64,000 bases of DNA, taken from assembly GCA_000827205.1 (NCBI GenBank), contig KN832558.1, positions 1,845,839 to 1,909,838 on the forward strand. Reading direction: 5' to 3'. The notes beneath the pieces are model-generated. The model saw nothing but the letters and a program-made list of their open reading frames with translations, searched no databases and was not told the DNA's origin. Positions 1 to 64,000 of the stretch are shown here, in pieces. The number at the start of each line of letters is the position of its first letter. Within the stretch, counting starts at the first letter, position 1. A program made the translations under genes and the position numbers. This DNA comes from Plicaturopsis crispa FD-325 SS-3. Its lineage: Eukaryota; Basidiomycota; Agaricomycetes; Amylocorticiales; Amylocorticiaceae.

Positions 1-1983
1 ATTGAAGGTGCGAGATTAATTTAGTGGCGAGCGCTTGAGTCGATAGGGATAATACTCGCCCAGCTATTGCTATATATCGGGGCAGAGATCCGTCAATATT
101 TCCTGGCAGAGATGAGTGCTAAACCATAGGTATCTCACCCGCTCGGATCAGCTCCTATGAATTCACCCGCACCGCAATCCTGGAAGAAATTGGACATTGA
201 GAGATATACGGGTATAGTGACGGGATACTCACAAGGTAGAAATAATCTGATGGCTAAGAAGGATTGAGCTGTGCGACACTGCCTAGTTATGATGAGACCT
301 TACCGAATGCACGATGCGGAAATTCTTCTCTGCCACGGAAGCTGCGTTGGCGGAAGATATCCAGACCCTGCAGAGTGGGGCTTCAGACGATGCATGAGGG
401 GGAAGGCACTGCGATGCGTACATGACCACAGTGTTGTTTGACAATGTGATGTTGTGTTCTAAGACCATTTCTGCGTTTCGAACAGAATGATTCATTTTAG
501 AGAATGCTCACTTTGCGAAGATGTGATTGCAAACCTTCCCAGACAACTGGAGTCTTGCCCTCCTTTATAAGAGATCCGTGCGTCGCCTGCGTAAAGGTGT
601 CTAACGCCTGTTCGAGAGTTTTCCCAGTCGCATTGAGGGTTTTTTGGGTTTCGGGATCTGCGTCGTAGCATGGAATATTAACCTCATCACCGCCGGTTGA
701 AAACAGCGAGGAAGGTAAAGTCTTTGCGACAGAAGACAGAACGGCTGCGGTGAAATTTGTGACTTCGGCAGAGGTAAAGCGAAGTTGACCAGCCGGGGGC
801 TCGCCAGCGTAGTCTCCCCACGGAGTGGCATGGTCACAGGCTATAAACTCAGGGTGAGACGCCGATATGACTGCGGTGTGCCCTGGTGTGTCAATTTCCT
901 AGATACCATATCTCTTTTAGCACTGAGCAGCCAAGACGACCTCTTGAAAAGCGATGTTACCAGAAGCACATCTATCCCGCGCTGGAGAACGTACATTTAG
1001 TTCGGTGTTCCGCTACAATCAAGAAAAGTGCGTACCGCTCCAGCATACGCAACGAGACCTTGTACATCCGTGGGACTGTATACGTCGTCAGGAGAATATG
1101 CGCCTTGTGCAGATAATTCAGGAAAATCCGGAATTTCGAGGGGCCAACTTTGGGAGTCCGTAACATGCCAGTGCAACGTGTTGATCTGTGCGCATATTAG
1201 AGAGCATAATTTTGACTGTACTCGCTCGCCATATTACCTTGACCCAGCTCATAGCATCGATAGTACGCTTGATATCTTCTACGGGGAAACTAGAAAGAAA
1301 TTAATGTCCGTGATGAAAGGGTTACCCAATTCACCGACAAATTTCTCGCAGTGTCAAGCATCAATCCACGATACGGCTGCGGGATGACTTGTGAGAAAAA
1401 TACGTCGTCGTGAAATAAAGGAACAACTTGAAGGACGAACATAAGCTGGACTGTCATCAATATCCACGGGAGCCTCGAGCGTGTATATCTGTCCGTTGAA
1501 GGTATACCAGAGTTGAGTAAACGTCGTAAGCCCTCGGAATAATCCAAGTGTCGAATTCGCCGTTATGGAAGCCGAAGAGCCGTCATCGGGAATATTCAGA
1601 GAGTAACTCTCGCTGCGATTGTTGATTTCCACCACGGCTTCTTCAGCAATGCTCTTCACAGAAGTCCCATCCGTGAGGGACAGCCTCAACGAGGAGATGG
1701 AGCGTGCATTTTGAATGGTCGCATTGTCGGACGCGCCGCGTCCAACAACAAGACGTTGGAGGCCGTCGGTCCACAGATAAGTTTTAGCCTGTGACACGGC
1801 ATCGCTGAGGTCCGGTGGCGGATTGTCAATATTAACCTGGATGTCAAAATCGCAGGCCAATTTGAGGGCTGTTGAGCCTGTCTGCAAAGAACGCGGAATG
1901 GGCCATAACCCTTGGGAGCTCTGGACTGAAAGTAGCACTATGAGCGCGAGCGGAAAGAGCCACGGTAGTTTGAAGGCAGACAT
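1..1983 (-). CDS. GH20 beta-N-acetylhexosaminidase, copy A (3' end off the left edge)
   Basis: Secreted exo-hydrolase that removes terminal N-acetylhexosamine from chitin oligomers and glycans. The start at 1983 gives MSAFKLPW and a hydrophobic signal peptide ending near SSQG. An ATG-less in-frame extension to 2049 is ignored. A GH20b-like N-domain follows (DSPAY, then YRGLMLDTARN), then the (beta/alpha)8 catalytic part with HWHVTDSQSWP, EIDTPGH and the GGDEVN motif, whose catalytic Asp-Glu pair lies at 683-688. Exons continue through VVWEEMVL, VWISS and DCGAGEFIGADPSG to a 10-nt exon (60-69) encoding GNSW, after which the gene leaves the window. All junctions I could follow keep frame, so it looks functional. 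Neighbour copy B, 588 bp upstream on the same strand, is a paralogue with different introns. Confidence 0.88.
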
Positions 1984-2570
1984 GGGAGTCGCAGCCGGGT
2001 GGCCTATAGAATATTGAAGAGGTAAGTATAAGTAGCGTAAAGATAACAACCGCTCACGATACTGGCTGGAAAAAATAGCGATACGTCCTTGTGAGTCGGC
2101 GTGCTATTTGAAGGGAAAACGCATGGCACGAGCACAATCCCTGAGCGCTTGAGCTTCCTCCCTCTTCGAATTCGAAGACCAATACCGCAACGCCGCCTCT
2201 CGGTCTGCTGATTAATGACATTGAAAACAGGCTATCATGCACTGAATCTCAGGCAGAGACAACCATAAAGACATCAGACAGAGCTGGGGATACATGGTCA
2301 GGCCAGTCTTGAAGTTCGTGTATGCAGGTTTGGTCGATGTAATTGCCGGAGCAGGTCAAAGGCGGGCAGTAACATGCATGATCAATTTGATTGATGCAAG
2401 GCGGATGTATACCCCCCGCACCCAGTTACAACTCGCACCTCCAAATGCAAAAGAATGGCTCGTGCATGTAAAATGCGCATTTCCCAACTCTTCCTAAAGA
2501 TCCGCTGATAAATAAATATTAGACTGGAGATTGACCGAACAGTTTGACATCTCGCACGGCATCGACCCGC
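1984..2570. other. Intergenic spacer between the tandem hexosaminidases
   Basis: Holds the 3' flank of copy B and the promoter of copy A. Short open frames here match no family and lack splice logic. I see no gene and no repeat. Confidence 0.6.
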
Positions 2571-4851
2571 CTACGCTGTCAGATCGCAAGCACCCGGCCT
2601 CAGGGCACACCACAATGGCTGCAGCGGGATCGTGTTCACACCCCGTTGCTGGAAACGGAACGACACATCGTGCAGCCGGGGTAAGGCCGCGCTGATGTTC
2701 CCGCCTGGGCCACTCCAGAAGAGTTCCGCCGAGGTGGCAGCACGCGGCCACACGGTAGAGTCGAGGTTCGACGCGGAAGACTGCTCGGTCCACAGCAGGT
2801 GCTGCCCGCCGAGGACGAGTTCGCTCTCGGCCTTTGTGAGGTTGGCGATGGGGTCGAAGGAGTACGATTTTTGCCACGTCTTCAGTGGGTCGCCTGGGAG
2901 ATCGTCAGCGTGAGGTTATACATGAATGCCGCATGATCATCATGAGACGTACACCAGCTGTTTCCGTCGGGGTTCGCGCCGACCCATCCGCCGCCACCAC
3001 AGTCCTATGAAGAGATCGCTAAGACAAGCCACAGCTAGAATAGAGAGAGGGGCATACCAGATAGAAGTAGTCCGACGCAGAGTGGACAAACTTGAATCCT
3101 TTCTGTGCTACCTGCCGAGAGTCATCCGACGAGATCCAGACCCTGCAGATAGTACAATTAGATATAGAATACTCAGAGCATAGGAACGTTGCACACATGA
3201 TGATGGTATTGTTTGAGAGCGTCACGTTGTGGGCCAAAACCATCTCTGAGCATGGAGGGATGGTGAGCAATAATCTCCGGCTTCGACGGAGGCAACAGCG
3301 AACCTTCCCACACGATAGGCGTCTTTCCTTTGTTGACGATAGCGGAGTGCGTCGTCTGCGTGAACGCGTCAAGCGCCTGCTCGAGTGTCTTGCCCGTCGA
3401 GTTCAATGATGACTGCGTTTCCTCGTCATCCTCGTAGCACTTGAGGTTCAGCTCGTCGCCACCTGTGCTGAGGTATTTCGAGGGGAACAAGTCTGCTACT
3501 GCGGCCAGGAGTCCGGAGGTAAAGTTAGTTGTGGCAGACGAGGCGAGGCGGAGCTGTCCGGCAGGAGGTTCTGGGGCATATCATTAACCTTTTGCAGCGA
3601 CTAGCATTACATAGGTGGAAAGAGACATACCGTTAGCGTAGGTAGCCCAGGGCGTGGCACCGGCACACGCGACGTGTTCGGGATGAGACTCAGCAATGGC
3701 AGCTTGATGACCGGGCGTGTCGATTTCCTACGTACGCGGGTAAAAACTCCATCTGACGGTAATGCGAGTGAGGAAGGAGCAGGCACGTACAACGATAACG
3801 TCGATACCGCGCTATAAGTTACAGTAAGTCTAAGTTCGGCTGACGCCACTGTTAAAAGGGCCACTCACAGCACCGGCGTAGGAGACGATATCCTTCACGT
3901 CATTTTCAGAGTAGATATAGCTCGAAGAATATGCTGCTTTATCTGACAGCTCCGGGTATCCGGGTACCACCAAAGGAAAGCTTTACCAGACACGACAATG
4001 GAATAAGCGAAAGGGTTTTCTGAGAGATATGCGAGGACTACCTTTGAGAGTCCACGATGTGCCAGTGGAAAGTATTGATTTTCACCCAGCTCATAGCATC
4101 TAGCGTACGCTTGAGGTCTTCCACCGGCAAGCTGATGTATATCCATTTTATAAATGCATGTCACAAAGGGACATTTGGAGCACGCACTAGTTCCTCGCAG
4201 TGTCAAGCATGAGCCCACGGTAAGGCTTCAGGAAGTCATTAGTATCACTTCCCTTAATGAAAATACTGATGTATTGGATACTCACGTATGCAGGCGAGTC
4301 GGTAATTTCGATGGGTGCTTCAATTGTGTATGTAGCATTATTTGCTGTGTACCACAACTGATTGAACGTCGTCAAGCCTCTGTAGAGCTCGCATTTAGCC
4401 AACACAGAATCTGACAATGACTGAGACCATACCGGAATAGCCCGAGCGTGGAGTTCGCCTTTAGCACTGCATCTGAGCCATCGCTGGGAACGGACAGCGT
4501 GTATGCCTCATCGCGACTTTCCAAAGCAACGAGAGCTTCGTCAGAAATGCTCTTGGTCGCGGATCCTTCCAGCGAAAGCGTTAGTCCTGGTAGTGTCTTG
4601 GCGCCCTGGACAGAGTCGGACGCGCCGCGACCGACAACAAGACGCTCCAATTTGTCGTTTGCGAGGAAAGCCTTTGCACGCGACACAGCGTCATTTAGAT
4701 CACTGGGCGCATTGTGCACGGAGACCTTTATGTCAAAGTTATCTGCGAGACGCAAAGTGTTGGAACCCGTCGTGATATTACGCGGCTGAGGCCACAGAGC
4801 CGATGCTGAGGTGGCAAAAGCGAGGGCCGTTAGGCCCAGTTTCCAGGCCAT
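2571..4851 (-). CDS. GH20 beta-N-acetylhexosaminidase, copy B
   Basis: Complete tandem paralogue of copy A with the same reaction (release of terminal GlcNAc/GalNAc), secreted through the signal peptide MAWKLGLTALAFATSASA. N-domain blocks LERLVVGRGASD and NSTLGLFRGLTTF are followed by HWHIVDSQSFP, GIDVIVEIDTPGH and GGDELN, with the catalytic Asp-Glu near 3452-3457. The C-terminal part keeps the substrate-site Trp blocks: VVWE-type KTPIVWE, VWISSDD, GGQHLLWTEQ and VWPRAATSAELFWSGP. It ends PGACDLTA with TAG at 2571-2573. About ten introns, all GT-AG, e.g. 4380-4432, 3981-4041 and 3571-3630. Length (about 550 aa) is normal for fungal GH20. Confidence 0.93.
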
Positions 4852-5815
4852 TAGATGCGGAATGAACGAGTGTGGGGATGAAGAGCAAATGCCGGGGCTG
4901 ATCCCAAGCTAAAGTAGGCGTTGAAAGTCTCCGTCGGGAAGAGTTGGATAAGCGCTGAGCAGGGGAAATAACAAGGTATCCTTTATAACGGCCCTCCATG
5001 CTGCATAAAGATCAGGGTGACCCGTTGGCGCTTGTGAGCAGCTTGTGGACACTCGAGTGCTCTTCCGTGATTTGACTGATATCTGTCCATATCACTGTCT
5101 GCATGATGGCTTTTACAATTGAGAAGCAGTACAACTGACCATGTTTTACAGATGTTTTATCCCCTCCGAGACGTATCGCTTCACTGAGATCTCTGTATAT
5201 TACTCACCTGCCGTTTGACCCATCGCATACACATGTTCCTCGCCCAGTAGTCAACAACAGCGCAAGCAAGTCTGGACATTTCCGTTTGATTTCGATTGCC
5301 ATTTTGACGAGTAGCTCAGCAGACATGCATGGTCCGCTTTGTCCAGAAGCTCGATGTTCGTTGACAGGGCGCGCCTTGCTTTTCTCAGTAAGTAAATCGA
5401 TTTAGTGCATTCAGCCGCAGGCCTCAGTGTGCATCGTGGAAGTGTTGAAAATGGCCATCGGTTTTCCGTTCAGCTAAGGCGTTGCGCCATGCACGTTTGA
5501 GGCAGAATAGGATGCCCGTGGCTATCGAGGTAGTCGACCCGTTCTGGGTGTAAACGAGGAGCTATGGCAATTTGGGCCTGCCGCAGCCGCTTAGCTTTCC
5601 TGTAACTTTCTGCTTGCTTTCTGCAACCTTTCTGTCTTCGTCTCTTAACGAGCGCCATCGCAAGCAGCGGAGCTCAGGCCCCATCCTCGCTGTCCGGTCC
5701 AAGTCTGTCTTTGGTGAGTGTGTCGGGAAACATCCGTGCTTCCGGAGCCTTATCCCTGACCGCGACTCTGCAGTTTGCGTGGCTTTATTGTCCGAAATTC
5801 CGTTGAGCAGGCTCC
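4852..5815. other. Divergent intergenic region, hexosaminidase B / BTB gene
   Basis: 964 bp between two divergent starts. The frame at 5572-5937 (+) has no family resemblance and overlaps the BTB start out of frame. Apart from the TATA-like box I see nothing definable. Confidence 0.5.
4981..4988 (-). promoter_or_regulatory. TATA-like box of hexosaminidase B
   Basis: The minus strand reads TTATAAAG about 130 bp before the ATG at 4851, a usual core-promoter distance for a fungal gene. Position and match only; no transcript evidence. Confidence 0.4.
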
Positions 5816-7009
5816 ATGCTAGACGTCGACAACGTAGACTGGGATTCCATTTTCCATCTCATGTCGTCGGACCCGGTCGAGACGACAGATCACTCGGATG
5901 GGACACCAGGCCGGGATGTGAAAGAGCAGAAACTTGAGCCCGTTCAAGCTCCTACACCAGTGCATACATTGCAGTTTTTCGCTCCTGGGTCCATTCTCTA
6001 ACGCTTTGGGTATGTAGCCATCATCTCCCGGCTCCACGGAAGGCCAATCAGAAGAGGATTCAGTCATCTCTGTATCGTCGACGTTCTACCCAGGCGCAAG
6101 TCACTATCCTATGCCACCGGATTTGATCCTGGTTTCATCCGACTCCGTCTTCTTCTATGCACACCTACACGTCGTTGGTTTTGCCTCTGAGAATGGATTC
6201 AACTCGATGCTACCCCCTGCCTCTACAACTCACGATGGAGAACAGCCCGGCCCCGTGTTAAGAGTTTCCGAATCAGCTACGGTCCTCAACATTGTGCTGC
6301 ACGCCGTCTACGATATCTCATGTGCACATTACACTCCTTCATTTCACGATCTTTCTTCGGCCACCATCTCCCTCAACGCATATGGCATCTCGCTCAAAAC
6401 GCGCATCGCACCGACGACTTCGTTATACGAGCTCATTTTGTCACACGCGTCACAATATCCTCTCGAGGTGTATGCGTTGGCATCACAGCACGATTTGTAC
6501 GATCTAGCCTTGGAAGCCTCCCCGCACCTTCTATCGTTCTCCCTGCCCTCTCTTACGGACGCGATCGTGCAACGAATACATCCCGTCTACCTCAAGCGTC
6601 TTTTCTTCCTCCATCTGGGTCGGGCAGATGCGCTCAAGAGGCTGTTACTTCCACCACCGCGTCCGCATACCCCTACGGCACAGTGTGACCTCGCCGAGCA
6701 AAAGATGCTGACGCGAGCGTGGTCCCTCGCTGCAGCCTATCTAGCCTGGGACTCCAGACCCAGTATGTTTGCCCTTTACCTTACTCAATGCGACTCTGTG
6801 ACTAAATCTTAATGTGTAGACTTGTCAAACGAGATGATTGAATCTACACTCGTTCCGCTGGGACAACATTTGGCATGTAGTCTATGTCGAAGGTCCCTTG
6901 AGGAACGGATTCAATCCCTCGTCGTGCAGTGGTCTGCCGTCAAGGTCCGTGCTGGCTATCTCCATGCTACCTCCTTGCTGACCGTGTGGTTATGCAGAAA
7001 ACCATTTGA
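5816..7009 (+). CDS. BTB/POZ domain protein of the basidiomycete family
   Basis: Four exons: 5816-5959, 6018-6762, 6820-6944 and 6998-7009, total 341 codons plus TGA. The first intron carries a clean TCTAAC branch site. The BTB core begins at PPDLILVSSDSVFFYAHLHV and continues through the conserved SATVLNIVLHAVYDISCAHY. The end is QWSAVK joined to KTI by a last exon of only 12 nt, which matches the short tail usual in this family. BTB domains dimerise and often act as adaptors (e.g. for cullin-3 ligases), but this expanded Agaricomycete family has no established role. Convergent with the epsin gene. Confidence 0.85.
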
Positions 7010-7713
7010 TCCTCGTCTTTTTCCAATCTTCTTTCCACTTTGAGCATACACACGCATACGCCTCGAAACTTCAACCACGCCATACCCAGCAATTCAACGT
7101 CGAACCTTTTAGATCCAACCACGCAATAAACGATGCCCGTTCCGCCGCCAACAGCTTTAATTCGCTTGTCACACGTACGCTCTCAGCTCCATATCTTGTT
7201 TTCTTGTAGTCCTGTTATATTCTTGCAGTCGCGTTAATTTCTTTCCCTGCTGAGCTCAGTATACCTTGACTTCACCCCGACTCGCGCATACATTCTCCGT
7301 TTCCTTTCTACATTGGTACACGCATTTTATCAGGTCTCCGCAGATGGACGTTATATGTAGCAACCTAGTTTTAACGATGTTCTCCCAAATACACGCAGAG
7401 ACATGTACGAATTAATGCACTTCCATCCATGATTTCCGTCATTCCAGGCAAATAACATGAATCCGCAGATACTTGCATCGCTGATCCTCAGACCCCGGTG
7501 ATACGCAGCTGCAGCTCATTCAGACAAGGTAGTGCTCGTAACCGGGCGGAGAAGGTTTGGAACCAGTCATTAAATAACGAGACAGATGGGACAGATGAAC
7601 CACATGTCTGAGAGGCGGATATATAGACAGAATCTACGAGTATTCAGTATAGGATTCCGAAGGAGACAGGTGGACACTGGGTAGACAGGGATCTAAAAGG
7701 ATGTCGCATACGC
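7010..7713. other. Convergent intergenic region, BTB / epsin
   Basis: About 700 bp of AT-richer sequence between two stop codons, presumably both 3' UTRs. I see no conserved frame, RNA gene or repeat. Confidence 0.5.
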
Positions 7714-9735
7714 TCAGAGCAGCAGATCATCTCCACCAGACGAAGCAGAAGTACTTGCGCCTCCAGAGGCGCCGCCAAACGACCCACTACCGAAAGATCC
7801 GAAGCCAGACCCCATAGTCGCAGGTTTCTGCTGTGCACCCCAGATGCCCGCCTGGGCCTTCTCTTTCTCGAGGTCCTTTATAGATTTACTACCGCCCGCA
7901 CTTTTGTTCGCCGAGGTCGATGAGCCGCCGAGAGACATGCTCCACAGGTCGTCGAAGTTGCTGCTCGGTTTGGCGGCGGTTGTCGCGGGTGTCGAGCCAA
8001 CACGAGGAGGGGGCGACGCGGGAGTCATGGGTCCCCGACCGCCGTAATTGGGGGTCGCCGCGGCAGACACGGGAGAGGTAAATGACTGCCTGCTAGACGT
8101 TGGCGAGAGACCACCGAATGCACCGAACGCAGTGGTATTGGTGTTGCTGGCAAATACACTCGGCTGCGCGTGGTATGAAGGCTGGGAGTAAGATTGACTG
8201 ACAGCGTGCGTGGGAGGCCGGGCCGTAGTGGGCGAAGGAGTGCTGCTCAGCATTGCCATGAGATTGGGCTTGGCCGCTGTAGCGGGTGGCGGGGACGATG
8301 GCGCAGCCTGGAAGTCAGCGAATTCGTCGTCTAAGACCAGTTGATGAGAAACATATTGGAACGCTAGGCGAAAGCTTGGATTGGACGCACCATCAGCCCC
8401 AGTGAGTGCATCCAACGCAGGCAAAGCTTTCTCGGCGACTGGTGGAGGAGCACTGGTAGTGAACGCGTCGTCATCCCCAAAGCCACCCAGTAGGTCAATC
8501 TCTGGCTCCTTGGGCTTTGGAGGGGGTGCCGCAGGCACAGTATTGCCTCGGCGGGGAGCACTTGACCCGGAGTGGTGGGAGGTAGAGGCGGATCTCCGTA
8601 CTGGGGCTTCATCGTCGCCGGCGTTGTACTCTTCAAACCCGCCTCTTCTCGTTTCGTCCCGGAAACCGCTACTTCCGCCTCCAGAGTAACCTCCATAGTC
8701 TATGTAGACGATCAGGAAGGTCTGTGAGCAAAAGAAACACAACATGACGCACCCCGGTCAGCGGCACCGCTGAAGCTACTGCCACCGCCACCGCTATACG
8801 ATCCCCCACCAAGACTATCACTCCCAAATCCTCCATATTGTCCACCGCCAGACCTAAAGCTTAGACCGTCGTTACCTGTGCCGGTGTATTTATGTCGGTT
8901 GGCCTTTGCCTTTCGGCGCTCAGTACGAATCTTCTCGACGTCTGCCAGCATTTCCACGAGTTCTCGCGAACGGTTCCGCACTATGGTTCAATTAGTAGGT
9001 GAGATAGAGCATTTGAAACAACATTTCACTCACCATTGATGCCCTCGTCCTTTCCCTTGTCGTCTATGTAGTGGAAGTTCCTAAGCATTTTGATGGTAGA
9101 GATATGTGAGCGGGCGTCATCGACAACCCGCTCACTACCATGCTTCACGAGATATTCAAGGAGTTGGAGAGCCTTCATGAAGATGGTCGTCAATTCATTC
9201 AGACGATGCGACTGCGATGATAGCGCACCTTGTAGATTTGCCGCCATTGACTGGCTTCCTTCTCCATGAATCGGGCATATATGCATGGCATTATCTCGTT
9301 GAAATTTTGGCTACGAGGGTGCAAAGTAAGAAAGAGTTTACCCTGAACGTGCACAGAAACTCACAAATTGAATGTTCTGTGATCGTTCCGTTCGATTTAA
9401 ATGGAACGACGAGAAATAATTGCCATTGACACACACCCTTGAGCAATGTCCTGCATCAGCGTGGAACTCGCGCCCCTACATATGCCGACATTAGTTAACC
9501 ATTCGCGTATATGCTAGGATGCAGTGCTTACCATGGTTCGTCATTAGTGGCCTCCCGCACTTTCGCTTCCATCTCGCTGACATTTAGTACCACATTCTTG
9601 GCCTGACTCGGTCCCAGAACTTTAGCAGCAGTCGCGCCCACCGCACCATACGTGGCGCACCTGGTTGTACATGCTCTTAATGTCGTACAGCGTGATCTGC
9701 GAGAGCTGCGTGCTGAGTGATTCCAAGCGATCCAT
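7714..9735 (-). CDS. Epsin-like ENTH-domain clathrin adaptor (ENT3 type)
   Basis: Binds phosphoinositides through an ENTH domain and recruits clathrin and cargo at trans-Golgi/endosomal membranes. Start at 9735 gives MDRLESLSTQLSQITLYDIK. Exon 2 carries NVSEMEAKVREATNDEPWG, and later exons hold LQLLEYLVKHGSERVVDD, MLRNFHYIDDKGKDEG and NVRNRSRELVEMLAD, which together are the ENTH core. The rest is disordered and rich in Gly/Ser/Pro. In the tail DDEFADFQAAP resembles an acidic-Phe gamma-ear/GGA-binding motif and the last residues DDLLL look like a clathrin box. Many short introns; stop at 7714-7716. The motifs fit Ent3/epsinR better than plasma-membrane epsins, because I see no UIM or NPF series. 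Confidence 0.9.
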
Positions 9736-10323
9736 GGCGGAAAAGTTGGCCTGCACGACCAGAACAAGAACTATCAGTATTTGAGGACTTCCGATGGGAC
9801 TATGCAGAGAGAAATAGACCTTGTCGGCGCGAAACGAGAGGGAAATGTGGGTAACCGTGAAACCTGCGCCGTGGCAAGAGCCAAGCCCGCGCCATTAGCA
9901 GTGGCGTTAGCATATTACGTAATTATCCGGTCAAACGCGTACGGTCCGCGGTACTTGTACCGTGACTGAGGCACTTGTTTCGAATACTCGAACGAGGCGA
10001 CGCGGTCGGCTCGCTGTGTGAGTTTCTCTTGACTCTCATCTCTATTCCAGTCCGGTTGGGGCGTTCACGACGCTGACGATTTTCACGACAATTTACGAGC
10101 GAGAAAGGCACCCGTAGACGGTGCCAAACATACTCCCTTGAACGCAGTGCCATTCAAGGTCACATTCGACCTCGCTTGGACCACCGCTGCACTATCTAAG
10201 CAATAGTTGACGTTCACTGGACGTTCACGTTGGATAATCTTGTGAGTCGTACAATTTATATCCGACGCTGTTGATGACGCTGAACATTTCAAGTCGCGTC
10301 CAATATTTATATAGTTGGCTAGC
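9736..10323. promoter_or_regulatory. Shared promoter region, epsin (-) / two-TM protein (+)
   Basis: 588 bp between divergent ATGs. Short frames in it overlap each other on both strands and match nothing. No clear TATA element for either gene. Confidence 0.45.
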
Positions 10324-13067
10324 ATGCCGTCCTTCTTGTCGCGTATCCGAAATCGCGCTATCAGTCAGACAACGAGCGTGTCCTCACAGTCTGTTGGCCC
10401 TCCCGTCACCTCGCCCTCTGCTCCCGCGACGGTATTTCACCCTGTTGTAGATCGCCGAATTCTCCGGGACGTCAGTTCTCTGTTCGACAGTTACGCTGCG
10501 GAGGACGAACACGCCGTTGAGACCCCCAAGGGACTTAAGCCCAGTGCACGCAGAAGCTCTGGAGTCTTTAGGCCTGTTGCATCATCCCCGGCCGTCCCTC
10601 GTGCAAGGGATGTTCTCGACGAGGAGGCGGAAGAACTAGGTGCACCACCGCCCGACGCTATCCCACAGTCGGAGGACGAAGACCGACAGGGCAGTCGTTT
10701 CAATATATCGCTCGGCCCACGGGCGTGGTCTACGTTTGGCAGGAGTCGGACTTACACGTCCCCTCGCGAAGGCAGCGATTCCCCAACTCATTCGCCCCCT
10801 CGTTCGCGGTTTGGAAGTCCACGTCCGGGATCTCCGCGGCGAACGTACAAACATAGTAAACAGAGTAGCCTTACGACCTCCAGCAGACTCGCGCCCCCTT
10901 CACGCCCGTCCACGACTGGTCCCCCACCCTCCTCGTACTCGACCTCTATTCCTTCGGCGCACGACAGCAAACGCTCGTCTCCGGCGAATACGCTTTCATC
11001 TCAGAGGAGTCCGCAAACGCCAGTCCGATCACACTCTACTCAATCAGACTTCAGCCCTTCTTTTGCCTCGCCAGACATTCGCTCGGACTCTCGGGCGACC
11101 TTTGGATTCCCCACTCCTCCAGAGGTTCGATCGTCTAGTTTCAGCTTCGGGAACGGATCTCTAGCACCTGCTTCAACACCCATAGTTGAAAACTCTGAGC
11201 TGGGAGTTTCCATATCGCGTCGCTCGAAGAGCTCTGTGGATGCACCTCAACCGAGCGCACGCGCAGAGCCAAGCGCGACATTTCCCCGCCGCTCACCGCG
11301 TAAACATTTTTCTTCGGTTGGAGCGTCATCATCCTTGCCGACTAAGCTGGGCAGGCCTTCCCGTCCAGATTCTAGCTCTTCGCCTGTACATCATCTATTC
11401 ACAGATCTTTCGCATGGGAGATGGGGCAGCCAGTCGTCTACTTCTCGTCCAGGCGCGAACTCAAGCCACGAGCGGCGCCCCAGTGCAGACTGGATGGTCC
11501 AAGCTACAGAGGACGCCGGTAGCTGGCCCGCACAAGTGACCAGAGAAATGCTGAGGCTGTCTCTCAGCGAAGATGCTGTTAGCAGCCACCCGCCGCGGCC
11601 GGCCGGCCGACACGACCACGTGGACCGGGAGCACCGTGCCCATCACGACCACGTTCCTGCACCTCGATTAGGCTCCCCTTCTTTTCCCTCTCATCCTCCT
11701 CTTATTTCTCCTTCGTTCGGGTCGCATTCTCTCCAGCAAAACAGGTCGCCCGGCGACGACCACCAGTCTCGTTTTTCTTTCTCTGGGGGCGCGACAGACA
11801 ACTCGAAAAGTAATCTACGCCGTAATACCACGGATACCATCCACGACACTCGTTTGACCCATACGACAGATCATCATCGTCCGGAAAGGTTCATGGCCCA
11901 TGAAGAGCAATCCGGTGGCAACGGTCGGTCTAGAAGATATGTGAAAGGCAAATCTCCTACCGCTCGTAGACAGAATGCTGCACCAGCACCTGCTACACCT
12001 TCTACTTCGAAAGGTACTCCACCGCGAGCGATATCTTATCTACCAGTTCCCTCGTCGTCGTCTTTCACTTCTCCCATATCCGAGACATCCCCCATATACG
12101 CTGCGCGCGCTACCGCCGATGCCTCCGCCGTGGGTACTCCAGTGAGGATCAGGAGCGAAAGCAGCACTAGCAAAGGGAAGAGAAAGGCGGACGAAGTCGA
12201 GGGTACTCCCCCAGATTTGAAAAAGGAAGCGCAGCACGCAACATTTGCTGAAGTCCCTGACGTTCGTGGTGAGTGCTATGTCTTCACGTGAACAAAGAAC
12301 AACACGTTTCTAACGCGTGTTTTTCATGACCGTTAGCCAACCGTCCTTCAGCCTCGTCTCACGCTCCCTCTTCATATCAGCGCAAGCGCGCAAGGCTATC
12401 TGCACCTTTGACCACACCTACACACTCGCGCCCTACTTCTGCACAGCAACAGATAGCACACGCTGGCTCCTGGTCGAGTCGTGCAAGCTCCCGCGCGCCT
12501 CCTCCACACCCTTCTCGCGCACCATCGCGTGCCGCGTCCACTCGTTCACATATAAACCGACCCGAAAGTCGAGAGCCCACGTCGCGACGCAGCATGTCGC
12601 AAGTATCTATTCCCATAAGCGCCCTTATCTCCCCCCACGCCCCGTCCGTCAGCAGATCTACTACCTTCCACATGCGCGACCCACGCAAGCCACAGCGAGT
12701 ACAGGCCACGAGCTGGTCGCTGCGGTTTGGATCTGAGGATGAAGTGGGCTCCCCCATGCAAGCATGGTGCTTTTTTCTTGGTTTTGTTCTGTTCCCCGCC
12801 TGGTGGATCGCGAGCCTTTGGCGCACGCCTAGGACACGGCACGTCGGGGGGAGCGACACGGAAAAGGCAGTGACCCTCGATGATCCTCAGATCGAACACG
12901 GTTTGTCGCTCATACTCTCTCACTATTTCTGATTTAACGATGCGGCACCTTTTGTTGTGCTGACAGATTCCAAATCCTGGCGCCTGCGATGTCGCGTCAT
13001 GTCCCTGGTATCCTTCGTTACCTACATCCCGTTCATCGTCCTGGTCGCTATTTTCGCACCACGATAG
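10324..13067 (+). CDS. Large Ser/Pro-rich protein with two C-terminal membrane segments
   Basis: Three exons (10324-12268, 12337-12900, 12967-13067) give exactly 870 codons with the stop. The start is MPSFLSRIRNRAISQ; an in-frame extension to 10315 begins with TTG, not ATG. About 750 residues are low complexity, rich in Ser, Pro, Arg and Thr, and probably disordered. The end is quite different: AWCFFLGFVLFPAWWIASLW is a strong membrane helix, followed by a charged loop with DTEKAVTLDDPQIEHDSKSW and a second helix, VSFVTYIPFIVLVAIF. I recall this end as conserved in Agaricomycete hypothetical proteins, but no named family comes to mind. The topology suggests a long cytosolic tail anchored by a hairpin. 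Function unknown. Confidence 0.82.
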
Positions 13068-13590
13068 CAGCGCCATTCCCTCTTTCTGGTGTCTCTGCTT
13101 CGCAACGCCTATCCCGTGGGACTAGCATTCCGCCCTATCGCCTGGCTCCAACCTACATTGCGCAGTCCGTTTTTTGCCCTTCGTTCATCTTATTCGGACT
13201 GGTGTCACTGTTGTTGGATGCTTACATATACGCTGTGAGAGTATTGTGTTGTCTGTTTCTCCGCTACGCTGTTCTCGATTATTATCCTCTATTAATCGCT
13301 TTCCGTCGCTAGCTCCCTAGTTGTCACCCCCTAGATAGTGGCGATATGCACATTCCGAACCCCGGGACCCTCGAAATGCAATTTGTATTCATATGCCTCA
13401 TCTCTGGCGCCTCACCCGTCCGTTGCGCAGCGGAAGCTTCTGAATTATTGTCAGACAAAGAAATCTATCTGATCATAGTCGGTACTTGATGGATATACAG
13501 GAGATACAAATGTACTTGATATCGAAAACAAGTCACACTAAACCTGAAGGGACAAGGTACTCAGTGGTACTGTGTTGCAAAACACTAGCA
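13068..13590. other. Convergent intergenic region
   Basis: Sequence between the two-TM gene stop and the RPC9 stop, T-rich near 13160-13300 as expected of 3' UTR. No gene seen. Confidence 0.5.
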
Positions 13591-14401
13591 TTAATCGTCG
13601 TCGTCCATATCCAAATCTCCTTCCACACCGGCGCCCTCTCCTCTGTCGTCAAAGACAATTTCGTTCGCGTCATAAACTTGTTCTTCGTCTACATCGGCAT
13701 CCCACGCCTCTCTGACATGTTCTTCGGTGTCGTTTTGTCCATTTTCTGTCAGGAGCGGTTGTGGAGGGATGGAAAGCGATGAGCGAACATGTGTCAGGAT
13801 GTCGTCCATGCGTTCGCCCAGGCGATCTTCAAGTTCTTCGACGATCTAACGGTTCAAAAATTCGAAATTGTCTTGGGCTGGCATAGGGCGACAGTACGCA
13901 CCACATATAGCTCGACGGCCTCGACGGGCGCAAGGTTGACGACCTGCAATTTCTCGGCCTTGGTGAGTTCAAATGGCTCAAGATCTTTCACGAGTTGCGA
14001 GATGCTTTCTGGCGTCTGCGACAGTGATGGCTGGTAATCCGCAGCTAGATACTGGATAGCCTGAGCTTTACGCGCACTCTTTAGTACGGTACAGTGACGA
14101 TCGAAACAGCACTCCGCACCTCAACTTCGATAGTCCTCAAGTTCTCACTTATGTCGTCCTTGGGATCGTTCGTCGGTTTCCCCACAGGAGGTGCGATTCC
14201 AGCGCTCTCTTCCTCTTTCTTAATTCGCAGAGCAGTTTTCGTCCGTGCGAGATAGTCGCTTTCTAGCTCGCGCAGGAGGTCGAGGACTTCAAAATTAGAC
14301 AGTAAAGCGGAGCGCGCGTTGACGACCTATAATACGCCCATCGTTGGAAAGCAAAAATTAGCGAGAATAGTTGTGAGAATAAACTGAGCACGTACCTCCA
14401 T
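13591..14401 (-). CDS. RPC17: RNA polymerase III subunit RPC9 (Rpc17/CRCP)
   Basis: Subunit of the Pol III stalk (Rpb4-like half, pairs with Rpc25), needed for initiation at tRNA and 5S genes in the nucleus. After a first coding exon of only ATGGAG (14396-14401) and a 69-nt intron (14327-14395), the protein reads MEV VNARSALLSNFEVLDLL, which matches the MEVxxxxSALLSNxEV start of the family. Later blocks are ENLRTIEVE, KAEKLQVVNLAPVEAVELYV and IVEELEDRLGERMDDIL, the HRDC-like Rpb4 fold. The C-terminus is strongly acidic (DLDMDDDD). Four exons, all GT-AG. Divergent from NOT2 with about 300 bp between starts. Confidence 0.88.
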
Positions 14402-14702
14402 TACCGCGAATGATAGCGCGTCAGAAAGGCGGAAACGAGGAGCATAAATATCTGCAGGGCGTCAACGGTGGCGTAAAGAAAGGCTTGAAACAAACAAAGG
14501 ACAACCTGAAAGGCGGACCCTGTATCGGCGCCACTCCACTACAGACACTGCAAGTCTAACGCACGGACACCTACCGTATCCTTCTCTCTTTTACCGCCCG
14601 CTTTATAGTCCTGGTCGGTCGCTTTTATAGCTGTTTTCTGTCTTGCAAACTCACGCCGTACATTCCGCGTTCAGAGCCACCGATTTCACCCTCAAAAAAA
14701 CT
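14402..14702. promoter_or_regulatory. Bidirectional promoter, RPC9 (-) / NOT2 (+)
   Basis: 301 bp between divergent ATGs. TTTATAG sequences near 14601 and 14624 could serve NOT2 but are not strong TATA boxes. Confidence 0.4.
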
Positions 14703-17046
14703 ATGAATCGACCAGGTAGCTCGCGGCCAATCCACCCGTTTGCGTCGAATTCACCTCTTTATCTGGATCCAGGTCAACCGCCCCAGCGACCACCTAGTCT
14801 CGGTCCAAATCCTGGTATCGCAGGACCATTCCGCGGTCCCTACCCAACATACGGAGCGATGCCATCTCGGAATGTCCTCCAGCCGGGTTATGTCTCTGGC
14901 ATTCAACAGCCCCCGCATCGAACGACCATACCGAATATGGTCTCTCAGCCCTCGCCTGGCTTCATGCAACAGCGTGGTTCGAGCAATTTCGCGTTTGGCG
15001 GAGCGTTAGGCCAGTCGCAAACGCCGCAACCTCCGACACCGTTGCAACATTCGAGCCTGCAGCAGCACCAGCAGCAAACAAACGGGTCCTCCAATCAACT
15101 ACCTCCACATTTAGTGCAGCAAGGACGCCAAACACCCAGTCTTGCTGGAACTGCTCCATCGGCGTCGTCCGCGAGCGAGACAGGTTTTGACCCGAACGAC
15201 TTCCCAGCGCTAGGAGCATCAACACCTGCAAACAACTCTAGCAGCAATAACAACAACGGTGGTAGCAATGCGACGAGTTATGCATCGCAGGCGGGGACGG
15301 GAGTGCCAATAGGGACGGCTGGGCCAGGTGGGGGTGGAGCGACCCCAGGGACAGCACTGGGAAACGCGAGTCAACCAAGAGACTTTACACCAGATGATTT
15401 TCCAGCGCTCGGGCAGCATGGCCAACCGGGCTCACAACCCAGCTCGGACACACCGCAACCTCCTGGGCTCAACGGTTTCCAACAAGGCGACCATTCACAA
15501 CAACACCGACAAAATCTTTTAGGATCGCTAGGGAATGGAGTGTCACAGACGCCTGGAATGCTAAACCTTGGCCCTGCACAGGCGAGGAATGTACACCCTG
15601 GTTTCCAGCAAGGGCAGACGGAAGCGGAGAAGCAGCAGCAGCAACAACGGGTGAGTTTGTTGCCGTTACTGTCATTTTCTTTTCCCCTTGGGACACGCAG
15701 TTTCCGACGTGTTGCTCCCATTCTACCTCTGCCTGTCCATATGGCTAGAGACGACTTATCGAGATCGCGATTCCACTGTTTTCGGTTGCGCCAACGATCT
15801 AATATTTCTTACCTTCGTCGTTGGCTTTGTATTTTAGAACAATTACGCTGTCAAGTTGAACCAAGCAACACACGCCGCGTGGAATTCATCAAACACAAAT
15901 CCTGGCACTGCGGCCCAGGCATTCGCGAATACGCCTTCATCTACGATCCAATCGAACGGTACCTCGCATCCCCCGCAGGCACAAAGCCAAAACCAGAGCA
16001 GCCAGAATCAGCAGCCTCCATCCCATCCGCCCTTACCAGCGCAGCCACCACACTTAAACGCCCCACCTGGTGTCGCGCCACCAACGGGTTCACTAGGGCA
16101 GCATGGACAACCTCCATTACAGCCGCCGGGCACAATCGCAAATGCCGCATCGTCTGCGAATGCGAACGCGAACGCGAACGCATTAGCACCTGCACCCTAT
16201 CCTACGAACGGCTCTGATACAAATGCATTGGGACCGAACTCGACGCATCCACAGACGCCAGCACAGCAAATACTCATGAGCGCTGCTGATCGTTGGGGTC
16301 TGCTGGGTCTGCTTGCAATGATCAAAAGCGCGCCGTCTGATGTCGATGGAGGATTAAGTGGTGTAGGCACTGACCTGGGTACAATGGGGCTGGATATGGG
16401 CCATTCCGGGTGAGCACGAAATTTAGGCCGTTCTCGAAGACCATGTTCTCAAGTCTCGATAGGAACCTGTACTCGACATTCATAACACCTTGGGCCGACC
16501 AATCTGCTGCTCACATCGTCGAACCCGATTTCCACTTGCCTGCATGTTACAACGTTCAACCGCCGCCGCCAGGGCCAAATAAGGCCGCTGCATTCAGCGA
16601 CGAGACGCTGTTCTTCATGTTCTACTCGAATCCGCGGGATGCATTGCAAGAAGTAGCCGCACAAGAGCTGTAAGTTAGTGCTTCACATCGGGCCACTTCC
16701 TTCATACTAACACCCCAGTAGATGGAATAGGAATTGGCGGTTCCACAAAGAGCTTCGCATGTGGATCACAAAAGAGACTGGAACATCGCCTTCCAACAAG
16801 GTTACAGGCGGTGAATCGGGGACGTACACCTTCTGGGATCCGGAGAACTGGCAGAAAGAGCGGAAGGAGATGCAAGTGCACTACGTGGATCTCGAGGAGA
16901 AAAGCGTGCCCGTGTTTGTCCAAGGGCCTGGTTTAGTCCTGGCGCAAGGACCGCAGCAAACACAGCCTGGGTCGATAGGACAGGGGCAGGGCCAGCAGAT
17001 GCAGCAGCAGAGAGGGGTGTTCCCGATGGGTATGGCAGGGCTGTGA
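14703..17046 (+). CDS. NOT2: CCR4-NOT complex subunit NOT2 (CNOT2)
   Basis: Scaffold subunit of the CCR4-NOT deadenylase, which controls mRNA decay and transcription. Start at 14703 gives MNRPGSSRPIHPF. Exons 14703-15650, 15838-16409, 16463-16669 and 16722-17046 give 683 aa. The N-terminal two thirds are Gln/Pro/Ser/Asn rich with two FxPxDFPALG-type repeats (DPNDFPALG, TPDDFPALG), typical of NOT2. The NOT2/3/5 box is at the end: NLYSTFITPWADQSA, DETLFFMFYSNPRDALQ, WNRNWRFHKELRMWITKE and TYTFWDPENWQKERKEM. An Ala-Asn run lies near 16150-16180. The last intron ends in CAGTAG, so the acceptor can be 16719 or 16722. The 187-nt second gap may contain another small exon, but direct joining keeps frame. 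Confidence 0.95.
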
Positions 17047-17718
17047 GCTCGCTCGCCGACTTCTTATTTCTGCCTGACTTTTTCTTCTAATATTCTTCTC
17101 GCAACTGTGAGCACCCGAACTTTGTATCTCTAAGCTGCGCCGTATCCGTTTTTTTTTTCGTGACACGCTCACATTTCATTCGCATCCGAATCGCCCCCGC
17201 TGTGCATCCTTTGGCTGATCAACATCTCAATATTTTATTTTATCCTGTGTCTCTTACCCATCGTCGTCTGAGACTATAGTTTGTACCTTCGTGCACCGGC
17301 TTGCCTTGGTGATTTTCGGCCAGACCTGGATTCTGTAAGTTGGGTAGTGCCTGAGTAAGTGACGTTCTGAATTTGCGGCGCCTATGTATTACTTACTGCT
17401 CCCATCGTAGCCCGCGAAGCTAAAGCGTTTACACAATATTGCCTGCTTGCACCCTGAGTACTATGTATACTTGAATCTGCTGTTGGGAGACTATAAGCTG
17501 GGATCGTCTGTCGATACAGGCCTCTTCCCTTCTGGACTGGCCATGAAATCGATACTTGTTGAAGACCTCGTTCTCAGATATCGATCGCGATATATAGCGG
17601 CGACTCGGACTTGTACGTCGTACGCGTGCAAACACTGTCGACCACTCGCTTCCGCTAGCTATCTCTCGCGGCAGTGCGTTTGAACAGACAGACAGTAGAT
17701 AGTCACTGGATAGTCATC
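17047..17718. other. Intergenic, NOT2 3' flank and upstream of GGTase-I beta
   Basis: T-rich tract near 17150-17160 follows the NOT2 stop. The frame at 17447-17683 (+) has no family features. Nothing else recognised. Confidence 0.5.
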
Positions 17719-19291
17719 ATGTCAACTGACGTGAACAACATCGCGCGTTTGGCACGAGTCGGACACGCCGGGCATTGTAAAATGTGTCTGCAAGGCCTTC
17801 CCGCAAGCCAGGTCGACATCGATGCGTCTCGGTACGAGGTTCATCAATCTGTACGGGCAGCGTTGACAGTTTCTATAGCTTGGCACTCGCATTTTACTGC
17901 CTGGGGTCCTTGGATCTGCTTGCCACGCTTGAAGAAAAGTCTACCGAAAGTGACCGTCTTTTGTGGAAACAGTGGATATGGGAGCAGTATACGCGTAAGT
18001 CAATCTCTTTCCCCAAAAAAGGCCTGCCAGTGAATAGCGAAGAGAGCACAGATGGGAAATACGGCTCCGGCTTCAGACCGAGCTCATACATGACCTCGGA
18101 AGCGACCGCTGGAAAGGTTCGTCCCGTTGCACATAACACGATTTTTAATGTCGTTGACCGCGGTAGTGATCATTGAAATCAGGAAGGTTATTCAGACTTC
18201 GATACACCCCATTTGATCATGACATACACTGCTTTGCTGTCTTTGTCGATCTTGAGGGATGATTTTTCGTCCTTAGATCGGCCAGGATTGTTACGTCTTC
18301 TGCGGGAGTGCCAAGAGGACGATGGCAGGTATGCATATACCTAGAAAATGAAGCATTCCTCTCTAACAACGACGGAGACAGCTTCTCAACTGTGCCTCAC
18401 GCTGGAGATTCAGACCTTAGGACAACCTACTGTGCTTTTGTAATCTGTAGCTTGCTGGATGATTGGTCCGGCATAAATGTCGACCGTGCTGTCGCATTTA
18501 TCAGACGCTGTCGGGCAAGTCTTCCTACACTTGAACTACCAGTATCTCACTTGTTGACAAGTTCGTGTTTTGTCCAGACGTACGAAGGTGCCTATGGCCA
18601 ATCTCCGTTTTGTGAGGCTCAAGGTCGCTCTTACTTTCGCCGGATGTTCGTTTCGAAATTAATCTGCAGGATCTAGGCGGGACAACATACTGCGCAATAG
18701 CATCTCTGCATCTTTTGCCCACAAGCCTCACTTCTTATCCTATCTTCACGCCCGCGGAACGGAAAAACACAACCAGGTGGCTTGTGAATAATCAACATCA
18801 TTCTGGTGGTTTCTGCGGGCGGACTGGGAAAGATGCAGACGCATGCTATTGCTTCTGGTGTGGCGCTTCTCTTCAGGCGAGTCAGGCAGGCTCTTCTGCC
18901 AGATATAGCGAGGAAGTTTTAACGTCCCCTGCACCCTTATGATTGTGCAGATTCTAGGAGTGAAAGATATGGTTGATGTTCCTCTTCTTACAGACTTTTT
19001 GTCCCGATGTCAATTCAAATTCGGCGGCATCGCGAAATCACCTGGTGAACGTCCAGGTCAGTCCCCCCCAAGACATGATTGAAACCTACCTGATTTTTCT
19101 GTTGACTATGGGACTTAGATCCGTATCATACGTACCTATCTTGTGCCGCTCTTTCCATGTATCCTCCTACGGGCCTTGACGGAGCCCTGGGGAAATCGTG
19201 GGCTTTCAGCGCCCTAGATCCCCTGATCAATGCTAACGAGGATACGGCACGATGGGCACGTCGGCATATCCCTGGACGACGCGATGGTTAG
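17719..19291 (+). CDS. CDC43: Protein geranylgeranyltransferase type I beta subunit
   Basis: Catalytic beta subunit that attaches geranylgeranyl to CaaX proteins such as Rho and Cdc42 GTPases; partner is the shared alpha subunit Ram2. Exons 17719-17831, 17879-17994, 18052-18116, 18183-18328, 18382-18514, 18578-18623, 18677-18876, 18951-19056 and 19119-19291 give 365 aa with every phase consistent. Conserved blocks: HCKMCLQGLPASQVDIDASR, GSGFRPSSYM, HLIMTYTALLSLSILRDD, DLRTTYCAFVICSLL, YEGAYGQSP, GGTTYCAIASL, GGFCGRTGKDADACYCFWCG and DPYHTYLS. The zinc-binding Asp-x-Cys pair (KDADACY) and later His (YHTY) are present. Two introns start with GC (18515 and 18877). The 57-nt intron 17995-18051 is also open in frame, so its removal is inferred from family length. 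Confidence 0.93.
18515..18577 (+). other. GC-AG intron in CDC43
   Basis: Exon end CGG is followed by GCAAGT, the classical GC-donor sequence, and the intron ends TGTCCAG. Only this junction joins FIRRCR to TYEGAYGQSP in frame; the nearby GT two bases into the preceding codon breaks frame. Confidence 0.8.
18877..18950 (+). other. Second GC-AG intron in CDC43
   Basis: Exon end CTTCAG is followed by GCGAGT and the intron ends TTGTGCAG. Joining gives GASLQ-ILGVKDMVDVPLL in frame. The GT three bases downstream gives the wrong phase. Confidence 0.75.
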
Positions 19292-19552
19292 TCTTGAAAC
19301 AGCACAATCGAGCTGTGGACCGGGCTTGACAAAGGATGAAGATGGCATGATCGGGTTCTCACCGCTGTACATACGCAAGCGCTTTCAACCTATGGACATC
19401 GATATTGACTCAAATATTGAGACAGATTCAATATTAAAGTAGTGGTAGTGACGATACATTGTGATACCAACAGCGCCTCCAAAGTCCAATTGCCGAGTCC
19501 GTGAATGAAAGGTTCCTTCAACGCATTACTAGGGATTGTTCAAGTCATAGAT

Positions 19553-21814
19553 TTATATCCCACCATATGCTCGTGCATCGCCATAGCCCTTCCCCAATTG
19601 AGCAAGCATCGCCTCCGCCGACCATTCCGGAAAAGTAGAGGTGCTGGAGAACAAATCCGAAGGCGCAGCCGTCAGCGCGGAGGCGTCGGTATGAGCCGAC
19701 CATTCCGACATCTGACGCCTGGTCAAGGTTGATGTCTTGGATTGAGCTGTACGCGCCCCTCCCGTACTGGCACTTCGATGAATCCTAGACCGTCTGGACC
19801 AGGTACCCCTTGAGGAAGACGTGGGGAGCCCATCGCATACTAGCTCCAGCTCCGCGGGAGTGATTGTTGCAGCCGCTGCCATCAACGCCGCGCTGTTTCT
19901 CGCTCCGGCGGGTGTAGAGCCAGTTTGTTGCCTCAACGGTGTCTCTGCTGTCGGCCTCAGGTGCCTTGGAAGCGTCCTCGATCTTGAGCGCGTGACGGAC
20001 ACCGGAACGCCAGGAGATTCCAGGGCCTGGACGATGCGTGCGAGAGATTCCACATCCTTGACGTCGCCGCGCTCTACAGCGGCAACGTCAGTTCCTTCAA
20101 ATTCTTCGGCAAGCCGACGCATCTCTGCTGCTAGCCGTGCACGCCCGTCGAACAATGCGACCATCTCCTGGGAGATCTCTAGCTCCCGTGCGGCCCATGC
20201 CTGCTCTATCTCTGCCTCGCGTGCTGCGCGGGCCGAGTTGACATGGGTGATGAGTTTGGCCAGGGATGCCTCGTGTTCGCTTTGCAGAGTGCGCTGGTGC
20301 TCGGAGAGCTCGTGCATAAGGGTGGAGCGTTCCTCGATGCGGGTAGACTGCTGCTCGATAGCACGGCCAAGGGCTGCGTTCTCATCGGCAAGGGCTTTCT
20401 CGCGTGCGCGGAGGTCGTGTATGGAAGTGTCTTTTGAGGACAAGATTACGGCGAGGCGAGCTTCACGGGCCCGCAGCTCTGCTTCGCGGGAAAGGAGTGC
20501 AAGTTTATGGGCCTTGACGGTCGCAAGCCTATCAATGGAGGATCAGTTGGGGCGTACTTGTGAGACAGTTTCGGCACGTACATTCGATCAGTCTCAGAAA
20601 CTTTGGAAACGAACTTGATGTGCTCGTTTTTGAGCAATTCGGCTGCAGATGGGCGGGACGCCGGCTTATCCTCCAAATAAATACATGACGCAGAGCGGTT
20701 GAAATGGAGAAAGGCTCACGTTTACGCTGAGCATCGATTTGATGACGGCCCACATATCTGGGCTATACACCGCAGGGAGAGGGGGGATGTCTCCGCTTCT
20801 GCGACCATGAATTAGTCCCTGCGCAGGCGTTCACACGTGATGATACGACTTACTGTATAGCCGCGCTGAGCTCGGATTGCGTCCTAGCTTCCGCGAATGG
20901 CGATTTAAGTGCGCACATCTCGTAAACAAGACACCCAAGTGCCCAGATGTCGGATTGTGTACTGTAGCGTTTGTGCTCTATGAGTTCAGGGGCCATGTAG
21001 TGGGAGGTCTGCTTGGGTTGGTCAGAAGAGCACTAATTCAAATAATGAGAAAAACATACGCCAATGCGTGTACTCATAAATGTGACTTGTTCGAGCGCTT
21101 TGGATAGCCCGAAGTCGCATAGCTTTATGTGGTTTGCATCGCCGAGCAATACTAAAGTTGATTACGCGTTACAGCGGTATGCAATGAAGAGAGAGACAGA
21201 GAGACGTACCGTTATCAGGCTTTAGATCCCGATGCAAAACTTGTGTGCGCATGGCATCTTTCCCCCCTTTAACTGCGCGTGCATTGACTTCTCCGGGAAA
21301 GTGGCAGTAATGGAGGGCTGAAAGTATCTGCATGAAATAGTTCCAAACTGTGCCTTCGGGGATCGGTCGGCCTTCCGCAGATGCGCGTTTAATGACAGTG
21401 GCAAGATTTTCGGTGCCAAAGTACTCCATGAGGATTTCGGGCGTTCCTTCATGTTCTCCGATATGATGGTCATAGTACCGCACTACGTGTTCGTGGAAAA
21501 GATCACGGTTGGCATTTCTGTAATACAACCTCATTAGACGAACAAGTTCTGACACCCGTTGAGTGCACGTACAATTCAGAGGCGAGGAGTTTACGATCAT
21601 TATCTGTCATTGGCTCGTAATGCAGCTCCTTTCTGGCCAATACCTGAGAAAACCCGCGTCAGATGTACGGTAATGGTGGTGTCATAAATTAAAGAGGACT
21701 CACTAGGCCATCTGAGTTGCGTCTGACGGCTCGAGTGAGGCCCAGGGACCCATGGCTGAGGACCTCGAGAGACGTGAAGATATCGCGGAAGGTCGGGGAT
21801 GAAGCGACAGGCAT
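19553..21814 (-). CDS. NIMA-family mitotic protein kinase (KIN3/NEK2-like)
   Basis: Ser/Thr kinase of the NIMA group, acting at mitotic entry and on spindle-pole and chromatin events. Start at 21814 gives MPVASSPTFRDIF, and the short Gly-loop region LSHGSLGLTRAV follows. Seen next: VLARKELHYEPM (with the ATP-binding Lys), a YYDHHIGEHEGTPEILMEYF hinge, LHYCHFPGEVN with a loop typical of fungal NIMA kinases, QVLHRDLKPDN, the DFGLSKAL and APEL blocks, and ASRPSAAELLKNEHIKF at the domain end. The last 300 residues (exon 19553-20443) are a coiled coil rich in Ala/Glu/Arg, then a Ser/Thr/Arg tail ending DARAYGGI. Several short introns. Coiled-coil dimerisation is usual in this family. Confidence 0.9.
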
Positions 21815-22555
21815 ACTGTCAAGGAGGATTGGTAGATGGTAGTGGTGGTGAGTAAGATGGAGTGTGGGGTACAGTGTAGTTTCGGTCTTAGACTTTGAAG
21901 GCTGGCAGTGGTCCGAGAACCCCTCCAGTATTTTGAGATGGACTGCTCAAATCGCGCTTTCCATGAGAGGGGTCCCGACACTGTATGCTCAAGATGAGAC
22001 AGTCGGAATTTCGATTGGGCCTGGTTGTCATTCAGTAGCACTGGTCTCACATTACCAAGTCGTGGCGAGCCGACCAACTCTATGGCTGAGTCGTCCGGAT
22101 TGAGACCCTGCAAGGGCGGGAATCGCGATATCCAGGGGATCTACGAGGGTGACGGATCCAGGCCAATACGAGGATGCATCGATGATATACAAAGAGGTCT
22201 GGTTTGTCCGCTACCGCGGCGGAAGTGGTTTCGATTGCTCTTGTCCCCAAGGCTTTGCCATCGTCGCAGTAAGATCGACCACGGATACGAGTCGGAGTAG
22301 CACAGCTGAATTATAGCACTTTACAATTATTTCATGGAACTGGACTGGAACTGGAGGTTGAACGTTCAATGACCGCAGGCGGCAGGACACGCGGGTCGCA
22401 CGCGACGCCACAAACGAGCGCCGCTCAGTTTGAACTTTGACCTTTGAAAGGGACTCGGACATGCTGTTACTGTCTACCCTTTCTACCTACCCAGCGCTTG
22501 CGGTTCTCTTGAGGCTGGCTTTTCAGGGATAATATCAGAATCCACCGTATGTGCT
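21815..22555. promoter_or_regulatory. Divergent promoter region, NIMA kinase (-) / F-box gene (+)
   Basis: 741 bp between divergent starts. The frame 21703-22113 (-) overlaps the kinase start out of frame and is a shadow. No distinct element seen. Confidence 0.45.
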
Positions 22556-24357
22556 ATGAAGTCGACACTCAAGAGCCTCCCGCACGACGTTCTCCGCATT
22601 TTGTTTGACCAATTCGAACGCCCGAAATCCTCTCATGATCTTTATGCGTGCACTCTCGTCTGCAGGTCGTTTTACGACGCAGCTTGTCCTTCGCTTTATT
22701 ATATGATCGACCTCGTACAAATCATCAATCATGCCGCTGCAACGGACGCAGTGAGTACCGAATACATCTGCCTACCCAGATATCCGAATTCATACCTATG
22801 GTAGCCATCATGGGATTATAGGGCAATGCGCACACTGGATATGCATCCTCACCTAAAGGCGTATGTGAGGGTCATCAGGCAGCACGGTCAGTCCTGCGCT
22901 ACTGCCGCACACGCGACCACTCACCTTGCACTTAATGGTCACCGTAGCTATCTCATCTACTGTCATGTGGGATCCTGCCAAATTATCCACTCTGCCTAAC
23001 CTCCGCTCCTACACCTTGTATTCTCCGCCTTCGACGCCCATACACAGCCAACACTTCACGCCGATCGTCACTGCGCTCTTGGGTTGCCGACGCCTCGTTG
23101 ACGTCCATCTTCTCTTCAGCATATACTCGTACAACTCTGACGCACTTGTGTCGCTACGAACCGGGACGCGTGCATTAAGTCTAGGGAAGCCGTCGCGGGA
23201 CTCACTCGAAAACCTATCGCGATGGGACGGACTGGGCGCGCTAGAATATTTGCGTATCTTGGTACGTCGTTCGGCCGCCTCTGGCTGTGCTATAAGGTTT
23301 TTATGAGCCGCAGGATGGTACAAAGATAGAGCCGTCAACGTTCCATCCTCTGGCCCTTCGTTTGGGCAATTTACAAAGCTTTGTCTTAGGCGACTCGCAC
23401 AAGCTTCCGTGCAGAGTGCTCAACGAGGTTCTACAACATATGCCCAATCTAAGACACCTTGATTTATTCTACGATAACTTCCTCAACTTTACCGTGTCTG
23501 GCATCAACGTGCGTCGTCTGTCACACCCACGAGAGCACTACGTCTTATCTTGTGTGTCAGAACTCCCGAGCGACACCGCTTCCGCACCTCCGCGCCCTGA
23601 TAATCCGCCACCAAGGTGTGGCTGGGTTGGGGCAATATAATGATCTTTTCAACTGGATATCCTCGTTAATCTCGGCCTCGCCTAGCCAACCTGTGCATTC
23701 CCGTATATGTGGCCTCCGCGAGCTGACGCTGATCTCAGACGACGGGAAGTCGGTCGCAATGCCACCCTCACTCATCGACCTCCTCCCGTGCGTTCCGCAT
23801 TTGCGCAAACTCGACGCTCCGCGTATCGAGGTCCGCTCAAAGCACATGGCGAACATATGGAAGTGCTGCCCTGAGATACAAGAGATGTGCTTCAGAGTTG
23901 AGGATGCGAATATGTTCGTACGTCTGCCCCAATACCTGTTCTGGCGAACGTAGCTAAAGCGAAAATTCTAGATGGTCTTTTACAACGCTAACACCAACGA
24001 GCTAGATATTCCTGCGAAGCATCTGCACTTACTCTCGTGGCCGTGTGACGAGTCGTTGCGGCGAAGCATTCCCGGGCCGCTGTGGTCCCGTCTGTCGGGC
24101 GAATGGAAGCTCATGCGCGGATCCTTGCTCGCGAAGAGCAAAATGTCTAAACGCGTAAGACTACACTAGTCATCTATCACATTGTACTTGTATTCACGCA
24201 ACACTTGTTACAGGAAGAATGGGGATTCGTGCGACCTCGGAAAGAGGAACCGGCCCGGGGGCGCGCCCTCAAGCAGGTGGCAGACGATGATCTCGTTCTG
24301 GAGAAAACAGTGGAATTGGAACTTGCTCTTCCGGACCTATGGCAGCGAGCCCTGTGA
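22556..24357 (+). CDS. F-box/LRR-like protein, exon 1-2 junction doubtful
   Basis: N-terminal F-box: SLPHDVLRILFDQFERP, then LYACTLVCRSFYDAACPSLY, as in the many basidiomycete F-box proteins that present substrates to SCF ubiquitin ligases. Downstream exons hold leucine-rich segments (LSTLPNLRSYTLYSP, LEYLRIL, LRHLDLFY, PHLRKLDAPRIEV) and the last exon ends KTVELELALPDLWQRAL with TGA at 24355-24357. Exon 1 ends at ...AAATDA|GTGAGT in phase 0, but exon 2, whose sensible frame reads AMRTLDMHPHLKAYVRVIRQH, needs a phase-2 join. I found no donor that repairs this. It may be a one-base assembly error, an unusual splice site, or a decaying gene. Later junctions are consistent. Confidence 0.7.
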
Positions 24358-25029
24358 TGCGCAGCGCAGCTGGGAGAGGGTAGATATGCGCGAATCATTC
24401 TCCGATCGCTTGTTTGCACGAATCCAAATTACTGATTAGCCCTCTCAGTTTGCAATCATTAGGCATTGCCGATGTAGTGAGAGTGCCATCTACTTGGTTG
24501 GCTGATTCCATCGTCAGGACCTAGGATTGAAAGCAGGCGCGCAGCAGAGCATTTCGTCTCGTCTCGTCTCCTCAGTCACGATCTGTTACACGGAATTCAC
24601 ATGTGAGTGACTATTATCTCTGTCTGGCGACTGTAAATGGCGAGGGGGCCGACATCGTTCGAATGATTTGACAAACGAATTATGTGTCACCTTCAAACAA
24701 TCCCCCTGCTGCGAGGCGAAGCTACTCACGATGTCACATCGTCGATCGAAGGTACAGCACCCGTTTCTCATGCGTGTATCCTTAGGTCATGCGCTGCCAC
24801 GGTAAGCACTTCTTGCTCTTTTACGAGCGACAGCGGCAGATCACTTTGGCAAGAGAGCTCAGCATCACGTCACCGGATACAGTATGTGCTTTCCTATGAC
24901 TCCACGCCCCGGAGGCCCAGGCCATATGACATTCCGGTGCGTGGATAATTGCTACTCTATATACTGGGTATGTGCTCTGTTATATAAGATCGCTCATGAA
25001 CAATACTCACGGAACGATTATCTGCCACC
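24358..25029. other. Intergenic, F-box to monooxygenase
   Basis: About 670 bp. A short GTCTC triplicate lies near 24555-24572. Frames at 24682-24948 have no family features. A good GCCACC context precedes the monooxygenase ATG. Confidence 0.5.
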
Positions 25030-27420
25030 ATGTCTAGTGCTACCAAATCTGCAGGCCCGAAGGTCGTTGTAATCGGTGCAGGGTTCGTTCTGTCCCCCGT
25101 TGGTAGCTTGTTTCCGTAGATTTGAAAGTTGCGGTCGCAGAATCGGTGGACTGTCGTTCGGCATCGCCATGAAGCGGCAGCTGCAGTACGAAAATTTTAC
25201 TGTGAGTGATATACAGTGCATCTCAACTGCGGGCGCTGATATGCTTCATCTACTAGATATATGAGCGGGCAGGCGAAGTCGGCGGAACTTGGCGAGTGAG
25301 TAGTTTGTTGACTCGCATCTAGATATACCTGTTGACGATTGAGTATAGGATAACACGTACCCGGTACGCAGGTCAAACCTCACTAGCCACCGAATTTGTA
25401 GTGATACATGAGAGACGGTTAGGGCTGCGCGTCCGATGTCCCAATCCACTTTTTCTGTCTTTCGACGGACTTGAACCCCGACTGGAACAAGACCCATGGA
25501 TCTCAGCCGGAGATACAGGCATATTGGAAAGGTCTCGCTGCCAAATACGACCTTTACAAACACACCGTCTTCCGCACCCAGGTCATATCTGCTGATTGGA
25601 ATATGGAGACCCAACAGTATCACATCGTTTTAGAAGACGTTGACTCCGGAGTCAAGTCGGAGACGACGGCTAACGTTGTAGTGAGCGCTCTGGGCATACT
25701 GGAGCAACCGAGGTACCCCGCCGACATGAAAGGGATCCACTCGTTCAAAGGAGACATATTTCACTCCGCTCGCTGGAACCACAACGTCAAGCTCAGTGGC
25801 AAACGAGTTGCAGTCGTAGGAAGTGGATGTTCTGCGTTCGTTACTATGCAGACTGTCGTGACATTTAACATCTGTTCTGACCTGACTATTATACCCTGCA
25901 GCGCTCAATTCATCCCCATTATCGCTCAAGATCCAACTGTTCAAATTACAAACTTCATTCGGACGCCAAATTGGTATATAGACCGGGTGAATGATGGACT
26001 TCTTTTCCCTTCAAGAATTATCATTGACTACCTTCAGGAGCGCACATTCTGGTCCCCCAGGGCAAAGTGGGTATTTCGAAACATTCCACTCGTTATGAAG
26101 GCCTATCGGAATATCATCATGCTTGGGGTACGGCAATTACTACACCCTTGTATGTCCAGAGACTCATGACTGCTTCAGGGAGAAGTTGCATATGGGTTTT
26201 TCCAAATCAGCGCGTTAAGTGGGATAGCGAAAAACGTGAAAGATATATCTTCTCGAGTAGTGCTGCACTGACTCAGTCTATACATTCTAGGCACTCACGC
26301 GTTATATGCTTAAGATCGCACCCGAGAAATATCGAGAGCAACTTGTGCCAAGTTATTGTGCGGGTCTTGAACTGTGATCAAATCTGCTCTTATTGAAATA
26401 TGGACATAGCCCCGGGATGCAGACGAGTAATCATCGATACTGAATATCTCGAGAGTCTCAGTCGCCCAAATGTTTCGGCAAACTTCGACGGGATAAATGA
26501 GGTCGTGGAGGACGGTATCATCACTGGCAAGGGTACGTCACAGATGAGGACTGGTGGAAAAACGTTTCCTTATTTTCATCTTCAGGAGAAAAGATTGCCT
26601 TCGATGTGATTATCCTAGCCACTGGATATGAAACTGTGCGTTGTCTCTACTAGAGATATGTCAGTGGAGCGTTTACCTCTTGCCTTGTCGCCCAGCAATC
26701 GTACCCGCTCGCTGTACGGGGCGTAGGCGGACAAACCATCCAGGAATATTACGACTCGCAGGGAGGCCCTACGGCTTACATTGGTACGACCCTGCCTGGC
26801 TTTCCAAACTTCTACCTCATTGGCGGTGAGCATATAATCAAATGGACTCGTTTGTCATACATAGCTGACACCATTCAGGTCCGAATACGCTGACGGGGCA
26901 CACGTCCGTCATCTTTACCGAGGAATGCCAGGTTCGTCTTGGCGACCCGCTATCCGCCTTCACCATGGCTCATGTGTATGACATGTAGATCAACTATGCG
27001 CTCTCGCTGATATCCCCAGTTATCAACGAGAAGGTCTCCTCCTTCGAGGTTAAGCAAGAGCCCACCGACGCGTACAACGTGAAAATCCAAAGACGCCTCT
27101 CGACAACCGTGTACTCGGAGTGTTTCTCGTGGTACCGCTACGGGGGCAACGGAAAGCTGACAAGCCCTTTCCCGGGGCCTGTCACAATGTTTTGGTGGTA
27201 TCTGCGCACTCCCGTGTGGAGTCACTACAAAGCCGTCGGTGCAGAGAAATGGTTGCAGGAACAAAAGCGGAAAAAATTGGGTGATGTCCTAGGCTTGGCC
27301 ATGGCTGTGTCTGGCCTGGTGTTGGCTGTCAAGTACGGGGCTTCTGTGCCCGGTTCTGCGTTTTTGTTGGACAACTTGGTTTGCATTTATCCATTGACTA
27401 TGACTGGAAGTCGGCGCTGA
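25030..27420 (+). CDS. Flavin monooxygenase of the Baeyer-Villiger type
   Basis: FAD- and NADPH-dependent oxygenase that probably oxidises a ketone or related carbonyl; substrate unknown. The start at 25030 sits in a GCCACC context. First Rossmann motif VVVIGAGIGGL is split by an intron; then [28 protein letters not shown] and PEIQAYW. The BVMO-type fingerprint reads [12 protein letters not shown] (FxGxxxHxxxW), followed by the second Rossmann motif [10 protein letters not shown] and the ATG motif VIILATGYE. About a dozen introns, all of which can be joined in frame, including a 51-nt intron (25987-26037) with no stop. The C-terminal exon ends with a hydrophobic stretch, [17 protein letters not shown], that may be a membrane anchor. 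No biosynthetic partner genes adjoin it. Confidence 0.88.
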
Positions 27421-27874
27421 TCCATGCACGTCATAGGCTCATACCCGGCAGTCATTCGTCGACGTATGGACAGTCGCTCGTGAGCTGTTCGCGTGAGCGA
27501 AAATTGGAACTCGCTGTCTCGTGCACTCTCCTGCCAAAATGTTGTATCGAGCTGCAGTAGACTGCGCAGCTGACGTCCTGCCGTCCACTCAGTGTATCTG
27601 TAATGCCGCTGGCCATCTTTCTACTACCGTATCCTGCTTACAATCCACTCGGGCGTTCCTGCCTACCCAGCTCGCAGGTCTCAAACGCTGGGCGCCGCAA
27701 TTCAGTTGCATCCAGCAATATTCCTTATCAGTTGACCGAGTAAGGTTTCATCTACATATCTCGATATCGAGCTTATGATCTAGTCGGACGTCGGAGACTT
27801 GATTATTGATTATTGAACTGAAGACAAGTACACATGCGGTGCATGAAGTGCGGACATAATTGATAGGCAATGAA
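27421..27874. other. Convergent intergenic region
   Basis: 454 bp between the monooxygenase stop and the stop of the unknown helical protein. The 85-codon frame at 27521 (+) shows no family features. Confidence 0.5.
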
Positions 27875-29193
27875 TTATTGCATAGAATCCAGCTGAGTAG
27901 ACCGCTGCCAGCGGTGCATCATCGCAACAACCTCCTGCACGAGTCGAGAGATTTAGTGAAAACAGCCATGGCAGGACAACGAGGGTGCATACCTTGACCC
28001 AGATCTGGACCTTCGATACATCGATCTGTTGGCCCATGAGGGTGGAGCCCGCGTCAAATGTGCTCGTCCGCTGCCTAAAACTGGCAACGAAATCCTGGAC
28101 GGCGGCGTTGCGGTCGGGGAGCTGCGTCCAGAGGCGCTGGTTGGCGTGGAGAAGAAGTTCGTGGATAGCGTGCATGTGCTCGACGGTCGTGAGACCTGCG
28201 AGCAGAAGCGTCAAGGCGCGGTGTGGAACATGCGCCGGGACCATGTTCTGCGTGTACAGATCTCCGATGAAAGCAGCAAGGCACGTCGCGGCGGTCACGT
28301 AGGTTTCGGTCGGTTTGAAGGTGATCGACTGCGGTTCGTCCTGGTTGGGTGACAGCGTAGTCAGTGACATGCATGATGCAAAGGAAAAAAGGACGACGCA
28401 CCGGCTTCCAGCATAATCTGAAAGTGGTCACTACGCACTCCCGCAGATGCCACATGAAGCAGGACGAGTACCATTCGCCCATCTTCTCCAAAAACTCGGA
28501 ATAGACATGCCGTGCGAAGGATGCTACACGACCAGAGCGACTCTGATCGTACTCAGTTCCCCTCCAGCAAAAATGCTGTACGAGCTCAATTATTGCTTGC
28601 GTATCCCACTCTCTGCACGCTACTAGCTTGGCAGCCCATAGACCATGGTCGCGTGCAACCGTTGCCTCTGCGCCAGACCAGAAAACATTGAACCATCGCT
28701 CGCCTGCAGGGAATGGGCTCGGCGGTACGTAAGGTTTAGTGGGGATAAAGCGAGCGGCATGGGGGTTGAGATCGGTAGCAGTGGTGTTGTAGAAATCATT
28801 CGACGGAGATGGGGCAGGAGGAGGAGGCCGGCGGTATATGGGCAGTTCTGTCGATGCGAAAATATCGACACCCTCCGGGGGCATCTGCTGGAAGTTCTGC
28901 CTCGACTCGAAGTCGTTCCGAAGGCCTATGGAACGCTCGTTGAAGACGGAGCACAACCGGAGGTCTGCGTCAATATCTGGGATAACCAGAGGTGCATTGT
29001 GCTTCGTTGGCCTGAACGCGGCGAAGTAATCGATCCGTTCATCGTCTGTAGGAAGACTAGAACTATCCGTGGTCGATGGCGAGTAGTCCAATGGGCGCGT
29101 ATCGGCAGCCGAATCTGGCCTCTTGTTGAATAGCGCGTCGATCGCAGCGTACTTGCTGACGGGACGCGTAGATGATGGGTTATTGGTAGCCAT
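27875..29193 (-). CDS. Conserved hypothetical helical protein (MIF4G-like appearance)
   Basis: Not recognised with certainty. Three exons: 29193 to about 28403 (MATNNPSSTRPVSKYAAID...), then the exon beginning DEPQSITFKPTETYV, and a final exon beginning near 27934 and reading EVVAMMHRWQRSTQLDSMQ. The first third is disordered and Pro-rich (YRRPPPPAPSPSNDF). The rest is helical with many Trp and His residues: GLWAAKLVACREWDTQAIIELV, HVYSEFLEKMGEWYSSCFMW, VEHMHAIHELLLHANQRLW. The pattern suggests a helical-repeat domain such as MIF4G, but that is an impression only. A TATA-like box lies 125 bp upstream. Confidence 0.72.
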
Positions 29194-29317
29194 TGCTGCA
29201 AATTTTGCCGATAGGGTGTTCGGACACTAGTAAATGATGGGCGAGCAATCAGCAGTGTTAGGTGGAGTGTTGAATCGAGTGTGTTTGGTGGAGAATACCC
29301 CTACATGCACAGACATG

Positions 29318-29326
29318 CTTATATAG
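29318..29326 (-). promoter_or_regulatory. TATA-like box upstream of the helical protein
   Basis: The minus strand reads CTATATAAG about 125 bp before the ATG at 29193. Confidence 0.45.
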
Positions 29327-30611
29327 ACATTGAAAATAGAAGCTCACTGGCTAAAGCGTACACCTCGCATTGCACGGTACAATTGCAAAAGTGTAGGGTA
29401 CCCAGGCCAGGCAAGACGGGGTAGACAAAGAGGAACACAAAAGGCCTGAGTGCCCACAAGGATTGCCTGTTCATTCGGACGACTTCGAGCTTACAACATG
29501 GAGATCGGCGGAATAGCAGCTGCCCTTGCAGCACCCACACAATATCTTTCATGTTGTCAAAGCGTCAAGAACCCGTTTCGCTTTGACAATAAACAATTGG
29601 CGGTTGTGCAATGAAGAGGGGCGGCATGCCTTTTGCGGATCCAATCTGAAGCTCGAGCAGTGTTGCCAGGGTATAATGAAAGCTAAGGTATTGTTTCCGT
29701 CGCTAGTGCGATCCTATACGCCGAAATTTTGTTATCGTTAAGACCTGTGCGTTCGTGGAGGCAGGACGCAGAAACCGTACAAAAGAACTCAATCAGCACG
29801 GACTTCCATTTTGGGGCTCAAAGTTTCCCGGCGGCGGGCTCCTGCTCTCGTGCATCTCACCTTTGAAATTTGAAACTTCACGTCGATTGTCTGTCCAGAC
29901 TTTGACGCAGCAGTACCGTCTCGTGTTTCGTGCGTATGCGCTGTGAAGCTTTGAAGTACCCTCAACCGTTGTGTCATTGTCTATACGCGACTCTCTGATT
30001 TTTAGTCGCGTTCACATCGGCTGCCCGCAGTACTTGCCATGCTCAAGCCATGCGCACGCTGCACTGCGCCTGCTCACATCAGTGTAGAGCAACCCTAGAT
30101 GCATTCAAGCCTCAGGTCTCGCGGAGGGTTGGTAATCAATATCGAGTCAGCGTTTTGCAGCCCGGGGTCGCCCAAAGGCGGCTTATAGGTCAGCTGTGTT
30201 CCACCTATTTGATCACTTGGAGTCGATGAATTGAACTATTTTCAGAAAGGCTTAGGTAGTCGTTAGTCACTCTTGACATCGCGCGCTTGCCGCGTCGTGA
30301 AGGAGCCAGTACGAGGAGCCAAGGCCTCACGCGCGTGGCCGAGGGTCAGATGCGGACCCCCGAGCAAAGGTTCTCCTCCCGGGCTGACCAATTCTATACA
30401 AATTGGACATGCATAGCCTACTGTGATGTTTTTATTGATGGTGAGAGTCAAAACTGCTTCTGCGCATTGCGGGCCACAGCACTGATTACACATTGACATC
30501 CAACGTGTATGCAATTTAATCGACAAGCTGGAGGTCGGCGCCCCACAAAGAGGAGCATTCATCACGTTTACATCGACGCGTGACTGTGCAATGTGCACCC
30601 GACGCTGTGGG

Positions 30612-30617
30612 TATAAG
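30612..30617 (+). promoter_or_regulatory. TATA box of the KNH1-like gene
   Basis: GGTATAAGTAGG lies 82-87 bp before the ATG at 30699, a short distance typical of highly expressed fungal genes. Confidence 0.45.
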
Positions 30618-30698
30618 TAGGACTATCCTTGTCTCTGCAATATAGCAGGATCAGCTCCTCTACCCGTTTCTAGCCTTACATCCTCGTGTCTTTTTACG

Positions 30699-31359
30699 AT
30701 GAAGTTTGCGTTTGCCCCGCTGGCCTCGCTGGCCTTCCTCGCGAGCAGTGTTATTGCCGCTCCCGCTGCTGGTGCTAGCTTAACGATCAATACCCCGTAC
30801 GCATCATTCCTTTGTGGTTTGCCATTTGTGGCTCTGACTCTTCTGCAGCTCCAGCGCCGTCGAGTGCCAGCCGACGCTGCTCTCGTGGACCGGGGGTACC
30901 GGTGAGCATCGCCCACGCCCTCGATAGGTATCTCTTGTTCTAATGGCGCCATTTTCTTAGCTCCCTACTTTTTGGTTTGTGAATGACCTCGTGCAAGAGT
31001 CTCTTATGCTAACTATAAGTAATCTCACATTATCACGTCGATAGAGGTAAGTCTGGCACTACCTCGTTCCGCGTTTCGTACTCACTATCTGCTTTCGCAT
31101 TTAGTGTACACCCAGGTAACAGTCCATCGAGCGCCCCTCTCGAAGATCTTGGCGAGCAGAAGGGTACATCCTACACCTGGAAGACCGACGTAGCCTCAGG
31201 CACGTCCGTCGGATTGACGCTCAAGGATAGTACCGGAGCCATTGCACAGACAGCGGCATTCACTATCCAGCAAGGCTGTGAGTTATCATATTTAATTGCC
31301 TCGTCTTAGCAGTCAATAATCTCGCTCTCCTTACAGCAACGAGCTGTGTTGGAAAGTAA
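30699..31359 (+). CDS. Small secreted KRE9/KNH1-like wall protein
   Basis: 120 aa: signal peptide MKFAFAPLASLAFLASSVIA, then a single domain of the Ser/Thr-rich yeast Kre9/Knh1 N-terminal type (beta-sandwich, linked to beta-1,6-glucan assembly). Blocks seen are LTINTPSSAVECQPTLLSWTG, GGTAPYFL, VHPGNSPSSAPL, GTSYTWKTDVASGTSV and LKDSTGAIAQTAAFTIQQG, ending STSCVGK. Exons: 30699-30796, 30849-30901, 30961-30974 (14 nt), 31045-31046 (2 nt), 31105-31277 and 31337-31359, total 363 nt. Frame closes only if the two-base exon AG is included, giving PYFL-S-VHPG, which is what relatives have. No GPI signal is apparent. Many Agaricomycete paralogues exist; role unproven. Confidence 0.85.
31045..31046 (+). 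other. Two-nucleotide microexon (AG) in the KNH1-like gene
   Basis: The left intron (30975-31044) starts GTTTGT, has a TATGCTAAC branch site near 31008 and ends CGATAG. The right intron (31047-31104) starts with perfect GTAAGT and ends TTTAG. The two bases AG between them supply the first two positions of a Ser codon. Direct joining of the flanking exons gives an early stop. Confidence 0.7.
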
Positions 31360-31699
31360 TCTTCTCGTCATGTATTATGCTTTGGCAGGCTTTGGCTTGG
31401 GGATGGTTGGAATGCTAGACTCTTGATTAGTGTTCTCGAAATCGTTTGCAAGTCTGAGAGATTCATTGAGGCCTCTTGTATCAAGAAACCATTTAGTCGA
31501 GAGATCATTAGACTTGCTTTGAGTTGACTGAGTTGTCGACACGCTTCGACACGGTCGAAGACAAAATCAATGATTTTGTGGCGTCGCCGCATCGGTGTCG
31601 TATCGGAGCGGACTCTAAATAATCTACGTACAAAGTCCGCGGCAAAAGTATGCAGTTGAATGACCCCAAAGATTAATATGTGAGGGCGTCCTCTTGACC
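31360..31699. other. Intergenic, KNH1-like to lipase
   Basis: 340 bp of 3' flank and promoter. No gene or repeat seen. Confidence 0.5.
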
Positions 31700-33784
31700 A
31701 TGAACAGTATTTACTTTCCTGTCCATGTCGTCGCAATTCTTCGCAGGCTGGTCAACATCTTGTCCACATTGTCCTTGTCAAACCAGTATCTCGTCCTCAA
31801 CAAACCGCACACGGACTCTACCACCGTGGATGCTAGAACGCGATGGCGAGAAACCCTCAACGAGTTACGCGCGGCGCAGTACCCTTGGAGATCACTCGTG
31901 GCGAATAGCGCACCTGATATACGGGCGGCAGCAAGGCCCACCGATGCTCAAACTTCACGCTCGGAGACTGCGAAGGCAACATCCCTGAGCTGTACGTCGC
32001 ATGGTCATCTGTGTAACGCTTTCGGTCTAAATTAGCGCATCCTTGGCCTCTGATAGCTACAATGACTGGTACATCTTGGTATGGCCAGGGCGCCGCGTGG
32101 CCGTCAACTCATTATACATCCGAGGCGCAATCACTAGAGCGACCAAACGATGTGACCCGACCTGCCATTGATTCATCAACGCACAATAGCCGGCCATCGA
32201 ATTTTCCCAACAAAAACCCGCCGCCAGAAGTCGAAAACGAACCCGAAAGTGTCGACATAATCCATCGACTTATGGAACATCCGGCGCTATTCGACCCTAT
32301 TAGGACACCACGATACCCTATTGTCCTATGCCACGGTAGGCTCACACCGCGCGCGTTCTGAGGCACCCGGTTCAATTTCAGACGTGTTTTCCGTAGGTCT
32401 ATACGGCTTCGATGTCCGCGGCCCCTCTTCGATACCCGCGCTACGTTTGCACTATTGGTCGAACGTCTTGGACATTCTCAAGAAAAAAGTTGGCGCAGAC
32501 GTGATTGTGACTGCAGTCCCAGGGTGCGCACAATGGCTTCTCCCTTTATCGTGCTGTGCCTGATGTCTGGTGCAACACTAGAACTGGTTCTATCGCATCG
32601 CGCGCGGAAAGTATGGACCGTAGCCTTCAAGCAAGGGCCAGAGGACGCGGTGTCAATTTCCTAGCGCATTCAATGGGTGGTCTCGATTGTCGACACCTCA
32701 TAACCCATGTCAAACCAACAGAATATGCGCCCTTGTCGCTCACAACAGTCAGCACTCCGCACCGGGGTAGTCCTTTCATGGACTGGTGTGCAGTACGTTG
32801 ACCTACCTTCTACGACTCGATTACGAAAACTGATGTTCCCGTCGCGCAAAGGAAAACATTGGCATTGGAAAGCTACGTCAGCAGGAGATTGCCGCCGCCG
32901 CTAAGTCTGCGGCTAGCCAACAGTCACAGTCTATCCCGCCGACCCAACCAGATGCAAAACCAAAACCAGAATCGAGACCCTTCTCGCTCTCCCTCGCATC
33001 TCTCCCATCCTCGTTTACTACTCTGATCCTCTCCGTTTTGGACTCACCCGCATACGCGAATCTCACCACCGCATATCTGAATAACATTTTCAACCCCGCT
33101 ACGCCGGACGACCCCCATGTCAAGTACTTCAGCGTTGCGGCGCGTATGGGTGCCGTCTCTATCTGGCATCCGTTCTGGCTCCCGAAGATGGTGATAGACG
33201 CCTTCGAAGAACGAACGGGGGTCCAAGCAGATAGAGGCAACGATGGCCTCGTCACAGTGCAGAGCGCTCAGTGGGGCGAGTTTCTCGGCACCATTGAGGG
33301 CGCAGATCATTGGCAAATGAGGGGCGCCCGGGGTATTGACCGGACGACGGTCGATTTGGCATCCGGTGCGCTAGGCATCGGGGGCCAGGGAACAGGAGAC
33401 GGATGGAGTATCAAGGACTGGGGCAAATTTGTTGGTGCATGGAAGAAACAGGAGCGGCAGGACGAACAGAGAGCCGAGGCTGCTGCTGCCGCAGCTTCCC
33501 GCTCGGGCAGCTGCGTGTCTTCCTCGGCGCAGCTAGGCGAGAAACAGGCTCAGGACAGCGCTCACGCTGACGCCATCGTAAAGGCGTCTACAGACAAGAT
33601 GTCCGCCGTATTCGACTGGCTCGCGGACCAAGTCCCGGCGGCTTCCAAGGCTCGAAATGAGGCTGCCGTCAAGGAGGCTGCGCAGGGAAAGGCAAAGGAG
33701 AAGAAGAATGAGCTGGCGACCAAGATGGACTTGGAGCGGTTTTATGTAGCGATGTCGAGAAAACTATACGACGAGGGTCTGTAG
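31700..33784 (+). CDS. Alpha/beta-hydrolase lipase, TGL2-like
   Basis: Probable triacylglycerol lipase; yeast Tgl2 of this type is mitochondrial. ATG at 31700 gives MNSIYFPVHVVAILRRLV, basic and hydrophobic, possibly a targeting or anchor segment. Then TRWRETLNELRAAQYPWRSL, RYPIVLCHGLYGFDVRGP (the HG oxyanion-hole block), HYWSNVLDILKKKVGADVIV and the nucleophile elbow NFLAHSMGGLDCR (Ser codon 32670-32672; Ala replaces the first Gly of GxSxG). TPHRGSPFMDWC follows and GADHWQM near 33300 supplies the likely catalytic His. GNDGLVTVQSAQWGEF probably carries the Asp. Six exons, all consistent. The tail has an Ala-rich insert and a basic helical end, RFYVAMSRKLYDEGL. Confidence 0.87.
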
Positions 33785-34292
33785 TTGCGTGTAAGGCAAA
33801 CGTTAAAGGATGCCCTAGGCCTCTAGCCTCTGTTCACTTCCTCTTCCTTCACGAAAGCCCCAATCAGAATCCACTCATGGTCATCGGTGAGTCGGTCTTA
33901 TTTTGCTTTGCTCTAGTCGAATGTGAAAATAATACCACTTGCAAGTGCAGCACTGAGCATTATTACCCGGCCACCATATGGGCGGTCTGTCTTGCGGGAC
34001 TCTCCCCACCGCCGCCTCGTACCCGTATCATATTCCCTGAGCACTGCCGTCCGTAGGAGAAGAAAAGAAAGCAAGCGATGCTGAATGGAGGAACTGATAA
34101 CCTTTCGAATGTGTGCCTTGACTGCTCCGCATGACCGTTTCGACGCTGACGCTCGACTTTATTTCAGAATCGTGTCTCAGCGAAGACATTTCGCTCCACT
34201 AGTAGCTAGTCTAGATAACTGTCCCGGATCCCCCAACGATTACAAAAATGAGCGGTCGTGTTTGAGGATCACCGCTTCATCCTACGCAGCCC
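33785..34292. other. Intergenic upstream of the velvet gene
   Basis: 508 bp. No coding segment seen; presumably velvet promoter and 5' UTR. Confidence 0.5.
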
Positions 34293-35692
34293 ATGTACAC
34301 ACAGTTTCCAACCAACTCTAGCTCTATGTCAGGCTATTCAGACCTTCGCGGCAACGACGTACCGCAGGGCCTCTGGAACGCCTCCCACGTTTCTCCACCA
34401 CCAGATTTCTCGTCGACCGCAGTCCTCCCCATCGAGCCTGAGCAAACTGCCGCTCGTCCTGCACTGTCTTCCATAGGGCAGCCTATCCATTTCGATTTCG
34501 GCTATTTCGCTGGACGTACCGTCCGTGCAGAGCTTATCGAGGTGCAAAAGGCGAACTTGGGTAGAAAGTGCGCGCAAATAATTGTTCGTGTGCTCTGTAC
34601 TCACCGCCCAGATGCACAGATATGCCAAGGTCGATCGGAGGCCGATCGACCCCCCGCCCGTGGTATGGCTTCGCCTCTTTCTAGTCTTCAATCCTGGCAC
34701 AGATCAGGAGTACGAACAAGAGGTTGAGGACTACAAGTAAGCTGCCTCGCTTTTCATGACGGTACGAATTCTCATGCAATTCCATATAGCGCCGTGGCAA
34801 ATCTTGGGCTTCTGTGCTATGTCGACCTCTTCCCCGTACCTGAAGTCCCACAGGCAGAAACGCCTGCGACGCATGTTTCTGCGCCGTCGCTCAGACAGGC
34901 ATCCTCCAGCCGTATTCCTGGGCCTATTCCATATTCGTACGACCTCGGCGGTCCTTCGAATCAAGTCTACACAGACGTCCAAGCCTTATCGGCCGTGCCG
35001 CACCAAATACCTGGAACAGAGATTGACCGTGACGTTGTTGCGCACATAGGCAATTACGCGATGACTGAAAGCTCCAAGTGCACGACCGCATTGGCCGGTG
35101 CGACGTTCATACAGCCCTCCAACGTAGACTACAGAGGGCAGAAGGCGCTGATGTTTGTCTTTTCGGTGCGCCCCCTCCTTGCATCTCATTGCACGTGTCT
35201 GAGATCCTTCGTTGGTAGGACATTGCCGTCAAAATGGAGGGCACGTTCATTCTTAGATATCGTGTCTTCGACATATACTCCAGAACAGCGAATGGCCGTG
35301 ATCTTCCTGTCCAGGCTGAATGCTACGGCGGATGTTTCCGTGTGTACTCCACAAAAGATTTTCCTGGCTTGGACAGTTCTACTGATTTGACGAAGGTGTG
35401 CGAAACCCTCGGATACGATCCCAATTTTTGGGGATATTTTCTTATCCGACGGTAGCATCTCTCGCGGTTTGGCGTCCGCCTCCATCTTCGGGAGCCTGGA
35501 CGCAAACGGCAGGACCAACGGCTGGCGCGAAGCGTCAGTCCTCCGCGCTCCAGCACAGGACGACGGGTAGTAGAAATCTCTAGATCAGCAGGCGCCTCCC
35601 TCGAAAATCTACCCAATACTAGGAGGCAAGAGCCATTACTCCTGCTACCTTTTGGAAGCGCAGACTCTGCGGGGGAGAAGTTGTGGTATTGA
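34293..35692 (+). CDS. Velvet-domain regulator of development
   Basis: Fungal transcription factor of the velvet family (VeA/VelB/VosA/VelC), with an NF-kappaB-like fold that dimerises and links light and development to secondary metabolism. Exons 34293-34567, 34620-34736, 34790-35165, 35219-35395 and 35456-35692 give 393 aa. Velvet blocks: GRTVRAELIEVQKANLGRK, YAKVDRRPIDPPPVVWLRLF, VANLGLLCYVDLFP, then a long insert (about 90 aa), FVFSDIAVKMEGTFILRYRV, AECYGGCFRVYSTKDFPGL and STDLTKHLSRFGVRLHLRE, with a basic tail GRKRQDQRLARS. The insert inside the domain recalls VelB/VelC rather than VeA, and no PEST-like VeA tail is present. A second ATG at 34326 is also possible. Confidence 0.92.
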
Positions 35693-35922
35693 GATAACGG
35701 CTCATCACACAAATCCTCCAGGCTTCAATCTCATAGCCAGGTGTGTATGCGTCTTCTTTAATTCACATCCGTTAACGTGTAGGTTAACCATGTGAGGTCT
35801 GATGCTATTCATGGAATTCAATGCTCAATAAAATGTACAATAGTCCGTTGGGTGACCGCAATGATACACCATGCATGCTCCTTTCCTTATTCCTTCCCGT
35901 AACTCTATCTGAATCGATATCC

Positions 35923-38900
35923 TCAGTTGGCCAAATCTCGAGCGAAGTGGAAGAAGTCCACAGAGGAGCCATGTACACCATATTTGTAGATCTTGGATTC
36001 GGAGAAGAAAAACTATGAGCGTAGTGCACCGGAAAGGAGTGAACGTTACTCACGAAATGCGACGCAACCCAACTAGAGAATAGGGCACGCTGGTAAGGCT
36101 CCGGGAGCCTTTCCAGCAATGTGTCAAGTCCGACCTGGTCGACGAGCGTCTTGGGAATCGCGCGCCCAATGACGCCCCTGCGACTCGGCACATCATCGAA
36201 TAGATCAGAGCTCTCTAGTTCGGCCTGTAGGTCGTTGAGCGTGATAGAGAGCTCGTCCGAGATCGTCGTGCGCGGTTTAGCACCCTGGAGACGAGTATGT
36301 TCGCGCCAGAGGCATTGGAACTCTGCTGCAGCGTTCTCCGTGATCTTTTTTTGCACATCCTTGACGTAACTCTGGTAGAAAGCAGACGGCTTCCCTTCCT
36401 TGAACACCATCAAGTCGATGTACTCCTGGGTCGAAAGAGCGAGACCGGCCAGGACTTCGAGAGACGAGCTGGTTACTCCACCTTCACGGTTCACAATATC
36501 AGCGTTGCTCGAATGCAATGTGCAGGTATATGTCCTACCTTTGTTTGTGCTTGAATCTTTGAAGAGGACAACCTTTCGTTTCTCGAGGTGCAGACGCGCT
36601 TGCTGGGTCAGGAAAAGGTTTGCACCTTCTACAACGTACTTGAAGTGAGGCTTTCCTTCAGAGTCGATCAATGCCGCTACGTTCGAGATATTGACAGCCT
36701 CCGGTCTACGGTGGGTTAAGGGTCAGGGACATTCTAGAGCGCATGCTATATGGAAAGCTGACCGTCCACCACAAGGCACAAATAGATCAGCCTTGAACCG
36801 AAGATGAGCGCCATTTCGGAAATCAGTGCCGTCAGGGATGACCTCGCCCGCTAAAAGTCCAAGTATGAGGATATGCACCTCATGCGCAATTGAGTTGAAA
36901 ACTCACAAGGCAGCTTGACGTCCTGCTCCTCAACTTTGACCAGATATCCCGCCTTACTCAGCTTCGATTTGTCGAAGTTGCTGACAGGAACCCGCAGTTT
37001 CGCAAGGCGAATGAGCTCCTCCCTATCAAGACCAGCAGGGTCGGCCAGAACACCGCTACCGTCTATAATGGCAACAGTTTTGTCGGAACTGAGAAGAATC
37101 TCATCTACAAGAAAAAGCAGTAAGTATCTGTTTTGTGTGACACACCATCTTCGCCTTACTGGAGCCCAAGTCGCCATCTGCAAAAATAATGAGGGGAGGT
37201 ACATGGCAATGGTTGACTCGATAACATACCAGGACCACCGGTCTGTACTTTCGTGATGTCCTTCTCCCGTAGACCGAGCTGTTTGTAGATGCCAAGGACA
37301 TACTGCCTGATCGACAACGAGGTCATGCCATACGTATCGTGAGGAACGCCTCCGAGGGTTTGTGCACTCTTCCCAGTGGTGAAAGACTTCCACCACGTCT
37401 CTGCTCCACGGGAACGGGCGTGGACTGTCCGCCGAGCAGGTTTCAGCAATTCGGCAAAACAAAATTTGTAGCGATGATGACTTACGAGCCGCCCAGTCCA
37501 TCATATCAGCAGTGCCCTCTGGAGAACGAAGTACGTCAATAAGTTATATTGAAATTGGTAAGTGGCCAAGAAATTACCATCTGGCCCGAAGAATAGCAAT
37601 TCAGGTTTGCCATACAAGTCGACAAGACGCTCCTTGATGCCAGGGCTTTGCCCAGGAATAAGGAGATCGATAATAGCCTGATGATGTGGGTCAATTACTG
37701 TACATAATGAGAACCTTCAATAGCTTACATCGACGTATTTCTCAAAGCACAAGCGAGGTGACGCTCCGATGCTTTTAAAGGCGCAAACGTTAGGATATGG
37801 TATGTGCGGCAAAAAGCTTGCTTAGTACTTACGAAGGCAGGATTGTGCCCTTTGCACCTCCTTCCGGGATATCTTTGTTCTTCAAAGATTGCGTCGATGC
37901 TAGACCGTAGTTCTCGTCGAAGCTAGGATATGAATCAGCCTCGTGTAACCCGAAAACTTGTGTTTCGAGACACTCACAGCATTCTCTGGTTGATAGAGTA
38001 ATTCCTAAATGGAAGGGTTCAGTAAGCCATACGTGATGCACGAAACGTCGAAATCAGCATACTCCTTGTTCCTCGACATGACAATACGGATACCGCCTCG
38101 GGCAACATCGCGGAAACGAATGTGGAATCCTCTGAACTCGTTACCGATGACGATGAACATCCCGAAAGGTTTCTGGGATCTAGTTTAGGATCTCTGTTCT
38201 CGTGAGCAAGCATTAAAACACACCTTCGGATACTCGATCTCGGGTAAGAAGTCAGGCGCAAGGCGGAATGACAGCGCGACCTTGGTCGGTTGATAGAAGT
38301 TCGTCTTGAGGACATGCCTACGGGGCGAAGGGTCTGTTAAATTCACGAGCTTCAAGAGCTGACAAACATGTTCTCAACTTGTTGAAGATCAGGAAGCTCT
38401 CAAGAACCTGCAGTTCATGCTTATTGGGAACGGCGCGACGGATTTTGTCGTACAGGTCGTCGTCCGAAAGCGGCTGAGTTGTTTTCAGGCGCTGATACGA
38501 CAAGGTTGGCCTAGGTGTTCAAGTGATCAGTCAATATGTGTAAATAGGGAATCGACAGGTCAGCGTACATAAGTTGAGACGCCTCGTCGCTAGTCGGATA
38601 GTGGATCATTGCGAAGTTCACATAGAGCAGGCGAATCTATGGTCCCTCGGTTCAGTAACCCATCAGCTCAAAAACCGGTAGCACTTACCAGTTCAGGGTG
38701 CGCATGGATGACTTGGGCTATACTTTCGCGAGTGAACGTTTCCTCCCTGAAACGGCGCTTGATGTCATTCAAGACTTCAGCGTGGGCAGGGTTTGTCTCG
38801 TCGAGAACATTCCTCAGTTGAAGATACGCCGGCCCCAGGCGATTACAGAAGTGCTGTGCGAAAATCCACCCGCAGTCTGTATATAATATCGTAAGTTATA

Positions 38901-40297
38901 CATATTAGGCACTTGAGCAGACACTCACATGCATATGTGGCCTCCTGAACTGCGTGCGAGGATTCGGGGCTTATGTTGAAGCTGTTTCCGAGGAAGAAAG
39001 GGTTGTCGGGAAGGCAGTATAACAGTGACGCTTCTTTGAGTATCTGGAAAATGGAATGCTCAATGGGCGGCGCGCTCGCACCCGGAAGAGGGTTCAGATA
39101 GAGCGAAATTATGGTTATCCCGTTCGAGAATTGTTCTGGAGCATGCTTAGCATAGTGTGACTGACGAAATTCCCGATTGCTTACCGACGTATTTGCGCGC
39201 TGAGTATAGTGAATAGAAGTGGTAGAGGTTGGACAATGCACTGTAAAGGAAGCTAGGTATCAGCTTCGCTGCACGCAAAGGGCTGCGACTGATACATACC
39301 TAAAAAAGCTCGTGGTACCGCCCATCTTGTATCCGATTACAAGCCGTCTCTCCCTTGTCCCCTCTACTTCGAAGACCTCGATGACAGGTCCATATCGAGC
39401 CTCTACGTTCCACATGATTTGCTGATATATGTCAAGCGTGTGCTCAGAGGCCTTTTCAAGGAATATGGAGTCAGAGACGGAGCGTATGTCGGTCTTTCCA
39501 TCGGGGCGCGTCGAAGGAGTTGCGTTTTGCGGAAAGTTGCATTTGCTAATGAAATAGCAGCGCAATTGCTGGGACGCAGTGGCGGAGATGGACCCAGTAG
39601 AACGGAACGTCTCCAAACGATACGCATTGGAAGGGGTTGAGTGATCCAGATACAGGGCGTCAATTCTAAGAAACAAGGAGGGGCGGAATTTAATATCTAG
39701 TCACAAGGATTACACAGTGACATACCTAGTCTCGCAATTAGCCCCAGGGCCTTCGGTCGACGTGCGGCCAGGGGGGCTCGTGTGTATAAACGTCGCGCCC
39801 TTGCCGGTTTCATCGATGTTTTCAAGGTCGATCACAAGTTTGGCGGGATCGTGCTTGGTGTACGCAAGGACTTTCGCTCCGAAAAGCGCGATGATATGGT
39901 CGGATATAACATCCTTGGATTCGTTTCGGAAGTATGTGTCGTCGATTCCAAGCTGAGAATAGAACCAATTCACTTCGTTGGCTACTAATTCGCGTGGAAT
40001 GAATCCCTGTATTTCGGGTGGTCAGCGTGAGCACTTCATCTCGGATAGTAGAGACGCGTCAATTACCTTGCTCGCGACAGTAGCTTGAACGCTCGCTCGC
40101 TGCTCTTCCTTGCCCTTGAACACAGGAGTGGTATATCCCGGCAGGTTTTTCACGCGCTGTAAAGACGTTTCGCTGCCTGATCGCGAGCTTGGGTAGGACG
40201 AATTATCGCCAGGGACTCCGAGATGGTTGTTCGACGGGTTCGCCAGTAATGACGGGCGCGTCGCGTCGCCAGCGTGCGTCAATGGAGTCTCCGACAT
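35923..40297 (-). CDS. GDH2: NAD-specific glutamate dehydrogenase
   Basis: Catabolic enzyme, L-glutamate + NAD+ to 2-oxoglutarate + NH4+ + NADH; large-subunit (about 115 kDa) fungal type. Start at 40297 gives MSETPLTHAGDATRPSLL. Recognised segments in order: RVKNLPGYTTPVFKGKEEQ, ANEVNWFYSQLGIDDTYF, HDPAKLVIDLENIDETGKGA, RLVIGYKMGGTTSFF, the catalytic-domain stretches ETWWKSFTTGKSAQTLGGVP and HDTYGMTSLSIRQYVLGIY, GDLGSNEILLSSDKTVAIID, KYVVEGANLFLTQQARL, GGVTSSSLEVLAGLAL, and the end YKYGVHGSSVDFFHFARDLA with TGA at 35923-35925. About twenty short introns. One (36482-36538, 57 nt) is a multiple of three with no stop, so a simple ORF call reads through it. Its 3' end converges on the velvet gene. 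Confidence 0.94.
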
Positions 40298-41119
40298 TTT
40301 GAATTAGTTGGTTGATACTTTTGATGAGGCAAAGAGGTTTCGTAGCGTTGTGAAGGATTTGTAGGATGGAAATGCAGCAGGAGATGAAAAGTGGAATGCA
40401 GAGTACTTGTAGATCCGAAAAATCACTGCAAGCTCCGAGCCTTTATATAACGGGGTTCGTCTTCAGGCCATCTGCGGGCAAATCGCGCTAGAAACCGGTT
40501 TCCTGCCGAATGAAATTAACGGAGAAGAGGCGAGTGTTTCATAGAACGCTTGAGTCGAGTTTGAGCACCCTGGTTCGAGTGCAGAACAGCTTCCCTGGTA
40601 TGGGCCCGTATGTACCGCCCCAGTCGGCACCAATAAAGGCACCGCGGCGGCCCAGTACGCGGCAGAATGAGGACGACCTGCTTGTGCAGCTCCCTGCAAT
40701 TGGCCCGGCAGAGAAACATGTTTGAAACTTTGGGGTCTTTTTTTACCAACGTGCAAGTGGTAGGCGACAACCGACCGTTCTTACGGCTTCGGAGGCGCGT
40801 TCCTACAACGTTCTTGGTCCAAGCGAACTCCGTGCACACCTGGTGACACCAGGGTGACACTAAATTGTCGCTAAATTGACGTGCTTTCCAGGTCACCATT
40901 GATCACCTGCAAATGGTGCACACTACCCTCATACGTATGGCAGAACATCTGACGACTTCATTGACCATCCAATCGTCATATGGCATGTCAAGCATACGGC
41001 GGCGCAGCCTCGCGGATATATAGCGAGGTCCTGCCGGTAGCGAGAGGATCGACGAAAATACGTTTAGTACACATTCGAAAGCAAAGACAGCAATTACATT
41101 CTACATCCTGACCTTCCGT
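40298..41119. other. Intergenic, GDH2 promoter and SDR 3' flank
   Basis: 822 bp. Frames at 40463-40899 on both strands overlap one another and show no family features. Apart from the TATA box nothing is recognised. Confidence 0.5.
40441..40450 (-). promoter_or_regulatory. TATA box of GDH2
   Basis: The minus strand reads TTATATAAAG about 144 bp upstream of the GDH2 ATG at 40297. Confidence 0.5.
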
Positions 41120-42478
41120 TCATTCGAGTTTGGCCAAAGACTCTCTCATATACTCTTCAAACAGCTGACGGGGGAGAACATCAGAAATGAACCGAGTGGA
41201 ACGGAGGTTTGCGTTACGCACCGACTTGTACACCGGATGCCACCTGCTGAGCGCAGGTCGGCCCTCGGTGATGTCTCCGGCAGCCCACATTATCCTCAGT
41301 TGGTCTACCTCCTTGCGAGTCTCGTTGTCGGGCACAAGGATGTAGAAATCGCCCTGGCGCACAGAGTCGATCATGTACAGCACAGTCTCTTGTGCTGTCC
41401 ATGCTCCTGCGGGCTTTTCGCTAGCACTGCCTGCACCCGTCATGCCCGTAAATGTCCATCCGGGGCTGAGCATATCGCCATAAGTATGGCGTATGTTCCC
41501 ACCAGAAAGGCTACGCACATGAAGAGGTGGGCGGTCAGGTTCGTATGAGGCCTCTGGCGTAGCTCATGCGCGAGGCTCTCTGTCAGGCTCTTGACCGCAG
41601 CTTTCGATGCATTGTAGGCAGCATTTCCACTGTAAGAGAGGATGAATACAGCCCCGCATTTCCCGTAACACGAGTGATGATACGCACGGAGGATTGGTGA
41701 TGCCTTGTTTCGAGCCTGTCGTGATTATGACGGACTGGTTCTCTTGGCAGAGCATAGCCTACCGAGATGCTGTCAGAATAAGTCCCTATGTGGCGACGAC
41801 TGAGAACTACTCACCGGGACGAAAGTATGCTGGACATTGATAACCCTGTGATCCAGTTAAATGAGACGCAATCCATGAAGCATAGGAAGATATCTAACCC
41901 AAAGAGATTAACGTCGAACACACTATTCCAGGCATCTCTGCCCTCCCAGCTGCCGCCTTTGGGGCCAATTCCCGCATTGTTCAGGAGAACTGCGACCTAG
42001 ATCCAGATGAGTAAACGCACAAGGGAGGTTACGGCACCCCGCGCTACGCATGTGTGGTCTACGCGGCGCAGGTCCGTATCCTCACCTCTCCCCAAGTATC
42101 ATAAACTATCTTCGATAGTTTCTGGACATCCTCAGGTTTACTGACGTCCGTGGGAACGATGAGGACGTTGGCTTCGCCGACGATGGACGTGATCTCCTTG
42201 CCAGCCTTTGCCAGGCTCTCTTCACTGACGTCGGCAAGGGCCACTTTCAGGCCAAGCCTAGTGTCGCATACTAATGAGCATGACGAGTATATCAAGCAAG
42301 ATTGCGAACATACTTTGCGAGTTCTCGAGCAGCAGCGAGACCGATACCGCTCGCTGCGCCGGTGATGACCTAGCCGCCAATCCATTCAACGTGCCGTATC
42401 ATTTATGCTAACGATTCCACTTACCGCGACGCGCCCCTCATGAAATACTGGATGGAGTTTGTCGTCTACAGGCGACAT
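41120..42478 (-). CDS. Short-chain dehydrogenase/reductase (SDR), start uncertain
   Basis: NAD(P)-dependent oxidoreductase with a classical Rossmann core: VITGAASGIGLAAARELAK (TGxxxGxG), DVS near LKVALADVSEE, LLNNAGI-type NNAG region, the Ser-bearing strand SVIITTGSKQG and the active-site YNASKAAVKSL (YxxxK, near 41600). The C-terminal part reads PGWTFTGMTGAGSASEKPAGAW and ends FEEYMRESLAKLE with TGA at 41120-41122. The ATG at 42478 (MSPVDDKLHPVFHEGRVAV) resembles cytosolic relatives. However the frame is open upstream to another ATG at 42679, and the extra 67 residues look like a mitochondrial presequence. Substrate unknown. Confidence 0.86.
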
Positions 42479-43095
42479 GGCCTCAATCTTGTACGAGGCG
42501 GCACTGTACGGCAGTGGGGGCCGCAGAGGGGATGTGTTTCGTGACGATAACATATCGGTGCGATACGAGCGTGAAACGAGTGCACACGACGTGAAGGATC
42601 GGCTTAGAATTGATCTGAGAGAATGGATATCGGCCGTGCGTAGTGGTGCAGCTAGTGAAGTCCGGATAACAGAGTACATGTTCCAGAAAGCTCTCAGTAC
42701 CTTTTGTACCTTTGCAAGAGCAGAAATGTAAACAAATGACGACGTTCACCGGACCGATAGCCTTGCAATTGTACTCGTTTCCACGAATTCGCTTAGCTGA
42801 ACGACACGAGGGGGTGGCGATCTTTCTCGCGTTCGTGGATTAACGGTACATACATATGGGACACGAGACCAGTGTACTGAAGTCAGACTCGAAAGTGGGA
42901 TATCAGATATATGAATAAGGGAGATCATAGGGGGTAGATGAAGGAAAGGCATACGTCCGCGAAAGAATAACGACTGTCTGACCGAGATTAAGAGAGATTC
43001 CGAGTCGTGAACGTGGAAGAATTGGGGAGAGAAAGGTGATGGGACGATTGTCGGCCGAACGTGGGCACGCTGTCGTGTTCGTGCGCATCCTGCGT
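42479..43095. other. SDR upstream region and VTS1 3' flank
   Basis: 617 bp. The part 42479-42679 is open in frame with the SDR and may encode its N-terminal extension. The rest shows no gene. Confidence 0.45.
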
Positions 43096-45233
43096 TTAGG
43101 TCGAGGATTCCGGTGCCGGAATGCCCATCTTGAGCCGCACGGTCTCGAACGTCTTGAGCATCTTCCTCCTAGCCCCGAGAGCGGCAACGCCTTTAGCCTC
43201 CAGCGCCGCTTCATCGAGGGCGACCATGTCCTGCCACTTCATCCCCTCGAAGTTGGGCGTGTACTTGTGCAAGCGCAGCGACCTGAGCCAAGCCGGAATG
43301 TCGTTCAGGAGCTGGGGGTCAACCTCATCCTCATCCTTCTTTGCGCCGTCATTTCCACCTCTTCCATTGGAAGAGGGTGGCTTCCCACCAGGAGAGCGCC
43401 CAGGCCCCCGCTGGCTGCGGTTGCTGCCCATGCCCTGCTGACCTTGCATACCCATCCACCCCGGCTGGTTGAATCCACCCGCCGCCATTTGCGCGGCTAG
43501 GATCTGCGCATCAGGCGACATGCCCATGCCCATAGCGTTGGCCATGTTGAGCAAGTAAGGGTTGATCTGTCCCATGCCTGCGAGGCTCGCCATGTTGAGG
43601 CCGCCGCCGGGAATCCCCATCCCAAGTCCGGGACTGCCCAATCCCATGTTGAAACCGCCCATGCCTAGGCCGTTCATGCCAGCTCCGCCATCGTCACCGC
43701 CAAACCTGTTAGAAGATGTGTTGGAGAGCGCCGGGCTCCGTACCCCGTTCCAGCCGCCTCCGTTGAAGTTGCCGCCGCCGTTGGCGTTCCTCATGCCGCC
43801 AGGACCGTTGCGCTGCTGCTGTTGTCCAGCACTATGCTGCTGCTGACCACCGGAGACAAGATTTCCGTCATTGTCGTAGACACCGCCGTTCTGCCCGCTT
43901 TCCTGCGTGTTGCCCTTCGAGACGCGACGAAACTTCTTGGGGTCTTCCATGAGGGGAACACGGCTACCCGACCAATCGTTGAGCTTGGACGCAGCGGCAT
44001 CGAGATTCTGCGGGGGGTTGCGAGTGTCTTTCTGGAACATGGGTATAAGGGGCGTATTAACCATGCTGGCCCAGCTATCGCCGGGCATCGGGGACAAGGT
44101 CGACTCGCCCACTCCACCACCTGGCCTGGGAGAACCAAGAGTTCCAGAGAACTCCGTACTCTTGGGACGTGAGCCGTTGGTGGGGAGGGGATTTACGGTA
44201 ACCTCCTGTGCCGGAGAGTTGTTTTGCTCGGCGACCTGGCCAAGCTGGGAGTTCGGGCCCCATCCGTTGTTACCGACACCACCCGTAGACAGTACGGGCG
44301 CCGAAATGCGGTGAGCCGAGTTGGCAGCCTTCAGCTTCGCGCGCTGTTGGGCGAGAGTGGCTGCAGCATCTCCGCCTGGGGACGCTGCGTGGGCTGACTC
44401 GGGGGATAGGAAGTTGGGAGTGTTGGTGTCCAACGCGAGGGATTGGCGATTGGGGTTGGACGGTGCACTGAAGTTGCGTGCTGAAGGTGAACTCGGCATC
44501 GGAGACTTCAGCCCCGGTGATTTGAGATTCATGCTGGCTAACTTGGCTTCCATCTGGGTTTGCATCGAGCCTATGATGTTACGTATGAGACCCATTGCAC
44601 CTACAGATCACGAAACAGGAGCGCTCACCTCCCATGGCGGGACTAAGGAGGGCAGTCATCGGATCTGACCTCGCCATTTGTTGTAGCACAGTGATGAAGA
44701 AGCGGATTTGAACCTGAGTAGAGTGTTGGAGAAGACTGTAGAGAGCGGCTGTGCGCTCTGCTTCTGAGAGAACCTTGAACCATTGCTCGATGGCACTAAG
44801 TTCTTCTTTAAAATTAACATCCAGTGAGGCTGCGGCCATTTCTTCCTGCGATGAAAGTTAGCATATCGTGTACTCGATTGCATAGATGGTATCGGGAAAG
44901 CATTTGCTGGACGCAAGACTTACCAGCGTAGCCTCATAGTTCTGTAGGTTTTCGAACCATTGGTCTATAGCTTCGGCTACAATAGTTTGGGATCAGCCAC
45001 GGCGATCTAAGTTATAGCGTACGCTGCATACCTTCGGGTGTCTGAAACATTCCAGCACCGCCAAGTAGCTCACTAGTGGGCCTGTTGCCGTTGGAGCCGC
45101 CCCCTGGACGAGGAGAGGCCGGGGAGAGGCCTTGGCTACCACGAGAGGGACCCATGGATGCCCGCGAGTTGGCATGTTTGCCATTATCGTTGGGTTGAGG
45201 AGACGGACTGGAAGGGGGACGAAGAGTCGCCAT
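43096..45233 (-). CDS. VTS1: VTS1/Smaug-type SAM-domain RNA-binding protein
   Basis: Binds CNGG-loop (Smaug recognition) hairpins in mRNA and recruits CCR4-NOT for deadenylation. Start at 45233: [18 protein letters not shown]. After a disordered start come helical exons [19 protein letters not shown] and [39 protein letters not shown] (the conserved N-terminal Vts1 module), then a long Ser/Asn/Gly/Met-rich region and the C-terminal SAM domain: [35 protein letters not shown] and [20 protein letters not shown]. The basic ALGARRKML helix is the RNA-contacting surface in this family. It ends PAPESST. NOT2, a subunit of its usual effector complex, lies 26 kb away; I attach no meaning to that. Confidence 0.94.
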
Positions 45234-45967
45234 GGTGTGAATAAATGGAAAGTGAAAGTGTTGGTTGAGAGTAGTAGTGACGAGAGGGTATTCGACAAGC
45301 GGAAAGGCGATCTGTCAAAGCTGCTCGAAACTAAGACGGCTTTTTGTGAAAAAGAGGGCCGACGTCGAGTCGGAGGACCAGCTAGAAGCAAAGAGCACGA
45401 TGAACGATGCTACGTTGGGTCTAGACGAGACCAGCGGAACCTGCCGGTCTAGCGAATGACGAGATACGCTATAGACGGCGACAGAGACGAGCAGAACGGC
45501 GGCGACGACGACGACGGCGAAGTAAACTGACTGCGTCAAGAGACTGCGTTGTTGGCAGTTGCAGAACAAAAAGGTGACTGTCGCTGCCGCCGTTACCACC
45601 CAGTTCGGCAAACGCCGCCATCAGCCAAACGCCAAAGCACTGCCGACAACCTCTCCTTGTTCCGCTTGCTTCAGATCTTGCACCTGTCTGTTCCTTTCTG
45701 CTAATAGGCAGTGCTGAGCTACTCCCATTTGATCCCCCAACAGCGCTCTTTATCCGCCACGGAGTCCACAGCAGTGGTAGATCAGGACGCGATGATCAAC
45801 AGTTATCGCACACAGCACTCGATCTTTTCTCTTGAAGTTCCTCTCATTCAACGCTGAAACTACTCCCGCGACATCAGGTTCATCCAGTTGCCAGCTAGGT
45901 GCTATAGACTCATTCAATGCATACTACGGCGTAATGTGCCCAATGCACGACAGAGAGGTGGACTCGG
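45234..45967. other. VTS1 upstream region
   Basis: 734 bp between VTS1 and the doubtful plus-strand gene. A repeated GACGACGACGACGGCG tract near 45500-45520 is a simple low-complexity run. The frame 45832-46026 (+) overlaps the candidate out of frame. Confidence 0.45.
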
Positions 45968-46633
45968 ATGGCCGCGCTCGTGCTCTTCGTCCTAGCATCA
46001 CATTTGTGAGTACTGTCAAACGTTGATGGTTACGACGCGCATCCTGATTATGGTAAGACTATATTCTAGTTATTCGGTAGGGTCTCCACTGCCATTGCTA
46101 TCTAGCGTGCACCAGATGCACGTTAGGGCGTGGCTACCGAACGTCCAGTATGCTACGGCGATTCGTCTTTACTTCTCTAGCTGTGGCGTTCCGAGAGCGT
46201 ATTGCGGCTATGTTTTTGCACAGTCTGTACTTGACGATACCGTATGGTGGCATGTGAGTTATTGTCTGCCAATATCGCTGTCGCTCAATACATTTTTCTT
46301 CCCAAATCGTCCGCTTGCTGTTGTCTGTTGCAAGTTTTGGCATGGCAGCTGGAAATGCGTGATGGCACTGGAAGGAAGTCTGGCGCCGCAATTTTCTGCG
46401 CTGTCAGCACTGATCCGTCCGACCCTGGACGGCGGAAAGGTGGAAGGGCATGCCCTTACTGGCAATGCGACCGCCTCTGAACGCTCCACGGGCATAGCTA
46501 ACTTTTCTCTCCCCTCGGGCCTCCTATCCACTCTGCGTTTAAGTTCTCTGTCGAAGCTGCCCTCCGCGCAAAGAACGCGAAGGCTATTGCAAGGGAGGAT
46601 GCAGGACGCGCCCCCGACGAAGATGACGGATAG
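45968..46633 (+). CDS. Doubtful small membrane-protein gene
   Basis: Not recognised. Three exon-like pieces lie on the plus strand. The first is ATG at 45968 reading MAALVLFVLASH up to a GTGAGT donor. The second, after a CAG acceptor, reads MLRRFVFTSLAVAFRERIAA and then MFLHSLYLTIPYGG up to a second GTGAGT. The third lies after a pyrimidine-rich stretch ending TTGCAAG. Near the end HSAFKFSVEAALRAKNAKA and AIAREDAGRAPDEDDG run to a TAG at 46631-46633. Hydrophobic content and good donors suggest a small membrane protein, but I could not close one frame through all pieces. It would end 70 bp from the convergent cryptochrome stop. Confidence 0.3.
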
Positions 46634-46702
46634 TATACTACCCATACAAAATTGCTCGTCCTGGACGTCGCAGTGTTTGTAGTGCGTACAGCGGCGGTTG
46701 GC

Positions 46703-48416
46703 TTACTTTGGCTTCCGTCCACCCTGACGTTTCCCCTTTCCACCCCCCTTGCCACCCCACTGGATTTTCACCAGAGGCTCTTCCACCCACTGCAGACCTT
46801 TCAACCCCGCCTCCGCCCTCTCCCGCTCGCTAAGTACCCAGGCACTCCATACTCCTTCCACGCGCTTCACAGGCCTTAACTCCTCCACCCAGCTCTTCAT
46901 ATACTCCCCGCGCAGATCATAATCATGCCCCTGCTTCACCTGGTTGAACACGCGTCCCTCCCCACCACCTCGGGGGTCATTTCCAACACCCGCAACATAT
47001 TGCCAGTTGCCCCAATTCGACGAGACGTCGTAGTCGACCAGCGTGCATTCATACCATTCTGCGCCGACACGCCAGTCGATCCCGAGCCGCTGCGCCAAGA
47101 AGGACGCGACATTCTGCCGCGCGCGGTTCGACGTGTATCCCGTGAGGAACAGCTCGCGCATAGACGCGTCCACTAGCCCCATGCCCGTGCGCCCCTCGAG
47201 AAACCGGGCGATCGCGGGCTGCGCGGACGCGGGGGACTTCCACGCGCCCTCCACGCCACGGAACCCCCATAGGCGGAAAAGCCGTACGCCGAATTTGCGC
47301 GCGCAGAGACGCATGTAGTCGCGCCAGAGCAGCTCGAAGCGAATTCCGCGAGTGCCTGGGTTCTCGGCCTCCCCGAGGGCGGCGTCGATTTGGCGCGCAG
47401 TGATGCACCCGAGGGCGAGCCAGGCTGAGAATTTCGTGCTGCCGTCCGTGCCGAGCATCTCGTTGCGCGTTGCGGCGTACGATGAAGCTGCACCCGAGCT
47501 GAGCAAATGCGCGAGGCGTGCGTGTGCGTGAGAAGACCCGCCGCGAAACGGGTGCGCAGAGGCCGCGCCGGTCATTGGCATCTTTGGGGGCTGCGACAGG
47601 CCAAGAGAGGGATGCAGCGGAGCCAGAAGAGCGGTTGTAAGAGATGGGAGATCATGCGGTATCTTGAACGGAGCAGACTGGGCGGGTATGGCTGGCGGGA
47701 GGGGCGGGAGGTTGCGCACGGTTGGAAGGACGGGGCGAGCGGCGGAATGAAGGGGTTCAACCGACTTGCGGAAGGATGTGAACACGTCCGGGAGTTCTTG
47801 AGGGTTGCGAAATGGCAGATCGCGACTGGGTGGGTGGCAAACATATAAATGGTGAGTAAAGCATCATGGTCAACTGCTCGCGAAGAGGAACGCACTCGTC
47901 TACAAGATACTTTTCATCCAAGAAACGTCGAAATTCTTTCCCGGCACCTTTCGCGTATTCCTGTATATCGCGTTCTTCCTCTTTCTCCTCTTGGCCTTCC
48001 TCGTTCGTCATCCACACGCCCGCGACCTGCCCGCCTCCCAATTCAAGGCCCTCTACTATCTCGCGCACGACTTCACCTGGACGGCCTACTCGTATCTCTA
48101 GACCGCTTCCCACAGTGCCTAAAGCACTCTTAAGCTCCCACACCGACTCGGCCAAGAACGTCGCGCGGTGCGGGCCACACCGCCAGAACCCTGCCACGGG
48201 CGAACGAGCTTCGGGAAACGGCGAGCGTGCCGTCGAGCTGCGCAAGAAGCCAGACACCTCGATTTGCGCGCAGGAAAAGACATAGAGCGGCAGCAGGTGC
48301 GTGAACGGCGCGTCGGGCGAGGCAGCTGCCTTTGCGATTTCGTGCAATACAGGATTGTCGGCGAGACGGAGGTCGCGGCGCAGAAGGTAGATGAGAATAC
48401 GCGGAGGGGATGGCAT
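46703..48416 (-). CDS. Cryptochrome DASH
   Basis: Photolyase/cryptochrome-family flavoprotein; DASH members bind FAD (and MTHF) and repair CPDs in single-stranded DNA or act as blue-light receptors. Start at 48416: MPSPPRILIYLLRRDLRLADN. The codon nine bases upstream is TTG, not ATG. Exon 1 holds the N-terminal antenna domain (AGFWRCGPHRATFLAESVWE). One intron follows (donor GTGCGTT after KYLVDE), then DLPFRNPQELPDVFTSFRK, RGGSSHAHARLAHLL, TKFSAWLALGCITARQI, FELLWRDYMRLCARKFG, MRELFLTGYTSNRARQNVAS, GAEWYECTLVDYDVSSNWGN and WQYVAGVGNDPR. These are the FAD-binding blocks characteristic of DASH. The C-terminus is a basic Gly-rich tail, WGGKGGGKGKRQGGRKPK. Just two exons, unusual here. Confidence 0.95.
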
Positions 48417-49590
48417 GGTCGTCAATGCGATGGTTAGCTTTAGACGGTGCAGCGTTGGAAAATCTTGAAGGGTTCAAACAGGTTGCAAGTTGCTAGCGCT
48501 GCCTCCTCGATGCATTTAGGCTTTCGATCGGGCAATTTGTTCTCTATCATACCATCCTAGTCCTCGCCGCGTCTCGCTTTTCAACTCGACGTCAACAAAA
48601 AACAATCGTCTGGCATAGCGAATTCCCTGCGAACGGCTATCGTCAAGCGATGGAACGGTACCAGGACAGGCTCCCGAATCCATCGCTCTCTCTTTCCTGG
48701 GGAACTGTTGAGTTACTAGTGTTTGACATAAGGAAAGACGGCAATCCACTCACCTATGCATGGACGACCCTGACACTGTGACAGTCCAGCACAGAGAGTC
48801 TCAGAGCTTTGCATTTGACGTTGCTCTACGCAAGACACCGGCGATGAGCTAACTGGTGGAAGATATCGAACGGAACGCGACGCGTTTCGCGAAACAGATT
48901 GCCCTGAGTATAAATAAAAGTACCGCTGTAACTTCGTTCAAGTCGTTCATCCAGTAGGACTTCATCTCGCTAGTCTCCCTCGTACCCGTAGCATCCGTCG
49001 ACGCATGCACAGTTCCTTCAACATCGCGGCCTTGGATATGCTGGAGCTTGTCCGACCATCCCGCGCGTGTTACCTCCATTGGTCCCAGTACTACAGATGG
49101 CTACACGGCACCCGTACTCCAGCGCACTCCCCGGTCTCGTAGAGTGCCTCGTCGGGCTGAATATTGAATGCTTGCTAATCACGCCGCTCGTTGCTACCCA
49201 GGGAAACTGTTACTATGGCCATCAAACGCGCGTGCTGACTTTCACGTCGGGATGATAGAGCTGCACTTAACATCTCATTTGGTGTGTTTCACCTCATTGA
49301 ATATTGTGCGCAAAAGAGTATCCTTATCTATCAACTTCCTTCGGGACATATACAGCTGAAACGTCCTCTCTCGCAGTGCGATAACGGTGCTTCCCTAGAC
49401 TTCATTACAATGACGACGAGCTCACGAACATCACCTTACAAGCGAAGACTGGACAGAAAAGTATGATTCCCAGACCGACTTGGGCTATAAACAACATCGC
49501 AAGAACGTCTACCTCGCAGGAGCTGGATACCTGTTACTACGGCGCTGAATGTATTTCAAGGACCGACACGTCGATGCGTTTAAATGTCGA
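48417..49590. other. Region with unexplained coding-like segments (+)
   Basis: 1.17 kb between the cry-DASH start and the GNAT stop. On the plus strand about 48493-48777 is open in one frame and reads protein-like (TIVWHSEFPANGYRQAMERY, then LSLSWGTVELLVFDIRKDG). Further pieces are VEDIERNATRFAKQIALSIN near 48860 and DWTEKYDSQTDLGYKQHRKN near 49450-49510. I could not link them by plausible introns or name a family. It may be one short-exon gene or a decayed one. Confidence 0.3.
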
Positions 49591-50379
49591 TCAGACCGCG
49601 AGTAACGCTCTGACACTCTCCCTCACACCGCCTTCCCAGTCGTCCCAGCAGAGACCGAGCTGTACGGTATCCCGCCCCTTGACTTGTACCGGATCGTCCT
49701 TCCTCGGATCCATCCCATCCCTCTCATCAACCCCAGACAACACTCTGTTCCACCTTGTCGTGCCCTCGTATTTGAAACCCGTCCTCTCTGCCAGCTTCAA
49801 CGACGGGATGTTCTTCGGACCCGCCACCCACTGCACGCGCCTCATCCCCAATCCCGAAGCGCTAGGCAGCTCCAGGGCGTACCGCAGCAGAAGGGCCGTA
49901 GCGTGCTTCGAGATGCCGGTGCCACGAAACGGGGGGAACACGATGGCCGGAGATATCTCCGTGAAAAGGTGCGGTGCCGACGAGCGAGCGATTCCGAAGA
50001 CGCCCGCCAGGCTGCCCCCGAGCTCTGGATTATTCGTATCGGGGCTCGCCTTGTCGATTACCGCGAACAGGATGAAATTTGGATCGCGCCGATAGACGTG
50101 CTCCACGACGTGCAGGAAATTCGTGAGACCGGTTACATTGATCGGTCCGAAGGGAGTATAGCGGTAGAGGTCGGATTCGATGCCCTGAACGGCTGCTTTG
50201 TACAAGGGCGCGTGCTCGGTTGGGACGAAAGGGGTCAGACGGACTCGACTGGATTCCAGATGGTGAAGGGGAAGGGGGAAGCCGTAATTGATGTCGTATG
50301 GGTGAGGCCCGTAGTCGGGAGCATCTGATGTACGAGGGGGTCCAATTGGCACTGGCTCATACAAGTTGACGAACGACAT
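49591..50379 (-). CDS. GNAT-family N-acetyltransferase (RimJ/RimL-like)
   Basis: Single-exon gene of 262 aa, rare in this intron-rich window. Start at 50379: MSFVNLYEPVPIGPPRTSD. The pattern LESSRVRLTPFVPTEHAPLY is the first strand-helix of the RimJ/RimL-type Acetyltransf_3 fold. FILFAVIDKASP, GGSLAGVFGIARSSAP and EISPAIVFPPFRGTGISKHA carry the acetyl-CoA pyrophosphate loop (R/Q-x-x-G-x-G/A, here RGTGIS). RVQWVAGPKNIPSLKLAERT and GFKYEGTTRWNRVL complete the fold. Acceptor substrate unknown; fungal relatives are usually annotated as detoxifying or ribosomal-protein acetyltransferases. Only 166 bp separates it from the divergent PPCDC gene. Confidence 0.9.
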   Translation of the reverse strand: MSFVNLYEPVPIGPPRTSDAPDYGPHPYDINYGFPLPLHHLESSRVRLTPFVPTEHAPLYKAAVQGIESDLYRYTPFGPINVTGLTNFLHVVEHVYRRDPNFILFAVIDKASPDTNNPELGGSLAGVFGIARSSAPHLFTEISPAIVFPPFRGTGISKHATALLLRYALELPSASGLGMRRVQWVAGPKNIPSLKLAERTGFKYEGTTRWNRVLSGVDERDGMDPRKDDPVQVKGRDTVQLGLCWDDWEGGVRESVRALLAV

Positions 50380-50545
50380 AATGTTTCCTCTCAGGCTGCT
50401 TGACGCTCATCACTTGGTACTTATACTGAATTAAATCAGTGACTCGGTTTTGGTCGGCGGACACTGGGGTTTCTCTCGGCTAGATAAGCGATCGGCTAGC
50501 GCAATTAATACTTACCGCCGCCACAAGCGTTGTTTGTCCGCAAAG
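50380..50545. promoter_or_regulatory. Compact bidirectional promoter, GNAT (-) / PPCDC (+)
   Basis: 166 bp between the two ATGs must hold both core promoters and 5' UTRs. No clear TATA box on either strand. Confidence 0.45.
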
Positions 50546-51416
50546 ATGTTGGCTTCGGAACCAAACAACGCTTTGATGCGAACGGCCATGACCAATGTGC
50601 ATTTCACAGCGCAATCCGAGCGCAAAGATGGGTTTACGCACGTCCTTCTCCTCACCACTGGGAGCGTCGCATCCATAAAAGCTCCTCTGATCGTCTCGGA
50701 ACTCCTCCAGGTACGTGGGCTCGCACATCTGCATCAGGCGCTTGCATTCATGCGGTTTTCCCAGTACAACAATGTCAAAGTTGAATGTGTGTCAACGAGG
50801 GCATCCCTGGCATTCTTCAGTAAGGACGATGTCCAGCGCGCTGGATCTCGAGTATGGGTAGACGAGGATGAATGGACTGTGTGTACCGATTCACCCTTAT
50901 CCTGCTTCTCACGTTCAGCTTTCGCAGGGCGATTATAAAATCGGGGATCCTATTCTTCACATAGAGCTCAGGCGCTGGGCAGACATCGTACTGGTTGCTC
51001 CGTGCTCGGCGAACACTCTCTCCAAGATTGCGCACGGGTCTTGCGACAACCTCCTCGTGCGTATCCTTGGAATTCCATCCGTCAGGTCGGCTGACTACTA
51101 CCATATATTCAGACGTCCGTTCTGCGGGCTCTGGCGCCTACCACCCCGACATACATCTTCCCCGCAATGAACACTCTCATGTATGAGCACCCTCTAACGG
51201 CTGAACATCTTCGTATCGTCCAAGATGTTGTTAAGTATGAAATTGTTGGCCCGATAGGCAAAGCTCTTGCATGTGGCGACGTCGGTGCGTTTTCTCTGCG
51301 GCCATGTTTCACACCAGATCATTCAAATTATCTCCTTACAAGGCACGGGTGCAATGACCGAGTGGCGGGACATCGTCCAAATAGTCGTGGACAAGTTCGG
51401 GCTTACCAAGGAATAG
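50546..51416 (+). CDS. Phosphopantothenoylcysteine decarboxylase (HAL3/CAB3 family)
   Basis: FMN-dependent enzyme of coenzyme A synthesis: 4'-phospho-N-pantothenoylcysteine to 4'-phosphopantetheine + CO2. Exons 50546-50710, 50765-50878, 50928-51056, 51113-51284 and 51343-51416 give 217 aa. Motifs: LLLTTGSVASIKAPL (flavin fold), VECVSTRASLAFF, HIELRRWADIVLVAPCSANT (catalytic His), FPAMNTLMYEHPLT (PxMNxxM; substrate-clamp Asn) and GKALACGDVGTGAM (catalytic Cys in the flap). All three key residues are in one short chain without the long acidic tails of yeast Hal3/Vhs3/Cab3, so it should work as a homotrimer. It converges on the DUF3605 gene. Confidence 0.94.
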
Positions 51417-51578
51417 AACCGGAATCAACCCAAATGTATTTTCTTTGTATCGATAGTATCAATGTAAATTCTACTGATGTCCTCTATGATGATGTATGCA
51501 TAGCTCTAATTACCAACCAGATAGAAAACTGTGTATAGAAAATGTTCTCGAAGGAGGCCATTTTTTGGCATTTCATGT

Positions 51579-52680
51579 TCACAGCTTCGGTCGTGCGAAG
51601 ACGTGTATATGCGCTAAGCCTGGAACGCTTTGCAGCCTCTATGGGCGTGAGACACGTTAGGTATTACAATACTAGTCAAAGGAAAAACACCACGTACAGG
51701 GGGATTCACGAACCATGCGGTCTCCCATTTGGACTCGTCCCACCGTTTTCTCACAAAGGCGTCAACTTCTTGTCCTGCTTTCTGTACCAATTGCGCCTCT
51801 TCGAAAGTTGCTCTCTCCGATCTGATCATCTTGTCCATTGTAACGCCCCATTCTTCCAACGCTCCGAGATATGCCGGCAGGACCGATGGGGAGGGTGGCG
51901 GAGAGGATGAGCCGGTGAAACCCCAAAGACCGTCTTGGTTTACCCGCGCTGATATCGAGGGATGCACGAGAGAGACATGGAAGATAGGAAGACGTGTCCA
52001 TATCAGAGTATGCTCAACCTCAGGGGGGACTGCACACTGTCAGCTCGCGATGATTCGACTAAGGTGGGCAGCCTACCGGAGTATGGCCAATCATTTTGGA
52101 TTATGCTGATGAGCTCGGGAGGCGTGTCAACCGTGAAGTACGGCGGCGCGTCATCCGGAATGGGGGGTAACACCTTCCGCTCCTTCGAAATGGATGCAGC
52201 CGCCGCATCGGGAGCGTTCGGCAAAGTCGACGATATATCATCGTCAAGCGCAGAGCTGAGCAGGGACAAGTTGTCCTGTATTCCCCACTGGAGCCTGTGG
52301 TTGTATAGATAATTTACTAGTGGTTCAGAATGTAGGTTCAGTCGTCCTGAATCTTGACACAAACAGCCGAGGTCGGAGCTCAGCGCTCACCCATCGACCC
52401 GTGCTGCTCCCTGATCCCGACCGACCATAGATCGTACCGCTTCTGTAGCGCCTTATCCCTTTTCAAAAGGCCGAGATCCCTTGACACATACTCATGGTGG
52501 TCAGACGCGCAACCGCCCAGAAAAATATACAACATACCCGGAATTAATGAACGCTCTGAGTTGCGTCCAATTGAATTTGGCAGGATAGTGCGCGAGCATT
52601 TCAGCACGCGTTGGCGGTCCATCGCGGAGGGGGACATCCTTCGCGGAGGTCGTAGGTGTGGCCGTGTCGCTCGCGCTCAT
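51579..52680 (-). CDS. DUF3605 protein (GlcNAc-induced protein GIG1 type)
   Basis: Fungal family whose Candida member GIG1 is induced by N-acetylglucosamine; biochemical role unknown. Start at 52680: MSASDTATPTTSAKD. Conserved stretch PTRAEMLAHYPAKFNWTQLR, then AFINSGDLGLLKRDKALQKR, YDLWSVGIREQHGSM and VNYLYNHRLQWG. A variable acidic middle (SSALDDDISS), then YFTVDTPPELISIIQNDWPY, LIWTRLPIFH, DGLWGFTGSSSPPPSPS and a C-terminal end LQSVPGLAHIHVFARPKL with TGA at 51579-51581. About five introns. The window's hexosaminidases also concern GlcNAc, but they lie 47 kb away. Confidence 0.85.
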
Positions 52681-53092
52681 GTCCCCGTCTTTGAAGAGCG
52701 GACTCGATCTGGAAGCAGCGCTAGACAGCTTGAAGGATGTGGTCCTGTAAGTATCGAGGCTGCAAATGTCAAAGGAAGACCAAGTACTACTTGGTAGCAG
52801 CAGCGGGCCAGCACAATTTTGCTAGCACGCAAGTTTTTGGTGAAGAGAGATGTCGACCGGTCCCAGGTAGATCCTCGGACTTCTCCGGCCTGGTGACACA
52901 GACACCAGGTTCCAAGTCTAGACTTGAGCCCTCTGGGTTCGCAATTTTCTGCATAGGATATAAAGGCACGAATGTGTAGTGGCAGGTATACTGTATGATA
53001 TACAAGAGAAATGAAAGCAATATCTGGCAGCACGGGAACTGGATCAACAAGAGTCGAAATATAGTCACCTATAAGCACCACAGTTCCTGGCC
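52681..53092. other. Intergenic, DUF3605 promoter and MOB2 3' flank
   Basis: 412 bp. A 148-codon frame (52677-53123, -) runs through it but overlaps the DUF3605 start and shows no family features. Confidence 0.5.
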
Positions 53093-53985
53093 TTAGCCTT
53101 CCAAAATGCCCATTTCTTTCCACCGTTCCCAGAGCAGACCGATTCCTACGGGGGCGTTAGACGATCCCTTCACATCCTTCGGATCCAGAAGCTCGTATTC
53201 CCGCCCGAAGGCTAGGAAATGCGCGAAAAGCGAATTGAAATGGGGCTCGGAGCGCAAGTGCAGAATTTGCGGGTAATGCACGTGGTATATGTGGGCAAAG
53301 ACGCGCAGTAGTTGACGGTAGACATGCTTCACGGTGGAGGGGAATGAAGGGGGGAAATCTTGGCCTGAGAAATATACAGCCACGTCAAAACGTGGGACGC
53401 GTATATGTGCAAACGATCACGAACCTGATTTAGTGGGGAAGGTGTTCTCGTCGTCTAGGAGATTCTGGACCCAAGTCATAACATAGTCGATGTATGTGGG
53501 AGCTGGAAGGTGCACGCTCTTGCGATCTTGGTTAATCCAAGTGTAATTTAACCTGCGCCGAACGATTGAGAGTTGGTCTACGCAGGCATTAAGCACATTC
53601 ACATACGCAGAGCCAGCCGCCATAGTAGGGCATGATTGTTGAGTGCAGCATTCGGCAATAACGCCATAAAACTCGTTCAAATTGGTATAGAAGTCGAATA
53701 CTTTGAGGTATCCAGATGATCAGCTTGCCGTGACATCCAGAGAAGACTGAACACACCGTTCACAGCGACCCATTCCATGATATCGACATACTTTGGAAGC
53801 ATGACAATCGTTTTGAAATTCCCCTTGACGAGCGCAGCCTCCACGAACGGGCTACACAGATACAGTGGTTTGTTTGGTGTAGCGCCCGGTGAAGGGGGAA
53901 CAGGAGGAGGTTGCATCCCATCTTGGGGGAAAGTCGCGGATGTAGGCGTCGGGGAACGCTTAGGCCCGCGCGGTTGACGGGACAT
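53093..53985 (-). CDS. MOB2: MOB kinase activator, MOB2 type
   Basis: Activating partner of NDR/LATS-type kinases (Cbk1/Orb6) in polarity and morphogenesis signalling. Start at 53985: MSRQPRGPKRSPTPTS, a disordered head. The Mob fold begins KPLYLCSPFVEAALVKGNFK, then IMEWVAVN, NLNEFYGVIAECCTQQSC with zinc-binding Cys, LNYTWINQDRKSVHLPAPTY, IDYVMTWVQNLLDDENTFPT, FPPSFPSTVKHVYRQLLRVF, AHIYHVHYPQILHLRSEPHF (zinc-binding His) and NSLFAHFLAFGREYELLDPK. It ends WKEMGILEG. Residue choice (LYLCSPFV, QDRKS) fits MOB2 rather than MOB1. The intron 53553-53606 (54 nt) is a stop-free multiple of three. Confidence 0.93.
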
Positions 53986-54383
53986 CGACCGTCTGCATGG
54001 ATCCGATTATTAGCCGACTACATACATGTTTCGACAAGATGCGGCGTACCCGATAGAGTTGAAGAACGACATGGCAGGGAACTGAAATGAACCAGTCCCG
54101 CGATATACAACGAATTCTAAGGATCGAAAGCAGGTAGGTGGTGGTTGCAGGAAGAAAGTCGATGCCCTGTGGTCGTCGCCTGCAGAGTCGCGTACTTACT
54201 TCTGAAGCAACGGCTAATGCGAGTATGTAAACCGTACGTGTTGTTCGGAGTTTGAATTTTGCCATTGTGCGGGAGGCGCAAAGACGGCGCGCCGCTTGTC
54301 CTCGACGTCGAGCATCCTGCTCGCAGATTTCACTTCTTCCCCGCCACATTACTACCGCTAGGGCTTGCCCGCTGGAAAACGCC
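53986..54383. promoter_or_regulatory. Divergent region, MOB2 (-) / TPR-MLP (+)
   Basis: 398 bp between starts. On the minus strand an ATG at 54266 opens MAKFKLRTTRTVYILALAVA before a GTAAGT donor; it could be an upstream exon or uORF, but nothing links it firmly to MOB2. Confidence 0.4.
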
Positions 54384-57300
54384 ATGAAAACTCGGAGAAA
54401 AAGCAGAGCGGCGGCGGCCGCTGCATCCTCACAAGCCGCATCCTCACAAGGTGCCGATGAAACGAGTTCTGCTCAGACCTTCAATGTAGCCATACCTGCC
54501 GACCTTGACCGGGACGTGCTTTCGAGCCTACTTCCAGACGTATCTCTCACGTCACCGTCTCCGGAGGCCGTTGCATCCATATACAGAGTTCTATTGGCTC
54601 AAGTAGCTGAAGCGGACGCCGCGCAGAGGGACCTGGACCAGACGCGTGCGGAGGTTGACAAGAAGGATGTGGAACTCGACCAGGCTCTCCAAGACCGTGA
54701 AAGTCTTGCGAAGGAGTTGGAAACCTCACTGGAATCGGTACAGGGTGAGCTGAACCAGGTCAAGCAGGAACGCGACCAGCTGGGTAAGTCATAGTCGACC
54801 CCTCGCTAGTCGATATCCCCTCACAAATTTACAGCTGCCTCTCGGGCTGAATTGCAGGTACAAATCACGTCGCTTTCCAGTTCGCAGTCCACTTCTTCTA
54901 CGGAAGCCGATTCTTTGAAGCACCGCATGGAGGACACAGAACGAGAGAAACGCGATCTGGTGGTCGTTGTGAGCAGATTGAAGGAAGACAGCACTCAGCG
55001 GGAAGGTGAGTTGACTTCTAATTAGCTTTTGATATTGTCCCTGACGCGGCAACACAGAGGAGATTCATACCTTGCGCGCAAATCTCAAGCAAGCCAGGCA
55101 AGACCATCAAGAGCTTGAGTCGCAAGTACGAGAACTTCGCTCTGTCGAAACGTCGACAAAGGTACGTTAGTGTGGTATTAATCTGCGTGCTATGTCTGAT
55201 TTGATTTGCATACCAGTTCAAAGTCGACTCTCTCTCGCAACAATTGCAACTTTCCCAATCCGAAACAGAACGCACGTCTGCAGAGCTGACTGCTAAATCT
55301 GACGAATTCGCGAAGTACCGTCGCTCGAAGCACGCCGAAATGACCCAACTCCAGGCTTCCTACGACGCGTTGACCCAAACACACGCGTCTACCGAGAGCT
55401 CATTGAAGGCCCTTCAATCCGCGCACACTGCGCAAACGCACCAGCTTACGCAGGCTCTGGCGCGCGTGCAAGACCTTACTGGCCAGTTGGCGGAGCAGGA
55501 AGCGACGTATGCCAGCGAAGCGTCCGGCTTGAGGAGATTGGTGGGAATGATGGAAGAGCGTGAGGCTCAGGCCAAGGAGGTCGTTGAGCGCATTGAAAGT
55601 GATTGGGCTTCTGTTGGAGAACGCTCGGCGAAACGGGAAGGGGCCCTACGGGACGAGATTGACAGGGAGCGCAGTGCACGTGAAGAGGCCGAAAAGCGGG
55701 TCGAGCAGCTCGAGACTGTCATGCAGAAGATGGACCGTGGCGAACTTCCTATGCCAATACGACCCGGGACGCCGCAGACGCCGGGCTACACGTCTGACCT
55801 GCTGTCGCAAGGCATGATGGGTTTGAGCCCCACTGTCGCCATGGCCAGCCGAGTTCAGCGCAGCGGGAAGACGTTCACAGAGGTCTACTCCGACTATGTG
55901 CGCTTACAGGAAGAGTATGCGCGAAAATGCGCCGAGTACGATCATATGGACCGCACACTCTCAGCTGTCCTCGCTCAAATTGAAGAAAGGGTACGTCTAT
56001 CTCCTTTGTCGTGTTGTTGGTGGTTAATGTTTCGCTCAGGCACCCATTCTATCGCAACAACGCGCCGAATATGAGCGGCTACAGTCTGAAGCCGGTCAAT
56101 TGGCATCGCAGCTTGCTGAAGCCCTCGCAGAACGCGACAGCCAAGCCAATCTTGCACAGGATAATTCGCAGAAACTGAGCAAGAGCATTCGCGAGAACGA
56201 TCTCCTTCAGAAACAGCTCGAGGATCTTGGTCGACAAGTGCAGGTCCTGCTCAGAGAATTAGGTCGACAGTCAGATCCTTCCATTCCTTCGGAAGAGGAT
56301 CTGGAGCGGATGGAGGTACCCCCGGCCGAGAGCATCGACGCCGTCATCACGAACAATCTGGTTCTCTTCCGCTCTATAGGCGGTTTGCAAGAGCAGAATC
56401 AGAAACTCCTCAAAATCGTTCGCGAGCTTGGCGAGAAGATGGAATCCGAAGAGAAAGAGTATCGGGATGCTTTGGAGAAAGAGCAAGGCGAAGCGGTCCG
56501 GGAGGCCCACGAAGCTATGCAAGAGCTTGCCGCGCAGCTGGAGAGGCAGAAAAAGAGCAGTGATGCTACCATCCAAGCCTACATGAAGGAACGGGACGCG
56601 CTGAAGAGTATGCTAGCCCGAGCCGAGCGCGGTGCTCCTACCTCGAATGGTACCTCCAGCCGTGGACTCGCGATCAACGGGGAACGTCACGATACTGAAG
56701 AAAACCCTTCGGGCGACTTGGCGAAAGAGTTTGTCGAGGTCCAGAATCAATTTGAGGCTTACAGGACAGAGATGAGCGTCGATTCGGTCAGACTTCGGGA
56801 AGAGGCCATTGCTGCCCAGCGAGAAGTGGGACAACTTGGTGCTGCATTGGCCAAGGCGAATGCAAAAATCGAGTATTTGACCGGTGAGTTGCAACGTCGG
56901 ACTTGTATCTGCAACAGAGGCTGAATCCGTGCTTCCATAGACCGCCATCGCATGGCACAGGAGCAATCTGCACTGCAAGGACGGGAGCTCGATAACTTAA
57001 CGAAGCGGAACCAGCAAATGTACGACCAGTATACTCGGATCGACATCGAGTGCAACCGTGCATCTGAGGATCTTATCGTCGCCAATGGACATATTGAGCA
57101 ATTGCGCAACGAATGCGCTAATCTCCGGGCAGAGAAGAAAATCTGGGAGAGCGTTCAAGGGCGCCTCGTCGAGGAGAATAAGACACTCGCCGTCGAGCGC
57201 TCACATCTCTCAGATCTGATGGCCAACGTGCAGAGAATGCACAACGACATGGAGCGATCGAGCGAGAATGACCGTCGTCGTTTGGAGACTCAAATGAACA

Positions 57301-60300
57301 TGTTGGAAAGCCAAACGTGAGCGATTGCTGTGTTCGTGTCGTGTGCTCTTGTTGACAACAGCGGTGCGATGACAGCCAGGATCTTAGGGCGCAAATTTCT
57401 CAGGAGCGGGACACCGTTCGTCACCTTTCATTGCAGAAAGAGATCGAGCTCAAGGAACTCCAAGCGCGGTTGGACAAGACTGTACGTCCCCGATTTTGCT
57501 TTGCAAGGATTCCATTGACTAAAGCTTCTCGTTCAGACTCAAGAACTGTCGAAGACCCGTGAATCTTTAGTTGGCGCAGAGACTAGCAAGAAACATCTTG
57601 AAGAACGCGTCGAAGAGTTGACTAGACAGCTCCAGGGCAACGAAGAGAAACTGGCTGTCTATGAGCGCAGGACCACTGGTGTCAACGGCGTTGCTCAACA
57701 AGTCGATACCAACTTGAGCCGAGAGCAACAGCTCGAATCTGAGGTCGCTGAGCTACGGTAATCGATTTCCTATTTTAATCCAACCCCACACTCATCTTGA
57801 TCCTCTGTCTTAGTTCCGCCCTCAAGGTTGCCGAAATGGACCTGGCGACTGCGAGAAGCCATGTTCAGCAGTTCCAGGAGATTAGTCAAGCCAACGAGGC
57901 TGCACTAGCGACATTGAGTGGCACGTACGACGAATTCAAAGCCTCTACCGAGGCTCAAATCGCCCAGCATGAGGTCCGTAACTGCTTGTCAAAACTGCAC
58001 CAGCCACATATTAATAGCTGTTATTCAGTCCGACTACAAGGCTCTTGAGGAGACGTTGCAATCTGTACAAGTAGAGCGAACACAGATGGCTGAAAAGCTA
58101 GGCGAACTTCAACACACGTACGACGCCGAGCGGACTGCTTGGATGAACGACAAGAAAACCTTGGAGGACACCATCGTGGACATGAGCACTTCGGAGAAGC
58201 ATACCGAGACCGACCGTGAGCTACGTGAGAGCGAGGCTCGGTCACAAGAAGAACGCGCCAGGGTCAGCAATACATCTATAGCTATCAGAGTACTTGCTGA
58301 CACTGCATTCTTACAGGCCGCTGAAGAACGTTACGCACGCGAGGTCATCACGCACGCTGAATCCATCAAGGCCGTCAAAGAGTACAAAGAGAAGCTCGTT
58401 GCCGCCGAAAATGCGGCTAGGAGTAGTCTTACGGCAGCCGAAACCGCCAATGCGAAGTTAGCGAGCTCCGAGGCTAGCTGGAAGCAACAAAAAGAGGCCC
58501 TTGACAAGGAAATGTCGGATCTCAACAAAAGGTGCGCTCTCCTCAAAAAGTCCGTCTTTCCATGTACTTATGATTTGGTGGCCAAGATGTGTGGATCTCG
58601 CCACCCAGAACAGCACCCTTCTGCAACATCTTGAATCCGTTACTTCCCAAGCAAATCGCATACGACAGGCAGCAGATTCCTCTGCATCTGTTGGCACCAG
58701 CGAGGAGGGGACCGCCTCCGAAGATGCAGACACGAAGTTGTCAGAGTTGCGATCTGTGGTGTCTTATCTGCGCAAAGAGAAGGAAATCGTGGATCTTCAA
58801 CTCGAATTGAGCAAGCAGGAGAACGTTCGCCTCAAATCACAAATCGACCATCTGTCGCAGACCTTGGACGAAACCCGGGCTACCTTGTCGGAGGTATGAT
58901 TTCCTAGCAGCGACGGTATTATACTACGATTAACAGTTATCACAGGAACGCGAGCGGGCTGTTGAAACAGCTGCCTCGGAGACTCAGCACGCTGAACTGA
59001 TCGAGAGGATCAACCAACTGAACATTCTACGAGAGAGCAATGCCACGCTCCGATCTGACTGCGAATCTCACGCCAAGCGCTCTCGGGAATTGGACGCAAA
59101 GCTCAAGCAACTCTCAGCAGAACTCGATCCGGTCAAGGAGCAGGCTCGTGTCGCACAGGCTGAACTTGCTTCGCGTGATGCTCAACTGAAACGCCTTGAA
59201 GAGGAGAACCGGCGGTGGCAAGAACGTAACACCCAACTGCTCAGCAAGGTAGGGACCATGCTCACTCTGTCGATCATTTGTTCTGAAGTGGGGTCGCGTT
59301 AGTACGACCGCATCGATCCTGCAGAGGTGCAAGCCCTCAAGAACGAGATTGAGCAGCTCAAAGCGGAGAAAACCGAGGCTCAAGCTGCTAACGAGCAAAC
59401 GATTGTCAGCCAGAAGCAACGCGTCAGTTTGAATCTCGTATCCCTGAGACCTCCGGCTAACCACATGCATACATCAGATCGATGGGCTAGAAAAGAACAT
59501 GAAAGCTCACCGAGAACAGCTCGCCAAGACAAATGCCAACTTCAGACAGCTGAAGTCTGAACACATGAAATCTGATTCAGCCAACAAAGATGTGCAGCAG
59601 CAATTGGAGACACTTCAGAGGGAGAAAGCTTCGTTAGAAAAGGCCCTTGCTGAAGAGAAACTTGCGAAACCCCAAGGCTCTGTAGAGAACGCTGCAGAGC
59701 AAGAACTCATTATTGTACGTTCTGCTCATAATTTCAAGTTTTCGCTAATCTGACTCAATTTGCAGGCTGCTTTACGGGATGAGCGGGATCGCTTGCTCGC
59801 TGAAAAGGCATCATGGACGGCCGCATCGAGCACCGCAACCGAAACGGCTCCTGCCACAGACGAGGACAAAGTTCAATGGGAGATTCAGAAGGCGGAACTG
59901 ATCAAGGCTCGCGATGAAGCCGTTGCCCAGGTTAAGGTATTGACTCGTCTCCTCGTCCTACTAGTACGATAGTCTAACATTACCGTTAGGCTGCAGTCGA
60001 GGAAGTGAGGAAATCCAATGAAGAGACCAAGAATATTCGGTTCGCCAATGTGCGTATCTCTAGTTTACCCTGCTCTCTATCAACTCTAACAAATTACGTA
60101 GGAAAAATGCCAAACGCGACTCGAGCACCTGCAGAAGGCAAGGAATGCGGACAACGAACGCTTTGCCGCCCAACAACAGGCCGCCGTCTCTGCTGCTATA
60201 GAAAAGGCCCGGAATGAGGCGGGCTCGTCTACTGACGGGGATGCTGCTGCTAAGCGCCTCGCAGAGGAGTTGCAAGCGCTAGAACAGCGCTTGACCCTCA

Positions 60301-61064
60301 AGCATCAGGCGGAGCTTCAAACGGCCGTCGAGGCCGCTAAAGCAGCGTCCCAAAGCACGGCACCTGGTGCGCCGGCTGATGATGCTGCCCAAAAAGCTGC
60401 TATCGAGGCTGCTGTTGCTGCTGCTGTTGCGGAAGTTCGGAGCCGCCACACCGAGGAGCTCGCAGCCGCAGTAGAGAGTGGCAGGAGAGAGCAGGCAGCC
60501 AAAGGAAAGCTGAAGGACAGTCAATTAGTGAGGGCGCAAAATAAGGTGAAGGCCTTGGAGGCCCAGATACTCGAGTGGCGCCAGAAGGGCGTGGTGCCGC
60601 CAGAGTCAACGGACGCGCCCCCTGCACCTCCTGCCACGCCAATTGCTTCCTCTTCGACCGCTCCCTCAGTCCCCACCGCTCCACCTGCGACACCAACTGC
60701 CGGTTTGCCTCGCAAGCCATCGATCGATGTTCCTCCCTCCACAACACCAACTCGTGGCGCCGTCCGCGGTGCTACTCGAGGTATTACCCGTGGGGTCACA
60801 CGTGGATTGAATATACGTGGCGCTGCACCCGGTAGAGGGGGCTCTCCTGCGAGGGGTGGTGCACCGACAAACGCATCCGCCGGCCCTCCAGCAACGCAGC
60901 CAGGCGGTGTATCCATCATGGGCGCAGCAGCGAAGAGAGCTCGAGACGAGGGCGAAGGGTCCGCAGATGACTCCCTTGCAAAGCGCTTAAAGCCTGCTCC
61001 CGCAGAAAATGCTGGAGGATCCGGAAAGCCCGTAACTCTTCGACGACCACCGCCGACCTCATAG
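54384..61064 (+). CDS. Nuclear basket nucleoporin TPR/MLP1-like
   Basis: Giant coiled-coil protein of the nuclear pore basket, with roles in mRNA export quality control and chromatin tethering. Start at 54384: MKTRRKSRAAAAAASSQ. Some 20 exons encode almost continuous heptad coiled coil. The family-specific middle block is KTFTEVYSDYVRLQEEYARK, then AEYDHMDRTLSAVLAQIEER, IRENDLLQKQLEDLGRQVQV, LLRELGR and ITNNLVLFRSIGGLQEQNQK, followed by LLKIVRELGEKMESEE, which matches the conserved TPR/MLP region. The C-terminal exon is Pro/Thr/Ala rich with an RG-rich stretch (GATRGITRGVTRG...) and a basic patch AAAKRARDEGEG...LAKRLKPAP that may be a bipartite NLS. It ends LRRPPPTS. Estimated length about 1,850 aa, close to yeast Mlp1/2. 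Confidence 0.92.
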
Positions 61065-61510
61065 ACTTGATTTATCTCACATAGTTTTTCATCTGTATCA
61101 TCATACTCATACACCGCATTGTAATACCAAAGGTCAATTTCTTGAATGAACCGGGCCTGAGGCCTGAGGCCTGATATCAAGTCACAGACTCGAGCAGAAG
61201 TATATTTGAAGCATCAAGTACATGAACATCATCAGAGTAAGCGAGCAAACAATGCGGGGCGTTAATGGACCGTGAAGAATATGCGTGACAGAAGCGTGCA
61301 GGATGAAGCAGAGTCATGAGGGATAATAACACGATAGCAGACAATATATAGCAGGAACGACGAAGACGACGAGGAGAGAAGATACCAGGAAGGATATAAT
61401 GTCATGAATAAACGAGTGAATGAGAATGACGAAAGCGTGAACCGTGAATGGAGGATGAAATGAGGCGGAAATGATAAAGAAAACGAAAAGAGGAAAACGA
61501 AAACGAAAAA
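61065..61510. other. Convergent intergenic, purine-rich
   Basis: 3' flanks of TPR/MLP and the right-edge gene. Strongly purine-rich on the plus strand from about 61300 to 61500, including tandem AAAACGA-like runs just before 61510. Confidence 0.5.
61154..61174. repeat. Three tandem copies of GGCCTGA
   Basis: Perfect 7-bp unit repeated three times 90 bp downstream of the TPR/MLP stop. Probably a simple slippage repeat. Confidence 0.8.
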
Positions 61511-64000
61511 TCAAGCCATGACAGTCCTTGAGAGCCGGCGAGAGGCAGTCTTCGCGGTCATGGCCTTAATGGCGCGACGAACGAAAGCAACGGTGTGGTT
61601 ACCGTCATCCTTGTAGGTGTAATTGGGAGTGCTCATCATCCCAAGTTCATCGACAGAGAGCGACATCCTGGTGTCGTCGCTCGATACAGGCGGGGGCATG
61701 CCGCGTCGACCAGCGGAGTGGAAGGTCCGACTGCTGCGCTTGCGCATGGCGAAGGTGTTGGGCGCACTAGAGACTGGTCCTCGGTTGTCAGAGCAGTAGC
61801 CCTTGCCTGCGCGCTTGACCCCAGATGTGGCCATAAGGAAGCGGTCATAAACGCCCTCGACGCGGCGCTGGGCGGGAGAGTCGAGTGGCGACTGGGGCGG
61901 GTTCGCAGGTACCCTGGCGGGGTACGGCTCAACATGGAGCGGAGAAGACGTCAAGTCGTCAAAATTGACGGAACGTTCTCGACGGATGGGCGTGCTATCA
62001 TCGAGAACGTTTGGTGTTGGCGTCAAAAACACACTCCGGTCCAAAACTGCGGACAGCCGAGGAGAGACTGCTGGCGCTGCCGCTGCACACGAGAAAGAGA
62101 GCTTCAGTTGTCAGTTATGAGATAAGAACACAAATCACTGACGTTTTTGTAATTGTAATTCCAGTTTGGAGACTGGGGTAATGGGTCGAAAGATATTCCC
62201 TTGCGACTTGGATTTCTCCTTCCGCTTCGACGGCGACCCCCAATCGAGTTCGTCCTCGGCATTCGCGGGGATGGGAGAACGCGTCGTGACCGTAGCACGG
62301 CGCTGTCGCCGCGGGGTCTCCATGATCGCCTTATCCGCCTCAGGCGCTGCGGATAAGGATACGTTGGTCGACACAAGGGAAAATGGATCTGTAGTGTCGG
62401 CGTGCGAGACACTGTCGTTGTTTGCGGTGACATACGCGGACGTAGACTGCTCTTGCAAGCCAGCCTCTTGGGAAAATATCTCGTTAGCAGCAAGCATCCG
62501 TCGTGGGAGACGCGAGCGGTTTGCGGATGTGTTCGTGTTGTTCGTGTTGGAGCGACTCAGACCGGCAGCAGCGGTGCGAGACACGGGGGCGATTGGTAGA
62601 GGTGGTAGGGGTGAGTCAACATGGGTACCGGTATTGGCAAACGTCTGGCGGGCGTCCTCAACCACCCCTGGGGTTGATTGTTAGCGAATATAAGCAATAT
62701 AATATATATGTCTTACTCTCGACGTTCTGCATCCATAAAGTCATTCGGTCGACCTTGTTCTCGGCTGCCAGCTGTTCATTGTGCACAGAATGACGAACAA
62801 CGGGCAGTGAGGAATTCGCTAGCAAGAGCAATCATCAGGATTCTAGTTTGCCATGAAAAAACTGTGGCACATACCCTCGCGAATGAGAGCATCGTCCTCC
62901 CACGATTCGCGCCGGCTGAGATTGTCCCGCGAATCGACTTCAGCCTCGTTTGACAAGGACAGTGCACCTGCAACCGAAGCCTTGTACATGCGTACACCTT
63001 TGTCTGAGAAATCATGTTAATAAATTTGAGACGCGCGCGCTCATGGTCCGGGACATACCAATGGACATCTTGATACTGTGTCCGAGAGCGCCGAGGCCGA
63101 GTGCAATCTCACTGGGAGTGGGTGCTAAGGGGAGCGGACGAGATAGTGACTGGAACGATTCTAAGAATATGCGCAAATAGTCAGCAAGGACATACGTGAG
63201 ATATGGATTGAGAACGTACCTCCGCTAGGTGTCGTGGGCGTTGGGGGCAAGGCGTCCGACTGCGTGGTAACGGAATGCGGGGAAACCTCTCGGGCACGTC
63301 GCGCCGTCTCGAGTTCCTCGTCACGTTCGCGCTCAATGTCCTCCAGCCGCGACATCTCCCGGAGACGCTCACGCTCGCGTTCCCAGTCGCGCACACGGTC
63401 CCGCACAATCGTACTCCTCTTCGTGCTGTCGTTGGTGGTGTTCATGCTCCTTTCCATGCTTGCATCGCCCTTCTTGTTGCGGTCAACACTAGCATTGGCT
63501 TTCTTGGAGCCTGCGTTCGTCAGGTCGATCAAAGCGCGCCCCCGGTGTTTGGCTTTTTCGTTGTCCTTGGTCTGGGCCTCCTTTGCTGGCCCTTTCTTGT
63601 TCTCGTTATGGTCATGGCGTATCCCAAGGATCCTTCGTGCTTTGGCGTTTGCGTTAGGGTGAGAGGTGGCGCTGGAGTCGGTCATAGTCGTCAAAGATAC
63701 AGCATTCTCATTAGGCTCCTTGATTGGCGAAAGCGGCGCGGCGACAGGTTGTTTGCGACGCTGAGAGTCTGAAATATATAACGCAATCAGCACACATACG
63801 ATACATCGCATTAGGCCATGCAACAGGGATGCCAAACAGCACAACAGAGACACTATAACATACCTGGGGCGGTTAATTTGGGCTGAGACTTGGAGCGCGT
63901 GTGGGAGACAGGCACGCGGTTCTCCTTCGTCTTCGCAACCTCCTTCCTTGAGTTTGGAGGAACAACCGATGGCTTGTGTACCGCATCCTTGGCTGGCTTG
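61511..64000 (-). CDS. Ser/Arg-rich hypothetical protein (5' end off the right edge)
   Basis: Not recognised. At least five exons on the minus strand. The 5'-most part seen reads ...KDAVHKPSVVPPNSRKEVAK, then RRKQPVAAPLSPIKEPNENA, and a charged helix DRVRDWERERERLREMSRLE followed by DIERERDEELETARRAREVS. The middle is disordered (SRTAAAGLSRSNTNNTNTSA; RRQRRATVTTRSPIPANAED). The last exon (61511-62044) holds SVFLTPTPNVLDDSTPIRRE, RSVNFDDLTSSPLHVEPYPA, AQRRVEGVYDRFLMATSGVK and the C-terminus AIKAMTAKTASRRLSRTVMA. Several SP/TP sites suggest phosphoregulation by cyclin- or MAP-type kinases. Without the N-terminus I cannot assign a family. Confidence 0.7.

Follow-up and report, generated by a model that had tools for sequence, protein, structure and literature searches.

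Structure of the Locus

The window, i.e., the whole stretch of 64,000 nucleotides analysed here (G000:C5:1845839-1909838), belongs to a genome of 33.2 Mb in 49 contigs. It contains a predicted gene on the forward strand, which starts with an ATG at 30699, finishes with a TAA ending at 31359 and is divided into six exons and five introns (Table 1). The predicted exons add up to 98 + 53 + 14 + 2 + 173 + 23 = 363 nt including the stop codon, exactly the sum given in the preliminary description, and encode a protein of 120 residues, MKFAFAPLASLAFLASSVIAAPAAGASLTINTPSSAVECQPTLLSWTGGTAPYFLSVHPGNSPSSAPLEDLGEQKGTSYTWKTDVASGTSVGLTLKDSTGAIAQTAAFTIQQGSTSCVGK. Both the total and the 120-residue frame are reached only with the 2-nt exon.

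The fourth exon consists of the dinucleotide AG, which provides the first two bases of a serine codon (AG/T; the slash marks a splice boundary throughout). It is directly flanked by the acceptor CGATAG, ending at 31044, and by the donor GTAAGT, starting at 31047, as had been claimed for this site. The predicted mRNA junction reads TTTTTG-AG-TGTACACC with the microexon and TTTTTG-TGTACACC without it.

Table 1. Exons and introns of the window gene (positions in the window).
Feature	Position	Strand	Length and characteristics
Exon 1	30699..30796	+	98 nt; start codon, hydrophobic N-terminus, phase 2 end
Intron 1	30797..30848	+	52 nt, GTACGC...CTGCAG, phase 2; place and phase common to L017 and L014
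Exon 2	30849..30901	+	53 nt; equal length in L017
Intron 2	30902..30960	+	59 nt, GTGAGC...TCTTAG, phase 1
Exon 3	30961..30974	+	14-nt microexon CTCCCTACTTTTTG; L017 counterpart CCCCGTACTTCTTG, equal length
Intron 3	30975..31044	+	70 nt, GTTTGT...CGATAG, phase 0
Exon 4	31045..31046	+	2-nt microexon AG; L017 counterpart at 876-877
Intron 4	31047..31104	+	58 nt, GTAAGT...ATTTAG, phase 2
Exon 5	31105..31277	+	173 nt; equal length in L017
Intron 5	31278..31336	+	59 nt, GTGAGT...TTACAG, phase 1
Exon 6	31337..31359	+	23 nt including TAA; protein end STSCVGK

The two introns that surround the AG exon, introns 3 and 4, each carry a complete set of splicing elements: a GT donor, a branch-site-like motif and a YAG acceptor. 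With CTNAY as the branch-site consensus, intron 3 contains CTCAC, CTAAC and CTTAT at 17, 32 and 38 nt from its end, and intron 4 contains CTCAC at 20 nt from its end. A scan of intron 5 for the same motif found none.

Elsewhere in the window, the ORF at 46703-47785 (-) strongly matches the DNA photolyase FAD-binding domain (PF03441, E 7.2e-43). The ORFs at 25471-26169 (+), 35805-36671 (-) and 43096-44595 (-) have matches to the flavin-binding monooxygenase, Glu/Leu/Phe/Val dehydrogenase and SAM domain families. In total, 4 of the 10 window ORFs scanned for families gave a match, the photolyase ORF included.

The Sister Gene

A sister gene, L017, is located on another contig (G000:C15) of the same genome. 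Its layout is GGTGGAACCC/GTGAGT...TTCCAG/CCCCGTACTTCTTG/GTTTGT...TTTTAG/AG/GTATGC...ATTTAG/CGTCCTCCCCGG, and its predicted spliced product is WSGGTPPYFLSVLPG. Exons 2 to 5 have the same lengths in both genes (53, 14, 2 and 173 nt) and introns 1 to 5 have the same phases (2, 1, 0, 2 and 1); the microexon of L017 lies in the context TTTTAG/AG/GTATGC. The 2-nt exon, the adjoining 14-nt exon and the restored PYFLSV, all proposed earlier from the window gene, are supported by the matching arrangement of L017.

Over exons 2 to 5 the two genes share 71% of their nucleotides, with 81, 86 and 45% identity at codon positions 1, 2 and 3, respectively. The NG86 estimates are a dN of 0.18 and a dS of 1.78 (dN/dS ~0.1). 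Between the two genes, the cores of introns 3 and 4 are no more alike than shuffled sequences (z -0.35 and 0.86), and the alignment of the cores of introns 1, 2 and 5 yields z values of 1.41, 1.63 and -0.20. At the sequence level, the window gene and L017 are old duplicates. Since the duplication is old and no similarity is left in introns 3 and 4, the AG exon would not be a passenger of a recent copy. Moreover, because these introns align no better than shuffles, the retained TAG/AG/GTRNG cannot be explained as residual similarity. This conservation of the AG exon rests on two paralogues from one genome of one species.

The unusual donor of intron 3, GTTTGT, is identical in the window gene (30975-30980) and in L017 (808-813), the rest of the intron having diverged, and is weak in both copies.

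The two copies have different C-terminal regions. The window gene ends just past the conserved domain (31337-31359, STSCVGK followed by the stop codon). L017 has a long Ser/Thr-rich tail at 1171-1486, with at least one further intron. Possibly, the window gene encodes a shortened form that is secreted freely.

Intron Sizes and Chance Expectation

Two more distant homologues of the same genome, L014 (GTGPYFLSLVPG) and L015 (GTGPYNLVAVP), are uninterrupted through the same motif, with no intron there. L014 and the window gene have intron 1 alone at a shared place. Introns 2 to 4 may have been gained in the lineage that led to L017 and the window gene, or the other homologues may have lost them. 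A candidate paralogue, L016 (C9; E 0.135, with a same-place match at E 0.0044), was judged too distant to be included in the alignment.

Intron sizes were compared across four hand-built gene models (the window gene, L017, L014 and L015). The 16 other introns of these models measure 50-90 nt, with a median of 59 nt, and introns 3 and 4 fall within this range both in the window gene (70 and 58 nt) and in L017 (68 and 57 nt). Read as a single intron, the same stretch would measure 130 nt in the window gene or 127 nt in L017, outside the 50-90 nt range. In the window gene, the CTNAY motif closest to the intron end is at 17 nt (intron 3) and 20 nt (intron 4), against 11 and 18 nt in L017; no such motif turned up in three of the 16 remaining family introns.

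The frequency expected by chance was estimated from 20,000 dinucleotide shuffles of each region (130 nt for the window stretch), with fixed ends and an intron of at least 45 nt on each side. The combination YAG/AG/GTRNGY arose in 4 of 20,000 shuffles for the window gene and in 1 of 20,000 for L017. When any two nucleotides were accepted between acceptor and donor, the counts were 68 and 47 of 20,000, respectively.

Genome-wide, the string YAGAGGTAAGT occurs 30 times in the 33.2 Mb, against 25 times for a reversed-pattern control; it is not clearly enriched, and enrichment as a sign of many such exons was rejected. What is special about the string is its place, not its genome-wide abundance. 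The PYFL-plus-donor pattern CCNTAYTTYYTNGTNNG has 10 matches in the genome (7 for its reversed-pattern control), and YAG-AG-GTRNG follows 50-130 nt downstream in two of them, the window gene and L017 only. One other match contains an unrelated 6-nt exon candidate.

These data bear on a rival reading, in which a single intron of 128 nt (30975-31102) would end non-canonically, two bases ahead of the final AG, and AG 31103-31104 would stay in the mRNA. This reading yields the same mRNA and protein as the microexon, so that RT-PCR cannot separate the two and would refute less than the preliminary description supposed, and the TTT/AG on which it depends (31100-31104 in the window gene) is likewise present in L017. 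However, it would be longer than any of the 16 other introns (50-90 nt), each half of the stretch has its own branch-site-like motif, and the internal YAG/AG/GTRNGY is kept in both sister genes despite being rare by chance. Furthermore, GT-TT introns have essentially no known precedent, which makes a single 128-nt intron very unlikely.

Dependence of the Reading Frame on the AG Exon

Skipping of AG in the window gene gives PYFLCTPR and a stop, four codons after PYFL, in agreement with the preliminary description, which had predicted a stop on direct joining. Retention of intron 4 gives PYFLR and an immediate stop.

The alternatives were enumerated as splice chains from the start of exon 2 to the VHPG anchor, with no more than three GT-AG introns per chain, each 45 nt or longer. 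There are 70 open GT-AG chains, 14 of which keep GG and four of which keep both GG and PYFL. In only one of these four, the chain with the AG exon, is PYFLS joined directly to VHPG; the remaining three give 17 extra residues, 20 extra residues or loss of the serine (PYFLVCN). If GC donors are also allowed, the number of open chains increases to 394, with 10 keeping GG and PYFL. The six added chains use the donors GCCCAC or GCACTA. PYFLS is then followed by VHPG in two of the 10 chains. Both of these use the AG exon, and the one among the six added chains relies on a poor donor upstream.

The enumeration also defines what would be needed if intron 4 were kept, or a longer exon used, to place 17-20 extra residues between PYFL and VHPG. 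In L017, intron 4 (878-934) is open in frame, and its retention would add 19 residues (PYFL-RYASAVMCHLQPTYIFIPFS-VLPG); in the window gene, the frame also stays open in the two GT-AG chains that insert 17 and 20 residues. Plain retention in the window gene nevertheless meets the immediate stop mentioned above. The 17-residue chain requires an AAG acceptor located just past two earlier AGs, while the 20-residue chain requires a GAG acceptor together with another donor and has no serine directly after PYFL. Since L014 and L015 also lack such an insertion, this reading is given only a slight chance of being correct.

On the predicted gene structure, exon 4 is an ultra-small coding microexon (<15 nt): its flanking introns are complete, frame and peptide need it, and its retention goes beyond chance.

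Proposed Splicing Route

The best explanation is that AG 31045-31046 is a real, frame-locking coding microexon of 2 nt, older than the duplication that separated the window gene from L017 (estimated probability about 0.88). Introns of 58-70 nt are in the size range expected for intron definition, and each of the short introns would be recognised as a unit of its own. The preliminary description placed exons of this size at the limit of exon definition, which is probably the wrong frame, given that the flanking introns are short (58-70 nt) and that 1-nt exons have been published.

In the proposed route, AG would serve both as the exonic half of the donor (AG/GTAAGT) and as the landing site of the acceptor. 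Because the dinucleotide belongs to both footprints, the two sites would not be bound at once and the introns would be removed sequentially, one after the other, in either order. If intron 3 leaves first, the donor of intron 4 would become TTGAG/GTAAGT; if intron 4 leaves first, the acceptor of intron 3 would become CGATAG/AGTGT. Within the TAG/AG acceptor, the second AG lies two bases on and forms a GAG triplet, so the first AG would be preferred and the 2 nt kept. GAG is the poorest acceptor triplet and TAG a better one, therefore use of the first AG should be favoured and inclusion of the 2 nt should dominate. Furthermore, 2 nt is not a multiple of three, and in the window gene the reading frame is cut short both when the exon is skipped and when intron 4 is retained. 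For this reason, constitutive inclusion of the AG exon is more probable than a role as a protein switch.

The same tandem arrangement could instead act as a recursive splice point. The string GATAGAG/GTAAGT, with an acceptor AG abutting a donor GT, is present in the window, and its use would break the frame: splicing to the second AG would leave an exon of 0 nt, and the resulting mRNA would be out of frame and probably degraded, with the site as a regulatory switch. In both sister genes a tandem AGAG acceptor stands directly before the donor, and the product of the second AG in the window gene (PYFLCTPR and a stop) would fit a productive/dead switch. On the other hand, the second acceptor is the poor GAG triplet, and 0-nt use as the main outcome would abolish the protein in two genes whose coding sequence is, on average, constrained (dN 0.18 versus dS 1.78). 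A recursive point as the main function is very unlikely, although the 0-nt junction could be a minor by-product. It is a tentative and rather doubtful extension of the microexon model that the 14-nt and 2-nt pair is ancient and fixed in a Kre9/KNH-related subfamily, with TAG/AG as a possible switch between a productive 2-nt and a dead 0-nt outcome.

Finally, a pseudogene or an assembly error, with an indel that broke the frame and an accidental AG exon, is scarcely credible: the window copy is short and without the Ser-rich tail of L017, as such a reading would have it, but the same 14 + 2 nt architecture occurs independently in L017, the remaining frame is unbroken across 120 codons and comparison of the two copies gives a dN/dS of ~0.1.

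Relationship of the Encoded Protein

The window protein had been described as a KNH1-like secreted protein. The distant relationship is upheld by profile comparison, while no direct Pfam match better than E 0.33 backs the name. A Pfam search with the window protein gave nothing better than PF23710 (E 0.33, rejected), and PF10342 (Kre9/KNH) did not match it at E values up to 1. PF10342 matches weakly (E 0.018) one of the four members of the family alignment A1, not the window protein. When the A1 profile was compared by hhalign with four PF10342 matches of the same genome, of which three score above the curated cut-off and one (L005/L008) below, the probability was 86.5 with an E of 4.6e-6 over 87 columns, both alignments having four rows only. 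The window protein can fairly be called a distant relative of Kre9/KNH and is probably secreted, the putative signal peptide being judged by eye.

A sequence search of the PDB with the window protein gave no significant match (best E 0.15), immunoglobulin light chains being among the ten matches listed. A scan of viral contigs with exon 5 for stray fungal contigs returned 71 pattern matches and no relative.

Comparison with Known Tiny Exons and Adjacent Introns

A close parallel is a 1-nt exon in the CYP621A gene of Fusarium, reported in 2026 with read support from SRA and, per the abstract, 20 orthologues (PMC12940212). Its authors describe it as the first such exon in a fungal gene and mention earlier finds of 2-5 bp exons in Arabidopsis, Drosophila and humans. 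As presented there, this fungal exon was likewise deduced from out-of-phase flanking exons, is located inside a conserved protein motif and sits in a 139-nt stretch resembling one long intron, as in the window gene. The intronless homologue that served as the ruler was Aspergillus clavatus CYP621B1; here, L014 and L015 play this role. The Fusarium exon differs in its size (1 nt rather than 2 nt), in belonging to an ascomycete P450 and in being supported by orthologues and reads. By comparison with that account, the window exon is retained in two diverged paralogues and adjoins a 14-nt exon.

In plants, 1-nt exons have been described in APC11 (Arabidopsis) and VPS55 (PMC4674806, PMC8831610). 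These exons are also ultra-small, have a length that is not a multiple of three and have been conserved for long periods. The GTRAGT donor of the VPS55 exon is conserved, and there are copies of APC11 that lack the introns. They differ from the AG exon in being of 1 nt, in plants, and in having been studied by RT-PCR sequencing, with GFP-fusion constructs for APC11.

Among basidiomycetes, the shortest exon given for the P450 genes of Phanerochaete chrysosporium is 6 bp (PMC1184071), and the shortest exons of the bglA genes of basidiomycete yeasts are 5 and 6 bp by cDNA comparison (PMC9142197). These genes resemble the window gene in their many short introns and tiny exons, but have a minimum of 5-6 nt against the 2 nt found here. 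Functional microexons are said in PMC11121469 to have been previously undescribed in filamentous fungi. Three apparent basidiomycete microexon reports (PMC8022950, PMC3990503 and PMC4014442) were set aside, the term denoting only a read-mapper setting in the passages that mention it. In the parts of the open-access PMC literature covered, no 2-nt exon is reported in fungi and none below 5 nt was found in basidiomycetes. As far as the open-access literature goes, no exon as small would be on record for a basidiomycete, and the AG exon would be the second of less than 3 nt in a fungus.

Stwintrons, as outlined in PMC9024468 and PMC5639578, share with this locus two adjacent short introns that resemble one long intron and are removed consecutively. 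In contrast, neither intron of the window gene interrupts a splice element of the other, both are complete at the outset, and 2 nt would be left in the mRNA. The locus was not classified as a stwintron: both introns have intact ends, and removal of everything gives PYFLCTPR and a stop.

The AG exon is a case of extreme size, well supported by paralogy, and not a new kind of system. It suggests that an exon of this kind can outlast both a gene duplication and the complete turnover of its introns. Gene finders probably miss it, and public orthologues may be truncated or mis-spliced at PYFL. With AG lying wholly inside the footprints of donor and acceptor, the gene would allow obligatory sequential splicing to be tested in a natural setting and, being compact, would also suit studies of how two introns 2 nt apart are removed.
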